Source: Halothermothrix sp.
GTDB lineage: Bacteria; Bacillota; Halanaerobiia; DY22613
Direction of reading: 5' to 3'
NCBI GenBank assembly: GCA_016841825.1
Contig: JAENYK010000003.1
Coordinates: 1 to 64,000 of the forward strand
Length of the DNA stretch: 64,000 bases
Shown here in pieces: positions 1-64,000 of this stretch. The translations under genes were made by a program, and so were the position numbers. The stretch's first letter is position 1, and every line of letters begins with the position of its first letter. The notes under the pieces were generated by a model. The model was not told the origin of the DNA. It worked only from the letters and a program-made list of their open reading frames with translations, and did no database searches.

Positions 1-858
1 TCTTATACCTTCTTTTCTACCTTCCTTTACCCCCTCGATAATTCCTTCTTTTCTACCTTCCATTATGCCTTCCCGCTTACCATCAGTAACTCCTCTGGCA
101 TACCCCTCTTTCTGCCCTTTTAACTGATAGGAAGTAACAAAACCCATTATCTTTTCACTCTCCTTTCGACCAAACTCATCCTGCAATCGCTGATCAATAA
201 TCAGCTCTTCTTCTTCAGTAAGTGTCATTCCCGAATCAAAATAAGCCATAATCAATTCAACCTTCTCGGCTGGTAGACTAAGCCTGGCGATAATTCTGAG
301 GTGAGCCAATTTGACTTCTATCCGCTCCGGAGAACTATACTTCATTCGACTCAGCATAGCAGCGGCGATCGGATTTACACAATCTCGATAAGATTTCCAA
401 TCCTGCTTCTTCAACTGAACCTTCAAAAACCTGAACCTTAAGGTCTTCAGAAAAGGAAATTCCATACTGTATTCATCCGTCTCCTCAACTTTCACACCAG
501 ATGAAAAGACTACTACAGAGAGAATCTTCATGATCGGATACTTCTCGTGCAGCCGAATAAAGTAACTGAACATCTGACGATTATAATCCTTAACCCGCTG
601 TTCCTGCCCTTCAATATGTAAGATAACCTCTCTCTTCTCACCCCGCATTCGCAGTCGATAGACAAGATCGGCAATTCTGGTGCTTAGATCACCCATAATC
701 CGTAATTCACAGTTTTCTTCTTTAATACTATCCTGCTCAATAAGCAGTGCTGCATCTGTAAAATACAACTCCATAAACTCTAACAAAAAAGCACCAATCA
801 ACTGTTTGAACATCCTGTCATAATCTGTATAAGAATCTGCTGAACTATTATTCACCAT
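1..858 (-). CDS. Rpn-family PD-(D/E)XK nuclease/transposase-like protein (cut by window edge)
   Basis: This is the N-terminal part (about 286 codons) of a second copy of the protein at 1553-2629, with the same start context at 858. It carries the Rpn nuclease core with the acidic motif in A-D-L-V-Y and the following H-I-E-G-Q. The C-terminal part, including the rest of the E-G-x-x repeat tail, lies outside the window. Rpn proteins promote RecA-independent recombination and are often multicopy; that is family knowledge. Whether this copy is intact cannot be seen. Confidence 0.85.
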   Translation of the reverse strand, partial: MVNNSSADSYTDYDRMFKQLIGAFLLEFMELYFTDAALLIEQDSIKEENCELRIMGDLSTRIADLVYRLRMRGEKREVILHIEGQEQRVKDYNRQMFSYFIRLHEKYPIMKILSVVVFSSGVKVEETDEYSMEFPFLKTLRFRFLKVQLKKQDWKSYRDCVNPIAAAMLSRMKYSSPERIEVKLAHLRIIARLSLPAEKVELIMAYFDSGMTLTEEEELIIDQRLQDEFGRKESEKIMGFVTSYQLKGQKEGYARGVTDGKREGIMEGRKEGIIEGVKEGRKEGIR

Positions 859-1217
859 CTACTTGCACCCCCTTATTAGAATAAGGTGGTTGGTTAGCTG
901 AGTTGTCAAATTGAGATAAAAGGGCTGTAAAAGTAATAAGGAGTTCCGGGAAGGTTAATTTTGGCAAGATAGGCAATTACAATCGGGGTATCTAGTTATG
1001 GTGAACAGTGCGGAGGTCAAGATTTATCCTGACTGTCAATCTATAACTATACTATCATTAAAGTATTCAATTTGCAAGAGTTATTTATCAAAATTTCATA
1101 AAATTTAATATTTTGTCATAGGACAACATTAATAACTCAAACTATTACTATATTAATCAGGTAAATTACTAAAATTATAATAAACCCTTCATAAACAGTC
1201 TGTTTGGTAAAAACTAT
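1..1217. repeat. Long direct repeat, left copy (partner 1772-2988)
   Basis: Bases 1-1217 match 1772-2988 at a constant offset of 1771, with only a few differences near the right end (around 1187 and 1206). The repeat holds the 5' two thirds of an Rpn-type nuclease gene plus about 360 bp of its upstream region. The left limit is the window edge, so the full repeat may be longer. Similarity stops abruptly after base 1217. Confidence 0.95.
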
Positions 1218-1264
1218 CCTGAAAAATGTATCTAAGTAAGAGAAATTCTTAAACTCTTCTGTTT

Positions 1265-1435
1265 GTGATTATTGCCATTATTTTTGTTCTAAAAATTTCA
1301 AAAGTCCTTTTTTCTGTGAGTTTTGCACTATTAAAAATTGCTATTCCAATCGCCCTGGTAGGATTTGCGGTGGATGATTTTCTGGAATTCGTCAAAAAAA
1401 GCGCCAATCTGTTCCTGATTAACTGGGATACATAA
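1265..1435 (+). CDS. Possible small hydrophobic protein (56 aa) or gene fragment
   Basis: An open frame on the plus strand from GTG 1265 encodes about 56 residues: a hydrophobic half (V-I-I-A-I-I-F-V-L start, then I-A-I-P-I-A-L-V-G-F), followed by D-D-F-L-E-F-V-K-K and an N-W-D-T end. An in-frame stop lies four codons upstream and no good ribosome binding site is visible. The frame starts just beyond the 1217 repeat boundary, so it may be the 3' end of a gene cut by the duplication. A strong terminator hairpin follows. It reads like real protein, but its status is uncertain. Confidence 0.35.
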   Translation: MIIAIIFVLKISKVLFSVSFALLKIAIPIALVGFAVDDFLEFVKKSANLFLINWDT

Positions 1436-1462
1436 GATCTATGCACGGTAACTCAATCTAAT

Positions 1463-1499
1463 AAAGGCCTGTGAAATTCAGAAGAGTTCACAGGCCTTT
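1463..1499. terminator. Bidirectional hairpin terminator
   Basis: Inverted repeat AAAGGCCTGTGAA / TTCACAGGCCTTT with an 11-nt loop. It lies between the small plus-strand frame ending at 1435 and the minus-strand Rpn gene ending at 1553, so it can serve both. Confidence 0.8.
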
Positions 1500-1552
1500 A
1501 CTGTTCTATTATTCTCTTTAGCGTTAGCATAAAACCCTTTAGTTTTGTCCTG

Positions 1553-2629
1553 TTAATCTTCCAAAGAATATTCTAACCGCTTAGCCAGTCCTGAGATCTC
1601 TCCTGCAGATAAGTCAGTAAATTTAACTATCGAATCAACAGGCATTCCAGCCTCAATCATTCGCACGGCAATATTACGTTTACCTTCTACTATTCCTTCT
1701 TTCACCCCTTTTAACATCCCTTCTTTTCTACCTTCTCTTATACCTTCTCTTATACCTTCTCTTATACCTTTTCTTATACCTTCTTTTCTACCTTCCTTTA
1801 CCCCCTCGATAATTCCTTCTTTTCTACCTTCCATTATGCCTTCCCGCTTACCATCAGTAACTCCTCTGGCATACCCCTCTTTCTGCCCTTTTAACTGATA
1901 GGAAGTAACAAAACCCATTATCTTTTCACTCTCCTTTCGACCAAACTCATCCTGCAATCGCTGATCAATAATCAGCTCTTCTTCTTCAGTAAGTGTCATT
2001 CCCGAATCAAAATAAGCCATAATCAATTCAACCTTCTCGGCTGGTAGACTAAGCCTGGCGATAATTCTGAGGTGAGCCAATTTGACTTCTATCCGCTCCG
2101 GAGAACTATACTTCATTCGACTCAGCATAGCAGCGGCGATCGGATTTACACAATCTCGATAAGATTTCCAATCCTGCTTCTTCAACTGAACCTTCAAAAA
2201 CCTGAACCTTAAGGTCTTCAGAAAAGGAAATTCCATACTGTATTCATCCGTCTCCTCAACTTTCACACCAGATGAAAAGACTACTACAGAGAGAATCTTC
2301 ATGATCGGATACTTCTCGTGCAGCCGAATAAAGTAACTGAACATCTGACGATTATAATCCTTAACCCGCTGTTCCTGCCCTTCAATATGTAAGATAACCT
2401 CTCTCTTCTCACCCCGCATTCGCAGTCGATAGACAAGATCGGCAATTCTGGTGCTTAGATCACCCATAATCCGTAATTCACAGTTTTCTTCTTTAATACT
2501 ATCCTGCTCAATAAGCAGTGCTGCATCTGTAAAATACAACTCCATAAACTCTAACAAAAAAGCACCAATCAACTGTTTGAACATCCTGTCATAATCTGTA
2601 TAAGAATCTGCTGAACTATTATTCACCAT
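1553..2629 (-). CDS. Rpn-family recombination-promoting nuclease/transposase-like protein
   Basis: A 358-residue PD-(D/E)XK-type protein (PDDEXK_2/Rpn group). The N-terminal part has the usual D-Y-D-R-M-F-K start. Candidate active-site residues are Asp64 (A-D-L-V-Y), Glu83 and Gln85 (H-I-E-G-Q-E-Q). From about residue 248 to 322 the protein is a degenerate four-residue repeat (E-G-x-x, rich in K, R and E), typical of the C-terminal tail of this family and likely to vary in length by slippage. Family members cut DNA and stimulate recombination between repeats. An almost identical copy with its upstream region is present at the left edge. The gene is probably monocistronic and is closed by the hairpin at 1463-1499. 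Confidence 0.85.
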   Translation of the reverse strand: MVNNSSADSYTDYDRMFKQLIGAFLLEFMELYFTDAALLIEQDSIKEENCELRIMGDLSTRIADLVYRLRMRGEKREVILHIEGQEQRVKDYNRQMFSYFIRLHEKYPIMKILSVVVFSSGVKVEETDEYSMEFPFLKTLRFRFLKVQLKKQDWKSYRDCVNPIAAAMLSRMKYSSPERIEVKLAHLRIIARLSLPAEKVELIMAYFDSGMTLTEEEELIIDQRLQDEFGRKESEKIMGFVTSYQLKGQKEGYARGVTDGKREGIMEGRKEGIIEGVKEGRKEGIRKGIREGIREGIREGRKEGMLKGVKEGIVEGKRNIAVRMIEAGMPVDSIVKFTDLSAGEISGLAKRLEYSLED

Positions 2630-2988
2630 CTACTTGCACCCCCTTATTAGAATAAGGTGGTTGGTTAGCTGAGTTGTCAAATTGAGATAAAAGGGCTGTA
2701 AAAGTAATAAGGAGTTCCGGGAAGGTTAATTTTGGCAAGATAGGCAATTACAATCGGGGTATCTAGTTATGGTGAACAGTGCGGAGGTCAAGATTTATCC
2801 TGACTGTCAATCTATAACTATACTATCATTAAAGTATTCAATTTGCAAGAGTTATTTATCAAAATTTCATAAAATTTAATATTTTGTCATAGGACAACAT
2901 TAATAACTCAAACTATTACTATATTAATCAGGTAAATTACTAAAATTATAATAAACCTCTCATAAACAGTCTGTTTAGTAAAAACTAT
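1772..2988. repeat. Long direct repeat, right copy (partner 1-1217)
   Basis: Matches 1-1217 as described there. It includes the promoter region of the Rpn gene (2630-2988). The pattern is that of a segmental duplication with a unit of at least 1771 bp. Confidence 0.95.
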
Positions 2989-3258
2989 ATAATCTATCGA
3001 TGAACTTTGTAATAAAAGTTTGCAACAGTTGCCTGGATTTTCCTTAAGTATTCCTATGATCTTGGACTAATAACAAGTAATTCCCACCAGTTTTTCCATT
3101 AAGCGTCTGATGCAAAAACTATTAGTAACCCTTCTATCAATCCTGCAATAATTCCCGATAAACTATTATTATATTACAAAGAATTACGCAATAAAAAATC
3201 ACAAAATTTTGTGAGTGCCTCGGATAAACGAGTTAATCATCAATACAACCACTAACAG
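2989..3258. other. Intergenic, nothing recognised
   Basis: AT-rich sequence between the end of the 1.2-kb repeat and the terminator of the TPR/peptide operon. I see no open frame with a ribosome binding site and no repeat. Confidence 0.6.
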
Positions 3259-3298
3259 CATTATGGCCACCATCTTGGTTAAGATGGTGGCCATAATG
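3259..3298 (-). terminator. Terminator of the TPR/peptide operon
   Basis: Perfect 18-bp inverted repeat CATTATGGCCACCATCTT / AAGATGGTGGCCATAATG with a 4-nt loop, 13 bp beyond the peptide gene. No T-run follows, but the stem is very stable. Confidence 0.75.
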
Positions 3299-3311
3299 TC
3301 GTTGTTCACCC

Positions 3312-3434
3312 TTATATATTCTCTCCAGGAACTATTGAATTTGGATCTGGTGCAACATACGGATTAGCAAAAACAATTACATTTGATAAAAGCAGAATCG
3401 AAATTATCCCAAGAACCAGAATAAACCTCTTCAT
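3312..3434 (-). CDS. Secreted small peptide, Phr-like pheromone precursor candidate (40 aa)
   Basis: ATG at 3434, 22 bp after the TPR gene, preceded by a good ribosome binding site (AAAAGGGGGATATGTT). The 40-residue product begins M-K-R-F, has a hydrophobic core (residues 4-22) and a likely signal peptidase site after V-F-A (residue 23). That would release a 17-residue tail NPYVAPDPNSIVPGENI. A TPR receptor gene followed by a tiny secreted pro-peptide gene is the classic layout of Rap-Phr and other RRNPP systems. The active peptide would be exported, trimmed, re-imported and bound by the TPR protein. The layout and signal peptide are seen; the signalling role is inferred. It could instead be an unrelated small exported peptide. 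Confidence 0.75.
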   Translation of the reverse strand: MKRFILVLGIISILLLSNVIVFANPYVAPDPNSIVPGENI

Positions 3435-3456
3435 AACATATCCCCCTTTTGTTTAT

Positions 3457-4437
3457 CTATAGTTTTTCATAATAAGATGTGCCATTAAACTCTGTTTTTA
3501 CCGAACGATTTAACGCTCTTAAACAATCAATTTTATATTCATTCATTACGTTATTTATTTTTGCTAAACATTCAAATGCCAATGGATACGCCTCTGCTCT
3601 TCTAAAATGCTCAAAGGCCATGTAAAATGTATCCAATGCTTTAAACAGCTGTTCATCCTTAAGTTCAGCCATTGCTTTAACATAGAATGTTCTTCCAACG
3701 TTTACATTATCGTTGTACTTAGTCCCAATAATCTCAGATTTTTGTGTGTACTCATCAATTAATGCAGAATGATCCCCATCTTCATATTTCAAATAGGTTT
3801 CAGCCAGATTATTATAAATATATGGCAGATCCTTTTCTTCGCAGAAAGGCATCGCTGCTTTTAACATATCAATCGCTTGATCCAGCTCATCCTGATAATA
3901 GTAGTAAACACTATAACTGTTATAGATCCTCCATTTACGGGCATTGGGTAAATCCTCAAAACCCGCTTGCGTTAAATCCAAATAATCCTTAACTTCTTTT
4001 AGTTTTTCGGGAGCAACAGGATTTTTGCCCAGACTTAAATTCACCCAGGCAATATTAGTATATAAAGCAGCAAGCTCTGAAGGATTGCTCGTAACTAACA
4101 GAAGTCCCTTAAATATATCAATCGCTTCATCTAATTGTCCCAGATATCCTTTAATCATCCCTTTGCGATTTTTCAATATAAAAGCTTTTTGAAAACTATT
4201 ATACTGCAAAGCCAAATTGATACATTCCAGAGCTTTTTTGTGATGATTGTTGAAGAACAATCCTTCTGCCTGTAAATATGTAGCTTCAGCCAACATCTCT
4301 TCATCATTTCCTACTAATGCCAATTCTATGGCAGTTCCAATCTTTGACATAAACCCGAGAATATCTTTCTCTTCTAACATCTTTTTGGCTTCATCATAAT
4401 ATTTAGCTGGAGACAAAGCCAGAGCTGGTTCATTCAT
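3457..4437 (-). CDS. TPR-repeat protein, RRNPP/Rap-like receptor candidate
   Basis: A 326-residue, all-helical cytoplasmic protein of tandem TPR-like units. Examples are A-E-A-T-Y-L-Q-A-E-G-L-F-F near 60, K-A-L-E-C-I-N-L-A-L near 70, L-D-E-A-I-D-I-F-K-G near 100, L-D-Q-A-I-D-M-L near 185 and K-A-L-D-T-F-Y-M-A-F near 265. There is no N-terminal helix-turn-helix, so if it belongs with peptide receptors it is closer to Rap (protein-binding) than to PlcR or Rgg (DNA-binding). The start is supported by GGGAGAGGAAAGG just upstream. The downstream secreted peptide gene and shared terminator suggest a receptor-peptide pair. A generic scaffold TPR protein remains possible. Confidence 0.8.
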   Translation of the reverse strand: MNEPALALSPAKYYDEAKKMLEEKDILGFMSKIGTAIELALVGNDEEMLAEATYLQAEGLFFNNHHKKALECINLALQYNSFQKAFILKNRKGMIKGYLGQLDEAIDIFKGLLLVTSNPSELAALYTNIAWVNLSLGKNPVAPEKLKEVKDYLDLTQAGFEDLPNARKWRIYNSYSVYYYYQDELDQAIDMLKAAMPFCEEKDLPYIYNNLAETYLKYEDGDHSALIDEYTQKSEIIGTKYNDNVNVGRTFYVKAMAELKDEQLFKALDTFYMAFEHFRRAEAYPLAFECLAKINNVMNEYKIDCLRALNRSVKTEFNGTSYYEKL

Positions 4438-4506
4438 TCCTCTTTCCTCTCCCTGGTTTTAATTAAATCCCAACAGACGGTAAACAGTAAATTGCTATTA
4501 ACTAAC

Positions 4507-4535
4507 ATTATATCATACAGGGAAAAAAACGACAA
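4507..4535 (-). promoter_or_regulatory. Sigma-A-type promoter of the TPR/peptide operon
   Basis: On the minus strand: TTGTCG (4535-4530), 17-bp spacer, TATAAT (4512-4507) with an extended TG element one base before the -10. It lies about 70 bp upstream of the TPR start codon. Confidence 0.7.
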
Positions 4536-4767
4536 CATATAATTATAATATTTACATTTTTATTAAATATTTCTGTGTAAAGATATTTTATAAATAATTT
4601 TTGCTCAGTATAAATTTTTAACTTTTATCACTGAAGAGTTATAAATAGATATCTATCTTCATTTCTATTCAATTATCCATTATTAAATTATTCAAAGTTT
4701 TAACCAGATATTACCTATCCGATATAATTTACTCTAAAGAAAATAGTCCGCAAGGCTTGAAATCTGG
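4536..4767. other. AT-rich spacer between operon promoter and CRISPR array 1
   Basis: Very AT-rich with no open frame or repeat recognised. It lies beyond the leader-distal end of array 1. Confidence 0.6.
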
Positions 4768-5461
4768 TATCTCATCCACGCACCCGCGTAGGGTGCGACA
4801 CCATTTGCTGATTTGTATTTAGATCGACAAGTATTTCAATCCACGCACCCGCGTAGGGTGCGACTTAACTACTAACGCGATAGGTTTCATTGTCGGATAT
4901 TTCAATCCACGCACCCGCGTAGGGTGCGACTTACATTATTGAGTTTGACGAATTTGAACTAATGATTTCAATCCACGCACCCGCGTAGGGTGCGACGAAA
5001 AGCTGTAGTTTGCCAGATTATCAATACCAACATTTCAATCCACGCACCCGCGTAGGGTGCGACATCAATCTAATAAATCTACAGGAATTGGATTGGGAAT
5101 TTCAATCCACGCACCCGCGTAGGGTGCGACAACTGACTATCATTGATAGATTGCTTTTCCATCTATTTCAATCCACGCACCCGCGTAGGGTGCGACAATT
5201 TTGAGGAGGCTTGATAAGCTTATCTCACTAATTTCAATCCACGCACCCGCGTAGGGTGCGACTTGCTAAGGGTTTTACAATTATGTTGACTAGTAAATTT
5301 CAATCCACGCACCCGCGTAGGGTGCGACGCTACATTCCCCATTGCAAATGTTTAATACAGATTATTTCAATCCACGCACCCGCGTAGGGTGCGACCAACG
5401 AACTGATATCCTCCCGCACGGTCCCCGAAATTTCAATCCACGCACCCGCGTAGGGTGCGAC
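4768..5461 (-). CRISPR. CRISPR array 1 (type I-C), 11 repeats, 10 spacers
   Basis: Repeats of 32 bp start at 4768, 4833, 4899, 4965, 5032, 5099, 5165, 5231, 5297, 5364 and 5430, with spacers of 33-35 bp. Read on the minus strand the repeat begins GTCGCACCC and ends GTGGATTGAAAT, the usual I-C orientation. The stem CGCACCC/GGGTGCG closes a TACGC loop. The copy at 4768 is degenerate over its first six plus-strand bases, marking the leader-distal end. The array follows cas2 on the same strand, with the leader between them. Confidence 0.97.
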
Positions 5462-5635
5462 TGTACCCAGAGAAAACGCAGTGATACCAACTCCTCATTT
5501 GACGGTTTCCGCGAACCTAGAAAAACTGCTGTATTTTCTGCTCTAAAATATGCGATCAAATTACCTCAAGCCAGATATGACAACAGGTGCGAACCTCCCA
5601 GGGTTTTTATGTTCGCTTCAGGTTCGCGGAAAATT
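5462..5635 (-). promoter_or_regulatory. CRISPR leader of array 1
   Basis: About 170 bp between array 1 and the cas2 stop, clearly similar to the flanks of arrays 2 and 3. A 13-bp inverted repeat, TTTCCGCGAACCT (5506-5518) and AGGTTCGCGGAAA (5620-5632), brackets it. A second conserved block, GGTGCGAACCTCCC then GTTTTTATGT, lies at about 5586-5612. Leaders direct transcription and spacer integration; the inverted repeat could be a protein-binding site. Confidence 0.85.
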
Positions 5636-5926
5636 CTAGATCATTATAAAGCCTTCGGGATCATATGTCTCTTTAGCTCCCACATGTTCAACTCTTTTCT
5701 TCCAATTTTTACCTAGATAATAGTAGCGTAAGCTATCTTTACTTTGATCAATCAACTTTTCCAGTTCTGTTTTAAGTACCGTAAACTGAGTAGGGTCCAC
5801 GAGGCACTCAAAAACAGAATTTTGTACCCTTTGTCCATAGTTTTCACACTGTTTTGCAACCAAACGCAACCTTTTTCTACCTTCTGAATCTTCGGTGCAT
5901 ACATCATACGTGATTAAAACCATCAT
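5636..5926 (-). CDS. cas2: CRISPR adaptation endoribonuclease-fold protein Cas2 (type I-C)
   Basis: A 96-residue ferredoxin-fold protein that forms the integration complex with Cas1. It shows the Cas2 start V-L-I-T-Y-D-V with the conserved Asp, the R-L-R-L-V-A-K-Q-C-E-N-Y-G-Q-R-V-Q-N-S-V-F-E-C segment and the L-R-Y-Y-Y-L-G strand typical of subtype I-C. Two ATG codons in tandem follow an AGAGGTGAG site; either may start it. It is the last gene of the cas operon, 20 bp after cas1, and its stop adjoins the array 1 leader. Confidence 0.96.
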   Translation of the reverse strand: MMVLITYDVCTEDSEGRKRLRLVAKQCENYGQRVQNSVFECLVDPTQFTVLKTELEKLIDQSKDSLRYYYLGKNWKKRVEHVGAKETYDPEGFIMI

Positions 5927-5946
5927 TGATATCTCACCTCTTACTC

Positions 5947-6963
5947 CTATTTGAACAAAAATGGTGGATATCCCTCTAAATCCTTTCGCAAAAATCTCGC
6001 CAAGAGTAATGACTGAACATAGGGGATAAGACCAATTTCAATTTTCTCATTCAAAAAGGGATGTATGATCTGTTCTCTTTTTCGGTTTTGCCATGCGCCA
6101 ATGACCGACTTTTTTGTATCTGAATCCATGATTATTCCACCAGATTCTTTACATACGAAACCTCTTCCATTAATCTGTTTACGGTTTATCAAAGTCAATA
6201 CCAATCTATCTACTAGATAAGGTCGAAGCTCCTCCATTAAATCCAATGCCAGACTGGCTCTCCCGGGGCGATCCCGATGCAAAAATCCAACATAAGGATC
6301 AAGTCCAACAGATTCTAACGCTGACTGAACATCATGAGCGAGAACTGTATATAGAAAGGATAATAGAGCATTCAAGTTATCTCTAGGAGGTCTTCGAGTA
6401 CGTTCATGCATGTAAAAACTATCCTTCTGAGTAAGAATCAGCTTATCGTAAGCCGAATAATATTCCCGTGCCGTATCTCCTTCCACACCTCGCAGCTCAT
6501 CCAGATTAGTACACTGTTCGATTCTATCTATCTTACCTGTTAGATTGTTCACAATCAGCTCAAGCGGTAATTGGTGATCTCTAATAGCTCGCTGCAGTAC
6601 AGCACGACAATTTAACACCTTACCTGTTATACAATTTTTGGCTATCTCCAGGGATTTATTCTCATCATCTGCTCGCCGATATTGCTCTCTTCTTAGCAGC
6701 ACATTACCTGAAACTTTACCTGTCACCCGGGCATAAAAACGCCCATACTCACTTAAAAAAGATAAGCCCACATTTCTTTCAGCACATAATTGCATTACTG
6801 CCGGGCTGGCCCCAATATAGCCAAAACAGACAATTCCTTCAAGATTATGAATTGGTATGCGAAAAATCTCTGAATTATCGACTTTAACAACAACATTTTC
6901 CCCATCTTTGGAAAGATATGATTCAGGAGTGGTTACATATAGTACATTCAATAGCTTTCTCAT
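5947..6963 (-). CDS. cas1: CRISPR integrase Cas1 (type I-C)
   Basis: 338 residues, full length for I-C Cas1. Metal-binding residues of the family are present: Glu161 (G-V-E-G), His229 (F-L-H-R-D-R-P-G-R) and Asp241 (L-A-L-D-L-M-E-E). The N-terminal beta domain and C-terminal helical domain are both complete. Cas1 joins new spacers at the leader end of the arrays together with Cas2 and, here, Cas4. Its ATG overlaps the cas4 stop by 4 bp, indicating translational coupling. Confidence 0.97.
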   Translation of the reverse strand: MRKLLNVLYVTTPESYLSKDGENVVVKVDNSEIFRIPIHNLEGIVCFGYIGASPAVMQLCAERNVGLSFLSEYGRFYARVTGKVSGNVLLRREQYRRADDENKSLEIAKNCITGKVLNCRAVLQRAIRDHQLPLELIVNNLTGKIDRIEQCTNLDELRGVEGDTAREYYSAYDKLILTQKDSFYMHERTRRPPRDNLNALLSFLYTVLAHDVQSALESVGLDPYVGFLHRDRPGRASLALDLMEELRPYLVDRLVLTLINRKQINGRGFVCKESGGIIMDSDTKKSVIGAWQNRKREQIIHPFLNEKIEIGLIPYVQSLLLARFLRKDLEGYPPFLFK

Positions 6964-7631
6964 TCTTCAGCTACCACCTTTTTTATATACTCATTCACCT
7001 TCTTTTTTTTACTAGTTATCTTTGGTTGGCAGATCTCTATCATGGAGCATAGATCACAATGTTTTCTAAGTTTTGCTTTAGGAGTTACTCCTTCCCGAAA
7101 AGTTATGTGCATTCGCTCCGCAAGTTTTTGAACTAATCCCCTCAATTCACTATCCAGAATTACTTCAGATCGCCTTTTTATTGCATTGTAAAATAGATAC
7201 CCTTTGTCAATAGTAACATTAAGCATCTCTTCCAAACATATTGCCTGCGCGCAAAGCTGCACCTCGTCTCTCGCGTCAGATTTCGGTTTGCCCCTTTTGT
7301 ACTCAACTGGAATAGGCATCCAGAACCCTGCTTTATCTTTCAAACTGACACCCTGTGACTCTGATCTGCTAAACTCGACAACATCAGCTACACCATATAA
7401 CCCTAACCTATGAGACACAAGCGGAACTGAACGTGCAATCACCAGATCTCCACGCGTTTCAACAATAAAGGGATCATCTGCCCGCTCATGGATATACTTG
7501 CCTTCAATCGTCCTGACATTTTCCTGCCATTGTTTTTCAATATGGATTAATGCCCACTGTCTTTCACAAAAGAAATAGTGCTGAATCCCTGACAGCATCA
7601 GAAAATCTTCTTCTAAATAATCGCTTCTCAT
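6960..7631 (-). CDS. cas4: Cas4 RecB-like exonuclease with Fe-S cluster
   Basis: 223 residues. The four cluster cysteines are Cys22 (Y-F-F-C-E-R) and Cys192, Cys195 and Cys201 (H-C-D-L-C-S-M-I-E-I-C). The RecB-type nuclease residues Asp83 (V-A-D-V-V) and Glu110-Tyr-Lys112 (V-E-Y-K-R-G-K-P) are intact. Cas4 trims prespacers and selects the PAM during adaptation in I-C systems. It overlaps cas7 and cas1 by 4 bp each. Confidence 0.96.
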   Translation of the reverse strand: MRSDYLEEDFLMLSGIQHYFFCERQWALIHIEKQWQENVRTIEGKYIHERADDPFIVETRGDLVIARSVPLVSHRLGLYGVADVVEFSRSESQGVSLKDKAGFWMPIPVEYKRGKPKSDARDEVQLCAQAICLEEMLNVTIDKGYLFYNAIKRRSEVILDSELRGLVQKLAERMHITFREGVTPKAKLRKHCDLCSMIEICQPKITSKKKKVNEYIKKVVAEE

Positions 7632-8491
7632 AATTTTTCTATCAGAGTAACACCTTCCGGAACTGATTGATGATCGAGCAGTACCTGATAGTCGGAATAG
7701 GCTCTGGCAGGTTTGGCAGCATCTTTTTTCTCTACCCGCAGCAGATCAAACAGCTTATGTGCAGGTGCATTACCCAAGCCAGATTGGTGCTCAAAAATAA
7801 TCAATTTCCGTACCGCCATCTTCCCTCTTGCAGCAGAGTGATCATGCTCGAACATGTTAACAATCGCTTCCCAGAGTAACTCCAAATCCTCTTGAGTAAA
7901 ATATGTCTTTTCTGCCAGGAAAGCAGATATATACCCTTCAGCCCGATACAAAGCATATGGAACAATATGCTTTCTTCCCATTGACCTCTCTTTTTCAGCA
8001 TCCTTGGCATTAGTTACCGCCATCCGGGTGATGGTTATCTCCTGCTGCGTAATCGGATCAATACTTCTGGCAAAATTGAATTGAACCGCACCTCTAACCT
8101 GACCGCAGTTTATCTCTGTAGACATTACTGCACCAAAAGCTCTTACATCATAAAAATTCTTACACATAAATTCTGTTAGTTCTACTGCCTTATCTTTAGC
8201 AGTCTTCTTATCTTTGGGATCTACATTCAACTCTTTATAAGCCTCTTTATTAGTATCATTTAATACCGAACCTTCTTTGACATATATTCTATAACCTGTA
8301 CTATCTCTTTTGGCAACCTCAACATAATTGCGAATCTTTCTCTTCAAACAGACATCTGTGACAATTCCATGTCCTGTCTCATAATCTATCCTGGGCATAT
8401 TTCCAGCATCTGGATCCCCATTGGGATTTCCATTCTCCACATCAAACAAGACAACAAACTCATACCGTTTATCTAACTTATTCATTATCAA
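7628..8491 (-). CDS. cas7: Cascade backbone protein Cas7 (type I-C, Csd2 family)
   Basis: 287 residues. It begins with the I-C Cas7 signature F-V-V-L-F-D-V-E-N-G-N-P-N-G-D-P-D-A-G-N and includes D-V-R-A-F-G-A-V-M-S-T and the G-R-K-H-I-V-P-Y-A-L-Y segment. Multiple Cas7 copies coat the crRNA in the I-C Cascade. It overlaps the 3' end of cas8 by 14 bp and the start of cas4 by 4 bp. Confidence 0.96.
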   Translation of the reverse strand: MIMNKLDKRYEFVVLFDVENGNPNGDPDAGNMPRIDYETGHGIVTDVCLKRKIRNYVEVAKRDSTGYRIYVKEGSVLNDTNKEAYKELNVDPKDKKTAKDKAVELTEFMCKNFYDVRAFGAVMSTEINCGQVRGAVQFNFARSIDPITQQEITITRMAVTNAKDAEKERSMGRKHIVPYALYRAEGYISAFLAEKTYFTQEDLELLWEAIVNMFEHDHSAARGKMAVRKLIIFEHQSGLGNAPAHKLFDLLRVEKKDAAKPARAYSDYQVLLDHQSVPEGVTLIEKL

Positions 8492-10247
8492 TTACCTCCT
8501 CAGCTTGACTAGTTGTATCTCTTTTTTGATAAAGAGCAGACTTTTGATGATAATACCCCAAAATAAACAGCCCCTGTTCTTCTGAGTTTAAATGGGTAGG
8601 AAAGCTATCTACACTCTGTAAAATCTCCTGGATATTTCGATCAGTAATATAGCCATATTTAGACTTAGTAATATGATGCTGAGCCAGATTGATCAACACT
8701 GGAAAGACCGCTCTGGGAGACGCTGAAGCTGTCCCAAAATACCTGTCTTTAATCGTACTATTCAATTTTACTTCAGCAGCATCTGCCTGAGCTTTCTCCA
8801 GTACTGCAAATAAGCGTCCCAACCTATAGGCAACATTTGTATTCTGTTCGTTTAGACTCACTGTAATCATTCCCTCCTTAACTTCATCTTTTTGAAGCCT
8901 GGCATTTCTTTTTAAGAAACCTTTGATGAATCCTGCACGAATATCATTGATCTCACCATCTGCCCGAATGCGATTGACGATTGCATAAAACAGACCCAAT
9001 GGATAGGCAGTACCGGTAAACACACTTTTCATTAATGCACCACTTAATAATGGGGCAGCTTCTTTATTCTGTGAATTTCTTGGAATAGTCTCATAAATAA
9101 GTCGGGATATGGGAATAACCTCCTGGCGCATGTCGACTATCTGCATATCCTGATGGTGCTGCCACACTTGCCGGATTAACTTGCCAAAATGATCTTTATA
9201 CCAGAATCTCACGGATACCCTGGCATTATTCGGCGACAAACCCAGGATATAAAAATTGACATCTGCCCTTTCGTGTATTGGTTTTCCTGCTTTTAAACTT
9301 TCCAGAGAGTTTTTCACATAGGCCGTTACTGCCGGGTCATGAGTAGCACCATCTGTTTCTTCCTGCTTTTCGGGGGCACATAATTCTAAAAGTAAGCTCT
9401 CACAGAATTCCCCGGACTCTTCTGCCCAAAAAACTGTTGAAGCGTCAGCAAGCTGAATACGATGTTTTGAACTATTCAGCATATAGTTTAATGCTGTCGT
9501 GTAACCAAAAGCTGTAGATTCTCCTATTGGTGAGGTATATCCCTGGGTCTTCCCATAAGATTCAAAAGCTTTGGCATTAATCCCTACTAACGTAGCACCA
9601 GCTTTATTAGCATTTCTAATTCCTTTTATATTTGGATGAGTTCTGGCTATTGATTCAATCTCCCCTGTGACCAAACACTGGCTAACGATATCACTTTCTG
9701 ATTTGGCATTATATCTCTGCCATGCTTTTAAAATCATACTATCCTCATGTAAGTAACCTGTCTCACAATCCAGCTTAAATGCAATCAATCCACCTTTACC
9801 CTTCTCCAAAAGCTCCAATTTATCCATAATCACTGCATGAGATAGACACGCTTCCGGATTCCATTTCTGAAGAAAATTTAATATAGCCATGCTTTTATCA
9901 TTATTTACATCCTGCAGAATCTGTTCCTGCAGCTCCTTAAAAGCAACAAAATAATCTGATGTGACGCCTGTTTTTTGGGGATCAAAATCCCAGCCAAATA
10001 CATACTTACTATTATCACATAGAAAATATGGTGCTAATCCACGTGCACGTTTTTTCTGCTCCGGAACAGTTAGCTCTATCCAATCAGGTTTACCTTCCCC
10101 CAGTGGGGTCAAGTCGAGCAAAACGCCTTCTCTGGAAAGGGTAGCAAAAAATTTTACTTTGGCCACACTGTATCCCGGTTTTGGTATATCAATCTCCCTG
10201 TCATTTAACAGGATATTATAATAATCATTCAATGCCTGGATAATCAA
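8478..10247 (-). CDS. cas8c: Cascade large subunit Cas8c (Csd1 family)
   Basis: About 589 residues, close to the family norm. It contains conserved Csd1 stretches such as the C-L-V-T-G-E region with A-R-T-H-P-N-I-K-G-I-R, the G-Y-T-S-P-I-G-E segment, and the P-L-L-S-G-A-L region with A-Y-P-L-G-L-F toward the C-terminus. Cas8c recognises the PAM and, in I-C, also supplies an internal Cas11-like small subunit. I prefer TTG 10247 (L-I-I-Q-A-L-N-D-Y-Y) as start: it follows GGGGGTGAGG and leaves a 13-bp gap after cas5. The upstream ATG at 10286 would run into cas5. Confidence 0.93.
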   Translation of the reverse strand: MIIQALNDYYNILLNDREIDIPKPGYSVAKVKFFATLSREGVLLDLTPLGEGKPDWIELTVPEQKKRARGLAPYFLCDNSKYVFGWDFDPQKTGVTSDYFVAFKELQEQILQDVNNDKSMAILNFLQKWNPEACLSHAVIMDKLELLEKGKGGLIAFKLDCETGYLHEDSMILKAWQRYNAKSESDIVSQCLVTGEIESIARTHPNIKGIRNANKAGATLVGINAKAFESYGKTQGYTSPIGESTAFGYTTALNYMLNSSKHRIQLADASTVFWAEESGEFCESLLLELCAPEKQEETDGATHDPAVTAYVKNSLESLKAGKPIHERADVNFYILGLSPNNARVSVRFWYKDHFGKLIRQVWQHHQDMQIVDMRQEVIPISRLIYETIPRNSQNKEAAPLLSGALMKSVFTGTAYPLGLFYAIVNRIRADGEINDIRAGFIKGFLKRNARLQKDEVKEGMITVSLNEQNTNVAYRLGRLFAVLEKAQADAAEVKLNSTIKDRYFGTASASPRAVFPVLINLAQHHITKSKYGYITDRNIQEILQSVDSFPTHLNSEEQGLFILGYYHQKSALYQKRDTTSQAEEVIDNE

Positions 10248-10260
10248 ATCCTCACCCCCT

Positions 10261-10923
<663 letters not shown>

Positions 10924-13146
10924 TTAACATAATAGCAAATCATATAATAAATCACTCCTCTGAACTACTCCTGTCTGTTCATTGTAGAATTGTTCGGTGT
11001 TAGAGATACAGTAGATACCTTTTTCGGAATCGATAACAGATATCCCACCAGTCTCCATCAACTGACGAAAATCATTTTCATATAAATTAACTATATAAGG
11101 TTGTAATCCTCTTACAATCTTATATGTATATGGAGCATATTTGAGCTCTTCAATTAAGTCTGTACATACTTCATCAGCAGGTACGATAACGGGTACTGTT
11201 TGATTTTCTATCAATTTGAATTTATGAGCAATGTCTGCGAAGGGAAAATCAACCCTCTTTGATCTTTCTCTAATATCTTTTAAGATGTCCTTCCGATCTA
11301 TATTTTTTTGGTCATAGAGCAACTCAAAATATTTGCTAATACCCGCTAAAGACAACGGATCTGCAAAATTCCTAAAGACACTATTTGCTTGACTTATGTT
11401 AATCGCGATTTCTCTTGGGGGTTGACCATACTTTTCCAGAGAAGTAAAAACATAGACATCCGCAATTGTCGATCTACCTTCCCTGTTACAGCGGCCGGCA
11501 GCCTGTGCAATGGAGTCAATTCCAGCCATCGATCTATAGACAACTGGAAAATCTACATCAACACCTGCTTCAATCAATTGAGTCGAGATTACTTTACATG
11601 GTAAAACCTCACCCAATTCTCTACTCGCTATTAATCTATCCCTGATCTCTGCCAAAACCGCTTTTCGATGCAGCGGGTACATTCTTGTACTCAGATGATA
11701 AATGCCTTCAGTATGTTTTTCTCCACAATCCTCACTACTACCATCTGCTGATACTAATTTTTCATACAATTGTCTCGCATGTTCTCTCGTGTTAACAATA
11801 CATAGAACCTGAGAATGCTTTCTCAACTCTTCAATCAAGCATTGATCATCCATGTCACCCAGGTTTTTGATCTGCGTTCTTCTAAGACATTTGTATAGGG
11901 TATCTGGAGAGTTTACAATCTCTTGTACATTTATCTCTTTTGGTAACAAAGAATCGAGATTAGGTTGAGTTGCGGTACAGAGAACAACACTGGAATTGTA
12001 ATTTGTGATAAGTTCACATAAAGCCATGAGGCTAGGTTTCAAATATTTTACCGGAAGCATCTGTGCCTCATCAAGAATAATAACACTTTTGACCAGGTTA
12101 TGTAATTTGCGAGATTTTGAATTTTTGTTGGCAAAGATTGATTCAAAAAATTGAACATTTGTGGTAACAATGATAGGCAGATCCCAATTTTCTGCAGCCA
12201 GCCTTAGCTTATTAGTTATCTCCTGAGCATCTTCATCTTCTTTGAACTGAAAATTACTATGATGCTCGAGAACATTCTCCACACCTAGAATATTGCGAAA
12301 AACTTCTGCATTTTGTTCAATAATACTCGTATAAGGTATGACATAAATAATTCTCTCCATTCCATTTTTTACAGCATGATTTAAAGCAAATGCCATCGAA
12401 GAAAGGGTCTTACCTCCCCCAGTAGGTACTGTTAATGAGAACATTCCGGAGTTACTGTCTGCTTTGGTTATACAGCTTTGTAGAATTTCAGTACGATATT
12501 TATTAATGCTGCTGCTTTCAGATTTTTCTGTAATGACTGTCATATGTTTATTAAATAGAGCTAATAGTTCTTCTATCGAAGAATAATCACCTCGATAGGT
12601 CGATTTCTGTTCTTCCATATATTTTTCTGTATCCAAAAAATCTGCATCCACCAAACAGGAGAGCAACATCTTAATAAAAAAATAAACGCTGAAAGCAATG
12701 TCACTCGTCTGCTTTATGGGAAACTGGAAATCTGTTAGATCAGGTATCTCAAGCTCTTGTTTATATGCAGAACAGTCATTGACTGATCTTAATCGTCTAT
12801 TTGCAAGGCTCCCCTCATAGTTTTCCGAGCCTGCGTCAGGAAGACCAGCATGATGTCCGCCAATTATGTAAGACATTACTTTAGCAGTCAGACCAGTATA
12901 CAACCCAAACACTTCCTGTAAACCTGGAGTCGAATGATCTACTGGCGATTTCGAGCCTTCGAGTCTTCTTTGAAATGCAGTTGAATATTTACCTATATCA
13001 TGTAAAATCCCGACTGCATAGCCCAGCTCTTTAGCCCCAAACTTTTCTGCAAAATCTCCTGCTATGCTGCCCGTCTGGGTGAGATGATCTTTCAAGAGTT
13101 GCCATTTTTCTTTAGGTTCTGCTTTACGCGAATGAGCATAGTACAT
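10924..13146 (-). CDS. cas3: Cas3 HD-nuclease/helicase (type I-C)
   Basis: 740 residues. The HD nuclease domain (about 1-205) has His49-Asp50 (L-H-D-I-G-K), His71, His98-His99 (G-G-H-H-A-G) and Asp167/Asp169. The helicase part has Walker A P-T-G-G-G-K-T (241-247), D-E-A-Q (359-362), T-A-T-Q (391-394) and the Q-A-A-G-R-C-N-R-E-G motif. All key residues are intact, so interference is probably functional. It is the first gene of the operon, with AGGAGGCGAAAAAT before ATG. Cas3 is recruited by Cascade to unwind and degrade target DNA. Confidence 0.97.
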   Translation of the reverse strand: MYYAHSRKAEPKEKWQLLKDHLTQTGSIAGDFAEKFGAKELGYAVGILHDIGKYSTAFQRRLEGSKSPVDHSTPGLQEVFGLYTGLTAKVMSYIIGGHHAGLPDAGSENYEGSLANRRLRSVNDCSAYKQELEIPDLTDFQFPIKQTSDIAFSVYFFIKMLLSCLVDADFLDTEKYMEEQKSTYRGDYSSIEELLALFNKHMTVITEKSESSSINKYRTEILQSCITKADSNSGMFSLTVPTGGGKTLSSMAFALNHAVKNGMERIIYVIPYTSIIEQNAEVFRNILGVENVLEHHSNFQFKEDEDAQEITNKLRLAAENWDLPIIVTTNVQFFESIFANKNSKSRKLHNLVKSVIILDEAQMLPVKYLKPSLMALCELITNYNSSVVLCTATQPNLDSLLPKEINVQEIVNSPDTLYKCLRRTQIKNLGDMDDQCLIEELRKHSQVLCIVNTREHARQLYEKLVSADGSSEDCGEKHTEGIYHLSTRMYPLHRKAVLAEIRDRLIASRELGEVLPCKVISTQLIEAGVDVDFPVVYRSMAGIDSIAQAAGRCNREGRSTIADVYVFTSLEKYGQPPREIAINISQANSVFRNFADPLSLAGISKYFELLYDQKNIDRKDILKDIRERSKRVDFPFADIAHKFKLIENQTVPVIVPADEVCTDLIEELKYAPYTYKIVRGLQPYIVNLYENDFRQLMETGGISVIDSEKGIYCISNTEQFYNEQTGVVQRSDLLYDLLLC

Positions 13147-13374
13147 ATTTTTCGCCTCCTCAGAAATTAATGATTTTTAATCACTTTGAGTCATTACTGT
13201 CACATAGTGTGATTTTATAAAATAGAAGGGAATCTTTATTGCCTTAATTCGCTATTTACGGCAAAATACCTGCTTTTTTTATTGAAAAATGTTATATTAT
13301 GCTATACTTTAACATGGAGTTAATTTGTGATATGCAGCCTACAAGATTGAATCATATATATATAGACCTGTTAA
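13147..13374 (-). promoter_or_regulatory. Promoter region of the cas operon
   Basis: AT-rich region between cas3 and the distal end of array 2. It contains a perfect 13-bp palindrome TCACATAGTGTGA (13200-13212) 54 bp upstream of the cas3 start, a plausible operator. I do not see a convincing -10/-35 pair. Confidence 0.45.
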
Positions 13375-13670
13375 TCAAAAATTTACGCACCCGCATAGGG
13401 TGCGACCTCCTTGTCCAAAGTGTGGCAAAACTAATTTTCGATTTCAATCCACGCACCCGCATAGGGTGCGACTTAATGGTGAAAGGAGAGGGACTCTCTT
13501 ACGCTGATTTCAATCCACGCACCCGCATAGGGTGCGACAATTCTTTTGCTTTTTGATTTATAAGCATTTTTTGATTTCAATCCACGCACCCGCATAGGGT
13601 GCGACATTCGGATATAGTTGATATGAGAGAGGGAGGCAATTTCAATCCACGCACCCGCATAGGGTGCGAC
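13375..13670 (-). CRISPR. CRISPR array 2 (type I-C), 5 repeats, 4 spacers
   Basis: Repeats start at 13375 (degenerate 5' part on the plus strand), 13441, 13507, 13574 and 13639. The repeat equals that of array 1 except for the loop, which reads TATGC on the minus strand. It has the same orientation as the cas genes, with the leader on its right side. Confidence 0.96.
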
Positions 13671-13840
13671 TGTACCCAGAGAAAATGCAGTGATACCAAT
13701 ACATCATCTGACCGTTTCCGCGAACCTCGAAAAACTGCTACATTTTTTGCTCCAAAATATGGTGTCAAAACGTCTTACGCTAGATATGACAATGGGTGTG
13801 AACCTCCCAGTGTTTTTATGTTCGCTTCAGGTTCGCGGAG
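13671..13840 (-). promoter_or_regulatory. CRISPR leader of array 2
   Basis: Strongly similar to the array 1 leader, including the opening TGTACCCAGAGAAAA, the TTTCCGCGAACCT block, the GTGAACCTCCC then GTTTTTATGT block, and the closing AGGTTCGCGG. Arrays 1 and 2 share more leader identity with each other than with array 3. Confidence 0.85.
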
Positions 13841-13984
13841 ATGCTATATAGTTAGAAAATATCAGCTCATATGTCTCTTAGCCCCCACATCTTCAACCCT
13901 TTCTTCAGCTAAACAATATAACACCTAACAGTTATGCGATTATGGCTACTATCCAGAATATCTTCAGCAAGCTATTTTATCAGT
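13841..13984. other. Spacer between leader 2 and RAMP remnant
   Basis: No frame or repeat recognised beyond the leader. Confidence 0.5.
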
Positions 13985-14347
13985 TTATCCCTGCATCACT
14001 CCATAACCAACTGCTGTTTTGGCCCCTATTCCATGCTCCTCTAATGCTTTTTTTATAATTCCTCTAATGTATCCTTTTAATTCCTCAAATATTAAGCTAT
14101 CGCTAATCTTAATTACGACAGAATCTTTAATCCAGTGCAAAGATTCGCATAATTTATTATACTTATTTATTGGTAGGTTATCAGTAAAGACTTTTTTGTT
14201 AATCTTCTGTATTGTTCTTGAAGACTCAGTCTCATAAGTTTCGGCATCTGTAGTTTTAATATTCGTAGTCCGATTATTCTTTGCTTTTCGTAAGTTTAAG
14301 ATAATAAGCGAATTATTATTTCTAACTATCTCTTTCTTTTCATCTCC
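13985..14347 (-). pseudogene. RAMP-family (Cmr6-like) C-terminal remnant or frameshifted small RAMP
   Basis: A minus-strand open frame of 120 codons ends in G-I-G-A-K-T-A-V-G-Y-G-V-M-Q-G. This is the glycine-rich C-terminal motif of RAMP proteins such as Cmr6. It has no start codon: an upstream TAA closes the frame and the only well-placed ATG (14343, behind GGGAGGTAAGGAG) is out of frame. One extra A in the A-run after that ATG would give a 121-residue protein beginning M-K-K-K-E-I-V. No other type III gene is present. It is either decayed type III-B material or a recently frameshifted small RAMP. Confidence 0.6.
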
Positions 14348-14604
14348 TTACCTCCCAAAATTCATAATTAATTTTCAAATAATATATTTCCCCTTTATTT
14401 CCAATACTCCTTTAATTTTAATTAATTTTGATATAACATTAAATAATATCGTTGTAAATCCCTTCTTGCACTACCTTTCAAAAGAGAACTTATCTAGAGC
14501 AATAGGTTATTTAAAGTTTACCAAAAGCTTTTTTGAGAATATAACTAACACACACTACTCTATAATAGATTCTTCTGCAGTAAAGCACTATTGTTCCCTG
14601 AAAA

Positions 14605-14641
14605 TTAACAACCCGCTCTCCAAACGGAAGCGGGTTGTTAA
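14605..14641 (-). terminator. Terminator of the barrel-like protein gene
   Basis: Inverted repeat TTAACAACCCGCT / AGCGGGTTGTTAA just beyond the 14654 stop codon. Confidence 0.75.
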
Positions 14642-14653
14642 CTATATGTAAGA

Positions 14654-15091
14654 TTAAAATGTAAACCCAAAATGAAATGCATCTGGTAAGCCGATCCCAA
14701 CCATAAAACTGTCATTAAATCTGTAATCATAGCCGATTCCTATATATGGACACAGAATAGCCACTGTTCCATATTCAAAATATCCAGCTCCGCCTTTTCC
14801 GGGCAAACCTTTACCAAAATAATTTCTTTTAGTGTAACCCAGAAACAAATTAATACCAGAAAGGCTAGTAGTGTATTTTTCTTCACCAAAATACTTAGTC
14901 TGTGCACTTCCAAACAGTGGAGTGGTGATACCAATAGCAAATAATGATTCACTCCTAATATCGGTAAGAATGTTATTACCAATATTGATGTTAACATTTA
15001 CCTCGGTTCCGCTATTATCATTCGCAAGACCATATACAGACACTAGAACCAACAACAACATGCAAATTAAAACAATTTTGAATCCTTGCAT
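14654..15091 (-). CDS. Secreted small beta-barrel-like protein
   Basis: 145 residues. A signal peptide (residues 1-23, ending V-Y-G-L-A) is followed by Gly- and aromatic-rich alternating segments such as S-L-F-A-I-G-I-T-T-P-L-F-G, I-N-L-F-L-G-Y and Y-I-G-I-G-Y-D-Y-R-F. The chain ends H-F-G-F-T-F. The strand pattern and terminal Phe resemble small outer-membrane barrels of diderm Firmicutes; this is inference from composition. The gene stands alone between arrays 2 and 3 and has its own terminator. No specific family was recognised. Confidence 0.6.
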   Translation of the reverse strand: MQGFKIVLICMLLLVLVSVYGLANDNSGTEVNVNINIGNNILTDIRSESLFAIGITTPLFGSAQTKYFGEEKYTTSLSGINLFLGYTKRNYFGKGLPGKGGAGYFEYGTVAILCPYIGIGYDYRFNDSFMVGIGLPDAFHFGFTF

Positions 15092-15254
15092 TTACAATTC
15101 CTCCTTATATGTGGCAAATAATAATTATTTCATTTCGTTACAAATAATTTAATTCCTTCATTTTATAAAAAAATTTTTATTAATTTCTATTCTGGTTCTA
15201 GCGTATTATCAACAAACAGAGATTTTTGTCCTATTGGCGATCGACGACAATCTC

Positions 15255-16146
15255 GTTAATATCCACGTGCCCGCATGAGGTGCGACTTGCGGAATCGCTG
15301 TTTACAAGAGCCTTTCTTTATTTCAATCCACGCACCCGCATGGGGTGCGACGTAATAGTTGCCATCCTCTCTATGCCAGTTGATGATTTCAATCCACGCA
15401 CCCGCATGGGGTGCGACATGGGATGAAAATAATAAAATTATGCGATATGGAATTTCAATCCACGCACCCGCATGGGGTGCGACGTATGACAGTAGCCATA
15501 TTAGGGTCAGCGTCCGTTATTTCAATCCACGCACCCGCATGGGGTGCGACCTTACGTGATTGTAAAGAAAATGGGGCATCAATGATTTCAATCCACGCAC
15601 CCGCATGGGGTGCGACCAATCTAGACATTTAAAGACACTCCCTCCATTCGTATTTCAATCCACGCACCCGCATGGGGTGCGACCTCTCTCTATCAGATAA
15701 TGCAGCTCTGATGAGATATTTCAATCCACGCACCCGCATGGGGTGCGACGGTATCAGATAATATTTATAAGCAAATATTTGTATTTCAATCCACGCACCC
15801 GCATGGGGTGCGACAGTCTGTTATGTAGCTTAGCTAGACTAATACATGATTTCAATCCACGCACCCGCATGGGGTGCGACCGGCTTGTATCAGGGAGAGG
15901 TATCTATGTTAGACATTTCAATCCACGCACCCGCATGGGGTGCGACACGATTCTGAGATATATACTTGTATAGAAGAGTATATTTCAATCCACGCACCCG
16001 CATGGGGTGCGACTTAATTTTTTAAGCCAACTTTTTAAATAACTGATTATTTCAATCCACGCACCCGCATGGGGTGCGACAAGAAAGCATTGGTACAAAA
16101 GGGTCTAAAAATGAATTTCAATCCACGCACCCGCATGGGGTGCGAC
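15255..16146 (-). CRISPR. CRISPR array 3 (type I-C), 14 repeats, 13 spacers
   Basis: Repeats start at 15255 (degenerate, with changes in the stem), 15320, 15386, 15452, 15519, 15585, 15652, 15718, 15783, 15849, 15915, 15982, 16049 and 16115. The minus-strand loop is CATGC, whereas arrays 1 and 2 have TACGC and TATGC; stems are identical. The leader is on the right. Confidence 0.97.
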
Positions 16147-16316
16147 AGTAACCAAAAAAAGTTCAATGATACCAACGCTTCATTTCATGGTTTCCGCGAA
16201 CCTCAATAATTCGGGTAATTTTTTCTCCCAAATTTTAACCAAAATAAGCCCAAACCCAGGTGTAGACTCAGGTGCGAACCTCCCGGGGTTTTTATGTGTG
16301 CTTATGGTTCGCGGAG
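16147..16316 (-). promoter_or_regulatory. CRISPR leader of array 3
   Basis: Shares GGTTTCCGCGAACCT (about 16188-16202), CAGGTGCGAACCTCCC then GTTTTTATGT, and a closing GGTTCGCGG with leaders 1 and 2. The interior is more diverged, matching the greater repeat divergence of this array. Confidence 0.8.
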
Positions 16317-16636
16317 AAAAATAATCTTTGTTAGATTTGCACTCCGAATTCTCACCACCTAAAAAGATTTTGTTATCCATCCAAATTTTCTCTTCCTTCA
16401 AGAGTTAATTATTAACCATAGTTCAACTAATTGTCATTCAGTTAATAATTTCTCTATGAGTACGCCAGATTCCTTCTTCTACTCCCACCCATTGAAACAA
16501 TTGCAGGATCTCGCTGCATAGTAACAAGCTAAAACTTTTATCATAAAATATCAAGAATTCATCAAAAACCGAAGGAATTCACATACTAACGGTGAATACT
16601 AGAACTATATCGAATTAAACGAGAGGTGATTATACC
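16317..16636. other. Intergenic upstream of the DUF5685-like gene
   Basis: No credible gene. The end (AACGAGAGGTGATTATACC) supplies the ribosome binding site of the next gene; the promoter is not obvious. Confidence 0.5.
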
Positions 16637-17761
16637 ATGTATGGAATCTTAAAAGCGAACAAATGTCGGCATTCCACCGAACAATATAACCAATTCAAAG
16701 CCTACTATTGTGGACTTTGCGAGTCATTAGGTAGGAACTTTGGAACTATGGCTCGATTAGCTGTCAATTATGACATCACTTTCTTCTATCTTGTCCTGGA
16801 CAGTGTCGTTGAAGATAGTCGAATGGACAAGGGCTTCTGTCCCACAGCACCATGGCAAAAACGAGATATCATCATCAATGATCAACTTTTTTCTTACATC
16901 AGTGCAGTTAACATCTATCTCACCGGTTTAAAACTAAAAGACGATCTTCATGATGAGAACAGTCTAATCAAACAATTAGGTTATCAGACTTTCCAGGGCA
17001 AATTTGAAAAAGCATCCAAAATTTTAAACTCACTGGATGTAGATGTTACTCATGCTGACCACCTCTTAGAGCAGCAATTTACTCAAGAGACCACTGGTAC
17101 AACTTTAGCTGATTACTATCAAACCACCGCACAGGGCTTACACTTCCTTTTAGCAGAAGGAAGCAAACAACTGGGTCTGGATGAGAGCAGACAAGAACTT
17201 CTGGCTCAATTCGGCTATGAGTTAGGCAAAGTTATTTATATTATGGATAGTTTTGTTGACTATCCATCTGACACTAAGAATGAAAGATTTAATGCACTGG
17301 CCCAGATTTTCGGCGATCAGATTAAACTAAAAGAAGACTTATCACAAGAGATTAGAATCAAAATTTATGAAGTCTTGAACAACTCCATCGTTACAGCTAT
17401 AGATCTACTGGAACGTCTTGAACTCAAAAGTAATCAAGAGCTAATCCAGCAGATTCTAACTAACCTCCAACAAAAAGTTCTCCTTCTGGTGCAGAATACT
17501 AAAAGCATGGAGGAAGTTGAACAGATCGTTCAGGCATCATCACCGACATATCTCTTAAAACATCCGGTCTACTTCTTCAAAAGTAGGGCAGCTCGCCGCA
17601 CCTATTACCACCGGCAGCACAGTGGTGGTTGCTGTTGCTGCCCAGATTGCGATAATCTGATTACAACCGCCATATGTTGTGATGCTGCAGATTGTGACTG
17701 TGATGCAATAGAATGCCTGAGTAGTGGTAATCCTTGCGAATTATTCGAATGCTTCTGTTAG
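16637..17761 (+). CDS. DUF5685-like protein with Cys-rich C-terminus
   Basis: 374 residues, function unknown. The N-terminus (M-Y-G-I-L-K-A-N-K-C ... Y-Y-C-G-L-C-E-S-L-G) matches the start of the DUF5685 family, which I recognise by pattern only. The middle is helical. The last 45 residues hold about 15 cysteines (C-C-C-C-P-D-C and later C-C-D-A-A-D-C-D-C-D), suggesting metal binding. First gene of a plus-strand group with a membrane protein, a polyprenyl-synthase-like protein and a prepilin-peptidase-like protein. A hairpin follows it, so downstream expression may be reduced. Confidence 0.7.
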   Translation: MYGILKANKCRHSTEQYNQFKAYYCGLCESLGRNFGTMARLAVNYDITFFYLVLDSVVEDSRMDKGFCPTAPWQKRDIIINDQLFSYISAVNIYLTGLKLKDDLHDENSLIKQLGYQTFQGKFEKASKILNSLDVDVTHADHLLEQQFTQETTGTTLADYYQTTAQGLHFLLAEGSKQLGLDESRQELLAQFGYELGKVIYIMDSFVDYPSDTKNERFNALAQIFGDQIKLKEDLSQEIRIKIYEVLNNSIVTAIDLLERLELKSNQELIQQILTNLQQKVLLLVQNTKSMEEVEQIVQASSPTYLLKHPVYFFKSRAARRTYYHRQHSGGCCCCPDCDNLITTAICCDAADCDCDAIECLSSGNPCELFECFC

Positions 17762-17772
17762 AACATGCTCAT

Positions 17773-17813
17773 AAACCTCCACTCCATCCGTGAACTGATG
17801 TGGAGGTTTCTTT
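17773..17813 (+). terminator. Terminator or attenuator hairpin
   Basis: AAACCTCCAC and GTGGAGGTTT pair around a 17-nt loop, followed by a short T-rich stretch. It separates the Cys-rich protein from the three-gene operon downstream. Confidence 0.7.
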
Positions 17814-17832
17814 CCATCATAGATAAAGGCAG

Positions 17833-18300
17833 GTGAATAATGCTCATTCCATATCGGATGAGCAGAAACTTATGCAAATAAACTTATTTTTCATAATCAT
17901 CGGTGGTGGTATCCTCTTATTATTAGGACTAATCTATTTCTTAAGGGAGCAATTAATCTTTCTGGCCATCAATCGGGGTATATCAATGATCCAGAGATTA
18001 ATCCTGAAGATTATTATCACTGTTGGGAATACTGAACCTAGATGGGTAGTGCTGCAGTACACAACACCAGAGACTTTCACTCTGGGACTACTTACTCAAT
18101 CGGGTACCAAACAGGCGACCATCTATCTACCGACTGGCCCACGATTAATTCCAGGTCAGCTAGTTTTCGTCAATAATAACAAATGGCGTCCCCTGAACAT
18201 CAGTTTTGAAGAAGGTTTGAAGATGTTTATCTCTCTGGGGCTCATGTCAGATACTCAGAAAACTGCCCAGGAAATATGGCTGAGAATGGAGGAATTTTAA
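17833..18300 (+). CDS. Membrane-anchored protein of unknown function
   Basis: 155 residues from GTG 17833, behind a weak AAAGG site. One strong membrane segment (about 19-42, F-F-I-I-I-G-G-G-I-L-L-L-L-G-L-I-Y-F) and perhaps a second near 55-65 are followed by a soluble beta-rich domain (V-V-L-Q-Y-T-T-P-E-T-F-T-L-G-L-L-T-Q). I do not recognise a family. Its end touches the start of the polyprenyl-synthase-like gene, so they are co-translated. Confidence 0.65.
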   Translation: MNNAHSISDEQKLMQINLFFIIIGGGILLLLGLIYFLREQLIFLAINRGISMIQRLILKIIITVGNTEPRWVVLQYTTPETFTLGLLTQSGTKQATIYLPTGPRLIPGQLVFVNNNKWRPLNISFEEGLKMFISLGLMSDTQKTAQEIWLRMEEF

Positions 18301-18302
18301 TC

Positions 18303-19253
18303 TTGTTGGTAAAAAAAATCTACACTCAAAAGCTGAACAAATATCGTGAAAAAGTTGAAGAACATATTCGACACTTTCTCCAGATCACAGTTACTGATAA
18401 GCAAATTTTAGAGATGCTAGAATATACTTTACAGAGTGGACGCAGATTTAGACCATTACTTTTTATTCTGGCACATAAAGTATTTAAGAAAGATCTACCT
18501 GAAAAAGTCTATCAGATAGCTGCCTCAATGGAACTCTTACATAAAGCATCTTTAATCCATGATGACCTTCTCGATGGTGACGAATACCGTCGCGGCAAGG
18601 AAAGTTTTTATCACAAATATGGTGAGAAATCAGCTGTCATCGCCGGTGATCTTCTGGTTAGCCTTGCTTACGAACACTATCTACAGGCAGTCCATAATCC
18701 ATATCTGATTAAAGAATGGTCTAAACTCTATCGCCTATTGGCTATGGGTGAGATGCAAGATTTAGTCTGGGAACACAATTGGCAAAAAGATCCACAACAA
18801 ATTATGGGTATGATCTATGGCAAAACTGCCAGTTTTCTCGAATTTGCTATGAAAGCTGGTACTTATCTGGCGACCCAGGATTCGAACTTAGCAGAGCAGA
18901 TGGGACAATTTGGAACAGAGGTAGGTTTTACTTTTCAGATTATGAACGATCTGAACAATTGGGATGGCCTGGAGCAAGAATTGGGCCGACAACCTAAAAA
19001 TGACATAAACATCGGTAAGATTAATCTGGTCACCCGATTAGTTCACCAATATCACTCCCAGGATATCCCCTTTACCAAAGATACAAAAGAAAAACTCATT
19101 GCCGAGGTCAAAATAATGGCAAAAACACATATCACCACAGCTTATGACATATTAAACAAAGTTGGTATCAAAAACCGTTATACAGAAGTTTTAATTAAAA
19201 TCCTGAAAGAATTCGATCAGGAATGGTTCTGGGTGGATCGCGATGATAAGTGA
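18303..19253 (+). CDS. Polyprenyl synthase-like protein with degenerate second Asp motif
   Basis: About 316 residues from TTG 18303, which follows GGAGGAATTTTAATC; the upstream ATG at 18276 lies inside the previous gene. The trans-isoprenyl diphosphate synthase fold is clear: R-F-R-P near 48-51, first Asp motif D-D-L-L-D (87-91), G-D-L-L near 115-118. The second motif, normally D-D-x-x-D, reads N-D-L-N-N (215-219), though the downstream G-x-D-x-x-x-G-K pattern (K-N-D-I-N-I-G-K) persists. The change should weaken binding of the isopentenyl substrate, so it may be a non-catalytic subunit or have altered chemistry. It overlaps the next gene by 11 bp. Confidence 0.8.
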   Translation: MLVKKIYTQKLNKYREKVEEHIRHFLQITVTDKQILEMLEYTLQSGRRFRPLLFILAHKVFKKDLPEKVYQIAASMELLHKASLIHDDLLDGDEYRRGKESFYHKYGEKSAVIAGDLLVSLAYEHYLQAVHNPYLIKEWSKLYRLLAMGEMQDLVWEHNWQKDPQQIMGMIYGKTASFLEFAMKAGTYLATQDSNLAEQMGQFGTEVGFTFQIMNDLNNWDGLEQELGRQPKNDINIGKINLVTRLVHQYHSQDIPFTKDTKEKLIAEVKIMAKTHITTAYDILNKVGIKNRYTEVLIKILKEFDQEWFWVDRDDK

Positions 19254-19665
19254 CCTAATCTACATGGGACTTTTGAGCTTTGGTGGGCTAAAGGATTTGC
19301 GATCACGAACGGTAAAACACTGGCAAATCTTCGCTTTTGGAATGTTCATCTGCCTACAACTCCTCTGGTTCAAACATCTATCAATACCGATTTTGCTCCA
19401 GTTCGTTCTGGTAATCTTAATTACCTCGGTTAGCTTCCTCCATCAGATGATTGGAGCTGCGGATGTCAAGATCATCGTTCTTTCATCTCTATATAACTTT
19501 TATCGTTTTAACCTCTGGTGGGTCTGGCAAGTGGGAATATTAGCCGGAATCATTGATCTGGGACTATGGAGTACCTACTATCGCCATAGGGGACAGTCAT
19601 CTCCACTAATCTTTTCCTGGAGTCTGGCTAATCTCCTCTACTATGTCTGGATATCAATAATTTAA
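19243..19665 (+). CDS. A24-type prepilin-peptidase-like membrane protein
   Basis: 140 residues with about five membrane segments. The two aspartates of the aspartic A24 peptidases are in place: Asp18 (G-G-L-K-D-L-R-S) and Asp74 (G-A-A-D-V-K). The length matches the short CpaA/TadV-type enzymes that lack the methylase domain. No pilin genes are nearby in the window, so the substrate is unknown. It is translationally coupled to the polyprenyl-synthase-like gene and is last in the operon. Confidence 0.75.
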   Translation: MISDLIYMGLLSFGGLKDLRSRTVKHWQIFAFGMFICLQLLWFKHLSIPILLQFVLVILITSVSFLHQMIGAADVKIIVLSSLYNFYRFNLWWVWQVGILAGIIDLGLWSTYYRHRGQSSPLIFSWSLANLLYYVWISII

Positions 19666-19676
19666 ACATAATAACA

Positions 19677-19700
19677 AAGTCGCCCAGAGAGGCGACTTTC
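19677..19700 (+). terminator. Operon terminator
   Basis: AAAGTCGCC, 6-nt loop, GGCGACTTT, then TCTTCTT. Confidence 0.8.
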
Positions 19701-19939
19701 TTCTTACCTTATGCCAACGGTTAGCTAGTGCAAGAGATCGTTCTGATCTAACAGTTGAGAAGTGATGTAGTAACTGATTCTTTAAGGTATCAACTAATAC
19801 CATTGTCTCTTCTCTCTTTTATTTCGCTAATATATACAACCCGCACTCGCTTATTTTAATATATTTCAATAGTAATATGAGAAACAATACAATTTCCATA
19901 AATTATCAAAATCAAATTGACCGATACAGTAATTAAATT
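19701..19939. other. Intergenic, nothing recognised
   Basis: A composition change to the AT-rich accessory region occurs here. No frame is supported. Confidence 0.5.
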
Positions 19940-20779
19940 TTACTCAGTCATCGCTAATCCACCATTCAGAATAAAATAAACACGTCCATTTTCATCTATT
20001 AAACTATTTGAAATTTTTTCCTGGGATAGTGGAAAATCTAGTAATATCCGATTTTCATCCTGATATACATTATAGATAGATAATCTACGTTTATCATCAC
20101 TATAAAGAACTTCCCTGGAGTTAAAGTCATGCACGATATAATAATCACCACTAAATTGTTCTGTTTTTCCCATAATACTTTTGTTCATCAAATCATAAAT
20201 AAGTATTCCAACTAGAAAACCTTCTCCTCTTTGTGCGTGATATTCTATTGCACAAAATCTTCCATCATTTGACCACACAATATTAGGAAAGCTAAACTCA
20301 TCATCTTCTAAAGGTAGCTCAATAACTTCAGAACCACTTGTATCTAACAATATCCATTTATACCAATCTAAACTTTCACCAAAAATACATAAAGCAACCC
20401 ACGCCCCATTTTCGGAAACAAAAAACTCTTCAAGATAAATATCTTTATTCGGTAGGACGAACGTTTTATAATCATTATATAACATATTATGAAGTTCAAA
20501 GGTTTCTTTTTCATAATCATATCTTATTTTTAAAAATTTGTTCCCATACCACTCCTGCTCTTCACTAATCTGTTGAAGACTTTCATAACTTGACTGTATT
20601 TTTACGTTAAATATGTACTCCTTCTCAGAGATATATACAAATTCATCTTCATTTATCCATCCTTGTATATACTCTATATTATCCTGAATTAGATAAGTTA
20701 TCTCTGCTGCATAACATTGAATTAATGTTATCAGCAGCAGTGTTATAGTAAAAGCAAAGACAAATCCAATCTTTCTCAT
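19940..20779 (-). CDS. Exported beta-propeller-like protein of unknown function
   Basis: 279 residues starting M-R-K-I-G-F at 20779, set by GAAGGAGGTAAAA. A signal peptide ends near Y-A-A (residue 24). The remainder has repeated strand-turn motifs with W and D (G-W-I-N-E-D-E-F, V-S-E-N-G-A-W-V-A-L, W-S-N-D-G-R-F-C-A-I-E-Y), as in TolB or WD-like propellers. It is the last gene of a three-gene minus operon in the toxin/immunity region. No specific family is assigned. Confidence 0.6.
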   Translation of the reverse strand: MRKIGFVFAFTITLLLITLIQCYAAEITYLIQDNIEYIQGWINEDEFVYISEKEYIFNVKIQSSYESLQQISEEQEWYGNKFLKIRYDYEKETFELHNMLYNDYKTFVLPNKDIYLEEFFVSENGAWVALCIFGESLDWYKWILLDTSGSEVIELPLEDDEFSFPNIVWSNDGRFCAIEYHAQRGEGFLVGILIYDLMNKSIMGKTEQFSGDYYIVHDFNSREVLYSDDKRRLSIYNVYQDENRILLDFPLSQEKISNSLIDENGRVYFILNGGLAMTE

Positions 20780-21044
20780 TTTTACCTCCTTCACACCAGA
20801 TCTTTACGTAGATAATCAATATTATCGCAAAGATATATGTTAAATCATCGCAGAAAAATCTAATTTTAACCAAACGATGTGAAACATTAACATTCAATAT
20901 GTATAAAAAGATTACTATTCCTATCAATCTAGATATAAGAACTGAAATAATGATAACAGAAATAAGAGGCCTATTTTTAGATTTTTGAACGTAACAATAA
21001 ATAAAACTAATTAAAATCATTATATTAAAAACTGATATCAACAT
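20679..21044 (-). CDS. Small membrane protein, 3' end probably altered
   Basis: The frame runs 121 residues from ATG 21044 (site GGAGATGAGG). The first 82 residues are hydrophobic with three membrane segments. The frame then runs 101 bp into the next gene, giving an unlikely tail. Other frames stop just before the next gene, so a frameshift near 20780-20800 has probably removed the original stop. It overlaps its upstream neighbour by 7 bp. Confidence 0.5.
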   Translation of the reverse strand: MLISVFNIMILISFIYCYVQKSKNRPLISVIIISVLISRLIGIVIFLYILNVNVSHRLVKIRFFCDDLTYIFAIILIIYVKIWCEGGKNEKDWICLCFYYNTAADNINSMLCSRDNLSNSG

Positions 21045-21280
21045 TTATCCTCATCTCCTGAGCCAGATAATATATTTCCAAGCGAAATACATAATACCAA
21101 AGTGGCAATTAAAAATAATAATTTTTGCCAGATCAGATTCAAACTAGAACTCCAAAGTCCAAAATCCCTGAATAATAATTCGAGAAGGAAAAATATAGAT
21201 AAACCAACTCCCATGAATTTATGTTTTCGAATCATCAATAAAGCAAAAACTAAACCAATTAACAAGATTATTAGTGTCAT
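21038..21280 (-). CDS. Small membrane protein (80 aa)
   Basis: Starts M-T-L-I-I-L at 21280 behind GGGAGGTTTTGAAA. Two to three membrane segments with a short basic loop (R-K-H-K-F). Resembles in size and hydropathy the two small proteins at 32348 and 32591. First gene of the three-gene operon. Function unknown. Confidence 0.6.
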   Translation of the reverse strand: MTLIILLIGLVFALLMIRKHKFMGVGLSIFFLLELLFRDFGLWSSSLNLIWQKLLFLIATLVLCISLGNILSGSGDEDKC

Positions 21281-21447
21281 TTTCAAAACCTCCCAGTCTA
21301 TTATATAAAGTTTTTCATTCATTAAAATTATCTCTTAACATTAATTATTATCGGAAATCTCAAATAAGATTGTGCTCCATCCAAACATATCGCTAAAGTC
21401 ATTATTATCAACAATCATCAATATTTTCTGTTCTAAATCTTTATTAT

Positions 21448-21897
21448 CTATTCAGAAGCTATTTTTTCAATCAAAGCTGTAAAAGAAAAAAGATCATCGT
21501 AATGGCAACTAATTTTTTCAGTTCTATATAAATATATTTGATTATCATTTAACTGATCTTTAAAAGTTGCTATCCCTTTGTACACCGAATATGGCCATAA
21601 AAATTTACTTATCCTTCTGTAAACAATACTTTTTAAAGGCCTTCCTGTGGAGATCACTAAAAAATTTTCGTTGAAATCAAAATCAGTTATATCAATACCA
21701 TAATCTGTTATAACTCCATGGTCAGCTTCCTTAACCATTGACCATGCTGTACCTCTTTGCTCTTCTTCAACCGTTAAATACCCCATATATTCCATTTCCA
21801 GAACATTTGGCATATATAAATACCAGCATAGCCAAAAGCTGAATATACATAGAAATATACTAACTAAACCAAGTGCTATCAAACGTCTTATTGTCAT
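21448..21897 (-). CDS. Membrane-anchored putative immunity protein, paralogue 1
   Basis: About 149 residues starting M-T-I-R-R-L behind GGAGGTCTGCAA. One N-terminal membrane anchor (about 7-28, ending F-W-L-C-W-Y-L-Y) and a soluble extracytoplasmic domain follow (D-I-T-D-F-D-F, V-I-S-T-G-R-P-L-K-S, S-K-F-L-W-P-Y, C-H-Y-D-D). It is nearly identical to 25213-25662 and related to 24660-25133; remnants lie at 22149, 24050 and 26454. Multicopy single-anchor proteins next to Rhs tip fragments fit immunity genes, but no immunity family was recognised, so this is inference. Confidence 0.6.
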   Translation of the reverse strand: MTIRRLIALGLVSIFLCIFSFWLCWYLYMPNVLEMEYMGYLTVEEEQRGTAWSMVKEADHGVITDYGIDITDFDFNENFLVISTGRPLKSIVYRRISKFLWPYSVYKGIATFKDQLNDNQIYLYRTEKISCHYDDLFSFTALIEKIASE

Positions 21898-21915
21898 TTG
21901 CAGACCTCCTTGCAT

Positions 21916-21975
21916 TTACTCCTGTAGCTTCCCATTATAATAAGTAAGTTGGCCATGTGGTTCCCGTTCGTTCAT
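21916..21975 (-). pseudogene. Orphan tip-end fragment upstream of paralogue 1
   Basis: A 19-codon frame reading N-E-R-E-P-H-G-Q-L-T-Y-Y-N-G-K-L-Q-E and a stop lies just before the membrane-anchored gene. The same sequence precedes the paralogue at 25213. It looks like the last codons of a toxin tip kept with its partner gene. Confidence 0.4.
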
Positions 21976-22148
21976 ACTTTATCAAAATCTTTCATAATGT
22001 TAAAACCCGTTTTAGCTATTTCGAAATAAGCTTTCTAACCTTAAATTATTAAAACAATCTACCATAATCTCTATTTTGACGTTCATAAATTTCTTTTACC
22101 AATATGTTACATAGAAAACCAGAATTATTCAACAATTTTTATCTTGGT

Positions 22149-22210
22149 TTATTCAGAAGCTAATTTTTCCAGGGAAACTATGAGAAGACGGAAATCTTCA
22201 AATCGGCAAC
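22149..22210 (-). pseudogene. C-terminal remnant of the membrane-anchored family
   Basis: The minus strand reads G-C-R-F-E-D-F-R-L-L-I-V-S-L-E-K-L-A-S-E and a stop, matching the C-terminus of the 21448 protein (S-C-H-Y-D-D-L ... L-I-E-K-I-A-S-E). It is fused abruptly to unrelated sequence at about 22210. Confidence 0.55.
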
Positions 22211-22270
22211 CATTTTTTATTAAGATCTGTTGCTGGAAAATTCATAGGTTCATTTCTATAATGGTAGTAG

Positions 22271-22468
22271 TCACCAGAATAGTTTTACGGAAATTCCTAA
22301 ACACTTTTCTTTGATGTTATCAATTTTCATTTTTACCTTTGGATGTACTTCAACGTTTGGTATAAAATTGTTTATTTGAAGCAACAAAAGATCAAAATTT
22401 TTAAACCCATTTACTAAATATAAACTATTAATACTATTCGATTTATCGATTTTTTCTAATGTGATTCT
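22271..22468 (-). pseudogene. Gene remnant shared with 33.0 kb
   Basis: A 65-codon frame without start codon (L-E-K-I-D-K-S-N-S ... P-N-V-E-V-H-P-K-V-K-M-K-I-D-N-I-K). Its 3' third and following bases recur at 32999-33118. It overlaps the preceding frameshifted gene. I read it as a broken member of the small-gene array. Confidence 0.4.
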
Positions 22469-22951
22469 TTACGAAATATATACTAAACCATATACTAGAA
22501 ATAACAAGAAGGATTAGTATTCCCACTCGCCTTTCTTCAAATTTTATGTCAGTAATAATATATTTACCTTCCTTTCTAAGTGAAACAAAAGAGTTCCTTT
22601 ATGTTTAGTAATATTTTTGTTTCTGTAAGTTTTAGTATATACAGCTAAATATGAGCAACTAATAAATTCTGGATCTAAATATTTAACTATTTTTTTGAAA
22701 TCAAATTCAGAGAAAGTTATACTACATTTTGATAACATTTCTTTTACGTCTTGATATAATTCTTTACTACATAATATTTCAAGTTCATTCAAATCCTTGA
22801 TAGTTTCAGCTGTGATAAATTTAATAATTACATTATCAATATAATTTTTCTCTTCCGTAGTTAGTTGATTTGCATCAATCGTTATCCTAGATTTTGTTGC
22901 AAAGAAAATGATGCTCAAGACACAAAGATATCTCAAAATTTTAACATTCAC
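22443..22951 (-). pseudogene. Frameshifted small exported/membrane protein (paralogue of 23366 gene)
   Basis: The first frame (start 22951, M-N-V-K-I-L-R-Y-L) gives a signal-anchor and about 120 residues. Near 22560 the frame breaks. The next frame continues E-G-K-Y-I-I-T-D-I-K then a membrane segment (V-G-I-L-I-L-L-V-I-S-S-I-W) and ends at 22443. The 23366 gene has the equivalent E-G-K-Y-I-I-V plus C-terminal membrane segment in one frame, so a small indel has split this copy. Confidence 0.65.
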
Positions 22952-23365
22952 AAGAACCCCACCTTGTTTATCTAATCTACCCTATAATTCATTATTAACT
23001 TTCAAAAGCAATAGTAAAGTCATGAGTAAAATAAATGTTTTCTTTCAAAAAATCGCTACAACAGAATTCTACACTCACCTAACAAATACCACCTTTTTTT
23101 GAACTTTAGTTTTCCAAAATTAACTTGCGAATAGTAATAATTTTGACCTTGATCAAAAAATGAATTATTCCTAAAAATGGATGCACCATTCACCTGGTCT
23201 CGCTAAGAATTACTAATTATTCATCAATAGAGCAAGGTAACCACGTAGCTAGCTTTTGCAAAAATAGTATGAAATAACTTTTTGTAAACTCATTCTCCGA
23301 CAGCTAATTTGCTACAAAGTTATAAAAGCATGTAGTAACTATGGGAAAAAAGCCAAAATATATAA
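22952..23365. other. Degenerate intergenic sequence
   Basis: No gene. A stretch at about 23093-23145 (TTTTTTTGAACTTTAGTTTT and after) recurs near 33925-33980, so this is probably debris of the same array. Confidence 0.45.
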
Positions 23366-23875
23366 TTATTCCTTTATAACCAATTTATTAATATATTTTA
23401 AAAAATAAAAAACACCTCCAATTATTATAAATATAATTACTCCCAACAAATTTTTATTAAAGAATACTCCAACAATTATATATTTTCCCTCTATCTCCTC
23501 AAAAATAAAGCTAAGGGTTCCATAATATTCTGTTTTCTCTCGCATATTTTTATTATTAGTTATAGTATATTTGGTAGAATACTTACCTTTAGCATATTTA
23601 TCATTAATTTTTAATGTTTTAAATTTTAACATCGAAAAGTTAATTTTATTTTCCTCAAGCAACGTTTGAACCTTTAAAAATATTTCTTCGTTACAAATTT
23701 CTTTAACTCTATCTAAATTTTCTTCTTCCAAAGCATTTACATATTGAGATACTAACTCTTCTATTTCATCAGTTTGATCAGAGTAAGAAACGATATGAAA
23801 CAATAAAAAATGTAATAGTAGCACTGGTAACATTATCAGTATAACTAAAAATTTATTATTTTTTATAATAATCAC
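23366..23875 (-). CDS. Small exported protein with C-terminal membrane segment
   Basis: 169 residues. N-terminal membrane segment or signal (8-29), a soluble part (E-E-L-V-S-Q-Y-V-N-A-L-E-E-E-N-L-D-R-V-K-E-I-C) that reads like an NTF2/DUF4878-type small fold, then a C-terminal membrane helix (V-I-I-F-I-I-I-G-G-V-F-Y-F-L). It is the intact paralogue of 22443-22951. Membership of the immunity array is inferred from position. Confidence 0.55.
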   Translation of the reverse strand: MIIIKNNKFLVILIMLPVLLLHFLLFHIVSYSDQTDEIEELVSQYVNALEEENLDRVKEICNEEIFLKVQTLLEENKINFSMLKFKTLKINDKYAKGKYSTKYTITNNKNMREKTEYYGTLSFIFEEIEGKYIIVGVFFNKNLLGVIIFIIIGGVFYFLKYINKLVIKE

Positions 23876-23989
23876 CTAACTTTCGTCATTCATTTCACTA
23901 AGCTGTTCAGTATAAAGTTTAAATTTACTAACAGTGACATCCGCATAAAAACACCTGCGAAAAACCCTTTTTGGGGAAAAATTAATAAT

Positions 23990-24182
23990 ACCTATCCTTT
24001 AATTCATCATCTGGAATCAAACTAGAATATTAATTCCTAACCATCACCCATGTTGACCTTTTTGCTCTTTTTCAACTGTCATATATCCCATTTCCAGAGC
24101 ATTTGGCACCTATGAATATCAGCATAACCAAAAACTCAATATACATAGAAATATACTATCTGACCCCTAATGCTACAAAACC
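23990..24182 (-). pseudogene. Degenerate copy of the membrane-anchored family
   Basis: The minus strand still reads A-L-G-V-R and L-S-F-W-L-C-like segments and the E-M-G-Y-M-T-V-E-K-E-Q-K region of the family, broken by frameshifts. It follows directly the 54-residue gene at 24183, the same order as at 26572/26454. Confidence 0.5.
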
Positions 24183-24347
24183 TTATTGTTTTTTTTCTTT
24201 ATCCTTTAGCTCATGGTATATCATATATTGCGATATACAAATAATCAAAGGAGTAACTGATTTTGAAATATTATCATTTAATATTAAATTTAAAGCAGCC
24301 ATAATTAGCATTACATATGACGTAATTTTAAATGTTTTAGGATTCAT
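24183..24347 (-). CDS. Small membrane protein, 54-aa family, copy 1
   Basis: Starts M-N-P-K-T-F-K behind GGAGGAGAGTTAA, an excellent site. Two hydrophobic segments and a charged end Y-H-E-L-K-D-K-E-K-K-Q. About two thirds identical to the 54-residue protein at 27156, and related to the 51-residue protein at 26572. Each copy lies downstream of Rhs tip material or next to a membrane-anchored paralogue. Conserved start sites and preserved frames argue that these are real genes. Confidence 0.65.
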   Translation of the reverse strand: MNPKTFKITSYVMLIMAALNLILNDNISKSVTPLIICISQYMIYHELKDKEKKQ

Positions 24348-24359
24348 TTAACTCTCCTC

Positions 24360-24545
24360 CATCAATTCAATATGATTTTTCTATAAAAATTTTTATGGCA
24401 AAAATTCTACCCTGTTATCATGATACTACCCCCTCAGTATATTTTTTAAAAGCTTCTTTAGTCCTTTCTATTCCTTTAAATCATATTCCGTTCCATACTT
24501 GTCCTGTTTTAATACTTCGGAACAATTTTTTGGCTTTAATCAATT
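24360..24545 (-). pseudogene. Rhs tip remnant with internal deletion
   Basis: Reads K-P-K-N-C-S-E-V-L-K-Q-D-K-Y-G-T-E-Y-D then jumps to L-K-E and the final E-A-F-K-K-Y-T region, ending in the R-V-E-F-L-P stop. The intact tip at 27.4-27.8 kb has about 310 bp more between these parts. The junction falls at GGAATATGAT, which occurs twice in the intact copy at the two break positions. Confidence 0.6.
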
Positions 24546-24659
24546 CGTGAGATTAACAGTCCTTATCTGAGGAAAGATCTATTCCGTAACTTAATTTAAG
24601 ATACAATGTACACTTATGACAAAATAATACAATTAATAACACATTATTATGTAAGGAAT

Positions 24660-25133
24660 TTATTTGGCTTTATTTTTAATCTCCTCAATATAAGACCATT
24701 CGACAATAATTTTCGAGGACGTTGAATCATCCGGATGGCAATTTATTTTTTGTGACTTATATAAGTAGATTTTATTCCTATCCAACTGATTTTTGAAAAT
24801 TGCCACACCCTTATACCGCTTATCATAGGGCCACATAAACCGACTGATTCTGTTAAAGGTAATACTTTTAAGAGGTCTTCCAATAGAGATCACTAAGTAA
24901 TTTTTAGTAAAATCAAAGTCGGAAATATCAAGATTCAAATCTTCAATGGCATGGTTATCTGGGTTTTTAACCATCATCCACCATGTACTAGATTGCTCTT
25001 CATTAATTACTACCTCCTCCAGATACTCCATCTTTAACTCATGAGGTATAAACAAATACCAACAGAGCCAAAAACTGAGTGCACACATAGCAGTTATTGA
25101 TAAAATAATTATTACTATCTTCAGTAGATTCAT
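24660..25133 (-). CDS. Membrane-anchored putative immunity protein, paralogue 3
   Basis: 157 residues, start M-N-L-L-K-I behind CGAGGTGATTAA. Same plan as 21448 and 25213: an anchor ending L-S-F-W-L-C-W-Y-L, then D-I-S-D-F-D-F, V-I-S-I-G-R-P-L-K-S, S-R-F-M-W-P-Y, C-H-P-D-D. About half identical to the other two, so it diverged earlier. It lies directly downstream of paralogue 2. Confidence 0.6.
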   Translation of the reverse strand: MNLLKIVIIILSITAMCALSFWLCWYLFIPHELKMEYLEEVVINEEQSSTWWMMVKNPDNHAIEDLNLDISDFDFTKNYLVISIGRPLKSITFNRISRFMWPYDKRYKGVAIFKNQLDRNKIYLYKSQKINCHPDDSTSSKIIVEWSYIEEIKNKAK

Positions 25134-25212
25134 TTAATCACCTCGATTCTTAATATAATTTTGAGTATTATCAATTCACCAATCAATATTTTTTTTTCTA
25201 AATCTTTATTAT

Positions 25213-25662
25213 CTATTCAGAAGCTACTTTTTCAATCAAAGCTGTAAAAGAAAAAAGATCATCGTAATGGCAACTAATTTTTTCAGTTCTATATAAATAT
25301 ATTTGATTATCATTTAACTGATCTTTAAAAGTTGCTATCCCTTTGTACACCGAATATGGCCATAAAAATTTACTTATCCTTCTGTAAACAATACTTTTTA
25401 AAGGCCTTCCTGTGGAGATCACTAAAAAATTTTCGTTGAAATCAAAATCAGTTATATCAATACCATAATCTGTTATTACCCTGTGATCAGCATCTTTAGC
25501 CATTGACCATGCTGTACCTTTTTGTTCTTCTTCAACCGGTATATACCTCATATATTCCATTTGCAAAACATTTGGCATATATAAATACCAGCATAGCCAA
25601 AAGCTGAATATACTTAGAAATATACTAACTAAACCAAGTACTATCAAACATCTTATTGTCAT
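25213..25662 (-). CDS. Membrane-anchored putative immunity protein, paralogue 2
   Basis: 149 residues, start M-T-I-R-C-L behind GGAGGTCTGTAC. Nearly identical to the 21448 protein over its full length, including the same flanking sequence on both sides (the upstream N-E-R-E-P fragment and the downstream TTTATTATCTATTCAG). It is therefore a recent segmental duplicate. Confidence 0.6.
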   Translation of the reverse strand: MTIRCLIVLGLVSIFLSIFSFWLCWYLYMPNVLQMEYMRYIPVEEEQKGTAWSMAKDADHRVITDYGIDITDFDFNENFLVISTGRPLKSIVYRRISKFLWPYSVYKGIATFKDQLNDNQIYLYRTEKISCHYDDLFSFTALIEKVASE

Positions 25663-25680
25663 GTACAGACCTCCTTGCAT

Positions 25681-25740
25681 TTACTCCTGTAGTTTTCCAT
25701 TATAATAAGTAACTTGGCCTTGTGGTTCTCGTTCGTTCAT
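25681..25740 (-). pseudogene. Orphan tip-end fragment upstream of paralogue 2
   Basis: Reads N-E-R-E-P-Q-G-Q-V-T-Y-Y-N-G-K-L-Q-E and a stop, matching the fragment at 21916-21975. Confidence 0.4.
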
Positions 25741-25800
25741 AAGCAAGTGTTCAAACCTCCAACATATATCCTAATGACAAAAATACATACTCCTCAATAC

Positions 25801-26076
25801 TCAAAAAACAAACCAAAGCATAAAAGTCATGCCAATCCAACAAAGACCACTTACTATATGTTCTGCTGTGCTTATTTTGTCAAGAGTAACTAATTTGTAA
25901 TTCTCAGTTACTAGTTCAATTTTATTTATTATTTCATATCTCAATTGTCCTATATTTATCCATTTTATTTGTACGCTTTTTCCATGAACTCTGTATCGTA
26001 TTTTCATCTTTTTATCAATTGAAATTATTGAATTTTGAATATCAATTTTTTCTTCTCCAAAACATTCTTTTATCAC
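25801..26076 (-). CDS. Small protein with C-terminal membrane segment
   Basis: 91 residues from GTG 26076. Soluble first part with a beta-rich pattern (I-I-S-I-D-K-K-M-K-I-R-Y-R-V), then a C-terminal hydrophobic segment (I-V-S-G-L-C-W-I-G-M-T-F-M-L-W-F-V-F). It starts 9 bp after the stop of the frameshifted gene upstream. Could be an intact small gene or a truncated one; no family recognised. Confidence 0.45.
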   Translation of the reverse strand: MIKECFGEEKIDIQNSIISIDKKMKIRYRVHGKSVQIKWINIGQLRYEIINKIELVTENYKLVTLDKISTAEHIVSGLCWIGMTFMLWFVF

Positions 26077-26084
26077 CTTTAGTA

Positions 26085-26344
26085 CTAATTGTTATTAGTA
26101 TTATAGACAATGCTCCTATATAAATTTCTCGCTATTGTATTGCATAATAATATCAGTATGATAATTAAAATTGCATAATATATGTTGATAAGCGGTACTA
26201 AAACAAGAAATACCGACCAATAAGTAATCAATATTAAATTCCAGTCCCAAAAAGTACTATGAACAATGAAAGTTTTTTTCTCAATAATTTAAGAACTCTT
26301 GACAAACTAAGAATACCCGTTAGTAGCGGAATAAATTTAAGCAC
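26085..26344 (-). pseudogene. Frameshifted small membrane protein
   Basis: Starts GTG 26344 behind AAAAGGAGATGGAA and reads M-L-K-F-I-P-L-L-T-G-I-L. The frame breaks in a run of seven A at about 26276. The other frame continues T-F-I-V-H-S-T-F-W-D-W-N-L-I-L-I-T-Y-W and two membrane segments to a stop at 26085. One base restores an approximately 86-residue protein. Confidence 0.55.
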
Positions 26345-26453
26345 ACTTCCATCTCCTTTTAAATATTAAGTATTTAAAATTTACAGATTTCAGCAAACTA
26401 CATTTCGTAATAATACACAAAACAAACTGCTTTATTTTGCTCTTTCTTAACTG

Positions 26454-26570
26454 TCATATATATCTCATTTCCAAAGCATTTAGCACATATAAATACCAGC
26501 ATAGCCAAAAGCTGAACATATATAAAAATATACTAACTAACCCTAGCGCTACAAAATATTTTATTGTCAT
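26454..26570 (-). pseudogene. Truncated copy of the membrane-anchored family
   Basis: 38 residues (M-T-I-K-Y-F-V-A-L-G-L-V-S-I-F-L then F-S-F-W-L-C-W-Y-L-Y) equal the anchor region of the 21448 family and stop after E-M-R-Y-I. The remaining domain is absent. Its ATG lies 1 bp beyond the stop of the 51-residue gene. Confidence 0.6.
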
Positions 26571-26571
26571 A

Positions 26572-26727
26572 TTAATCCCCTTTTTTGTCCTTCAATTCAC
26601 GATATACCATATATAGTGCTAGCGAAATAATTACAGAAACAACTGATTGAATGAGATAAGCTTTTGCACTCAAAATAACAGCAAAAATCAACATAATGTA
26701 CGAAAAATATTTTACAAATTTTAGCAT
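26572..26727 (-). CDS. Small membrane protein, 54-aa family, copy 2 (51 aa)
   Basis: Start M-L-K-F-V-K behind GGAGGTATGTATGG. Two hydrophobic stretches and the family ending M-V-Y-R-E-L-K-D-K-K-G-D. Diverged relative of the copies at 24183 and 27156, with size, layout and tail conserved. It is followed by a member or remnant of the membrane-anchored family, the same order as around 24.2 kb. Confidence 0.6.
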   Translation of the reverse strand: MLKFVKYFSYIMLIFAVILSAKAYLIQSVVSVIISLALYMVYRELKDKKGD

Positions 26728-26774
26728 CCATACATACCTCCTTTTTTGAACTAATAGTTCAAAAGAATTTTAAT

Positions 26775-26942
26775 TCACAAATAACAACAATTTATATTAG
26801 CTCTCATATAAGCTGGACATTCATTTTCTTTAGCAACTTCGTATGCAAAATTAAACGATTTCAAAAGTTTGTTAAATAATTTTAAATTTAAATTATAAAA
26901 ACTTGTTGAATCAATCAAATATATTTGACCAACAGAATTTGG
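26775..26942 (-). pseudogene. Unassigned open remnant
   Basis: A 55-codon frame without start (P-N-S-V-G-Q-I-Y-L-I-D ... E-N-E-C-P-A-Y-M-R-A-N) upstream of the 51-residue gene. Because of its place it may be another tip C-terminus, but no similarity was recognised. The stretch 26943-27155 holds nothing else that I can read. Confidence 0.3.
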
Positions 26943-27155
26943 CACCAGGGGGAGGATCTTTTTATCCTTTATTTAAGGATTAAAAACTGATGAAAGGAAA
27001 AAGTCACCTCCCAACCATTGTAATATTATTGCTTTCTAATCTTTGAATATGTCAAGTGGATACAGTATTTGTTTCTATATTAACACTATGAAGTAAACTG
27101 TAAATCTTATAACATATTTTTAATAAGGTAGCTCTCAATTCATTTCGTAATAATT

Positions 27156-27320
27156 TTATTGTTTTTTTTCTTTATCCTTTAGCTCATGGTATATCATATA
27201 CTGCAATATACAAATAATCAAAGAAGAAACTGAATTTGTAACATTGCAATCTACTATTAAATATAAAGCAGCAATAATTAGCATTCCATATGAACCAAAT
27301 TTCAATGTTTTAGGATTCAT
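27156..27320 (-). CDS. Small membrane protein, 54-aa family, copy 3
   Basis: 54 residues, start M-N-P-K-T-L-K behind GGAGGAGAGTTAA. It ends Y-M-I-Y-H-E-L-K-D-K-E-K-K-Q, identical to copy 1 at both ends, with changes in the middle. It is the first gene after the Rhs tip (46 bp downstream), the usual place of the cognate immunity gene. A membrane location is predicted from two hydrophobic segments. Confidence 0.65.
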   Translation of the reverse strand: MNPKTLKFGSYGMLIIAALYLIVDCNVTNSVSSLIICILQYMIYHELKDKEKKQ

Positions 27321-27365
27321 TTAACTCTCCTCCATCAACTCAATGTGATTTTTCTATAAAAATTT

Positions 27366-30300
27366 TTATGGCAAAAACTCTACCCTGTTATCGTGATACT
27401 CCCCCTCTGTATATTTTTTAAAAGCTTCTTTAGTCCTTTCTATTTCCTTTAAATCATATTCCTTATTTATTTGTATTTCATCTTCAAGATAATTTTTTTC
27501 TATTACTAAATCACCATAAACACTTTAAAGGAAATATCAGTAAAGAGATGGGGGTCACTTACCATAAATTCTTTCATATATCGTAGAGTTGTATTAATCT
27601 GAGAAAGCTTATCTTCAGCTTCATTTATAAAAGCCTTTCTTTCACTAAACTCAACTATACGAGGATCTATATCTTCAGTAAACATATTAACTAATTCCTT
27701 TAATGCAGCAAGAGCTGGTACTAATGGTCCAACAAGTAAATCGACAGCTACCCAGTTTGAATTGTGCCAAATATCATATTCCGTTCTATATTTGTCCTGT
27801 TTTAATACTTCAGAACAATTCTGTGGCTTTAACCCATTAAAATTAACATATTTCAAAAGATTGTTCAAACAATACACCCACCAATTTTCCCCATCCTTCA
27901 CTGGGTCCTCACTGATAAACCTAACTATCTCAGGATCATAATACCGCGCATTATAGTAATACAACCCAGTAGCACCATCATCCTCTTTACCAGTAAACTT
28001 ATATCGTTCACTACTATCTCCTCCAAAGTCTAAACCAAATGGTGCATAATCACTATAAGTTCTATTTCCAGCAGCATCCATTACTATTCTTGTACTTCCC
28101 AGATGATCAACATAGTAATAGGATATGCCATCAGAATCCTCTCTAGCTACTCTCCTTCCATCCATATTTAGATAGGACACTTTATCTACTGGTGTAGTGT
28201 AACTTCCAGTATTATATATTTATTCATATACTGGTTCACTTCCTGCACCATAAACATATATAGTTGTTTTATTTGTAACATTATCCACTTTTTTATACCG
28301 AAGTCCGTTATGATCATAGTAATATTTAGCCATGACTGATCCATCCAGTTTTATCTGCTCCAATTGACTGAGACCGTTAAAGATATATTCATAATTAGCA
28401 ACAACTATACCGTTCTCTACAATCTGTTTACCAGTCATATTCCCATTATTATCATAACTATAGTTCACTACCCGATTTTCCGCAGGATTAGAGATCTGCC
28501 TTAAAAGATTGGTCCCTGGATCATAACTATATGTGGTTACTTTAGTTGTGTCTCCAGCTTTTTCCCAATATTCTAAACGATTACCTACTCGATCATACAC
28601 ATAGGTCACTTCATTTAGAGGTAAAGAGTCAATTCCATCAATTAAAACATTTGTTGATCCATTGTTTATTTTAATCTTACAGGTACTGGCATCTTTATCA
28701 ATACCAACTGTATCAGAAGATGTTTTGCTGAGATCTAAGGTCAATAAATTCCATTCATCCAGAACCATATCCTCATAAACCTCAAATTGTCCATCTCCAT
28801 CTGCATCATTTGTGATTATCTCATCCCTTCTATCTTTCTCATCATAAAAAGAGAACGAGATAGAACTTAACTCAGTAAATGGTTTTATCCATATCTGAAC
28901 TTGCGACAATTTTGTTGCGTCAAAAGTAGGTGTATCTTCAACAGTATAACTCCATGAAGTACGCCCCGAACCTACATGATTGATTCCTATAGAATAGTTT
29001 CCTTCTAACCTGTCAGTACTTTTATATATAATAGACGAGCTCATTATTGACACACCCATATTAATTGGATCCGGATCATCAATAATTATCGGATCTTCCT
29101 TTGGTGGATTTCCGAGATCAGGTGGATTCCCAGTATCTGGTGGTGTTTCATCATCCGGTGGACTCTCTTCCTCAAGATCAGAGACCGAGTCCAGATCTTT
29201 TATGAACGGAGTCTCTCCGACTGCTGTAATCGTCAAACTTTGAATTCCTGGTGTTATTGCTTTATCCGTTGTAGATAAATAACCCGACATCTGGAACTGA
29301 CTCACATCCTGTGACAAAGCTTTAATAAAACCGGGAGTTAGTGACTGCCCATACATTTTATATTTTATATCGGTCCCTGTAGGTTCAGTTTGATTCACAT
29401 TTACCCTTACTTTATCAAAAGTATAGGGAGTCAAATCAGGAGTTGTCGCAGTGAAGGATCCTCTGTCAATATACCCATCTATGAAACTATAGAGAAGATA
29501 TCTGCTAATTGTTGGACTAACTGTTCCAGAATCTCCGGGATTTAACGTGAACTCCAACATTCCAGTGAATTGAGTACCTTGAAAACTCGAAGGCACAGTA
29601 AACAAATAATAACTGGATGTTGTTGAACCTCCCACTCCCATGTCCATTGCCTGTAATTCTTCCAGGGTTTTATATACGCCTGTGATAGTAGTTGTTCCTA
29701 CTTTTAACTGGACATTGATTAATTCTGTATTCGCATCCTGAAGTTCTAAAATTAGCTTATCTGATGAATTAACAACCGTAATGTTTTTACTTTTAATCAT
29801 TCCCGGACTGTGATATGGAGTTGTATCTATTGCCTTAACAAATATATCCTTAATCACTGGAGTAATACTTCTGGTGGAATTGGATCTCAAGATTGCTTTA
29901 ATTGTAACATCACTACCTGCTGTTGGAAAATTCACTTTATAAACTCCACCACTCAACACTGCTTTTTGATATACACCTGTGTTGCTATTTTTTAGCCAAT
30001 ATTCTACATAAGACTCATTTATAGCATTAGTCATAATCTCAAAGGTCTTACTGGGTTTAGTAAGTTTGAATGGTTTAAGGATCAGTTGAGCAGAATCAAC
30101 AAATGGTGGTACTTCTTTAACTGAGAATCCTCTTACCACTGGCCAATATCTGGATCTTTTGTGAATAAACGTGGACGTATATAGAAATTCTGTTTTGGCA
30201 GTCCACCAATATTAAAATCAACACCTGGAGTTATAGTTTTCACATAACTTGAGGATGTCCACAATTCATATTTGACATTTGTTACATTTGTAGTTATCGT

Positions 30301-30781
30301 ATGATCTGCCGATAACCGATACTTTTTATTAGGTTCTAACTGTTTGCTTAATAGATATTTACCACAGAGCCTACCTGCTGTATCAGTTGGATATGCCAAT
30401 TCCGAAATTGCTGATAATTTGACATTATCTATGGTAACTTGCATAAATGGCGTATCATATAAGTTTACAAGATAATAAATCCTAACAACCGGAGTAGAAT
30501 TAAGATTTATTCCTCCGATAGCATAGTTCCCCAATAATGTGATAGTTGTCGAAGTTTCTGTGTGATGGGAACTTGAAAATATCTAAACAGACACCATCCA
30601 GGGTAACCTTGACCCATAAATCCCAGTTACCCCAGTTCCATGGATTCCACCAGGCTTTTGTAGTATTTTTCAAAGTACTTCTTATATCAATGCGCATAGT
30701 TTGAACATCTTTTATATCCTCCAATGGGATAGACCTTACTATCAGTTGATTCCATTCTCTATCTGACTCTGGAAGATGCAC
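27366..30781 (-). pseudogene. Rhs-repeat polymorphic-toxin-like gene, 5'-truncated and multiply interrupted
   Basis: Reading 30781 to 27366: CBM-like beta-sandwich segments, a Pro-rich linker near 29100, a Ca-binding-like loop D-A-D-G-D-G-Q-F-E near 28800, Rhs/YD repeats (Y-D-R-V-G-N-R, Y-S-Y-D-N-N-G-N-M-T-G), then the Rhs core (D-H-L-G-S-T-R, K-F-T-G-K-E, G-L-Y-Y-Y-N-A-R-Y-Y-D-P) and a variable tip of about 150 residues starting near N-C-S-E-V-L-K-Q. Damage: frameshifts near 30565, 30135 and 27515, and an in-frame TAA at 28220-28222 between Rhs repeats and core. The 5' end is replaced by an insertion sequence. The surface or secreted toxin role is family knowledge; tip activity is unknown. 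The gene is probably dead. Confidence 0.85.
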
Positions 30782-32160
30782 CTGTTGGAGAAATTTTACG
30801 GGAATATGGTATTCATCTCACAGATCTAAAGAAGATTGAAGAAGCGTTGAAGTAGGAGCGATTGCTAATCTTAAGAAACACTCTAAGAGTAAACGAGATT
30901 TTCTAGAAATAACAGTTGATGATTACAAAGCCCTTCAACGAGAATTAGAGACAAAAGAAAAAGCATTAGCAGATCTGAGTGTTGAATTTATGATTTTAAA
31001 AAAAAACGATGTATAGTTCTATCAGGTGATCTGAGTAATCAACATGTTTATGGCAAAGATAGAAAAGCGCTGTTAGAACTTGTTGAAGAAGGAGTTGAGA
31101 AAGGTCTTCCTCAGTACAAAATTTGTGAAACATTGCAAATTAACGAACGTAGAATCCAACGTTGGCGTATTGCTGCTGAAAATGAAGTCTATGATAGAAA
31201 ATCCAGAGAGTCCACACAAAAACCTTACAATGCTCTTACACCAGCAGAAAATGTGATTGTTGATCAAATGATTACAACTAAAGAACATGCAGATTCCAGT
31301 TGTAGAGTGCTAAGCATTGAAACATTGAACAAATATGGAATTTATATTTCTCATGTTACTTTTTATAACCGTATGAAAGCTAAAGGTATCAATGGGCCAC
31401 GCGGAATTTATGCACGTAGAAAATCTAAACACTCTAAACCTGATTTTGGCAAAATAGATAAACCTAATCAACTATGGAGTTGGGATATAAGTTATATTAA
31501 GACCACTACAAAATATCAACCTCTTTACTTATGCTTTATTGGATTGGTATAGTAGAAAAGTAATTGCATGGCTTATCAGCGAAGATTTAAACAGTGATGT
31601 AGCACAAAGTTTATGGGATAAAGGTATTCTGTCAGAGGGTCTTAATGATAAACAACTACCACTCTCTTTAAGTGACAGAGGAAGTCAGATGCGTTCCACC
31701 AGTACTAAAGCCTTTTTTGCTACCTTAGGAGTTCAACAATATTTTGCTAGACCACGTACGCCTAATGATAATCCTCAGGTTGAAGCCTTATTTAGCACTG
31801 TAAAAAATGTTCCACAATATCCTGGAAGATTTTCGAGTTTAGCTGAAGCTGAAGCGTATTTTGAAGAATTCTTTGATTGGTATAACAATAAGCATTACCA
31901 TACAGGTATAGGTATGGTTACTCCTCAAGATCGTCACACTGGTAAAGACGTTATAATACTGGCAGAACGAAAAAGAATCAAAGAGGAAACATTACAACGT
32001 AGAAAAGACTATCATTGTGCAGGTAATCAGAGGTTTGGCGTAGCAAACTCTTGACATGGAGTATGTGTCTGGTAGTCTGTAGAAGGCCAATGCCTTAACT
32101 TACAGGCCTGGCTCTAAGGCATACAACCATACACAAAGAGGCTCCATGTCAAGAGCAAAC
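30760..32160 (+). mobile_element. Decayed IS3-type insertion sequence, in the rhs gene
   Basis: A plus-strand orfA-like remnant (L-R-E-Y-G-I-H-L-T-D-L-K-K, then L-S-V-E-F-M-I-L-K-K-N-D to 31017) is split by a frameshift near 30853. An orfB with a DDE integrase core follows, broken by a frameshift near 31545: first Asp in W-S-W-D-I-S, then D-W-Y-S-R-K-V-I-A-W, second Asp in L-S-D-R-G-S-Q, Glu in N-P-Q-V-E-A-L-F. The left junction with rhs lies near 30760; the right end is near the long hairpin at 32048-32155. Transposase is inactive as written. Confidence 0.8.
32048..32155. repeat. Long stem-loop at the 3' end of the insertion sequence
   Basis: Perfect 14-bp arms CTCTTGACATGGAG (32048-32061) and CTCCATGTCAAGAG (32142-32155) enclose an 80-bp interior that has its own pairing TGCCTTA/TAAGGCA. 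The transposase stop codon (32052-32054) is inside the left arm. Confidence 0.7.
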
Positions 32161-32347
32161 CGACTCAAAGTGGTAATTTACCTCTTGTTATTGTGAAAAG
32201 CTGACTTATATCATTCAGGAAATGTAAAATCACCTCTTATATCAAGATCAGAAGTAATGGATAAAAATACAATCAATGAGTTTCATCCATGTTAGGAATA
32301 TTTAGCCAATTAGCTGACATTTATTGACTAACTGAACACAGTGTATA

Positions 32348-32572
32348 TTAGAGTTTTCTTTTTATCAATTCAACACTAAGGAAAAGACCCAAAAATAATC
32401 CGAATGTTTTATCTTCAAAATTAATAATCATCATAAGAACTCCAATTCCCAAAACTATGTATTCTAGTTTATTACGAAATTTATCAGAAATACGAATATT
32501 AAAAATGTGAATTATAATTAGACATAAGACAACAGTGACTATTTCAATCAGCAAACCTTCCTGAAAATTCAC
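32348..32572 (-). CDS. Small membrane protein (74 aa)
   Basis: Probable GTG start at 32572 with GGAGG eight bases before it; an ATG 15 bases upstream overlaps the binding site. Three hydrophobic segments, short basic C-terminus (I-K-R-K-L). Same size and hydropathy as the 32591 gene directly upstream, and similar in plan to the pair at 20679/21038. Function unknown; possibly part of the immunity array. Confidence 0.5.
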   Translation of the reverse strand: MNFQEGLLIEIVTVVLCLIIIHIFNIRISDKFRNKLEYIVLGIGVLMMIINFEDKTFGLFLGLFLSVELIKRKL

Positions 32573-32590
32573 ATTATAAACCTCCATCCA

Positions 32591-32821
32591 TCATTTTTTT
32601 GGTCTTAATGGTATAAATAATTCGCAACCAATAGACACCCCAAAGATTATCATCATAAGTAATGTATAACCCATCACTCCTAAATTAACTACTACTACTA
32701 AAAATATAAACATCAATCGTCTTTTATCTTCTTTTATCATTTTGATTTTTAACAACCGTATAATTATATAAGAAAGAAAAAGTGTCACTAATGACAACTT
32801 AAAAGATGTTAGAGTAATCAT
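32591..32821 (-). CDS. Small membrane protein (76 aa)
   Basis: Start M-I-T-L-T-S-F at 32821 behind GAGGGAGGCTTTGATA. Three hydrophobic segments with a basic loop (K-M-I-K-E-D-K-R-R-L). Forms a two-gene unit with 32348. Function unknown. Confidence 0.5.
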   Translation of the reverse strand: MITLTSFKLSLVTLFLSYIIIRLLKIKMIKEDKRRLMFIFLVVVVNLGVMGYTLLMMIIFGVSIGCELFIPLRPKK

Positions 32822-32998
32822 TATCAAAGCCTCCCTCTATAATCTTAAATTTATCCTATAATTCATTCTTAAATTTTAAATTTTTTCAAAATGATCTCAT
32901 GACCAAAATAATTAAAATTTACCCTATATTGGTGACTAAAGGTGACCAAAAAAGTTACACCTGCAAAATCCTCTATAAAAAAAACTAAGTTATCCACT

Positions 32999-33118
32999 TT
33001 TTAAGATCTGTTGCTGAAAATTCATAGGTTCAGTTCTATAATGGCAGTGGTCACCAGAATAGTTTTACGGAAATTCCTAAACATTTTTCTTTTTTTTAAA
33101 TGTTATCAATTTTCATTT
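32999..33118. repeat. Interspersed 120-bp repeat (partner about 22210-22340)
   Basis: From TTAAGATCTGTTGCTG to TGTTATCAATTTTCATTTT the sequence matches 22217-22340 with few differences and a short indel in a T-run. On the minus strand it is the tail of the M-K-I-D-N-I frame described at 22271. The rest of 32828-32998 shows no gene. Confidence 0.8.
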
Positions 33119-33145
33119 TCGGCCTAACCTTCCTAATCTTGGAGA

Positions 33146-33586
33146 CTATGCTACAAAAGGTTCAGCACTCGCAGAATTGCTCATGATTACTTTGTAATAC
33201 TTTTCTGGAGTCTTATAGTTTAAACTTCCATACCGTCTCCTGCGATTATAGTAGTTCATATAATTAGATATAATACTATATGCTTCCATATAACTATTGA
33301 ACTCATTTATCCCATAACATTCTTCTTCTAAAATAGAATGAAAGGATTCAATATGTGCATTCATATTTGGTGTTTTTACTGGTATTCGCTCATGTTTCAT
33401 TTCTAGATATTTACATGTTTTTGCAAATTTCTTTGCTATAAACTGTGGACCGTTATCAGTCCTTATTTTTGGTAATTTCATCCCCTTCGCAAGTTGTCTT
33501 TTTTCAAAGCAGTACTCTGCAAGCATCTTCAGATGTGCAGGATAATCCCAAATGATAATCAATGATTGATCGATCAAAAACATCAA
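33146..33586 (-). pseudogene. IS3-family OrfB fragment (transposase catalytic half)
   Basis: 146 residues keep the second catalytic Asp (R-T-D-N-G-P-Q-F) and the Glu (H-I-E-S-F-H-S-I-L-E-E-E), followed by the Y-N-R-R-R-R-Y-G-S-L-N-Y-K-T-P signature. The first 130 or so residues of a normal OrfB, with the first Asp, are missing, so an internal deletion has removed function. Confidence 0.85.
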
Positions 33587-33855
33587 TCAACTAACTCCTT
33601 TTCAGCCAGAAGTTTCTTAAGCATATCATTCTCTTCACTTAATTTTTCAAGTCTGTCAACTACAGTTGGGTACTTCTCTTCTTTGCTTTGAGGAAGAGAT
33701 TTAACTGAACCATTTTCACGTGCTTTTCTAAGCCAAGAATAAGCGGTATGTTTAGAGACTTGATAACAACGAGCGACTAAAGATGCATTACCAACTTCAC
33801 GACATTCATCTACCACTTGCTGCTTAAATTCATCAGAATATTTTTTGTGTTTCAT
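33583..33855 (-). CDS. IS3-family transposase OrfA
   Basis: 90 residues with an HTH_Tnp_1 domain: K-Y-S-D-E-F-K-Q-Q-V-V-D-E-C near the start, then S-L-V-A-R-C-Y-Q-V-S-K-H-T-A-Y-S-W, then a leucine-zipper-like helix (L-E-K-L-S-E-E-N-D-M-L-K-K-L-L-A-E-K). It overlaps the OrfB fragment by 4 bp. OrfA alone binds element ends but cannot transpose. Confidence 0.88.
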   Translation of the reverse strand: MKHKKYSDEFKQQVVDECREVGNASLVARCYQVSKHTAYSWLRKARENGSVKSLPQSKEEKYPTVVDRLEKLSEENDMLKKLLAEKELVD

Positions 33856-33899
33856 TTGTAAAATCCCCTTCGATTTCCGTTATATCAAATTCACACTTC

Positions 33900-34157
33900 T
33901 TGTCCAAATCGACTAAGGGGCTGTATATTTTTGAACTTTAGTTTTCAAAAATTTCAACTTTAGTAATAATTTAATAATATTGGATTATATGGGCTTGGCA
34001 TCTATTTTTTCAATATTTACGTATGCGAAATATCATATTCCAATGTTTATTTGTCCTGTTTTAATTGTGGAAGCAACCTGAGCACTAAAAAGCCAATTAA
34101 TCATTCTTTAGAAGAAGGGGTGCCTTTTTAATATTAACTTTTAAAAAGAACACGATA
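33900..34157. other. Array debris
   Basis: Near 33925-33980 a piece also found at 23093-23145. At about 34021-34062 a weak match to the tip region (ATATCATATTCC then TTTGTCCTGTTTTAAT), as found at 27771-27810 and 24481-24515. No intact gene. Confidence 0.45.
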
Positions 34158-34191
34158 AATCCTGGAGTTTAGGATAAAGCCCCAGGATTTA
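34158..34191 (-). terminator. Terminator of the 34211 gene
   Basis: AAATCCTGG and CCAGGATTT around a 16-nt loop, 20 bp beyond the stop codon. Confidence 0.7.
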
Positions 34192-34210
34192 AAATCTTGA
34201 ATAAACAGAA

Positions 34211-34747
34211 CTAACTGATTTCTAAAAAAGCTTTATTAAAATCAGTTTCGATACAGACATCATACTCAAACAAATACTTATTTAAATTAGTTAATTCCGC
34301 TTCTTTAATTACCATTGTGACAGACCAAATTCTTAGCTGAAACTTTTTAATTATTCGACTCACTGTGTTCATTTTCCTGATATTCAACAACTTATTGGAC
34401 GGTATAAATAATAATTCATTTATACCAAAACTATTTTGTACTCGAAAAATACGTAAATTATATATAGAAAAATAATATTTCTTTTTATAGCATTTCACTA
34501 TACACGAATCATCATGAATTTCCATAAAAAAGACATGTTTATAATATATTTTATACCTTAATAGTAATATTGGGAAAGCAATAAGTAGCAAACCGAATCC
34601 ATATATTATCTTATCTAATATTTGTGAAGAAATTGGTGTTTTAAACACTAGCCCTATATAACCCAGGAAATAAAAAAACGGAAATAACAACATTAATCTG
34701 ACCACATTTATACTTGGTTCTGGGGATTCAGCATAAATACGTTTCAT
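34211..34747 (-). CDS. Two-segment membrane protein with PH-like cytoplasmic part
   Basis: 178 residues, start behind AAGGAGGAGTGGA. Two membrane segments (about 17-35 and 48-65) followed by a soluble domain with alternating strands (C-I-V-K-C-Y-K-K-K-Y-Y-F-S-I-Y-N-L-R-I-F-R). The plan resembles bacterial PH-domain or YcxB-type membrane proteins; no firm assignment. It stands at the right edge of the accessory region. Confidence 0.5.
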   Translation of the reverse strand: MKRIYAESPEPSINVVRLMLLFPFFYFLGYIGLVFKTPISSQILDKIIYGFGLLLIAFPILLLRYKIYYKHVFFMEIHDDSCIVKCYKKKYYFSIYNLRIFRVQNSFGINELLFIPSNKLLNIRKMNTVSRIIKKFQLRIWSVTMVIKEAELTNLNKYLFEYDVCIETDFNKAFLEIS

Positions 34748-34875
34748 TCCACTCCTCCTTAATTTAGAGAATATTGTGGAAAAAATAACATGTATCCACT
34801 TTCCCTTTATTCCCTAATTGATCAATCAAACTACCCTAAAAACCATCTCCCACACCTACATTGAGGCTTCTCAAA

Positions 34876-35211
34876 CTAATCCCCCAACTCAGTATATTTC
34901 AATCGTGAACCATACGCTTTCTCCACTGGATACTTCTCGCTATTCTTCTGCAATTTATCCAGAATAGTCTGTTCCAAATCTATCCCTAAATCATCGGCTA
35001 ATAATAACAAATATATGCCCACATCAGCTATCTCATCTCTGATCTGCTCAAACCGTTCTGTCAGAGCTTCTTCATTACTCTTCCATTGAAAATTCTCCAA
35101 CAGTTCACTGGCTTCCAGGGACAGCGATATAGCCAGATCTTTAGGATTATGATACTGCTTCCAATTCCGTTGATCTCTAAATTCGATAATCTTCTGGATT
35201 AGATCTTCCAT
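34876..35211 (-). CDS. MazG-like nucleotide pyrophosphohydrolase (RS21-C6/YvdC type)
   Basis: 111 residues, the length of the short all-alpha NTP pyrophosphatases. Metal-binding motifs: E-A-S-E-L-L-E (about 33-39) and D-E-I-A-D-V (about 59-64). Such enzymes remove non-canonical or excess nucleoside triphosphates such as dCTP analogues. It starts behind GGGGATAAAAGAA and appears monocistronic. The exact nucleotide cannot be read from sequence. Confidence 0.88.
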   Translation of the reverse strand: MEDLIQKIIEFRDQRNWKQYHNPKDLAISLSLEASELLENFQWKSNEEALTERFEQIRDEIADVGIYLLLLADDLGIDLEQTILDKLQKNSEKYPVEKAYGSRLKYTELGD

Positions 35212-35294
35212 TTCTTTTATCCCCCAACATTATTTCATTTATCTTTCGAAAGACATACTATTCCATTACATAAATGTTAAAACTCCAGCAACTA

Positions 35295-35864
35295 TTATTT
35301 GCCCAGAAAATAGACAGTTCCGCTTTCTTCTTCCACCTTTATCTCTAACCAATCTGGTGCCAGGATGCTCATCTGTAGCTGATCCCAAAACTTACCACGC
35401 CGAAAACTCTGATCACGACATCTCCCTTCAACTTTAAAACCGATTTTCTTATATAATTCAATGGCTGAGTGATTATACTCCAATACCCTCAGCCAAATTC
35501 TGTGTAATCCCAGATCACCAAATCCAATGTCCAAAATTTTTCTGATTCCCAGATTAGCGTACCCTTGACCACGATATTCAGGGTCAATAATCACACTTAA
35601 CTGGGCTCTCCGATTTCTCCAGGAGATCTCAAATAATTCAACTTTCCCAACAATCTCATCCTGTTGATTGAAAATAATATAGTTCAGCACATCATCTTTT
35701 TTAAAACTTTCATATCTGGGTAATTTGACTACCCCTAACATTTCTCTAGTCTTTGGGTCTTCCAACATCTTTAACACAGCAGAAAAGTATTTCTCCTGCA
35801 TAGGTAATAACCGTACGCTCACCAATCGCTCTTCTTCCCAAAATTCAGAATTCTTCTCAACCAC
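35295..35864 (-). CDS. GNAT N-acetyltransferase, RimJ/RimL type
   Basis: 189 residues. The acetyl-CoA motif A region is clear (V-I-I-D-P-E-Y-R-G-Q-G-Y-A-N-L-G-I-R-K-I), followed by L-H-R-I-W-L-R-V and Y-N-H-S-A-I-E-L-Y-K-K-I-G-F, typical of RimJ/RimL relatives that acetylate ribosomal protein or antibiotic amines. The start is uncertain: the GTG at 35864 or an internal GTG/TTG near 35820. Confidence 0.85.
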   Translation of the reverse strand: MVEKNSEFWEEERLVSVRLLPMQEKYFSAVLKMLEDPKTREMLGVVKLPRYESFKKDDVLNYIIFNQQDEIVGKVELFEISWRNRRAQLSVIIDPEYRGQGYANLGIRKILDIGFGDLGLHRIWLRVLEYNHSAIELYKKIGFKVEGRCRDQSFRRGKFWDQLQMSILAPDWLEIKVEEESGTVYFLGK

Positions 35865-36154
35865 CTAACCACCATCTTTCTTCTTTCAATCTGATATAAT
35901 AATTATTTTCGCCAATCATACATATTCCCCTGCCTGCCTAAATATAGGTACTTGGTGAACGATTACAGTCAGCTCTGGGTAATCTGGTTTGTGTCCATAA
36001 TCATCAGGAGTTTCATCCAAAACTTATGCAGGAATAATATTCCTAATGTCGTATATATATAACAGAAATTTCTTTTTCAAATCTAGTGTAAATGTGTCCT
36101 AATAATGTAGTGTTCAGAAACTATTTCTCGTTGAAAGGAGGTCTATCTTTCTCC
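35865..36154. other. Divergent promoter region
   Basis: Holds the promoters of the GNAT gene (minus) and the DUF4402-like gene (plus). A GAAAGGAGG site lies at 36133-36141. Nothing else recognised. Confidence 0.45.
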
Positions 36155-36628
36155 ATGTCTCTACTTACAAAAAGGTTAGCTATAGTACTGTTATTTGTCA
36201 TATTATTAAGCGAATTGATTTATGCAACCAACTCTGCAATCTTTAGTTTAAGGGTAGAGGTTCTCGAACCCATCCAGGTAACTGTAATTGAGGATATGAA
36301 TTTTGGTAAAGTTTTTCTCGGTTCTGAGACTACGACCATCGATCCAACTGAGCCCGATATAGATACTATACCTGCATCTTTTCAGATATACGGAGAGAGG
36401 AACACCGAATATAGTGTCACTTTACCAACAAAGGTCAACATTACAAATGGAGTGAATTCCTTAACCATAAGTAATTTTACTAGCGATCTTGCAAACAATA
36501 TTGGAACTTTAGACGAGAGCGGAATAACTATTTTGAGAATCGGAGCCACCCTGCAAAAGATTGAACAATCTGTTTCACCTGGACTGTATACAGGCTCAGC
36601 CGCAATTCAGGTATGTTATCTATACTAA
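36155..36628 (+). CDS. Secreted DUF4402-like beta-sandwich protein
   Basis: 157 residues from ATG 36155. Signal peptide about 1-24 (L-A-I-V-L-L-F-V-I-L-L-S), then I-Q-V-T-V-I-E-D-M-N-F-G-K-V-F, G-S-E-T-T-T-I-D-P and a C-terminal G-L-Y-T-G-S-A-A-I-Q-V strand, the layout of DUF4402/spore-coat-U-like fimbrial folds. The GGAGG-to-ATG spacing (13 nt) is long. Found mostly on diderm surfaces; here single-copy without chaperone or usher genes. Role unknown. Confidence 0.65.
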   Translation: MSLLTKRLAIVLLFVILLSELIYATNSAIFSLRVEVLEPIQVTVIEDMNFGKVFLGSETTTIDPTEPDIDTIPASFQIYGERNTEYSVTLPTKVNITNGVNSLTISNFTSDLANNIGTLDESGITILRIGATLQKIEQSVSPGLYTGSAAIQVCYLY

Positions 36629-36651
36629 AAGCACCCCGACGGGGTGCTTTT
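36627..36651. terminator. Bidirectional terminator
   Basis: AAAAGCACCCC, GAC, GGGGTGCTTTT between convergent genes ending at 36628 and 36656. Confidence 0.9.
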
Positions 36652-36655
36652 AACA

Positions 36656-37168
36656 TCAATCTCCTTTGAGTAGCAAATCCATCTGTTCTTTAATAATCTC
36701 GGCAATATCTTTAGTAATCTCTCCGACTTTTTGCCAATTAAACTCTTTCTCCATTTCATTAAATGTATCCTTCGCACTTTTAATAACCTGATTAAAACGA
36801 TCTTTCAAACCAGATGTCTCAATGTCTTTTTCAATACAGAGCTTCCACGTCTTTAATCCATCCGAAATATGTCCCAAACCTTCTTTAAACAGTTCAAACG
36901 CCTTATCAGAATCATCATTTTTATACATTATAATTGCTTCTTCAAATCGCTCCATAGACAGTTCAAAATAGAAGTTAACCCGCTTCTCTGGAGGCATAAA
37001 AAAAATATTAACCTTCTCTTCCAATCTGTCTATAAAATAAAATGGTGAATTAGGTGCTAAATTATCCGCTTCACCTTCTCTAGCCGCATAAATAGCTCCG
37101 CTACCACTCCAGATTATTAGTCCACACAAAATCAAAGCCATCATACCTACCCGAAAAATTTTGTTCAT
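36656..37168 (-). CDS. Exported DUF5667-like helical protein
   Basis: 170 residues. Signal peptide about 1-29 (ending A-I-Y-A-A), then the N-L-A-P-N-S-P-F-Y-F-I-D-R-L-E-E-K motif that opens DUF5667 proteins and P-P-E-K-R-V-N-F-Y-F-E-L. The rest is amphipathic helix. Function unknown; family members are exported helical domains in Firmicutes. Confidence 0.7.
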   Translation of the reverse strand: MNKIFRVGMMALILCGLIIWSGSGAIYAAREGEADNLAPNSPFYFIDRLEEKVNIFFMPPEKRVNFYFELSMERFEEAIIMYKNDDSDKAFELFKEGLGHISDGLKTWKLCIEKDIETSGLKDRFNQVIKSAKDTFNEMEKEFNWQKVGEITKDIAEIIKEQMDLLLKGD

Positions 37169-37781
37169 TATATCCCTCCCTGGCGAATTTTTATCTCACA
37201 TCTCATCTATATCTTTCATTAAGTAAGAGCCAAATTCCTGCTTCTTCGCTCAGGTTAAATCAATTTTCTCCTACGTTTAAACTTAGCTATAATAAACCAC
37301 CCATAATTCAGGATGGTTAAAAATTCTAAAATGGTCGGACTGGCCAGAGCTGATTATCGTCTGACTAAAATCATAATAGCCAAACAAGTAAAGGAAATGA
37401 GTGAAAGAACATATCTATTCAAGCCCAATTTGGAGAATTCATATACTGATATAGTCAATCTGGTGGTCAATACCATATTCAACTCTGTGGACACCATTAA
37501 TGGGCAGTTGGATCAAACCAGGTTCATACAGTACCTCTCTATTTTTATCTTCAAATGATGGAATAGAAAACATAGAGAGTAAAATATATCTTATGACATT
37601 GAAGCTTCAAAAATAAAAATTGACCTTTAGCCAATACCAGCTAAAATATCTAAAAATAAAGAAAGTTAATATACTTTTCGGCAAAAATTAACATAAAATT
37701 TTTTTAGTCTTTCTTTTGAAGGAATTTTGTTAATTTTATTGAATTAATATTTTATATTACTATATTGGAAGGTGATTAAAA
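37169..37781. other. Intergenic with a tRNA-Pro 3'-end-like fragment
   Basis: About 610 bp. The frame at 37313-37558 has no good ribosome binding site and poor composition, so I do not call it. At 37330-37348 the sequence matches the 3' end plus flank of tRNA-Pro (39085-39103) with one difference in 19 bases. Nothing else recognised. Confidence 0.5.
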
Positions 37782-38237
37782 ATGCAATTAGTAAAATGTC
37801 CTTTTTGTTCAGAAGAGATATATCTTACCGAGCAGTTTAAAGACACAACACTCTGTCCGTACTGCAAAGAGAAAATTGATGATCTTGCATCTTTGCCAAT
37901 AATATCTGAAAAAACTTATCATATCAATAAAAATAACCCCAGTGCTTCCAGCAGAAAATTTTTGACTCCTCTGATTATTGATTTTGTTTACTGGCTTTTA
38001 GTTGTTGGGATTGTGTTAATCGGACTCCAGTTTTCACAATTATGGCTAAAACTAACCATTATTATCATAAGTAATATTATTTTGAGGTTATATTATGAAT
38101 CTCTGATTCTATTTTTTAGTTTTCATGAACAAGTAGTGCTGCAAAATAAGCAATCACAAAAAACAAATGAGCTTTTAGGAGAATTATTAGCAGAAGTAAA
38201 ATCTAAAAATGAAAATACTAAAAAATCTGTAAGTTAA
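37782..38237 (+). CDS. Zinc-ribbon membrane protein
   Basis: 151 residues, start behind GGAAGGTGATTAAAA. N-terminal zinc ribbon with C-P-F-C (5-8 region) and C-P-Y-C (about 26-29), two membrane segments (about 65-105), and a charged C-terminal helix (L-L-G-E-L-L-A-E-V-K-S-K). Function unknown; the fold is common in Firmicutes proteins of the DUF4282 style. Confidence 0.7.
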   Translation: MQLVKCPFCSEEIYLTEQFKDTTLCPYCKEKIDDLASLPIISEKTYHINKNNPSASSRKFLTPLIIDFVYWLLVVGIVLIGLQFSQLWLKLTIIIISNIILRLYYESLILFFSFHEQVVLQNKQSQKTNELLGELLAEVKSKNENTKKSVS

Positions 38238-38247
38238 GTTATATCCT

Positions 38248-38278
38248 AACCCCTCCCGATTATATGAGAGGGGTTTCT
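38248..38278 (+). terminator. Terminator of the zinc-ribbon gene
   Basis: AACCCCTC and GAGGGGTT around a 12-nt loop, then TCTGTTT. Confidence 0.75.
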
Positions 38279-38417
38279 GTTTCAAATATTTCTTAGGTTG
38301 ATCTGATGCAGAAGTTATAACTACTACCGACATCCTCGCCATCACTAAGAAAAAAATATTATTCTTTTTCTCATGTAATAATCGCTTGCACCAAAACCTC
38401 CCTAATCTCAGTTTCAT

Positions 38418-38450
38418 AAAAACGGGGCTGCCTCATTTTGAGACAACCCC
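38418..38450 (-). terminator. Terminator of the Cys-rich peptide gene
   Basis: On the minus strand GGGGTTGTCTCA, 3-nt loop, TGAGGCAGCCCC, then GTTTTT: twelve base pairs including G-T pairs. It begins 14 bp beyond the peptide stop. Confidence 0.85.
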
Positions 38451-38463
38451 CCATGGAGAATTT

Positions 38464-38559
38464 CTATGGGCATTCACCCGGGCCAGAACAACCAACATAT
38501 TTAGGACACCAATATGCATCATATGGACAGTTCTCGTTATAGTATTTAATTTCTGTCAT
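38464..38559 (-). CDS. 31-residue Cys-rich peptide
   Basis: Start ATG 38559 behind GGGAGGAGAGAGAA, an ideal site. The product opens M-T-E-I-K-Y-Y-N-E-N, then C-P-Y-D-A-Y-W-C-P-K-Y-V-G-C-S-G-P-G-E-C-P: four cysteines (11, 18, 24, 30), aromatic and proline rich, no signal peptide. A dedicated strong terminator follows, so this is a real short transcription unit. It may be a metal-binding or disulfide peptide, or a modified-peptide precursor; no modification enzyme lies nearby. No family recognised. Confidence 0.7.
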   Translation of the reverse strand: MTEIKYYNENCPYDAYWCPKYVGCSGPGECP

Positions 38560-39040
38560 TTCTCTCTCCTCCCTTCTTATGTAAAATTTTATTAGTTAAT
38601 ATTTTCTATATTCTTTAATAATTTGTGTTTTCCTCCTTTTTATAATTTTTTTTATACCAATCTACAGATTAGAAGGATAGATCAAAAAATCGCTAACCTC
38701 CGTTTCACATACATGTGACCTTCTCCTCTATTTATAGACTTAAAATTGCATGAACCACAGTTCACACTTCAAATCCCCATTTTAGATCAAAGTGTTGTTT
38801 GACATAATCCGTTTTAACCTTTCATAAGACATTTTTTACAACAAAAAAGACCACCTATATTTAGCTGGTCTAAACAATTTATGCATATTAGGTTTTACTT
38901 AAACTATAATCACCTAACTCATGTAATTACCGATATTATTGACTTTATTGAGATTGTCAAAAACCATACTCCTAAACACATAGTAAAACAAGTTTATCTA
39001 TGTAATAACAGTATGACTGTTGACTTGTTTTATCTCAAAA
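38560..39040. other. Intergenic region upstream of the peptide gene
   Basis: AT-rich. Contains the promoter region of the Cys-rich peptide and a minus-strand hairpin with T-run (AGACCACC / AGCTGGTCT, 38848-38871), a second terminator-like structure after the tRNA-Pro transcript. The frame at 38881-39186 runs through the tRNA and is not called. Confidence 0.5.
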
Positions 39041-39074
39041 AAAATCCACGCTTTGGAAATCAAACGTGGATTTT
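39041..39074 (-). terminator. Terminator of tRNA-Pro
   Basis: AAAATCCACG and CGTGGATTTT arms around a 14-nt loop, 11 bp past the tRNA 3' end, followed on the minus strand by T-rich sequence. Confidence 0.85.
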
Positions 39075-39085
39075 CATACTCTTAA

Positions 39086-39163
39086 TGGTCGGGCTGGCCA
39101 GATTTGAACTGGCGGCCTCACGCCCCCCAGACGTGCGCGCTAACCGAACTGCGCTACAGCCCG
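39086..39163 (-). tRNA. tRNA-Pro (GGG)
   Basis: 78 nt including encoded CCA. Acceptor CGGGCTG/CAGCCCG, D-arm GCGC...GCGC, anticodon stem CACGT/GCGTG with loop CTGGGGG (anticodon GGG), T-arm GCCAG-TTCAAAT-CTGGC. Confidence 0.95.
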
Positions 39164-39252
39164 AAGATTATATCTCCGACAACTAGTATCTTACCATAAC
39201 ACCTTAAAAGTGTCAAGGTATTTTACTAAATTCTTTAAACCTATATTTACAT

Positions 39253-39558
39253 TTATTTAACAAAATCCATCCTCTTGATTACCTCTATCATCTTATCAGG
39301 CTCATCTGTCACAACAAATACCTCCTGTAGTGAAGAGTTAGTCTTAGCAATTAATTTAATCCCTGAAGGTGTGTTATATTTTAACTGCAAATAAGGCTGA
39401 ATTCCCCCACCTCCACTGCGTCGATTAATTCTGCCCGGAATAATGCTATGCACTAGATTCAAATCTGCAAGTTTTAATAACAAAGGGTAAATATCTTCAA
39501 TAATCGTATGCTCCTGTTTTATCTTATTAGCTCTATATTTGCCACCCATATAATCCAT
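39253..39558 (-). CDS. DUF2103-like protein
   Basis: 101 residues. It carries the conserved G-G-K-Y-R-A-N-K-I-K-Q-E-H-T-I-I-E start, the P-G-R-I-N-R-R-S-G-G-G-G segment and a C-terminal L-K-Y-N-T-P-S-G-I-K-L-I-A-K-T strand of the DUF2103 family, which I recognise by pattern. Probably a small nucleic-acid- or metal-binding protein; function not known. Confidence 0.75.
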   Translation of the reverse strand: MDYMGGKYRANKIKQEHTIIEDIYPLLLKLADLNLVHSIIPGRINRRSGGGGIQPYLQLKYNTPSGIKLIAKTNSSLQEVFVVTDEPDKMIEVIKRMDFVK

Positions 39559-39658
39559 CCTTTATAATCAGATGAATCTATTATATCATTGATACTAAAA
39601 TGATTCAACCTTGGCGATTAACAATCCATCTAGAAAATTTTACGTCGTTTCAATAAAA

Positions 39659-39691
39659 GATGCCTGTTTTGCTGAAATCCTTCAGGCATCC
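39659..39691 (-). terminator. Terminator of the flavin reductase gene
   Basis: GATGCCTG and CAGGCATC arms, 10 bp beyond the 39701 stop. Confidence 0.7.
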
Positions 39692-39700
39692 TCTATCCTC

Positions 39701-40261
39701 TTATTTGTTCTTAGAAAAACCTGTTGATCCTAATGGTTGACCTAATCTCCAATAAACTCCGCTTCCATATGTAATCAATTTAGCTTTTTCCATACTTAGT
39801 CGCCCATCATCATCTAAAATCTCATCTTCAGCATGAACTGCGATAATCTCGCCGACAAATAAGTCATGACTGCCCAATTCCAGAACCTGTGTCACCTTAC
39901 ATTCAAGATTAATCGGACACTCAGCAATCAGGGGAGCTTTAACTTTCTGACCCGGAATTGGAGTTAATTCCAGTTCCCCAAACTTATCAACATTCTTTCC
40001 AGAATTAGTCCCACAAAAGTCAGTGGCCCAGGCCATATTCTCACCCGGTACATTTACTACAAACTCTCCAGTCTCTTTAATCATATCATAAGAAAACCGA
40101 CTCTTTCTTACCCCGATTCCAACCATAGGTGGTTCAGAACAGAGAGTTCCTACCCAGGCGATAGTAATAATATTATTTTCCCCCGCTAAATTACTACATG
40201 AGATCATTACTGCTGGTACAGGATTTAGTGCAGTTGATGGTTTTAAAAGTTTTTTCGACAT
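39701..40261 (-). CDS. Flavin reductase-like FMN-binding protein
   Basis: 186 residues. The FMN-binding split-barrel of the flavin-reductase family is indicated by P-V-P-A-V-M-I-S-C, N-I-I-T-I-A-W-V-G-T-L-C-S-E-P-P-M-V-G-I-G-V-R, E-F-V-V-N-V-P and the C-terminal L-I-T-Y-G-S-G-V-Y-W-R-L-G-Q-P-L-G. Such proteins reduce free flavin or act as small flavoproteins in anaerobes (flavoredoxin type). It appears monocistronic; the partner is unknown. Confidence 0.88.
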   Translation of the reverse strand: MSKKLLKPSTALNPVPAVMISCSNLAGENNIITIAWVGTLCSEPPMVGIGVRKSRFSYDMIKETGEFVVNVPGENMAWATDFCGTNSGKNVDKFGELELTPIPGQKVKAPLIAECPINLECKVTQVLELGSHDLFVGEIIAVHAEDEILDDDGRLSMEKAKLITYGSGVYWRLGQPLGSTGFSKNK

Positions 40262-40595
40262 GTCGTAAACCTCCTCTTTATCTTTTTCTTGAAACTAATG
40301 AATAAAAATCTCCAAAGTAAGCTCCCGAACTTATCTCCAAATATACTCTTCAACACCATTATGAAAAATCCTCCAATTATCCACAGCTGTGTTTCTGCCT
40401 GTCCTGCCTGGTTTTACAAAAAATACACGATTATCGTTGAAAATACCAACAAAGAAGATTTTATTTAAGCCAGTCTCTAATTAATATATATATTCAACAG
40501 GTTTAAAAAATATCCACCTTTCCAAAAAAAAGATGAATAATTCACTGGATGTTGTACATACTAAACTCAGGGGCTATAAGAGATAGTCCTTAAGG
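40262..40595. other. Intergenic, nothing recognised
   Basis: Promoter region of the flavin reductase gene at its left; otherwise no gene or repeat apart from a short hairpin GGGGCTAT/ATAGTCCTT near 40570-40592. Confidence 0.5.
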
Positions 40596-40645
40596 CAGGT
40601 GCCAGATTGGGATTAACGCTTAACGCCATCCCGACCTGGCACCTG
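40596..40645 (-). terminator. Long imperfect palindrome, terminator-like
   Basis: CAGGTGCCAG and CTGGCACCTG arms enclose further pairing GGGAT/ATCCC. Located 20 bp beyond the 40666 gene stop, so a terminator is likely, although no T-run follows. Confidence 0.55.
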
Positions 40646-40665
40646 TTGATTAATCACTTTATTTT

Positions 40666-40872
40666 TCACTGCCAAACCAGCATTCCACAAAGAACTATTC
40701 CTCCTCCCAGGAGAAGTAAGTATAACCAACCGGGAACTGCTGCCAAAATAATTCCCAAACCTATTAGAAAGAGGCTTCCACCAAACAGTTTTCGATATGA
40801 GAACTGACTGTGTGCCGGAAGATATCTCAATCTATTTCTCCACCTTCTTCTCCAACGTGGGCCTTTAGCCAT
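40666..40872 (-). CDS. Small basic membrane protein (68 aa)
   Basis: Start M-A-K-G-P-R at 40872 behind GGGGGAATTTATT. A strongly basic N-terminus (R-W-R-R-R-W-R-N-R-L-R-Y) precedes two membrane helices (L-F-L-I-G-L-G-I-I-L-A-A-V-P and L-Y-L-L-L-L-G-G-G-I-V-L). Function unknown; the arrangement predicts the basic end in the cytoplasm. Confidence 0.65.
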   Translation of the reverse strand: MAKGPRWRRRWRNRLRYLPAHSQFSYRKLFGGSLFLIGLGIILAAVPGWLYLLLLGGGIVLCGMLVWQ

Positions 40873-41148
40873 AATAAATTCCCCCATCAAAAATCTTCTT
40901 TAATTAGTCTATGCATTGAGTAAGATTTTTGTTAAAAAAACATCTCTTTTTCGGACAGATATATTTCAGAAAGAGATATATGAAGTAAATTGATCCTAAT
41001 GCAAGATAATTGGCGCTAAATAGCCATTTTTCCAGTTGAAAGTTATTATTCGGTAAGTTATAATTAGTTGTGCTAAAATAAGCTCGCAAAACATACGGTA
41101 TAGCCCTGTTGGTACAGCCACTGACTCTGAGTTATATCTTATCTCTGT

Positions 41149-41224
41149 GCCAGCGTGGCTCAATTGGCAGAGCAGCTGACTTGTAATCAGCAGGTTATCG
41201 GTTCAACTCCGATCGCTGGCTCCA
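41149..41224 (+). tRNA. tRNA-Thr (UGU), copy 1
   Basis: 76 nt with encoded CCA. Acceptor GCCAGCG/CGCTGGC, anticodon stem GCTGA/TCAGC with loop CTTGTAA (anticodon TGT), T-arm ATCGG/CCGAT. Confidence 0.96.
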
Positions 41225-41245
41225 TTTTTCTTAAAAACTATTTAT

Positions 41246-41321
41246 ACGGGTGTAGCTCAGTTGGTAGAGCAGTGGACTCCAAATCCACGTGCCCCGGGTT
41301 CAAGTCCTGGCACCCGTGCCA
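41246..41321 (+). tRNA. tRNA-Trp (CCA), copy 1
   Basis: 76 nt with encoded CCA. Acceptor ACGGGTG/CACCCGT, anticodon stem GTGGA/TCCAC with loop CTCCAAA (anticodon CCA), T-arm CCGGG/CCTGG. Confidence 0.96.
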
Positions 41322-41325
41322 TCAT

Positions 41326-41401
41326 GCCAGCGTGGCTCAATTGGCAGAGCAGCTGACTTGTAATCAGCAGGTTATCGGTTCAACTCCGATCGCTGGCTCC
41401 A
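41326..41401 (+). tRNA. tRNA-Thr (UGU), copy 2
   Basis: Identical to copy 1. Confidence 0.96.
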
Positions 41402-41422
41402 TTTTTCTTAAAAACTATTTAT

Positions 41423-41498
41423 ACGGGTGTAGCTCAGTTGGTAGAGCAGTGGACTCCAAATCCACGTGCCCCGGGTTCAAGTCCTGGCACCCGTGCCA
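41423..41498 (+). tRNA. tRNA-Trp (CCA), copy 2
   Basis: Identical to copy 1. Confidence 0.96.
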
Positions 41499-41502
41499 TC
41501 AT

Positions 41503-41578
41503 GCCAGCGTGGCTCAATTGGCAGAGCAGCTGACTTGTAATCAGCAGGTTATCGGTTCAACTCCGATCGCTGGCTCCA
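41503..41578 (+). tRNA. tRNA-Thr (UGU), copy 3
   Basis: Identical to copies 1 and 2; last gene before the terminator. Confidence 0.96.
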
Positions 41579-41592
41579 TTTTGTACACAATT

Positions 41593-41621
41593 ACCCTGCA
41601 TCTTTGATGCGGGGTTTTTTA
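41593..41621 (+). terminator. Terminator of the tRNA cluster
   Basis: ACCCTGCATC, 3-nt loop, GATGCGGGGT, then TTTTTT. Confidence 0.9.
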
Positions 41622-41755
41622 ATGACATCTCAGAAGGAAGAAAAATCTCCCAGTCTCTATAGATAGGAGCATAAATTTACTTCAGCGGAGGTACAAATCC
41701 CCTTCTGAAGTCGCTAAACTAAAGAATTAGCAGCTTACTATTAATACACCTTAAT
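41622..41755 (+). ncRNA. Interspersed structured element, copy A
   Basis: Shares an ordered set of blocks with copies B (53579-53722) and C (55563-55689): TTTAATGAcATcT, GAAGGAA, a small hairpin closed by CTC/GAG around CTATAG, ATAAAT, TTTACTTC, CTTCTGAAGTCGcTAAAC, and a tail of A-T-T-A-x-C-A-G-C then T-T-A-T-T-A-A-T. ACTTCAG/CTGAAGT can pair. Read on the plus strand it precedes the MFS gene by about 350 bp. Could be a structured RNA or a mobile repeat. Confidence 0.6.
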
Positions 41756-42109
41756 TAATGATTTATAAAGTTTAGCCACTGGATTCCAGCCCCCAACTCG
41801 ATTCCAGAAGTAGTTGCTGTCCGATCACCCAGTCCCCGGGCCAGATTTATGCCCAGATCAGTATTACGCTGCTCATCTTAGCTAAATGTTCTTCTATCTA
41901 TTCTTCAATGTCCGAATCTTCTCCTACACTGCATTTTTCCATTATTTTACAGTATAAACTCCACTTCTTTCCCAATTTAGATATTTATGTTTCCCGAATG
42001 AGCAGTTATTTTTTTTTGTAAACTTCTTTAATTTTCGAAATGTTTATGATATAATGGTTAAAGAATATTTTGGGATGCGAAATATATTTTATGAAAAGGG
42101 GATACAGAC
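41756..42109. other. Intergenic upstream of the MFS gene
   Basis: No gene recognised. A TATAAT box (about 42050) lies 60 bp before the MFS start, without a clear -35. Ribosome site AAAAGGGGATACAGAC. Confidence 0.5.
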
Positions 42110-43357
42110 ATGAAAAATGGCTTAATTGATTACATCCAGAAGATTAAATCTTTTAATCGGGAAGCCAAGCTCTTTTTACTTACTGTCGTCTTAACCCAGT
42201 TGTTAAATGGTGGGTATCAGGTAGTCTTTAACCTATACCTCAACTCACTGGGATATCAATCTGATTTTATCGGAACTGTTGAATCCGTTCGTTTGATCAG
42301 TGGTGCCGTATTAGGTATTCCTCTTGGAATAATGGCAAGCCGTATAGGTTATCGTAAAACATTAATTGCCATTAGTTTGATTGCTTCTGTCAGTATTTTT
42401 GGTATTGCCAATTCATCTTCCCAACACCTGATCTTTATCTTCAGTATCTTCTGGGGAATTGCATTTGTCTTACGGGGAATTTTGACTGCCCCATTCCTGG
42501 CCAGATACAGCAACATCGAAGACCGCAATTATCTCTTTGGTCTGACCTTCTCTTTGCAGATGTGGTCTTCTATGTTAGGCAGCTTTATGGGCGGCTCTTT
42601 GACTACAGGTCTGCAGAACATTGTTACTGCTCAGGCCTCTTACCGTTATACCTTTAATCTGTATGCTATCATCGCCAGTATGGTCTTAATTCCGGTTCTA
42701 ATGCTCCGGCGTGATGATAGTAACAAACAGAGCAGGAAAGGGCTTTTAAACAATGTGATTAAAATAGCCAAATATCCTAATGTTCGCATTTTTGTCCTCT
42801 ACAGCATTTTGATTGGAACCGGAGCAGGTCTAGTAGTCCCACTCTTTAACATCTTTTTGCGTCTAAGATTAAATGCCTCTGATTTTCAAATTGGTACATT
42901 AATCAGTCTAACCCAGATCGCTACATCAGTAGGCTGTCTTTTAACTCCATATCTGATCAAGCTCTTTGGCCAGAATCGTTCTGTAGTGATCTCCCAATTG
43001 CTTTCAGTGCCATTTTTGATCATCGTCGGTGGAGTTCCCTACTTTCCGGTTGTCGCTATCTCCTATTTCCTGCGATCGAGTTTGATGAATATGGTCAACC
43101 CAATTGTTGAATCAGTATCTATGCAAGTTGTCAATGAAGATGAACGGGCAGCTGCTAGTAGTCTGATCCGAACATTTCGAAGCTTTGGTCGCGGTTCAGG
43201 TGTGTACTTAAGTGGACTTCTTTTAGCCAGTGGAAATTATCTCTTACCATTTATTTTAACTTGTTTTCTATATTTTACAGGTTCTATGGTCTTCTACTTC
43301 GGTTTTCGTTCCCATCCTAATCTGACAGATGAAGAGGAGACTCTGGCAGCCAGATGA
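42110..43357 (+). CDS. Major facilitator superfamily transporter
   Basis: 415 residues, about 12 membrane segments. It has the MFS loop 2-3 motif (G-I-P-L-G-I-M-A-S-R-I-G-Y-R-K-T near 78-93) and a related loop in the second half (Y-L-I-K-L-F-G-Q-N-R near 282-291). Substrate not predictable; the closest style is drug or sugar efflux carriers. It is convergent with the sugar-utilisation locus and separated by a bidirectional terminator. Confidence 0.88.
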   Translation: MKNGLIDYIQKIKSFNREAKLFLLTVVLTQLLNGGYQVVFNLYLNSLGYQSDFIGTVESVRLISGAVLGIPLGIMASRIGYRKTLIAISLIASVSIFGIANSSSQHLIFIFSIFWGIAFVLRGILTAPFLARYSNIEDRNYLFGLTFSLQMWSSMLGSFMGGSLTTGLQNIVTAQASYRYTFNLYAIIASMVLIPVLMLRRDDSNKQSRKGLLNNVIKIAKYPNVRIFVLYSILIGTGAGLVVPLFNIFLRLRLNASDFQIGTLISLTQIATSVGCLLTPYLIKLFGQNRSVVISQLLSVPFLIIVGGVPYFPVVAISYFLRSSLMNMVNPIVESVSMQVVNEDERAAASSLIRTFRSFGRGSGVYLSGLLLASGNYLLPFILTCFLYFTGSMVFYFGFRSHPNLTDEEETLAAR

Positions 43358-43404
43358 TCTACCTTTGTTGACTTCACAGATTAATCGAACAAAGCATAAT
43401 GCTA

Positions 43405-43465
43405 TTGAAGGTCAATTTCCGGATATCCGCTATACTTCAGCAAACACCCGGAAATTGACCTTCAA
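43405..43465. terminator. Bidirectional terminator
   Basis: Perfect 18-bp arms TTGAAGGTCAATTTCCGG (43405-43422) and CCGGAAATTGACCTTCAA (43448-43465), between convergent genes. Confidence 0.85.
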
Positions 43466-43501
43466 TCTCACAGCTTATTCTCAAAACCTGTCTATATTCA
43501 T

Positions 43502-45883
43502 TTACAGTGGAAAACACCTCTCCTCGTTCTCAGCTAACCATATCTCTTCATTACCATGATAAAATTTCAAATCTTTACCATGCCTTAATCTATAACAGAC
43601 ATTCGAGTTATCCACTTTGATCTGTAAAGACCGACCGTGAAGTTTCACATTGAACTGATATTTATTCCAAGAATCAGGTAGATATGGATGAAAATGCAGG
43701 ACACCTTCACTTACTCTCATCCCCGCGAAACCATGAGTAACTCCTAACCAGGAACCGGCCATACAGGCTGAATGAATGCCTTCATGGGCATTTCCATTAT
43801 AATCATCCAGATCTAGTCTTGCAGTCTGCATAAAGTAATTATAGGCGTCGGTATAGTAGCCAATCTCTGAGGCGATTATGCTAAAGATAGACGTTGATAA
43901 TGAAGAATCATGAGTTGTCTTCGGCTCATAGTAGTTATAATTCGCTTTTTTGATCTCCAGATCAAATAGGCCACCCTGAATAAACATCAATAATATTACA
44001 TCAGCCTGTTTACACAACTGATACCTCCAGATGTTCAATGGATGCCAATTCCTGACCAGAGGGATCTGATCCTTAGGTAATGCGTTAACATCAATCTCCT
44101 CTTTATATAAAAAGCTGTCATCCTGGGGATGGATACCTAATTCTTCGTTGAAAGGAAGATACATCTCATCTGCACAACGTTGCCAATAACTAATCTCCTC
44201 TTCTTTAAGGCTTATCTTCTCAACCAATTGACGATACTCATCAGGATGCCTTTCTTTAAGCATCTTTGCTATCTCCACACCTAATTGTAGATTAAATCTG
44301 GCCATATAATTTGTATAACAATTATTATTCACACCACTCTTATACTCATCAGGACCACAGACTTCATTAATACAAAATTTATTACCTTTCAGCTTAACAA
44401 ATCCACCCCGATCTGCCCATAAGCGAGATGTTTCAAAGATAATCTCTGCTCCATAGTTAACCATGAACTGATAATCATCCGTAGCCTCTACATATTTATA
44501 AATTCCGTAAACAATAGCAGCATTAATATGATATTGGGCAGTTGAACCTTCAAAAAAAACAGATGCTTCATGACCATTAATAGTCCGCCAGGGATAAAGA
44601 GCTCCTTTATTGCGCAAAACTCTGGCCCGCATTCTGGCCTGATCCAATTTATTATACCGATAAAGCAGTAGATTTCTCACAATCTCCGGTCTACTATATA
44701 AGAAAAATGGTACAATATAAACCTCAGTATCCCAGAAATAATGACCTTCATAATATTCACCAGTTACTCCTTTAGCCCCAATACTGGTCTCCCCATCCCT
44801 TCCAGTGGATTGGAGGAGGTGATAAGCGTTAAATCGTACACCTTGCTGTAGAGCAGGATCACCTGCGATCTGTACATCTACATCTTCCCAATAAATCTCC
44901 AAAAATTCTCGCTGTCTTTTCAGAATACCCACAAAACCTAATTCTGCAGCCCTGTTAATTTCCGCTACTGTCATCCTCACCAATGAATCCAACTCGTTTG
45001 CCCTTTTATCTTCTGAAGATAAGCTTGGATCTGAAACAATATCTTTTGAATCTAAATCTTTACTGGTATAGAAACTAATATACTTCTCTAAAGTATATGA
45101 TTGGCCTTTTTTAGCATCCCAGGAATATTTAATAGCTATATTTTGATCATCTTTGACCCTTTTCGTTTTATAATCAAAATTCTCAGCACTACTACTAATC
45201 TTATTTTGCATCGCAAAAGCGATAGTAATATCTGATAAGTTAGTTCTTTGCAATAGTTGACCTTGATTCCCCTCAACTTCAGTCTGCACAACTTTTATCT
45301 TCTGCTTTAATTTGTGATGATAATTTTGCACATTACCGTCAATCTCTGAAGATATAGTAATAGTGTCGGCAAAGTTTACAGGGATTATTTCATATCGGAT
45401 TACTGCATGATGTATATCAGTAAGCGAAATACATCTTTGAACCTTAATCTTCACTTCTCGACCCTGTTGGCTTCTCCAGGTCATTGTCCTGACCAGTATC
45501 CCATTCTTCAGATCAAGAAACCGTTGATAGTCCATTAATCGTTCTTCGCTAACCTCTATCCATTCATCTCCCAACTGCACTCTAATAGATTTCCAATCAG
45601 CCAGATTCACCAGAGTCTGATTATATTCAGGCATCCCATAGACGAATTCACCATATTGAATCTTTTCAGAGTCATAAACCCCATTAATGTAAGTCCCCGG
45701 TGTCGTAGTTTGAATATTATCTGCTAATCCCTCTTCAAAAGTTCCTCTTATCCCGATATAGCCATTTCCCAAAGCAAAGATAGTCTCACCACGATGATTC
45801 AACTTTGCTTGAAAACTATCTTCAATAATCTTCCAAGCGTCATATTTATATATTGGCTTTTTGCCCTGATGATATCTTCTCAT
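43502..45883 (-). CDS. GH65 disaccharide phosphorylase (kojibiose/trehalose phosphorylase-like)
   Basis: 793 residues, full length for GH65. N-terminal beta-sandwich with F-A-L-G-N-G-Y-I-G-I-R-G-T-F-E-E (36-51); (alpha/alpha)6 barrel with G-H-Y-F-W-D-T-E (380-387) and the catalytic acid Glu513 in C-G-P-D-E-Y. The enzyme splits an alpha-glucoside with phosphate to beta-glucose 1-phosphate plus a sugar. Members act on kojibiose, trehalose, maltose or nigerose; sequence alone does not settle which. The neighbouring beta-phosphoglucomutase gene supports the inverting mechanism. Cytosolic, last gene of the sugar operon. Confidence 0.9.
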   Translation of the reverse strand: MRRYHQGKKPIYKYDAWKIIEDSFQAKLNHRGETIFALGNGYIGIRGTFEEGLADNIQTTTPGTYINGVYDSEKIQYGEFVYGMPEYNQTLVNLADWKSIRVQLGDEWIEVSEERLMDYQRFLDLKNGILVRTMTWRSQQGREVKIKVQRCISLTDIHHAVIRYEIIPVNFADTITISSEIDGNVQNYHHKLKQKIKVVQTEVEGNQGQLLQRTNLSDITIAFAMQNKISSSAENFDYKTKRVKDDQNIAIKYSWDAKKGQSYTLEKYISFYTSKDLDSKDIVSDPSLSSEDKRANELDSLVRMTVAEINRAAELGFVGILKRQREFLEIYWEDVDVQIAGDPALQQGVRFNAYHLLQSTGRDGETSIGAKGVTGEYYEGHYFWDTEVYIVPFFLYSRPEIVRNLLLYRYNKLDQARMRARVLRNKGALYPWRTINGHEASVFFEGSTAQYHINAAIVYGIYKYVEATDDYQFMVNYGAEIIFETSRLWADRGGFVKLKGNKFCINEVCGPDEYKSGVNNNCYTNYMARFNLQLGVEIAKMLKERHPDEYRQLVEKISLKEEEISYWQRCADEMYLPFNEELGIHPQDDSFLYKEEIDVNALPKDQIPLVRNWHPLNIWRYQLCKQADVILLMFIQGGLFDLEIKKANYNYYEPKTTHDSSLSTSIFSIIASEIGYYTDAYNYFMQTARLDLDDYNGNAHEGIHSACMAGSWLGVTHGFAGMRVSEGVLHFHPYLPDSWNKYQFNVKLHGRSLQIKVDNSNVCYRLRHGKDLKFYHGNEEIWLAENEERCFPL

Positions 45884-45920
45884 GCTAATTTTCCCTCCAC
45901 GTTACTTTTCTACCTTAACT

Positions 45921-46580
45921 TTAACGTACATACTGCAAATAATCTTCAATTTTAAATTCACGTAAATTTTTAATTACCACATCTGCTTGACACAAGATAT
46001 CAGGTTTTCCCACTCCTACAGCAAACATTCCGGCCGCTTTAATAGCTTTAATACCAGCAATCGCATCTTCAACCCCTATACAGACTTCTGGAGTCAGACC
46101 CAATCCCGACACAGCAGCAAAAAATATCTCCGGATCAGGTTTACTATTTTTAATTGTGGCCGCATTAACGATATAATCAAAATACTCTGCAACCTGCAGA
46201 GATTTAATTACCGGTAAAGCATTTTTGCTGGCAGATGCCAGTCCAATCCGATAACCTTCTCTTTTTAATAACTCCAGAATCTCCTGAGCACCTGGTAAAA
46301 GATTTTCAGGAGTAATTGTTTCAATCAAAGCTACATAAGCAGTATTCTTCTCAGCAGCCAATTTGGTCTTCTGTTCATCAGTAAATACTCTGTCTGAACT
46401 TTCCAGAATAATCTCCAAAGACTCCATTCGGGATACGCCTTTCAATCGTTCATTCAACTGCCGATCAAAGGGAACTCCCAAACGATCAGCCAGGCTCTTC
46501 CAGGCAGTATAATGATACTCAGCTGTGTCTGTAATCACTCCATCTAAATCAAAGACAACTCCTGCATCTGATCTATTCAC
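45921..46580 (-). CDS. pgmB: Beta-phosphoglucomutase (HAD family)
   Basis: 219 residues. HAD motif I F-D-L-D-G-V-I-T-D-T (10-19), cap with W-K-S-L-A, motif II S-A-S (near 116), motif III K-N-S-K-P-D-P-E, motif IV G-V-E-D-A-I-A-G-I. It converts beta-glucose 1-phosphate from the GH65 enzyme to glucose 6-phosphate. The GTG start at 46580 follows GGAGGAGGT and overlaps the galT-like stop by 8 bp. Confidence 0.92.
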   Translation of the reverse strand: MNRSDAGVVFDLDGVITDTAEYHYTAWKSLADRLGVPFDRQLNERLKGVSRMESLEIILESSDRVFTDEQKTKLAAEKNTAYVALIETITPENLLPGAQEILELLKREGYRIGLASASKNALPVIKSLQVAEYFDYIVNAATIKNSKPDPEIFFAAVSGLGLTPEVCIGVEDAIAGIKAIKAAGMFAVGVGKPDILCQADVVIKNLREFKIEDYLQYVR

Positions 46581-47559
46581 GAATACCTCCTCCTTTTAGC
46601 CTAATACTAGCATCTTCTGGCAAGACAGTATTAACCATTGATCCCCCACCTATCTCAAAACCTGCGAGAGTACTTAGCCTGGGGACTATCTCCAAATGCC
46701 AGTGATAATCAGTAAATCCCGCATCCCGGTTTGAAATATTATGCAGATACAGATTATATGGAAAATTACCCAATACCGCAAAATATTTGCCAAACAGATC
46801 AGACACTATTGCTGCCAGTTCAATTACTTCATCTGGTTGTAGATTAACAAAATTAGCCTGATGGTTCACTGGTAACACCCAGGTCTCATAAGGAAAACGT
46901 GAAGCAAAAGGTGCCAACACCAAAAAATTTTTAGATACAATAACTTCCCTTTCACAACCTAATTCCCTGGCAATCATCTCACAATAAACACATTTACCTG
47001 TATTTCGATAATAATCCTGATAACCTGACAATTCCCTTTTTAGTAAAGGTGGAATAAACGGTGTACCGATAATCTGAGTATGAGGATGATACAGAGAAGC
47101 TCCACCCTGTTTGCGATAATTTTTAAACAGTAAAATATATTCTAGTGTAAGATCTTTGCTTAATTCACTCATTCTCCTCTGGTACGTATTCAATAGATCC
47201 TCCATCTCTGTTTGCATCATGTTGAAAAAATTTTTTTTATGATCGGGATTATCTATAATAACCTGGTGAATTCCGGTCTGATGAAGTTCCAGGAATAATC
47301 CATCTTCCTTAACCAACTCATACTCTTCCTCATCACATACCGGGAATTTGTTAGTAAAAGTTCTCGTCACCCAGGCTCCATTTCTGCTCAAAGAATCTAT
47401 CTCAGGTGGAGTTTGGTCTTCATTACCTGGACAGAATGGGCAGGACTCCTCCGCTTTAAGATAAACAGAAGAATTAGGCAAATCCATAGGTCTAACTCTC
47501 CTTCCACCAGCCATAATAACCGGTTCCCTGGTGACAGGATCCAATCTAATCTGTGTCAT
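46573..47559 (-). CDS. GalT-like hexose-1-phosphate nucleotidylyltransferase
   Basis: 328 residues from ATG 47559 (after GGTGGTGATAGTA; an upstream in-frame start lies within the previous gene). HIT-superfamily GalT fold: Zn ligands Cys40-Cys43 (C-P-F-C), R-T-F-T-N-K-F-P near 66-73, active site H-P-H-T-Q (158-162, nucleophile His160), and D-Y-H-W-H-L-E near the end. No galK or galE is near, so its likely job is exchange between glucose 1-phosphate and a sugar nucleotide rather than galactose breakdown; that is inference. Overlaps the glycosyltransferase end by 14 bp. Confidence 0.85.
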   Translation of the reverse strand: MTQIRLDPVTREPVIMAGGRRVRPMDLPNSSVYLKAEESCPFCPGNEDQTPPEIDSLSRNGAWVTRTFTNKFPVCDEEEYELVKEDGLFLELHQTGIHQVIIDNPDHKKNFFNMMQTEMEDLLNTYQRRMSELSKDLTLEYILLFKNYRKQGGASLYHPHTQIIGTPFIPPLLKRELSGYQDYYRNTGKCVYCEMIARELGCEREVIVSKNFLVLAPFASRFPYETWVLPVNHQANFVNLQPDEVIELAAIVSDLFGKYFAVLGNFPYNLYLHNISNRDAGFTDYHWHLEIVPRLSTLAGFEIGGGSMVNTVLPEDASIRLKGGGIRE

Positions 47560-49027
47560 TACTATCACCACCATTCATATACAATTCCATTAACTCTGAT
47601 AAAGTCAAAGATCTGTAATCGAACTGGTTTGGTTGTCGATTAGGAGAATGAACCTTTTCAGTAATCACCTGCAAATATTTTCTCGCTGTCTGTTCCCAGG
47701 TATAACACGTTGTTACCCGCTGTATTCCTGCCCGGGCGATCTGCTTCCACTCATCACTATCCCGCAGCAGTCTTAATAACCCCTGAGCAATTGAAGTCTC
47801 CGATTCAGGATCAATCAACACCCCAAACTCCCGGTCATCTTCCCGAAAACTCTCCCCAGGGCCACCATTTTGGGTAACCACAACTGGCAAACCACTCGCA
47901 GCAGCTTCCAATGGTGCTAAACCAAAAGGCTCATATAAAGCTGTCAAAACAAAAATACCTCCCTTTGTTGAAAGATACCGATAACAGTCAGCTATCTCTC
48001 TTTGACTACACAAATCCAGAAAACATACTTTACCCTGAAGTTTACTCCGCTGAACAATTCCCATTAACTCACTCAAAACTCTTCCTTCAATCCCTGATAA
48101 CTTCCCATAATCCCTGAATGGATCCTCAATCCCCCGGAGAATCACACAAAGATTAGATCTCCTCTGAAGTTCAGGGTTCTCAGCAAAAGCTGTAAACAGT
48201 CCCAGATGATTCTTTTTAGGATCAAGTCTACCGGATGCTACAATCCAGGGCAGTTCCCAGCGGTCAGAAGTCAGATACCTCTCTTTTGCCCATCCTATCT
48301 TCTGTATTATTTCAGTTAATTTCGAGATATCCTGTACTGGATAAAAGATACGGGAGTTTACCCCGGGAGGGATAACCACAAACCTGGTGTCATCTTTTAG
48401 CTGAACAGCATCCTGATATAATTGATGTGCATACTGCTGAATCCACTCCTGCAGAGTACTAACAATATTTACTGCCGAACGTTCCATACTAAGCCGTTCA
48501 GCACTAATTCTCTTAGTGAAATTATATCTATTCTCTAATTCCACAGCATTTTCCTCAGCAAAGCCCAATTTATCCATCTTCTGTGCCCCTAAAGAATGTC
48601 CTGTAAAACTAAAGGGAATCCCCGCCCTTTGATTTAATAAAACCCCTGCAAGACCACCATCAGCATAATGAGTTGTCGCGAAATCAATACCAGTATTATC
48701 TCTGGCATAAAAGTCCAGAATCCCTTCGACAAATTCAGTCAGATATGGCCAGAGCTCTTCCTTACGTAAAAACTCATCTCCACCAAAGGGAATCCGCACA
48801 ATCCGCAAATTCTCAATCTCAGGATAATAATCAATCCTTTTTTCAAATCCTATCCACTGACTATCTCTCACTCTTCTGGTGATAATATCTACATCTACTC
48901 CCTCATTTGCTAAAGCCTGGGCCAACTCTTTCACGTAAACCAGCTGACCTCCAAAATCAGGATGTTCAGTCCAATAGCGATCCTCTGGATCGAAATTACC
49001 CTGGGGATTAAGGAATACAACTCTCAT
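47546..49027 (-). CDS. Sucrose-phosphate-synthase/sucrose-synthase-like GT4 glycosyltransferase
   Basis: 493 residues. GT-B retaining glycosyltransferase of family GT4: N-terminal L-N-P-Q-G-N-F-D and G-G-Q-L-V-Y-V-K-E-L-A-Q-A-L, mid-protein G-H-S-L-G, and C-terminal E-x7-E motif (Y-E-P-F-G-L-A-P-L-E-A-A-A-S-G). It resembles the SPS of Halanaerobiales, which joins UDP-glucose and fructose 6-phosphate. No separate sucrose-phosphate phosphatase is in the locus, so sucrose synthase or mannosylfructose-phosphate-synthase activity remain options. Start supported by GGAGGGAGAGC. Confidence 0.82.
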   Translation of the reverse strand: MRVVFLNPQGNFDPEDRYWTEHPDFGGQLVYVKELAQALANEGVDVDIITRRVRDSQWIGFEKRIDYYPEIENLRIVRIPFGGDEFLRKEELWPYLTEFVEGILDFYARDNTGIDFATTHYADGGLAGVLLNQRAGIPFSFTGHSLGAQKMDKLGFAEENAVELENRYNFTKRISAERLSMERSAVNIVSTLQEWIQQYAHQLYQDAVQLKDDTRFVVIPPGVNSRIFYPVQDISKLTEIIQKIGWAKERYLTSDRWELPWIVASGRLDPKKNHLGLFTAFAENPELQRRSNLCVILRGIEDPFRDYGKLSGIEGRVLSELMGIVQRSKLQGKVCFLDLCSQREIADCYRYLSTKGGIFVLTALYEPFGLAPLEAAASGLPVVVTQNGGPGESFREDDREFGVLIDPESETSIAQGLLRLLRDSDEWKQIARAGIQRVTTCYTWEQTARKYLQVITEKVHSPNRQPNQFDYRSLTLSELMELYMNGGDSNDTD

Positions 49028-49046
49028 GCTCTCCCTCCTAAACTAA

Positions 49047-49916
49047 TCAACCTTTGACTGCTCCTGCGGTCAGACCAGCAATTATCTTTCTCTGGAATAT
49101 TAACACCAAAACAACCAATGGAATAGTTACCACAACTGCTGCAGCCATAATCTCCCCAAATGGTTCCTGTCTGGACACAGTTCCCGTAAAAAGGGCTATC
49201 GCTACCGGTACTGTTCTCGAAGCAGGTTCAATCGCTGTAAATGTTAATGAAAAAAGATATTCATTCCAGGCAGATATAAAAGCCAGAAGCCCAGTAGTAA
49301 CCAGAGCCGGTGCTGTCAATGGCAGTAAAATTTTATAAAATGTCTGAAAAGGTGTAGCTCCATCAACCTGGGCAGATTGCATTAGCTCTCTAGGTAATGA
49401 CTTAAAAAAAGAAGTTAACACCCAGACAGTAAAAGGTAACGTAAAGATCATATATGACAAAATCATCCCGGGCAGAGCACTAATATTTAATTTATTGATA
49501 ACCGCATAAAGCCCAGAAAGCACAGTTACCTGGGGGAACATCGTCATCGATAGGATCAGGTACAATGAAGGTGTCTTTCCCCTAAATCGTAATTTACCCA
49601 GAGCAAATGCTGCAAATGATCCGACAACTAGAGCCAATCCTGTCGTCATCGTGGACACAATAGTGCTGTTTAGGAGTCCATGGATGAATTTATCATTAGT
49701 AAAAATAGATCGATAATTATCCAGAGTAAAATCCACTTTTAGTGTATGAGGATTTCTCGGAATAAAAGTAGCCGGAGTCATCTGTAACTGAGATTCTGTT
49801 TTCAGCGATGAGTTAACCGCCCAGTAAAAAGGAAATAACATATAGACAAAAATAATAGCGACCACACACCAAAATACTACCTTTTTTGAAATCTTAAAAA
49901 CCTGTTTATTCATCAT
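49047..49916 (-). CDS. Carbohydrate ABC transporter permease, MalG type
   Basis: 289 residues with six membrane segments. The EAA loop that contacts the ATPase reads P-R-E-L-M-Q-S-A-Q-V-D-G-A-T-P-F-Q-T-F. The C-terminal A-V-K-G tail is usual for MalG-like permeases. It overlaps the MalF-type gene by 4 bp. No ATPase gene is in the locus, so a shared MsmX-like ATPase encoded elsewhere must drive import. Confidence 0.93.
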   Translation of the reverse strand: MMNKQVFKISKKVVFWCVVAIIFVYMLFPFYWAVNSSLKTESQLQMTPATFIPRNPHTLKVDFTLDNYRSIFTNDKFIHGLLNSTIVSTMTTGLALVVGSFAAFALGKLRFRGKTPSLYLILSMTMFPQVTVLSGLYAVINKLNISALPGMILSYMIFTLPFTVWVLTSFFKSLPRELMQSAQVDGATPFQTFYKILLPLTAPALVTTGLLAFISAWNEYLFSLTFTAIEPASRTVPVAIALFTGTVSRQEPFGEIMAAAVVVTIPLVVLVLIFQRKIIAGLTAGAVKG

Positions 49917-50995
49917 TCGGTATCTACCCCCAATAGCTTCATGTAAAGCATTGCAAAGGCAAAGATTAGAACAAAAATAACGACACCTATAGCAGAAGCC
50001 AGACCCATAGCACGATTACCAATCAATTGATAATAATTGTAGCTCGCTAAAGAGTATCTTGATTGAGCCAACAATACCTGAAAGACATCGAATACTCTGA
50101 GAGCATCCAGAGTTCTAAAAACCAATGCAACAGCCAGAGATGGTCTCAACAGAGGCAGAGTAATCGTAAAGAACTGTCTGATAGAACTGGCGCCATCGAC
50201 CTCTGCTGCTTCATAAAGACTTTTCGGTATTAACTGTAACCCTGCCAAAATCAATAAAGCCATAAAAGGAGTAGTTTTCCACACATCCACAGCAACTAAA
50301 GATGGCATTGACCACTCAGGTAGTCGTAAAAATGCTATCTGACCATCTCCAAGACCCAGTTTTTGCAAAACAACATTAAAGAAACCTACTCTGGTCGGTG
50401 ACAACATAAATTCCCAGATCCGTGCAGAGACAACTGTGATAACTGCCCAGGGAACTAACATTGTTGCCCGCATAACTCCCCTTCCTTTGAAATGGCTATT
50501 AACCACCAATGCTATCCCCAATCCCAATAAAGTCTCCAACAAAACTGAAAAGATGGTAAAACTAATTGTATCTCCCATAGCCCGGATAAACTCCCGATCC
50601 ACAGCTCCAACCACATACCTTCTCCCCAAAAAACCAAATTGGAATAACTCACGAAAACGGACAGGTTCCCGGGGAAGTATCCTAATAGCACGTTCATAAA
50701 CTTTTTTCTGTGTATCAGGATTAAGCAACTGTTCTCCAGTATCCTCGTCAATTACTGGTGGTAGTTCTTTAATCGTCATCCCCAGCAAATGGTGATAATT
50801 CTGTAATCCAACAAAATTAGTCTCCTGATTACTGGCAAAAGTTTTATCTGTTAAACTGGTATAAAATACCTGAACCAGGGGATAAAAAGCAATGGTGAAA
50901 AGGATAAGAAATGTCGGTAATAACAGCCAGTATGCCAGACGCTGTTCACGTTTCCCCAGCTCTGTCATACCAACAGTCTTCCTCTTCTTAAACAT
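49913..50995 (-). CDS. Carbohydrate ABC transporter permease, MalF type
   Basis: 360 residues from M-F-K-K-R-K-T at 50995, behind AAGGAGGGTAATCAT; an upstream in-frame start would lie across a terminator hairpin. Six or more membrane segments, with a large external loop of about 75 residues after the first segment (T-D-K-T-F-A to F-Q-F-G-F-L), longer than in most MalF-like permeases. EAA loop Y-E-A-A-E-V-D-G-A-S-S-I-R-Q-F. Pairs with the 49047 permease. Confidence 0.92.
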   Translation of the reverse strand: MFKKRKTVGMTELGKREQRLAYWLLLPTFLILFTIAFYPLVQVFYTSLTDKTFASNQETNFVGLQNYHHLLGMTIKELPPVIDEDTGEQLLNPDTQKKVYERAIRILPREPVRFRELFQFGFLGRRYVVGAVDREFIRAMGDTISFTIFSVLLETLLGLGIALVVNSHFKGRGVMRATMLVPWAVITVVSARIWEFMLSPTRVGFFNVVLQKLGLGDGQIAFLRLPEWSMPSLVAVDVWKTTPFMALLILAGLQLIPKSLYEAAEVDGASSIRQFFTITLPLLRPSLAVALVFRTLDALRVFDVFQVLLAQSRYSLASYNYYQLIGNRAMGLASAIGVVIFVLIFAFAMLYMKLLGVDTE

Positions 50996-51018
50996 ATGAT
51001 TACCCTCCTTTTTAAAAA

Positions 51019-51050
51019 AACTGGTTGGAGGATTTTCCCCCCAACCAGTT
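51019..51050 (-). terminator. Intra-operon terminator/attenuator
   Basis: AACTGGTTGG and CCAACCAGTT arms; on the minus strand followed by TTTTTTT and then directly by the permease ribosome binding site. It sits between the binding-protein gene and the permeases, so it should reduce permease expression relative to the binding protein. Confidence 0.85.
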
Positions 51051-51091
51051 GCGTTTTCACGCCAATTCCTCACATCAAATCTCAAATTAAC

Positions 51092-52375
51092 TTATGGTCT
51101 GCCGATCTCAAAACCAGTCAGATCTTCCAAATCTAACTCTAACTCTTCTAAAGCGGTCTGGGCATCATTTTGACCAGTAAGTACAGAATGGACTGCAGTA
51201 AAGAATTTTGTAGATACTTCATTATAGCGAGGTGAAGTAACAGTAGATGGACGTGCTGCAGCATTAATAAACACATCATATAAGCTGCCAAAGAATGGGC
51301 TAGCCTGTAATACTTCAGCATCACTGTATAGAGCCTGAATAGTTGGGTTCATTGAACCTTTAATCGCCCGAATCTTTTGTTCTTCATAAGATGCCAAATA
51401 TAAAGCTACATCTGCTGCGACCTCTGGGTGTTCACTATATTTACTTACAGCTAACTGCCAGCCGCCAAGAGTTGCCGCACCTCGACCACTGTTACCAGCA
51501 GGAAGGGGAGCTACGTCAAATTTACCAGCAATAGCACTATCTTCACTATTACCTAGAGAATAGGCATATGGCCAGTTCCTCATAAATGCAGAATTACCAG
51601 CTTCCCACATACCACGAGCATCTTCCTCACCAAAACCAATTACACCATCCGGAGAGATAGAACCAACCCAGTTAGCAGTCATTTCAATAATCTCTACAGC
51701 ATTTGAATTATTAATAGTGACCTTCTTATCAGGACTAATAATCGTACCACCACCATTAGAAACAACCCACTCTAATGCGTTACAAGTCAGACCTTCATAG
51801 GAGTTTCCTTGCCATACATAACCCCAAAAGTCAGGATTTCCGGCAGCTCTCTCACCTGCCTGAATCATCTTTGCAGTTCTTGTTAAATCATCCCAGGTTT
51901 GAGGAACTTCCAGGCCATATTTGTCTAACAGGTCACTACGATAATAGAGTAATCCGGCATCAGTAAACCATGGAATAGCAACCAATCTACCATCTACTGT
52001 ATTGTTCTCAACAATAGCCGGAAAATGCTGAGAAATAACTCTTTCTGCACCATATTCATAAAGGTCTACAAAATGTTCAGCCAGATCGCCAGGCCAGATT
52101 ACATCAATTTGATAGACATCAACTTCCGAACTTTTTGCCTCAAAGAACTGAAGGTATAAACCTAACCGATCCTGGGCTAAGTCTGGAGTATCCAGTACAT
52201 TAACAACTACATCTGGATGTAATTCCATATATCTTTGAGCTGCCTCCACACTCAAATCATATTCAATCCCTACTGCACCTGTTGCTACAGTAATCTCAAC
52301 CTTCTCTGCCAATACCATACCACTTACTACAAGAATCATTGCTAAAGCTAAAATTAACACAACACTCTTCTTCAT
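51092..52375 (-). CDS. ABC sugar-binding protein
   Basis: 427 residues. Signal peptide about 1-23 ending M-V-L-A with no lipobox cysteine, so the mature protein is probably free in a periplasm, in line with a diderm host. SBP family 1 features: T-V-A-T-G-A-V-G, Y-M-E-L-H-P-D-V-V-V, D-V-Y-Q-I-D-V-I-W-P-G-D-L-A-E, G-A-A-T-L-G-G-W-Q-L-A-V-S. Similar to trehalose/sucrose/maltose-binding proteins (ThuE/GanO style). The ligand is not readable from sequence. Confidence 0.92.
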   Translation of the reverse strand: MKKSVVLILALAMILVVSGMVLAEKVEITVATGAVGIEYDLSVEAAQRYMELHPDVVVNVLDTPDLAQDRLGLYLQFFEAKSSEVDVYQIDVIWPGDLAEHFVDLYEYGAERVISQHFPAIVENNTVDGRLVAIPWFTDAGLLYYRSDLLDKYGLEVPQTWDDLTRTAKMIQAGERAAGNPDFWGYVWQGNSYEGLTCNALEWVVSNGGGTIISPDKKVTINNSNAVEIIEMTANWVGSISPDGVIGFGEEDARGMWEAGNSAFMRNWPYAYSLGNSEDSAIAGKFDVAPLPAGNSGRGAATLGGWQLAVSKYSEHPEVAADVALYLASYEEQKIRAIKGSMNPTIQALYSDAEVLQASPFFGSLYDVFINAAARPSTVTSPRYNEVSTKFFTAVHSVLTGQNDAQTALEELELDLEDLTGFEIGRP

Positions 52376-52509
52376 TATAATCCCCCTTTAATGTATAATT
52401 TTTGATTGCCGTGTTTTCACACGACCTGTGCACACCTGTGATTCCTGATTACACTTTTATTGTCAATAAGTCATCTCCTTTCATTACAGGTTATCGGCGC
52501 GTGTATGCG
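52376..52509 (-). promoter_or_regulatory. Promoter region of the ABC/sugar operon
   Basis: On the minus strand TTATTGACAATAA (perfect palindrome holding a TTGACA -35) and a direct repeat ACAGGT-GTGC-ACAGGT at about 52427-52442. A good -10 at the right spacing is not seen. Likely target of the LacI-type regulator. Confidence 0.45.
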
Positions 52510-53544
52510 TCATAAAAATTTATCACTTATTCTCTCCAATGGGGCAATAGCACCTGAGTACTGCACTGTAAAAGCCGCAGTCTCCATCCCCTTCTTAATG
52601 GCTTCTATCAGTAACTCCCCCGGGAGAACATCCATCCCTCCATGACTAATCTGATTATCCTGCCGTTCCCGATACAGTATCCAGGCCAGCATTCCAGCCC
52701 ATAGTGAATCTCCGGCTCCGGTTGTATCATTAGCACTAACCAGATTTGGTGCTAGATGTTCCAATTCTTCACCTGCATAATATAGTACTCCTGAAGAACC
52801 CATTGTCAAAACAACGTGTCTGGCACCTAACTTCTGATATCTACAAACTCCTTCTAATAATTCTATATCACCCCACAAACGGATCAAATCATCCTTTGAA
52901 GGTTTTATAATATCTACACCTGTAATAAAATCTTGCAAAATCTGTCTTCCAGTATCAGGATCTTCCCATAAAGATTGATCAAAACAGGGATCAAAGGTGA
53001 TGATGGTCTCCCGAACCGTCTCGTCCCCCTTTTTTCTGATCTTCTCCAGTTCTTTCTTCTTCAACACGTATGCTTTCATCTCCTGAAGTGCTCTCCGACT
53101 GCTATCGCCCGACAGAGCAAATCCAGAAAAGTGCACAATTCTGGCCCGATCAAGCAGTAATCTGGCATCCTCAGTAAAAGTAAGATATTTATCAGCTTCA
53201 CGATAGTGGACAGCTTCGGGTGTAGATTGACTTCGCCCAACCAGGACAACACTTGTCCTTTGATCTTCGCCTATTTGAATCCCACTGATTTCAACACCTT
53301 TAGCTCTAAGAAACTCATAAGCAAAGCGTCCAAAGCCATCTTCTCCCAATCGACTAATAACTGCAGATCTCAGCCCTAAGCTCCGGAGATTAATCGCAAT
53401 ATTCGTCGGTGATCCTCCTACATATTTGTTAAAAGTAGTAGCTTTTTGAAGCGATTCAACTTCCTCTGAAACCATATCAATAACAGTCTCTCCAACAGCG
53501 ACTAAAGGAATCTGTAAGAATTCATCTATCTTCTGATCGATCAT
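52510..53544 (-). CDS. PfkB-family sugar kinase (fructokinase-like)
   Basis: 344 residues. PfkB signatures: Y-V-G-G-S-P-T-N-I-A (41-50) and D-T-T-G-A-G-D-S-L-W-A-G (273-284), with catalytic Asp279. A 15-residue charged insertion (K-K-K-E-L-E-K-I-R-K-K-G) sits near 162-173. It phosphorylates a ketose or similar sugar; in this locus free fructose from sucrose cleavage would fit. The gene follows the regulator and structured element B. Confidence 0.85.
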   Translation of the reverse strand: MIDQKIDEFLQIPLVAVGETVIDMVSEEVESLQKATTFNKYVGGSPTNIAINLRSLGLRSAVISRLGEDGFGRFAYEFLRAKGVEISGIQIGEDQRTSVVLVGRSQSTPEAVHYREADKYLTFTEDARLLLDRARIVHFSGFALSGDSSRRALQEMKAYVLKKKELEKIRKKGDETVRETIITFDPCFDQSLWEDPDTGRQILQDFITGVDIIKPSKDDLIRLWGDIELLEGVCRYQKLGARHVVLTMGSSGVLYYAGEELEHLAPNLVSANDTTGAGDSLWAGMLAWILYRERQDNQISHGGMDVLPGELLIEAIKKGMETAAFTVQYSGAIAPLERISDKFL

Positions 53545-53578
53545 CTGTACCTTGCCCCCATCGTCAATCTCTTACTAT

Positions 53579-53722
53579 TAAAGTTGCATTAATAACACGC
53601 TGTTAATGTTTGGGTTTAACGACTCCTGAAGAAAAATTGTGTCCCCGCTGAAGTAAACACTATTTAGTTATTTATCCTCCCACTATAGGGATTGGGGACT
53701 TTCCTTCCGAATATCATTAAAT
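53579..53722 (-). ncRNA. Interspersed structured element, copy B
   Basis: Read on the minus strand: TTTAATGATATTCGGAAGG, hairpin TCCC-TATAG-TGGGA, ATAAATAACTAAATAGT, TTTACTTCAG...CTTCAGGAGTCGTTAAAC, CATTAACAGCGTGTTATTAA. It ends about 35 bp before the pfkB start, so it is the 5' leader of pfkB. Confidence 0.65.
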
Positions 53723-53829
53723 GTATGACTTTTAAAGAAAATTTAAACATCTAATATAAATTAATAATATATAATATTAGATCATTCTGATAATTTGCAA
53801 AATTGTATGAAATGGTTTACAATCAACTG

Positions 53830-53849
53830 AAGAGGTAACCTTACCTCTT
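53830..53849. promoter_or_regulatory. 20-bp perfect palindrome at the end of the regulator gene
   Basis: AAGAGGTAACCTTACCTCTT spans the regulator stop codon (53841-53843). No T-run follows. It can act as terminator or as an operator upstream of pfkB. A weaker inverted repeat TTGTA/TACAA lies next to it at 53803-53822. Confidence 0.5.
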
Positions 53850-55019
53850 ACAGATAGATGTAGATTCACGAACTATCACCTCGTGTGGTAAGACCAACTG
53901 AATCTGCTCAACAGGTTTCTTTTCAACAATATTGATCAATATCTGAGCAGCTTTCCGTCCCATGTCCTCCATTGGTTGTGCAATGGTGGAAATCGTTGGA
54001 TTATAGAATTGCGCCATCTCCAGATCATCAAATCCAAAAATTGAAAGATCCTCAGGAACCCTATAGTCCAGACTAATTGCCCCCCGTATAGCTCCAATAG
54101 CTGTCTCGTCACTCACTGCAAAAATAGCGGTTGGGGGTTCATCTAAAGTCAACAACTCGATTGCCAACTCCTGAGCTCTGGCAAAAGTAAAATCCCCCTC
54201 TTTCAGATAATCAGGATTAATCGGAATATTAGCTTCCCGCAGAGCCTGTCGATATCCAGTAAATCTATCTACCGAAGAACACTCATCATCTCCAGGGCCA
54301 GTAATTATTGCAATCCTTCGATGACCCTGAGATATTAAATAGCTGGCAGCATCATAACCTCCACGTATATTGTCAATATTGACAAAAGGGATATTAGAGT
54401 TTGTATAAACTGTTCGTGAGATCATCACATAAGGCATACCACTCTTTTCGAGAAACTCCATCTTCTCTTCATCCAGATGATGACACATAAAGCAAAATCC
54501 TTCAACTCTTCTCTCAATCAAAGTCTGAATGCTGTTCAACTCTCGCTCTTCACTATAATTTGTATTCATTAAAACCACATCATATTCTAAACTGCAGGCA
54601 ATCTCCTCAATTCCTTTCAAAACTTTTGAATAGAATGGATTAGATATGTCAGGCAAAACAATACCCAATAGTTTAGTCTCCTGCTTACGCAGATAGCGGG
54701 CAATCAAATTGGGCTGATAATTCAACTCATCAATCGCATGCAAAACCTTATTTTTGGTCTTATATCCAACCAGATTACTTTTATTCAAGACTCTCGAAAC
54801 TGTGGCTTTTGAGACCTTAGCCAGTTGTGCCACCTCTTCGATGGTCGCATTTTTCGGAACCTTCCTTTCAGGGTCATAGTTCAACTTTTCAACAGACTTA
54901 CGTATTCGTTCAGCTGTCTCAGAGGCTACTATAGATGGAGTATTCATATATCTTGATACAGTCGCTGTCGAGACGTTGGCATCTTTGGCTATATCTTCTA
55001 TGGTAATCTTGTTCTTCAT
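53841..55019 (-). CDS. LacI-family regulator with two tandem HTH domains
   Basis: 392 residues from M-K-N-K at 55019, behind GGGAGGTTAAATCA. Two complete LacI helix-turn-helix units follow each other: residues 4-50 (I-T-I-E-D-I-A-K-D-A-N-V-S-T-A-T-V-S-R-Y) and 58-112 (A-T-I-E-E-V-A-Q-L-A-K-V-S-K-A-T-V-S-R-V). Only the second is followed by the hinge helix (N-L-I-A-R-Y-L-R). The periplasmic-binding-type effector domain runs from about 118 (L-L-G-I-V-L-P-D-I-S-N-P-F-Y). Normal LacI proteins of 330-345 residues have one HTH. It presumably controls the adjacent sugar locus and itself. Confidence 0.93.
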   Translation of the reverse strand: MKNKITIEDIAKDANVSTATVSRYMNTPSIVASETAERIRKSVEKLNYDPERKVPKNATIEEVAQLAKVSKATVSRVLNKSNLVGYKTKNKVLHAIDELNYQPNLIARYLRKQETKLLGIVLPDISNPFYSKVLKGIEEIACSLEYDVVLMNTNYSEERELNSIQTLIERRVEGFCFMCHHLDEEKMEFLEKSGMPYVMISRTVYTNSNIPFVNIDNIRGGYDAASYLISQGHRRIAIITGPGDDECSSVDRFTGYRQALREANIPINPDYLKEGDFTFARAQELAIELLTLDEPPTAIFAVSDETAIGAIRGAISLDYRVPEDLSIFGFDDLEMAQFYNPTISTIAQPMEDMGRKAAQILINIVEKKPVEQIQLVLPHEVIVRESTSICKR

Positions 55020-55069
55020 TGATTTAACCTCCCGACTAATGTATGTAATGGGTTTCATTTCATATCTCC

Positions 55070-55098
55070 ATCATACATTTTTTTTCGAAAATTGTCAA
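55070..55098 (-). promoter_or_regulatory. Promoter of the LacI-type regulator
   Basis: Minus strand TTGACA (55098-55093), 17-bp spacer, TATGAT (55075-55070). The spacer holds the palindrome TTTTCGAAAA, a possible autoregulatory site. Confidence 0.85.
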
Positions 55099-55139
55099 GG
55101 GTTTTCTAAAATTTCAGACATCTTTCTCCATAAGCACCG

Positions 55140-55424
55140 CTATTTAGTAGTGCTAAATAGTTCAGGTCTCCTCTGATGCAATGCCTCCATAGTAGCATCA
55201 ATAACCTGTTCACACTCAGGGTATTTTGTAAATTCAGCATGGATTCTGGCAAACTGAGTACGAAATTCCGGACTTTCCTGTAATAAGCGAATAGCTATGT
55301 CTACAGTATTGTTGAACACACTTAATAATTGATCAAATTTTGCCGGGTCTTCCTGTTTCATCTTTTCAATATAAGCACTGGTTAGAGTGAGCGAGAACTC
55401 AGTCATGCTATCAATAATTTTCAT
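55140..55424 (-). CDS. Small helical protein of unknown function
   Basis: 94 residues, start behind AGAGGAGGTCACACCA. All-helical and acidic, no membrane segment, no motif recognised (F-S-L-T-L-T-S-A-Y-I-E-K-M, L-L-Q-E-S-P-E-F-R-T-Q-F). Lies between the glyS terminator and the regulator gene. Confidence 0.65.
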   Translation of the reverse strand: MKIIDSMTEFSLTLTSAYIEKMKQEDPAKFDQLLSVFNNTVDIAIRLLQESPEFRTQFARIHAEFTKYPECEQVIDATMEALHQRRPELFSTTK

Positions 55425-55506
55425 TGGTGTGACCTCCTCTGGTTAATAATCTTAAACTTAGTTTTTCCGAAAAAAGATAGAATTAATCAAACTTGCCGAT
55501 ATAACC

Positions 55507-55543
55507 AGAAAAAATAGGATAATCGTTATCCGGTTATCCTATT
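55507..55543 (-). terminator. Terminator of the glyS transcript
   Basis: AATAGGATAA and TTATCCTATT arms, then TTTTTT on the minus strand. Element C lies between the glyS stop and this terminator. Confidence 0.88.
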
Positions 55544-55562
55544 CAGACTCTTCCAATTTATA

Positions 55563-55689
55563 TTCAAGTCGTATTAACAGCAAACTATTGGTCTTTAAGT
55601 TTAACGACTTCAGAAGAAGTAAAACTATTTAGTTATTTATACTCCCGCTATAAAAGCCGGGAAACTTCCCTTCTAAAATATCATTAAAA
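55563..55689 (-). ncRNA. Interspersed structured element, copy C
   Basis: Minus strand: TTTTAATGATATTTTAGAAGG, hairpin TCCCG...CGGGA around TTTATAG, ATAAATAACTAAATAGT, TTTACTTC-TT-CTGAAGTCGTTAAAC, tail GCTGTTAATACGACTT. The middle block ATAAATAACTAAATAGT is identical to copy B. It overlaps the glyS stop codon and forms its 3' untranslated region. Confidence 0.65.
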
Positions 55690-57075
55690 TCCAAACTTAT
55701 CTCTTATATAATTCAATACCTGATCCACAGCAATCCGATCCTGTTCCAAAGTATTCCGGTCACGTACTGTTACCATATCGTCATCTAAAGAATCAAAGTC
55801 CACAGTGACACAGAAAGGGGTTCCGATCTCATCTTGCCGTCGATAACGTTTTCCGATGCTGCCACTCTCATCATACTCAACATTGTAGAATTTTTTCAAC
55901 TGATTATAGATCTTTGCTGCCAATTCTGCCAGAGGTTCTTTTTTAGTTAATGGCAGAACAGCAGCTTTGATCGGTGCCAATTCTGGATGAAAATCCATAT
56001 ATACACGTGTGTCCCCATCTATTTCATCTTCAGAATAAGCACCTACCAGGAAAGCCAACATCGCCCGATCAACCCCTAATGAAGGTTCGATAACATATGG
56101 TACGATATGTTCCTTAGTCTGAGGATCAAAATAGGTCAGTTTCTTTCCGGAAGCTTCAATATGAGCGTTCAGGTCAAAGTCAGTCCGGTTCGCAATTCCC
56201 CATAACTCTTCCCAACCAAAGGGGAACTCAAAGATTAAATCTGTAGTACCTTTAGAGTAATGAGAGAGTTTTTCCTGAGGATGATCGTAAAACTTAATCT
56301 TCTCAGGAGACACTCCCAGATTAATAAACCAGTCAATAGCAAATTGACGCCAGAACTCAAACCATTCATCATCTTCACCAGGCCTGACGAAAAACTCCAA
56401 TTCCATCTGTTCAAATTCACGGGTTCTAAAGATAAAGTTACCCGGTGTAATCTCATTACGAAAAGCTTTACCAATCTGAGCAATACCAAAGGGGAGTTTG
56501 ACCCGACTGGTATCGACAACATTCTTAAAGTTAACAAAAATACCTTGAGCAGTCTCTGGACGCAGATAAACTGCATTAGTAGAATCTTCAACAACACCCT
56601 GGAAGGTCTTGAACATCAGGTTAAACGACCTTGCATGAGTCCAGTCTACATTACCACAGACCGGACATTTAAGAGCATTTTCTTTGATAATCTCAGTCAT
56701 CTCATCTTCACTCTTACCTTCGACATCCAGACCATCCAGAGCTCCTTCAATCAGATGGTCAGCACGAAATCTGGATTTACAGGTCTTACAGTCGATCAGG
56801 GCATCATTAAAGTTAGACAAATGACCCGAAGCCTCCCAGGTTTTGGGATGCATTAGAATAGCACTATCCAAACCTACTACATCATCTCTTTCTCGAACTA
56901 CCCGCTTCCACCATGCTTCTTTGACATTTCTCTTTAACTCTGCACCTAATGGTCCATAATCCCAGGTATTTGCTAAACCTCCGTAAATTTCAGAACCCTG
57001 ATAGATAAAACCACGGCGTTTACACAGGGAAACGATTTTGTTCATTAATTCTTCACCTTTAATCTCTTTTTTCAT
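55684..57075 (-). CDS. glyS: Glycyl-tRNA synthetase, alpha2 class II type
   Basis: 463 residues. Class II motifs: [19 protein letters not shown] near 70-85, R-P-E-T-A-Q-G-I-F (motif 2 area), [14 protein letters not shown] and the C-terminal [11 protein letters not shown] (motif 3). Zinc-type pairs C-K-T-C and C-P-V-C are intact. The C-terminal anticodon-binding domain is complete. Either ATG 57075 (AGGAGGAAGTAAG) or ATG 57045 (AAAGGTGAAGAATTA) may start it. Preceded by a T-box. Confidence 0.97.
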
Positions 57076-57164
57076 CTTACTTCCTCCTCTTTCACCGCTC
57101 CAGCGGTTAATAGAATTATGTCAAATAATGTTCACCATTGTTAACCCGGAAAACCCGCCCCAAC

Positions 57165-57360
57165 AATTAAATAACCCCCAGGTCTCGCTGACCTGAGGGT
57201 CCTATTGGACGGTTCCACCTCAGTTGCCAGTCGTAGAAATATCGACTGACCACTTTATTCACGTACACTAAACCCTGGCGCCGTTTCACAAAATATGTCT
57301 ACAGAGCTCTCACCCTCCTCTGCTCGCTGATTAAGAAAAAATTTTTGCTACTATACCAGA
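57165..57360 (-). promoter_or_regulatory. Glycine T-box riboswitch
   Basis: Minus strand shows the T-box core GAGGTGGAACCG, followed by a terminator stem (CCCTCAGGTC / GACCTGGGGG) with TTATTT. Upstream, the stem I region includes GAAACGGCGCCAGGG with a GGC triplet as probable glycine specifier. Uncharged tRNA-Gly would allow read-through into glyS. Confidence 0.88.
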
Positions 57361-57495
57361 TGTACCCGCTATTTAATTATCTGATTTTTATTATAAAACA
57401 GACCCTTTCACTTTGTCAAGATAATTTAATGATTTTATGTAAACAATCTTTCAAAGCCGCTAAATGTCTGTTAGCACAAGCTATTCTATATCAAG

Positions 57496-58905
<1,410 letters not shown>

Positions 58906-59003
58906 CTATATACTCCTCCTTTAACCAGTATCCTATCTTTAGAGTACAGCAAAAGTAAGTCAATTATTCACGAAACCTATCGATAATTCCCTGGAAAATA
59001 CCC

Positions 59004-59043
59004 AGAAAAACCACCCTTCTATCTTACTCTAAAGGTGGTTTTT
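59004..59043 (-). terminator. Terminator of the BON protein gene
   Basis: GAAAAACCACC and GGTGGTTTTTC arms, with a T-run on the minus strand. Confidence 0.88.
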
Positions 59044-59051
59044 CTAGATAC

Positions 59052-59987
59052 TTAATGAATAATTTCCGAATCCCTCTGCTTCTGGACTGAACCATTCGAA
59101 CCATCAACAGTTATTCCAACCTGAATACCCTTAATATTCTTCCATTTACGAACAAGCTTACTGGTCAAATCAACAGCAGCCCGTCTGGCTTCTGGACTAT
59201 AGACAGAACCTCCCAAATAAACTGTTCCATCCTCGACAAAGACATTCAACTGACCAGGATTAATCCGATCGTCTTTCCCCATCTCATGCATTATCTCCAC
59301 TGCCAGAGCCTCATCCTCACCCAGACCTCCTTCTCTGGAGTGCAGATTATTAATTACTTTATGCACACCAGATGCTCTGGCTGCCAGTTTACCTGCCATC
59401 TCAACAGCTTCCAGATCCTCCACCTCACCATCCAGAATTGTACATCCATCTTTTACAGAAACCTCAATATCACCCCGATCGACATCATAATCGGTGGATA
59501 GCAGAACTCTGATATTATTGTGAATAGTAGCATCATCAATAGGAGTCCCATCTTTATCTCCCTGAATATTCATATGATTAACCACTTCTTTTACACCCTG
59601 TACTTCCGCTGCCGCCGACATGACCTCCTTCTCTTCAGCCAGATTAGCAACTCTACCATAGAGATGAACTACTCCCTTTTTGGCCGCAACACCAATTTTT
59701 CGAAGATTCTCATTTTTCTTATACATAGATTCCTCTACAGCAACTTCGATATCCTTATCCTTAACACGCCGTTCTAAGCCAATCGTCAAACGATTAACCA
59801 CATCTTTAATCCCCGGCACCTCGCGAATACACTTTTCTGCAAAACTTTTATCACCCAGAACATCCACCACACCATCCAGATAGGCCACCCCATCTTCTAC
59901 TTTCACACCTATATCCAGAACACTTGTCTCCATATCTCTTTCCAATAAAGTCTCAATTGCAAAGAGAAGATCAGCATCACTTCTCAT
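59052..59987 (-). CDS. Protein with four BON domains
   Basis: 311 residues without signal peptide. Four BON units at about 1-70, 76-145, 152-220 and 225-298, each with the V-x-x-G-x-V-x-L-x-G-x-V core (for example K-G-V-V-H-L-Y-G-R-V and D-G-T-V-Y-L-G-G-S-V) and V-K-x-V-x-N-x-x. BON domains bind membranes or lipids in OsmY-like and secretin proteins. With no export signal this one is probably cytoplasmic. Start behind CAGGAGGTGAATCCAG. Confidence 0.88.
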   Translation of the reverse strand: MRSDADLLFAIETLLERDMETSVLDIGVKVEDGVAYLDGVVDVLGDKSFAEKCIREVPGIKDVVNRLTIGLERRVKDKDIEVAVEESMYKKNENLRKIGVAAKKGVVHLYGRVANLAEEKEVMSAAAEVQGVKEVVNHMNIQGDKDGTPIDDATIHNNIRVLLSTDYDVDRGDIEVSVKDGCTILDGEVEDLEAVEMAGKLAARASGVHKVINNLHSREGGLGEDEALAVEIMHEMGKDDRINPGQLNVFVEDGTVYLGGSVYSPEARRAAVDLTSKLVRKWKNIKGIQVGITVDGSNGSVQKQRDSEIIH

Positions 59988-60026
59988 CTGGATTCACCTC
60001 CTGAACGGGTTTTATATTTACTTTAC

Positions 60027-61592
60027 TTACCCAAACAAACCTTTCTCAACAATAGTCTTCCCAAAACTATCAAAACGTTTCCGCAAATCCTCTTCATTTT
60101 CTGCCTCAGCAATTAATCTAAAAATGTTACCTTCAAAAGTTTTTGCCTTCTCATTATCTTTAATTATACATTCCAATTTTCCAATAACGGATTCAAATAG
60201 ATTTATCTTTTCGTGAAGCAGATTAACCATGTTCTCTTCAATAGTCCCAAGCGTTGAAAAATTATAAATTTTTACATCGTTTTTTTGCCCCAGGCGATGA
60301 ATCCGACCAATTCGTTGTTCAATCCGCATGGGATTCCAGGGCAGATCATAATTAATTAAAGTATCACAAAATTGAAAATTTAAACCCTGTCCACCTGCTT
60401 CTGTACTCACCAAAACATCTCCATTTTGTCGAAAATATGCTTTCATCCACTCTTTACGATTGGCACTCATCGAACCATTAAAGGCTACTGGTACCAGATC
60501 ATTCTTCTGCAGATATTCACATAATTTCCACTGGGTAGCCTTATATTCTGTAAAGATGATCGCCTGTCCATCCAAATCTCGCAATATCTCTAACAGTTTA
60601 CGCATCTTGGCATTCTCCTGAATTCCCGCAGCCAGACGATACAGATATCTTAAAGATTCCTGCAGATCTGGATGCCCTTCTGCCAACATTTTCTCTAAAG
60701 TCTGTAATAGAGCGAATGAACTACTACATACTTCCCTTTGTAAAGTTAACAAAAAGAGAATGCTTCGCTTCTCTTCCACCCGTTTACGATATTCCGTTCG
60801 CACCAGATTGGTTACTCCATCATAGAGATCCTTCTCTTCAGGTGTCAGTTCCAGATTAATTAACTCGACTTTTCTCTCCGGAAAATCCAGGGTAGATTCC
60901 TGTCGGGAATTTCTAATCATTACTTTCTCTAAGAGCATCTGTAGTTCCTGATGATTTTTCGCTTCACGCTTGTCCTGCACATATTCAGACTGAAAGTTTT
61001 TGTATGACCCAAAAAGTCCAGGATGGATGATAGACACCAGGTTATATAATTCCTGTAGATCGTTATGAATTGGAGTCGCAGTTAAGAAGAGACAATATTT
61101 TTTTGGTAGTGAGTTAACAAATTTCCAATTCAGAGTGTTTCGATTTTTCAGCTTATGTGCTTCATCCACAATCACCATATCAAATCCCTTTTCAATCAGT
61201 CCATCCGCATATTTTTGACGTTTACACATATCCAGAGATGCTATCATTTTATCATAATAAAGCACTGCTCGGCCTTTGCGATTATACCAGACATCTAGCT
61301 TGAACTTGTTAGATAATTCAAACCACCACTGATACCCCAGAGAAGCGGGAACCAGAATCAGATATGAATTCACTTCTCCGCGCAATATTAATTCCTTGAG
61401 AATCATCCCAGCTTCAATGGTTTTTCCCAGCCCAACTTCATCTGCCAGCAGCGCTTTACCCTGCATCTGATCAATAACTTTTTCAACACACGCAATCTGG
61501 TGAGGAAAAAGTTCCATCCCAAGCTCTTCCCAATGATCTTTCAATTCTTCCAGAGCAAGCAACTTACTTTGGCACTGGTTTTCAATAATCAA
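60027..61592 (-). CDS. SNF2/RapA-type DNA helicase-like ATPase
   Basis: 521 residues from TTG 61592, behind GAGAGGAGGTTAAATAT. Walker A D-E-V-G-L-G-K-T (51-58), D-E-A-H (143-146), T-A-T-P (near 171), then the SNF2 C-terminal R-I-G-R-I-H-R-L-G-Q motif. It is compact, limited to the two helicase lobes with no added domain. Such proteins translocate on duplex DNA; the partner is unknown. Confidence 0.9.
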   Translation of the reverse strand: MIIENQCQSKLLALEELKDHWEELGMELFPHQIACVEKVIDQMQGKALLADEVGLGKTIEAGMILKELILRGEVNSYLILVPASLGYQWWFELSNKFKLDVWYNRKGRAVLYYDKMIASLDMCKRQKYADGLIEKGFDMVIVDEAHKLKNRNTLNWKFVNSLPKKYCLFLTATPIHNDLQELYNLVSIIHPGLFGSYKNFQSEYVQDKREAKNHQELQMLLEKVMIRNSRQESTLDFPERKVELINLELTPEEKDLYDGVTNLVRTEYRKRVEEKRSILFLLTLQREVCSSSFALLQTLEKMLAEGHPDLQESLRYLYRLAAGIQENAKMRKLLEILRDLDGQAIIFTEYKATQWKLCEYLQKNDLVPVAFNGSMSANRKEWMKAYFRQNGDVLVSTEAGGQGLNFQFCDTLINYDLPWNPMRIEQRIGRIHRLGQKNDVKIYNFSTLGTIEENMVNLLHEKINLFESVIGKLECIIKDNEKAKTFEGNIFRLIAEAENEEDLRKRFDSFGKTIVEKGLFG

Positions 61593-61724
61593 ATATTTAA
61601 CCTCCTCTCTCCAATAAGATCAGGTTAGAACAGCCCTTTTAAGTTAGATTATCCACAAGGCTTTTTCTTAATTAAGGTACTTATTAGAGAAGGAGGATAA
61701 ATCTTTGCTCATTATGTAATTTTT

Positions 61725-61925
61725 CTATCTTTTCAATAAGGTCAAAGCCAACAAACCAATTAACAAAAGATATATTCCTAAATTTACATAGATCAATTGG
61801 ATCATACCAACAAACCGCGGATCATTTTTTTCGAGATTTAACTTATCATGAGCCACCCGTAGAAAGAATATTTGAAAGATTAACGATGCTGCGACAAAGA
61901 TTCCAATAAGTAATATCCCACCCAT
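61725..61925 (-). CDS. Small two-segment membrane protein (66 aa)
   Basis: Start M-G-G-I-L-L at 61925 behind GAGGGTGAG. Two membrane helices separated by a charged loop (R-V-A-H-D-K-L-N-L-E-K-N-D-P-R-F). Function unknown. Confidence 0.65.
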   Translation of the reverse strand: MGGILLIGIFVAASLIFQIFFLRVAHDKLNLEKNDPRFVGMIQLIYVNLGIYLLLIGLLALTLLKR

Positions 61926-61995
61926 AAAAACACTCACCCTCAATCTATAGGACTATATTATCATATGTCCCAATTGAGGGTTTCGTTCATTTGAA

Positions 61996-62382
61996 TTATA
62001 GGTTGATTCCGATAATTCCGCCAACAGCTCCAGCGATAAAACCAGAGATAATTCTCAACAACAAGTCTAAGCTAAAAGCCACCTCAACCCATTGTGCACC
62101 TAAAATTAAGATAAGTATCATGTACATCAATCCAACCAGACCACCTGTTAACCAACCTTTTTGACGGGAAATCCGTGCTGCATAGATTCCACCAGCAAAG
62201 ATTGCCGCATAATTCATGACCAGGAGAATCCGACTGATCACTTCTTCATTAAGGGCATTAAATATTGAAAATAAAAAACCCAAAATGATACTGCTAATAA
62301 TTAGGATTAAAAAACTACAGACCAGTCCTTTTAAAATTGATGAAAAATGAAACGCCCGCTCATTATTTAGTGTTCCAGGCAT
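61996..62382 (-). CDS. TIGR04086-like membrane protein
   Basis: 128 residues from M-P-G-T-L-N at 62382 behind GGGAGGTAAGTTT. Four membrane segments; pattern of the TIGR04086/YrzE group (I-L-K-G-L-V-C-S-F near the start, Y-A-A-I-F-A-G-G-I-Y-A-A-R-I-S-R-Q-K-G-W-L-T-G-G-L-V-G in the middle). Function unknown, conserved in clostridia and relatives. Confidence 0.75.
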   Translation of the reverse strand: MPGTLNNERAFHFSSILKGLVCSFLILIISSIILGFLFSIFNALNEEVISRILLVMNYAAIFAGGIYAARISRQKGWLTGGLVGLMYMILILILGAQWVEVAFSLDLLLRIISGFIAGAVGGIIGINL

Positions 62383-62440
62383 AAACTTACCTCCCAAAAT
62401 CCATTTACTATAAATCTATTCTGGGAAAAGTCAATTATGT

Positions 62441-63202
62441 CTAAAACTCAAATTTTTCCGTTTGCAGTTCCGTCATTATTTCCCGATCTGTAAAATTGAT
62501 CGAAATGGGTGTGATGGAAATCTGATTATTCTTTATTGCCAATACATCTGTGCCTTCCTCTTCTAAGTCATCAACCACCTCACCAGCCAACCAATAATAT
62601 ACTCTTCCTCTTGGATCTGTTCGTTTTTCAAAAGAGTTAGTATAACTCCGGGTCCCCAATCTGGTAACCACTGCTCCAGTAATATCTTCCTTACATAAAC
62701 TAGGGATATTGATATTTAAAAGAGCTGTCTTTTTAAATCGATTATCTCCCAGCCAGGTTACCATCTTTCCGGCAAATTCTGCAGAACAGGTAAAGTCCCA
62801 ACCTTCGTGAGATGCCAGAGAGACTGCAAGTGCAGGAATTCCCATTAACACACCCTCAAGAGCAGCAGATACGGTTCCAGAATAGATCACATCTGTTCCC
62901 AGATTAGCACCTTTATTAATTCCCGAGATCACCAGGTCAGGTTTCTCCTGCAAAATTCCCTCTATCCCAAGTTTAACACAATCAGAAGGTGTACCATCAA
63001 TAGACCAACACTGAGCCATAGAATCGCGAAATTCTACTCTCTCCGCCCGCAATGGATGATGGAGAGTGATGGCATGACCTGTCGCACTTCGTTCCCGATC
63101 GGGAGCAAACACGTATACCTCATGCTCTTTTTCAAGTCTTTTGCGTAAAACCTGAATACCTTCAGAATAAATTCCGTCATCATTTGTCAATACTATCTTC
63201 AT
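62441..63202 (-). CDS. surE: 5'-nucleotidase SurE
   Basis: 253 residues from M-K-I-V-L-T-N-D-D-G. Metal-binding Asp8-Asp9, the S-A-T-G-H-A-I-T-L segment and I-S-G-I-N-K-G-A-N-L-G mark SurE, a nucleoside monophosphate and polyphosphate phosphatase of the stationary phase. Full length for the family. Confidence 0.96.
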   Translation of the reverse strand: MKIVLTNDDGIYSEGIQVLRKRLEKEHEVYVFAPDRERSATGHAITLHHPLRAERVEFRDSMAQCWSIDGTPSDCVKLGIEGILQEKPDLVISGINKGANLGTDVIYSGTVSAALEGVLMGIPALAVSLASHEGWDFTCSAEFAGKMVTWLGDNRFKKTALLNINIPSLCKEDITGAVVTRLGTRSYTNSFEKRTDPRGRVYYWLAGEVVDDLEEEGTDVLAIKNNQISITPISINFTDREIMTELQTEKFEF

Positions 63203-63321
63203 CTGCAATCAACCTCATCTATAAAATTTTCCTTTTTTATTATATCAAAAAATCAGTTCTTAACCAACCAATTTAGTCTGTCCACCAATTCCTGATTTAT
63301 TGCAAAGCACAAATTTTAATC

Positions 63322-63771
63322 TTATTTCCAATAAAGATTTATTCCATACTTTGCCTCAGTCTCCCTCAAAAATTCTTCCTTCTCCGCATGAAAGAAAAAA
63401 TCGTTCCAGATGCGCATTCGCAATTCATCTTTCAAATTATCATATTTCTCTTCAGCCTTCTTGAAATAGACCAGATAATAACAATAGCTAAATGCCAGTA
63501 ACACCAATCCTGTCCAGATCAAAGGGTTAGTGAGCATTTTACCAAGCTGATATATATCACTATCATTTAGTGTAAAAATCATCCCCAATGGCATAACACC
63601 TAATATTAGTCCCAGAATCGAAATCCAACCACAGTAATCTTTTTTTCTTTTCCGCTTAATTAGTTCTTCTCTCATTATATAATAGATTTGAGTAGACCTC
63701 TTATTCTCTGCCCCTCCCTTTTGTGCTATGTCCTTAATGTTTAGCAAACCACTATTGACCATCTCTTCCAT
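63322..63771 (-). CDS. Membrane protein of unknown function
   Basis: 149 residues. A basic stretch (R-E-E-L-I-K-R-K-R-K-K) precedes two membrane helices (about 49-67 and 84-103), then a charged helical C-terminus (F-K-K-A-E-E-K-Y-D-N-L-K-D-E-L-R-M-R-I-W). No family recognised. The start could be internal near M-R-E-E. Confidence 0.6.
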   Translation of the reverse strand: MEEMVNSGLLNIKDIAQKGGAENKRSTQIYYIMREELIKRKRKKDYCGWISILGLILGVMPLGMIFTLNDSDIYQLGKMLTNPLIWTGLVLLAFSYCYYLVYFKKAEEKYDNLKDELRMRIWNDFFFHAEKEEFLRETEAKYGINLYWK

Positions 63772-64000
63772 CTACCTCACCCCTAAATTAAAAATTCTGA
63801 TTGGAATAACTAATATATTTAGCATACTTGTTTGCATCCATTTATTGACTATAGTTATAAATTATATATAATCAGACATGCCCTCTATACACATTTTATG
63901 TTAATAAAAAAAATTTAGAACTATGAAAAATGGAATGATACATCTCCCCAAGAATCATTGGACTATAGTGCAGCTTGACCAACGTGCTTTTTGGGACCAA
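63772..64000. other. Right edge, nothing recognised
   Basis: AT-rich sequence with no supported frame or repeat within the window. Confidence 0.5.

Follow-up and report, generated by a model that had tools for sequence, protein, structure and literature searches.

A 31-residue, four-cysteine peptide gene without detectable relatives in Halothermothrix sp.: a candidate metal-binding miniprotein

Genomic Context of the Peptide Unit

Analysis of a 64,000-nt stretch of DNA from Halothermothrix sp. (contig JAENYK010000003.1, positions 1 to 64,000; hereafter, the window) located a 31-codon ORF on the minus strand (38464–38559, including the stop codon). The unit sits in an 850-bp intergenic gap that reaches from a tRNA-Pro(GGG) gene (39086–39163, minus strand) to a convergent gene on the plus strand (37782–38237). 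The product of the latter is predicted to be a membrane protein whose N-terminal head, with CxxC/CxxC, resembles a zinc-binding site; the gene is patchily distributed, being present in 2 of 31 genomes. The conserved upstream neighbors are the tRNA-Pro gene and a DUF2103 gene (39253–39558, minus strand), which was conserved in 24 of 25 relatives and adjoined by tRNA-Pro in about 15. The peptide ORF was absent from the flanking stretches fetched at DUF2103/tRNA-Pro of these relatives. Elsewhere in the window, a tandem tRNA-Thr/Trp/Thr/Trp/Thr cluster lies in a 177-bp repeat at 41149–41578, and similar Thr/Trp tRNA clusters adjoin DUF2103/tRNA-Pro in relatives. A Type I-C CRISPR-Cas locus with matched Cas1c and Cas7c occupies positions of about 5300–14600, and its repeat arrays translate as NFNPRTRVGCD in one frame.

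Between the peptide unit and tRNA-Pro, a 46-nt stretch (38843–38888) shares 89% identity with the 3′ end of a coiled-coil gene, including its terminator, on contig C14 of the same genome, and it contains a terminator-like hairpin (38846–38871, minus strand). Judged from this identity, the stretch is probably the debris of a decayed coiled-coil gene copy with an intact relative on C14, and the presence of what seems a decayed gene end marks the gap as a variable spot. A promoter-like site, TTGACA-16-TAATAT, lies just upstream of the stretch at 38960–38933, which makes a small RNA of approximately 85 nt possible. An origin by a mobile element or tRNA integration was considered and rejected, as the tRNA end is not repeated in the flanks.

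Anatomy of the Peptide Gene

The ORF begins with ATG at 38559, ends with TAG at 38466–38464, and encodes MTEIKYYNENCPYDAYWCPKYVGCSGPGECP. The initial annotation had described 31 codons with cysteines at positions 11, 18, 24, and 30 and stated no strand; the ORF translation agrees with this description and assigns the unit to the minus strand. The ideal ribosome-binding site that had been claimed was read directly in aagaagggaggagagagaaATG as the Shine-Dalgarno sequence GGGAGGAG (38567–38574, minus strand), of which the GGAGG is separated from the ATG by an ideal distance of 8 nt. The calculated mass of the product is 3.58 kDa, with a pI of 4.4 and a net charge of about −2.5. It contains five Tyr, one Trp, four Cys, four Pro, and three Gly residues, and Tyr, Cys, Pro, and Gly together make up roughly half of the peptide. 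Being acidic and non-hydrophobic, it is unlike small membrane toxins. The cysteines follow the pattern C-x6-C-x5-C-x5-C, with three of them in Cys-Pro turns; inspection of the sequence revealed no CxxC pair, and no signal sequence was seen by eye. A single-sequence AlphaFold model of the peptide was of low confidence (mean pLDDT of 57.7) and uninformative.

An intrinsic terminator was detected by terminator scan and folding at 38424–38450 (minus strand), starting 13 nt past the stop codon. It consists of a 12-bp stem, in which 7 of the 12 pairs are G-C, a 3-nt loop, and a T-run in the tail GTTTTTAT. The folding z-score of this stretch was −4.9, and none of 200 shuffled sequences was equally stable. 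The 12-bp terminator with T-run named in the initial annotation is indeed present. The hairpin GGGGTTGTCTCAAAATGAGGCAGCCCC or close variants of it occur at 38424–38450 of the window and also on contigs C10, C30, C27, C22, C16, and C2; the copies at loci L032 and L041 adjoin a common flank of about 50 nt, which suggests a mobile-element end. The other copies follow unrelated sequence, so the idea of a repeat family in which this terminator accompanies similar peptides was discarded.

The likely promoter stretch of the unit extends from the upstream terminator-like hairpin to the ORF (38575–38840, minus strand). A consensus scan found no minus-strand sigma-70-type promoter between 38840 and the ATG, and no sporulation-type promoter ahead of the ORF was identified by eye. 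The locus matched no Rfam family. From the gene anatomy, the unit would be transcribed as a short independent message, and the ORF would be translated from it.

Assessment of Chance Occurrence

A census of ATG-started intergenic ORFs of 20–50 aa was performed over 2.4 of the 5.1 Mb of the host genome (476 kb intergenic), and the results were compared with 30 replicates of first-order Markov sequences of matching composition. With criteria that were picked after the 31-codon ORF had been seen, nine ORFs combined a Shine-Dalgarno sequence with at least four cysteines, against 0.4 expected, and two of them additionally had a strong terminator within 70 nt, against none in the 30 replicates. Given these excesses, this arrangement of elements is unlikely to have arisen by accident, and the 31-codon ORF is very probably a real gene. 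Folding, the terminator scan, and the census thus support the earlier description of the unit as a tiny gene that stands alone and has a terminator of its own. The codon usage of the ORF was neutral, which is uninformative at 31 codons, and its coding score was no better than the average of Shine-Dalgarno-bearing short ORFs.

Search for Relatives

The peptide matched nothing in Pfam, NCBIfam, PHROGs, or PADLOC, and for Pfam and NCBIfam this held even at an E value of 10. Nothing above chance was found among PDB sequences, and phage and plasmid records contained no relative by either protein or DNA comparison. Searches with tblastn and HMMER detected no relative in the phylum, for which roughly 450 whole genomes were covered, 58 of them from the class. 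The initial statement that the peptide resembles nothing known therefore holds across all of these collections, and the homology search for short ORFs in related genomes that it had proposed yielded no relative at the level of phylum, class, or family. The scope of the search for relatives was 398 genomes across the phylum and, in a search of the class, 59 genomes including that of the window itself. The nearest genome, the only other one of the family, belongs to a different genus, and neither the gene nor its intergenic DNA was found there; besides the host, no genome of the host's own genus was found. The sole match among the 398 phylum genomes (L028; E value, 0.014) has a stop inside the frame. 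The other weak homology matches were inspected and judged to be chance, since most lack a start or lie in frames that are broken or misaligned, and a small number fall inside a 200-residue enzyme.

The Cys/Pro framework was also searched as a DNA pattern in viral and genome collections, and no comparable short ORF was present among the matches listed and read. Matches of CPY....WCP.Y in viral contigs either lacked a start or belonged to unrelated proteins of greater length. The possibility that the peptide is a fragment of a larger protein was rejected, because the open frame spans only 43 aa and matches no family. Since no relatives were detectable, the gene appears, as far as can be seen from sequence comparison among the genomes searched, to be limited to the host genus or species. 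The literature on such a peptide provided only background on micro-proteins and peptides encoded by small RNAs; among small RNAs alone, an average of 29 short unannotated coding ORFs per species has been predicted (PMC5521070).

Comparison With Known Small Cysteine-Rich Proteins

The CPxCG-related zinc-finger micro-proteins occur in archaea and, in smaller numbers, in bacteria, with Brz as an example (PMC2253796). They are defined by two Cys/His pairs (Cx2-3C) located 7–40 residues apart, at least one of which is CPxCG, CPxCx, or CxxCG (PMC2253796). Like these micro-proteins, the peptide is a very short, single-domain product with four potential metal-binding cysteines, of a kind overlooked by annotation and often of unknown function, and its 31 residues fall within their size range (<100 residues, no other domains). 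However, its cysteines are single, separated by 6, 5, and 5 residues rather than by the 2–3 of a pair. Without such pairs, the peptide was not assigned to the CPxCG-related group, although by analogy it may work similarly.

The small DUF1540 and zinc-ribbon proteins of Firmicutes are likewise small, Cys-rich, stand-alone ORFs, and examples are present in the host genome. The peptide did not match DUF1540 (PF07561) at an E value of ≤10, whereas another host ORF did. Frames in genomes G018 and G031, belonging to a 200-residue enzyme that we take to be cobinamide-adenosyltransferase-like, showed a weak match (36–39% over 28 residues, GCPYAAL...CTGCGEC). With E values of about 0.2–0.5 and a location within that enzyme, this similarity was considered a chance resemblance.

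Other Tiny Cysteine-Rich ORFs of the Host Genome

A second orphan, the 45-aa peptide MIKVVVPCKIACPSFPIGTPVDENGCPGSLCPYYGHCEYTKPTPF, is encoded on contig C14 (G000:C14:163–300; L167, L093) behind a strong ribosome-binding site. A long imperfect hairpin, GAGCTGTCTCA ... TGAGACAGCCC, with a T-run starts about 150 nt downstream. This peptide had no match better than an E value of 0.004 in the other genomes among 299 searched. It shares with the window peptide the CP..CP..C arrangement, the strong ribosome-binding site, the orphan status, and the genome, but it has 45 residues and five cysteines in another spacing, and the two can be aligned only over a short CP..CPxY..C segment. The resemblance is too short a stretch of sequence to prove common descent.

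A 35-aa stand-alone zinc ribbon (CPWCG ... CLDCG) is encoded on contig C21 (G000:C21; L375, 12904–13011), with a terminator directly past the stop codon. On contig C2 (G000:C2; L180, 11309–11419), the 36-aa ORF MRKYQVPQLKSLETVARSCGSGGCCSGNIAIEKELN has a perfect AGGAGG site and no family match, and with its Cys/Gly/Ser core it possibly resembles a precursor of a ribosomally made, modified peptide (RiPP). The census also recovered a DUF1540 protein and a 44-aa Cys-rich peptide with good start sites.

Possible Functions of the Peptide

We tentatively favor, at somewhat less than even probability, a predicted role as a lineage-restricted, stand-alone, cytosolic Cys4 metal-binding miniprotein. The 31-residue product would stay in the cytosol, in which its thiols would be kept reduced if the host is, as presumed, an anaerobe; a single zinc or iron ion could then be bound by all four cysteines, of which three lie in Cys-Pro turns, and the aromatic residues may pack around this putative site in a miniature fold. 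The anaerobic lifestyle, the cytosolic location, and the metal binding are all suppositions of this proposal. Other tiny Shine-Dalgarno-bearing Cys ORFs in the 2.4 Mb surveyed look like true metal sites or members of established families of small Cys proteins, and the zinc-ribbon and DUF1540 ORFs indicate that such proteins are encoded in this manner in the host genome. On the other hand, intervals of 6, 5, and 5 residues with no CxxC are unusual for zinc or rubredoxin-like sites, and no homologue that would show selection on the cysteines was found among the genomes searched. A more specific proposal, in which the peptide would be a newly arisen orphan with an undescribed cysteine spacing (C-x6-C-x5-C-x5-C), putatively metal-binding and belonging to a number of tiny Cys-rich proteins of the lineage that are unrelated to one another, is doubtful.

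The strongest competing proposal is a small peptide of the spore coat or exosporium that would be cross-linked within the spore shell by disulfide or dityrosine bonds; we regard it as possible but rather unlikely. The host encodes spoIVA (753.9 bits against a cut-off of 459.9) and should therefore sporulate, and the abundance of Tyr, Cys, Pro, and Gly in the peptide would suit a coat component. A fast-evolving coat peptide confined to one lineage would also account for the absence of relatives, and the lack of a vegetative-type promoter upstream would fit as well. However, the stretch ahead of the ORF offered no sporulation-type promoter by eye either, no known family matched, and no coat gene was recognized nearby. 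That the locus instead yields a short transcript whose translation is absent or incidental, a small RNA or debris in which the ORF arose by chance, is a less probable reading, to which we give about one chance in five. The variable gap with its probable remnant of a decayed gene, the absence of the ORF from all relatives searched, and a coding score at the level of average Shine-Dalgarno-bearing short ORFs are in its favor, but the simulations never produced the ribosome-binding site, start, Cys content, and terminator together, and Rfam contained no corresponding family.

Two further explanations assign the peptide to processing or regulation. As a RiPP precursor, it would have the Cys-rich C-terminal 21 residues as its core, in agreement with its small size, its richness in Cys, and the lack of Cys among its first ten residues. 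This is improbable because ten residues make a very short leader and because the listed ORFs of the window, part of which were family-searched, included no conspicuous gene for a radical-SAM, lanthionine, or YcaO enzyme or a dedicated exporter; moreover, no NCBIfam precursor model matched. An ORF with Cys, Tyr, and Pro codons followed at once by a terminator also has the anatomy of an attenuator, in which the peptide would be a regulatory leader. Such a role is highly improbable, as no same-strand gene follows nearby: the next one starts at 37168, about 1.25 kb away and behind the convergent gene at 37782–38237. The predicted fold also keeps the terminator intact, with no evident rival hairpin.

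Implications

Taken together, the 31-residue peptide is probably a further instance of a known phenomenon, with a cysteine pattern that is unusual, and its role would most likely be either to hold a metal ion, as we prefer, or to help build the spore coat. The finding opens no new mechanism on its own. If translated, the unit represents a clean example of a miniprotein gene that is specific to its lineage and carries start and stop signals of its own, and the 31-mer is small enough for chemical synthesis and a direct metal-binding test. Such a gene would also point to a group of tiny Cys-rich genes in the host genome that standard annotation overlooks.
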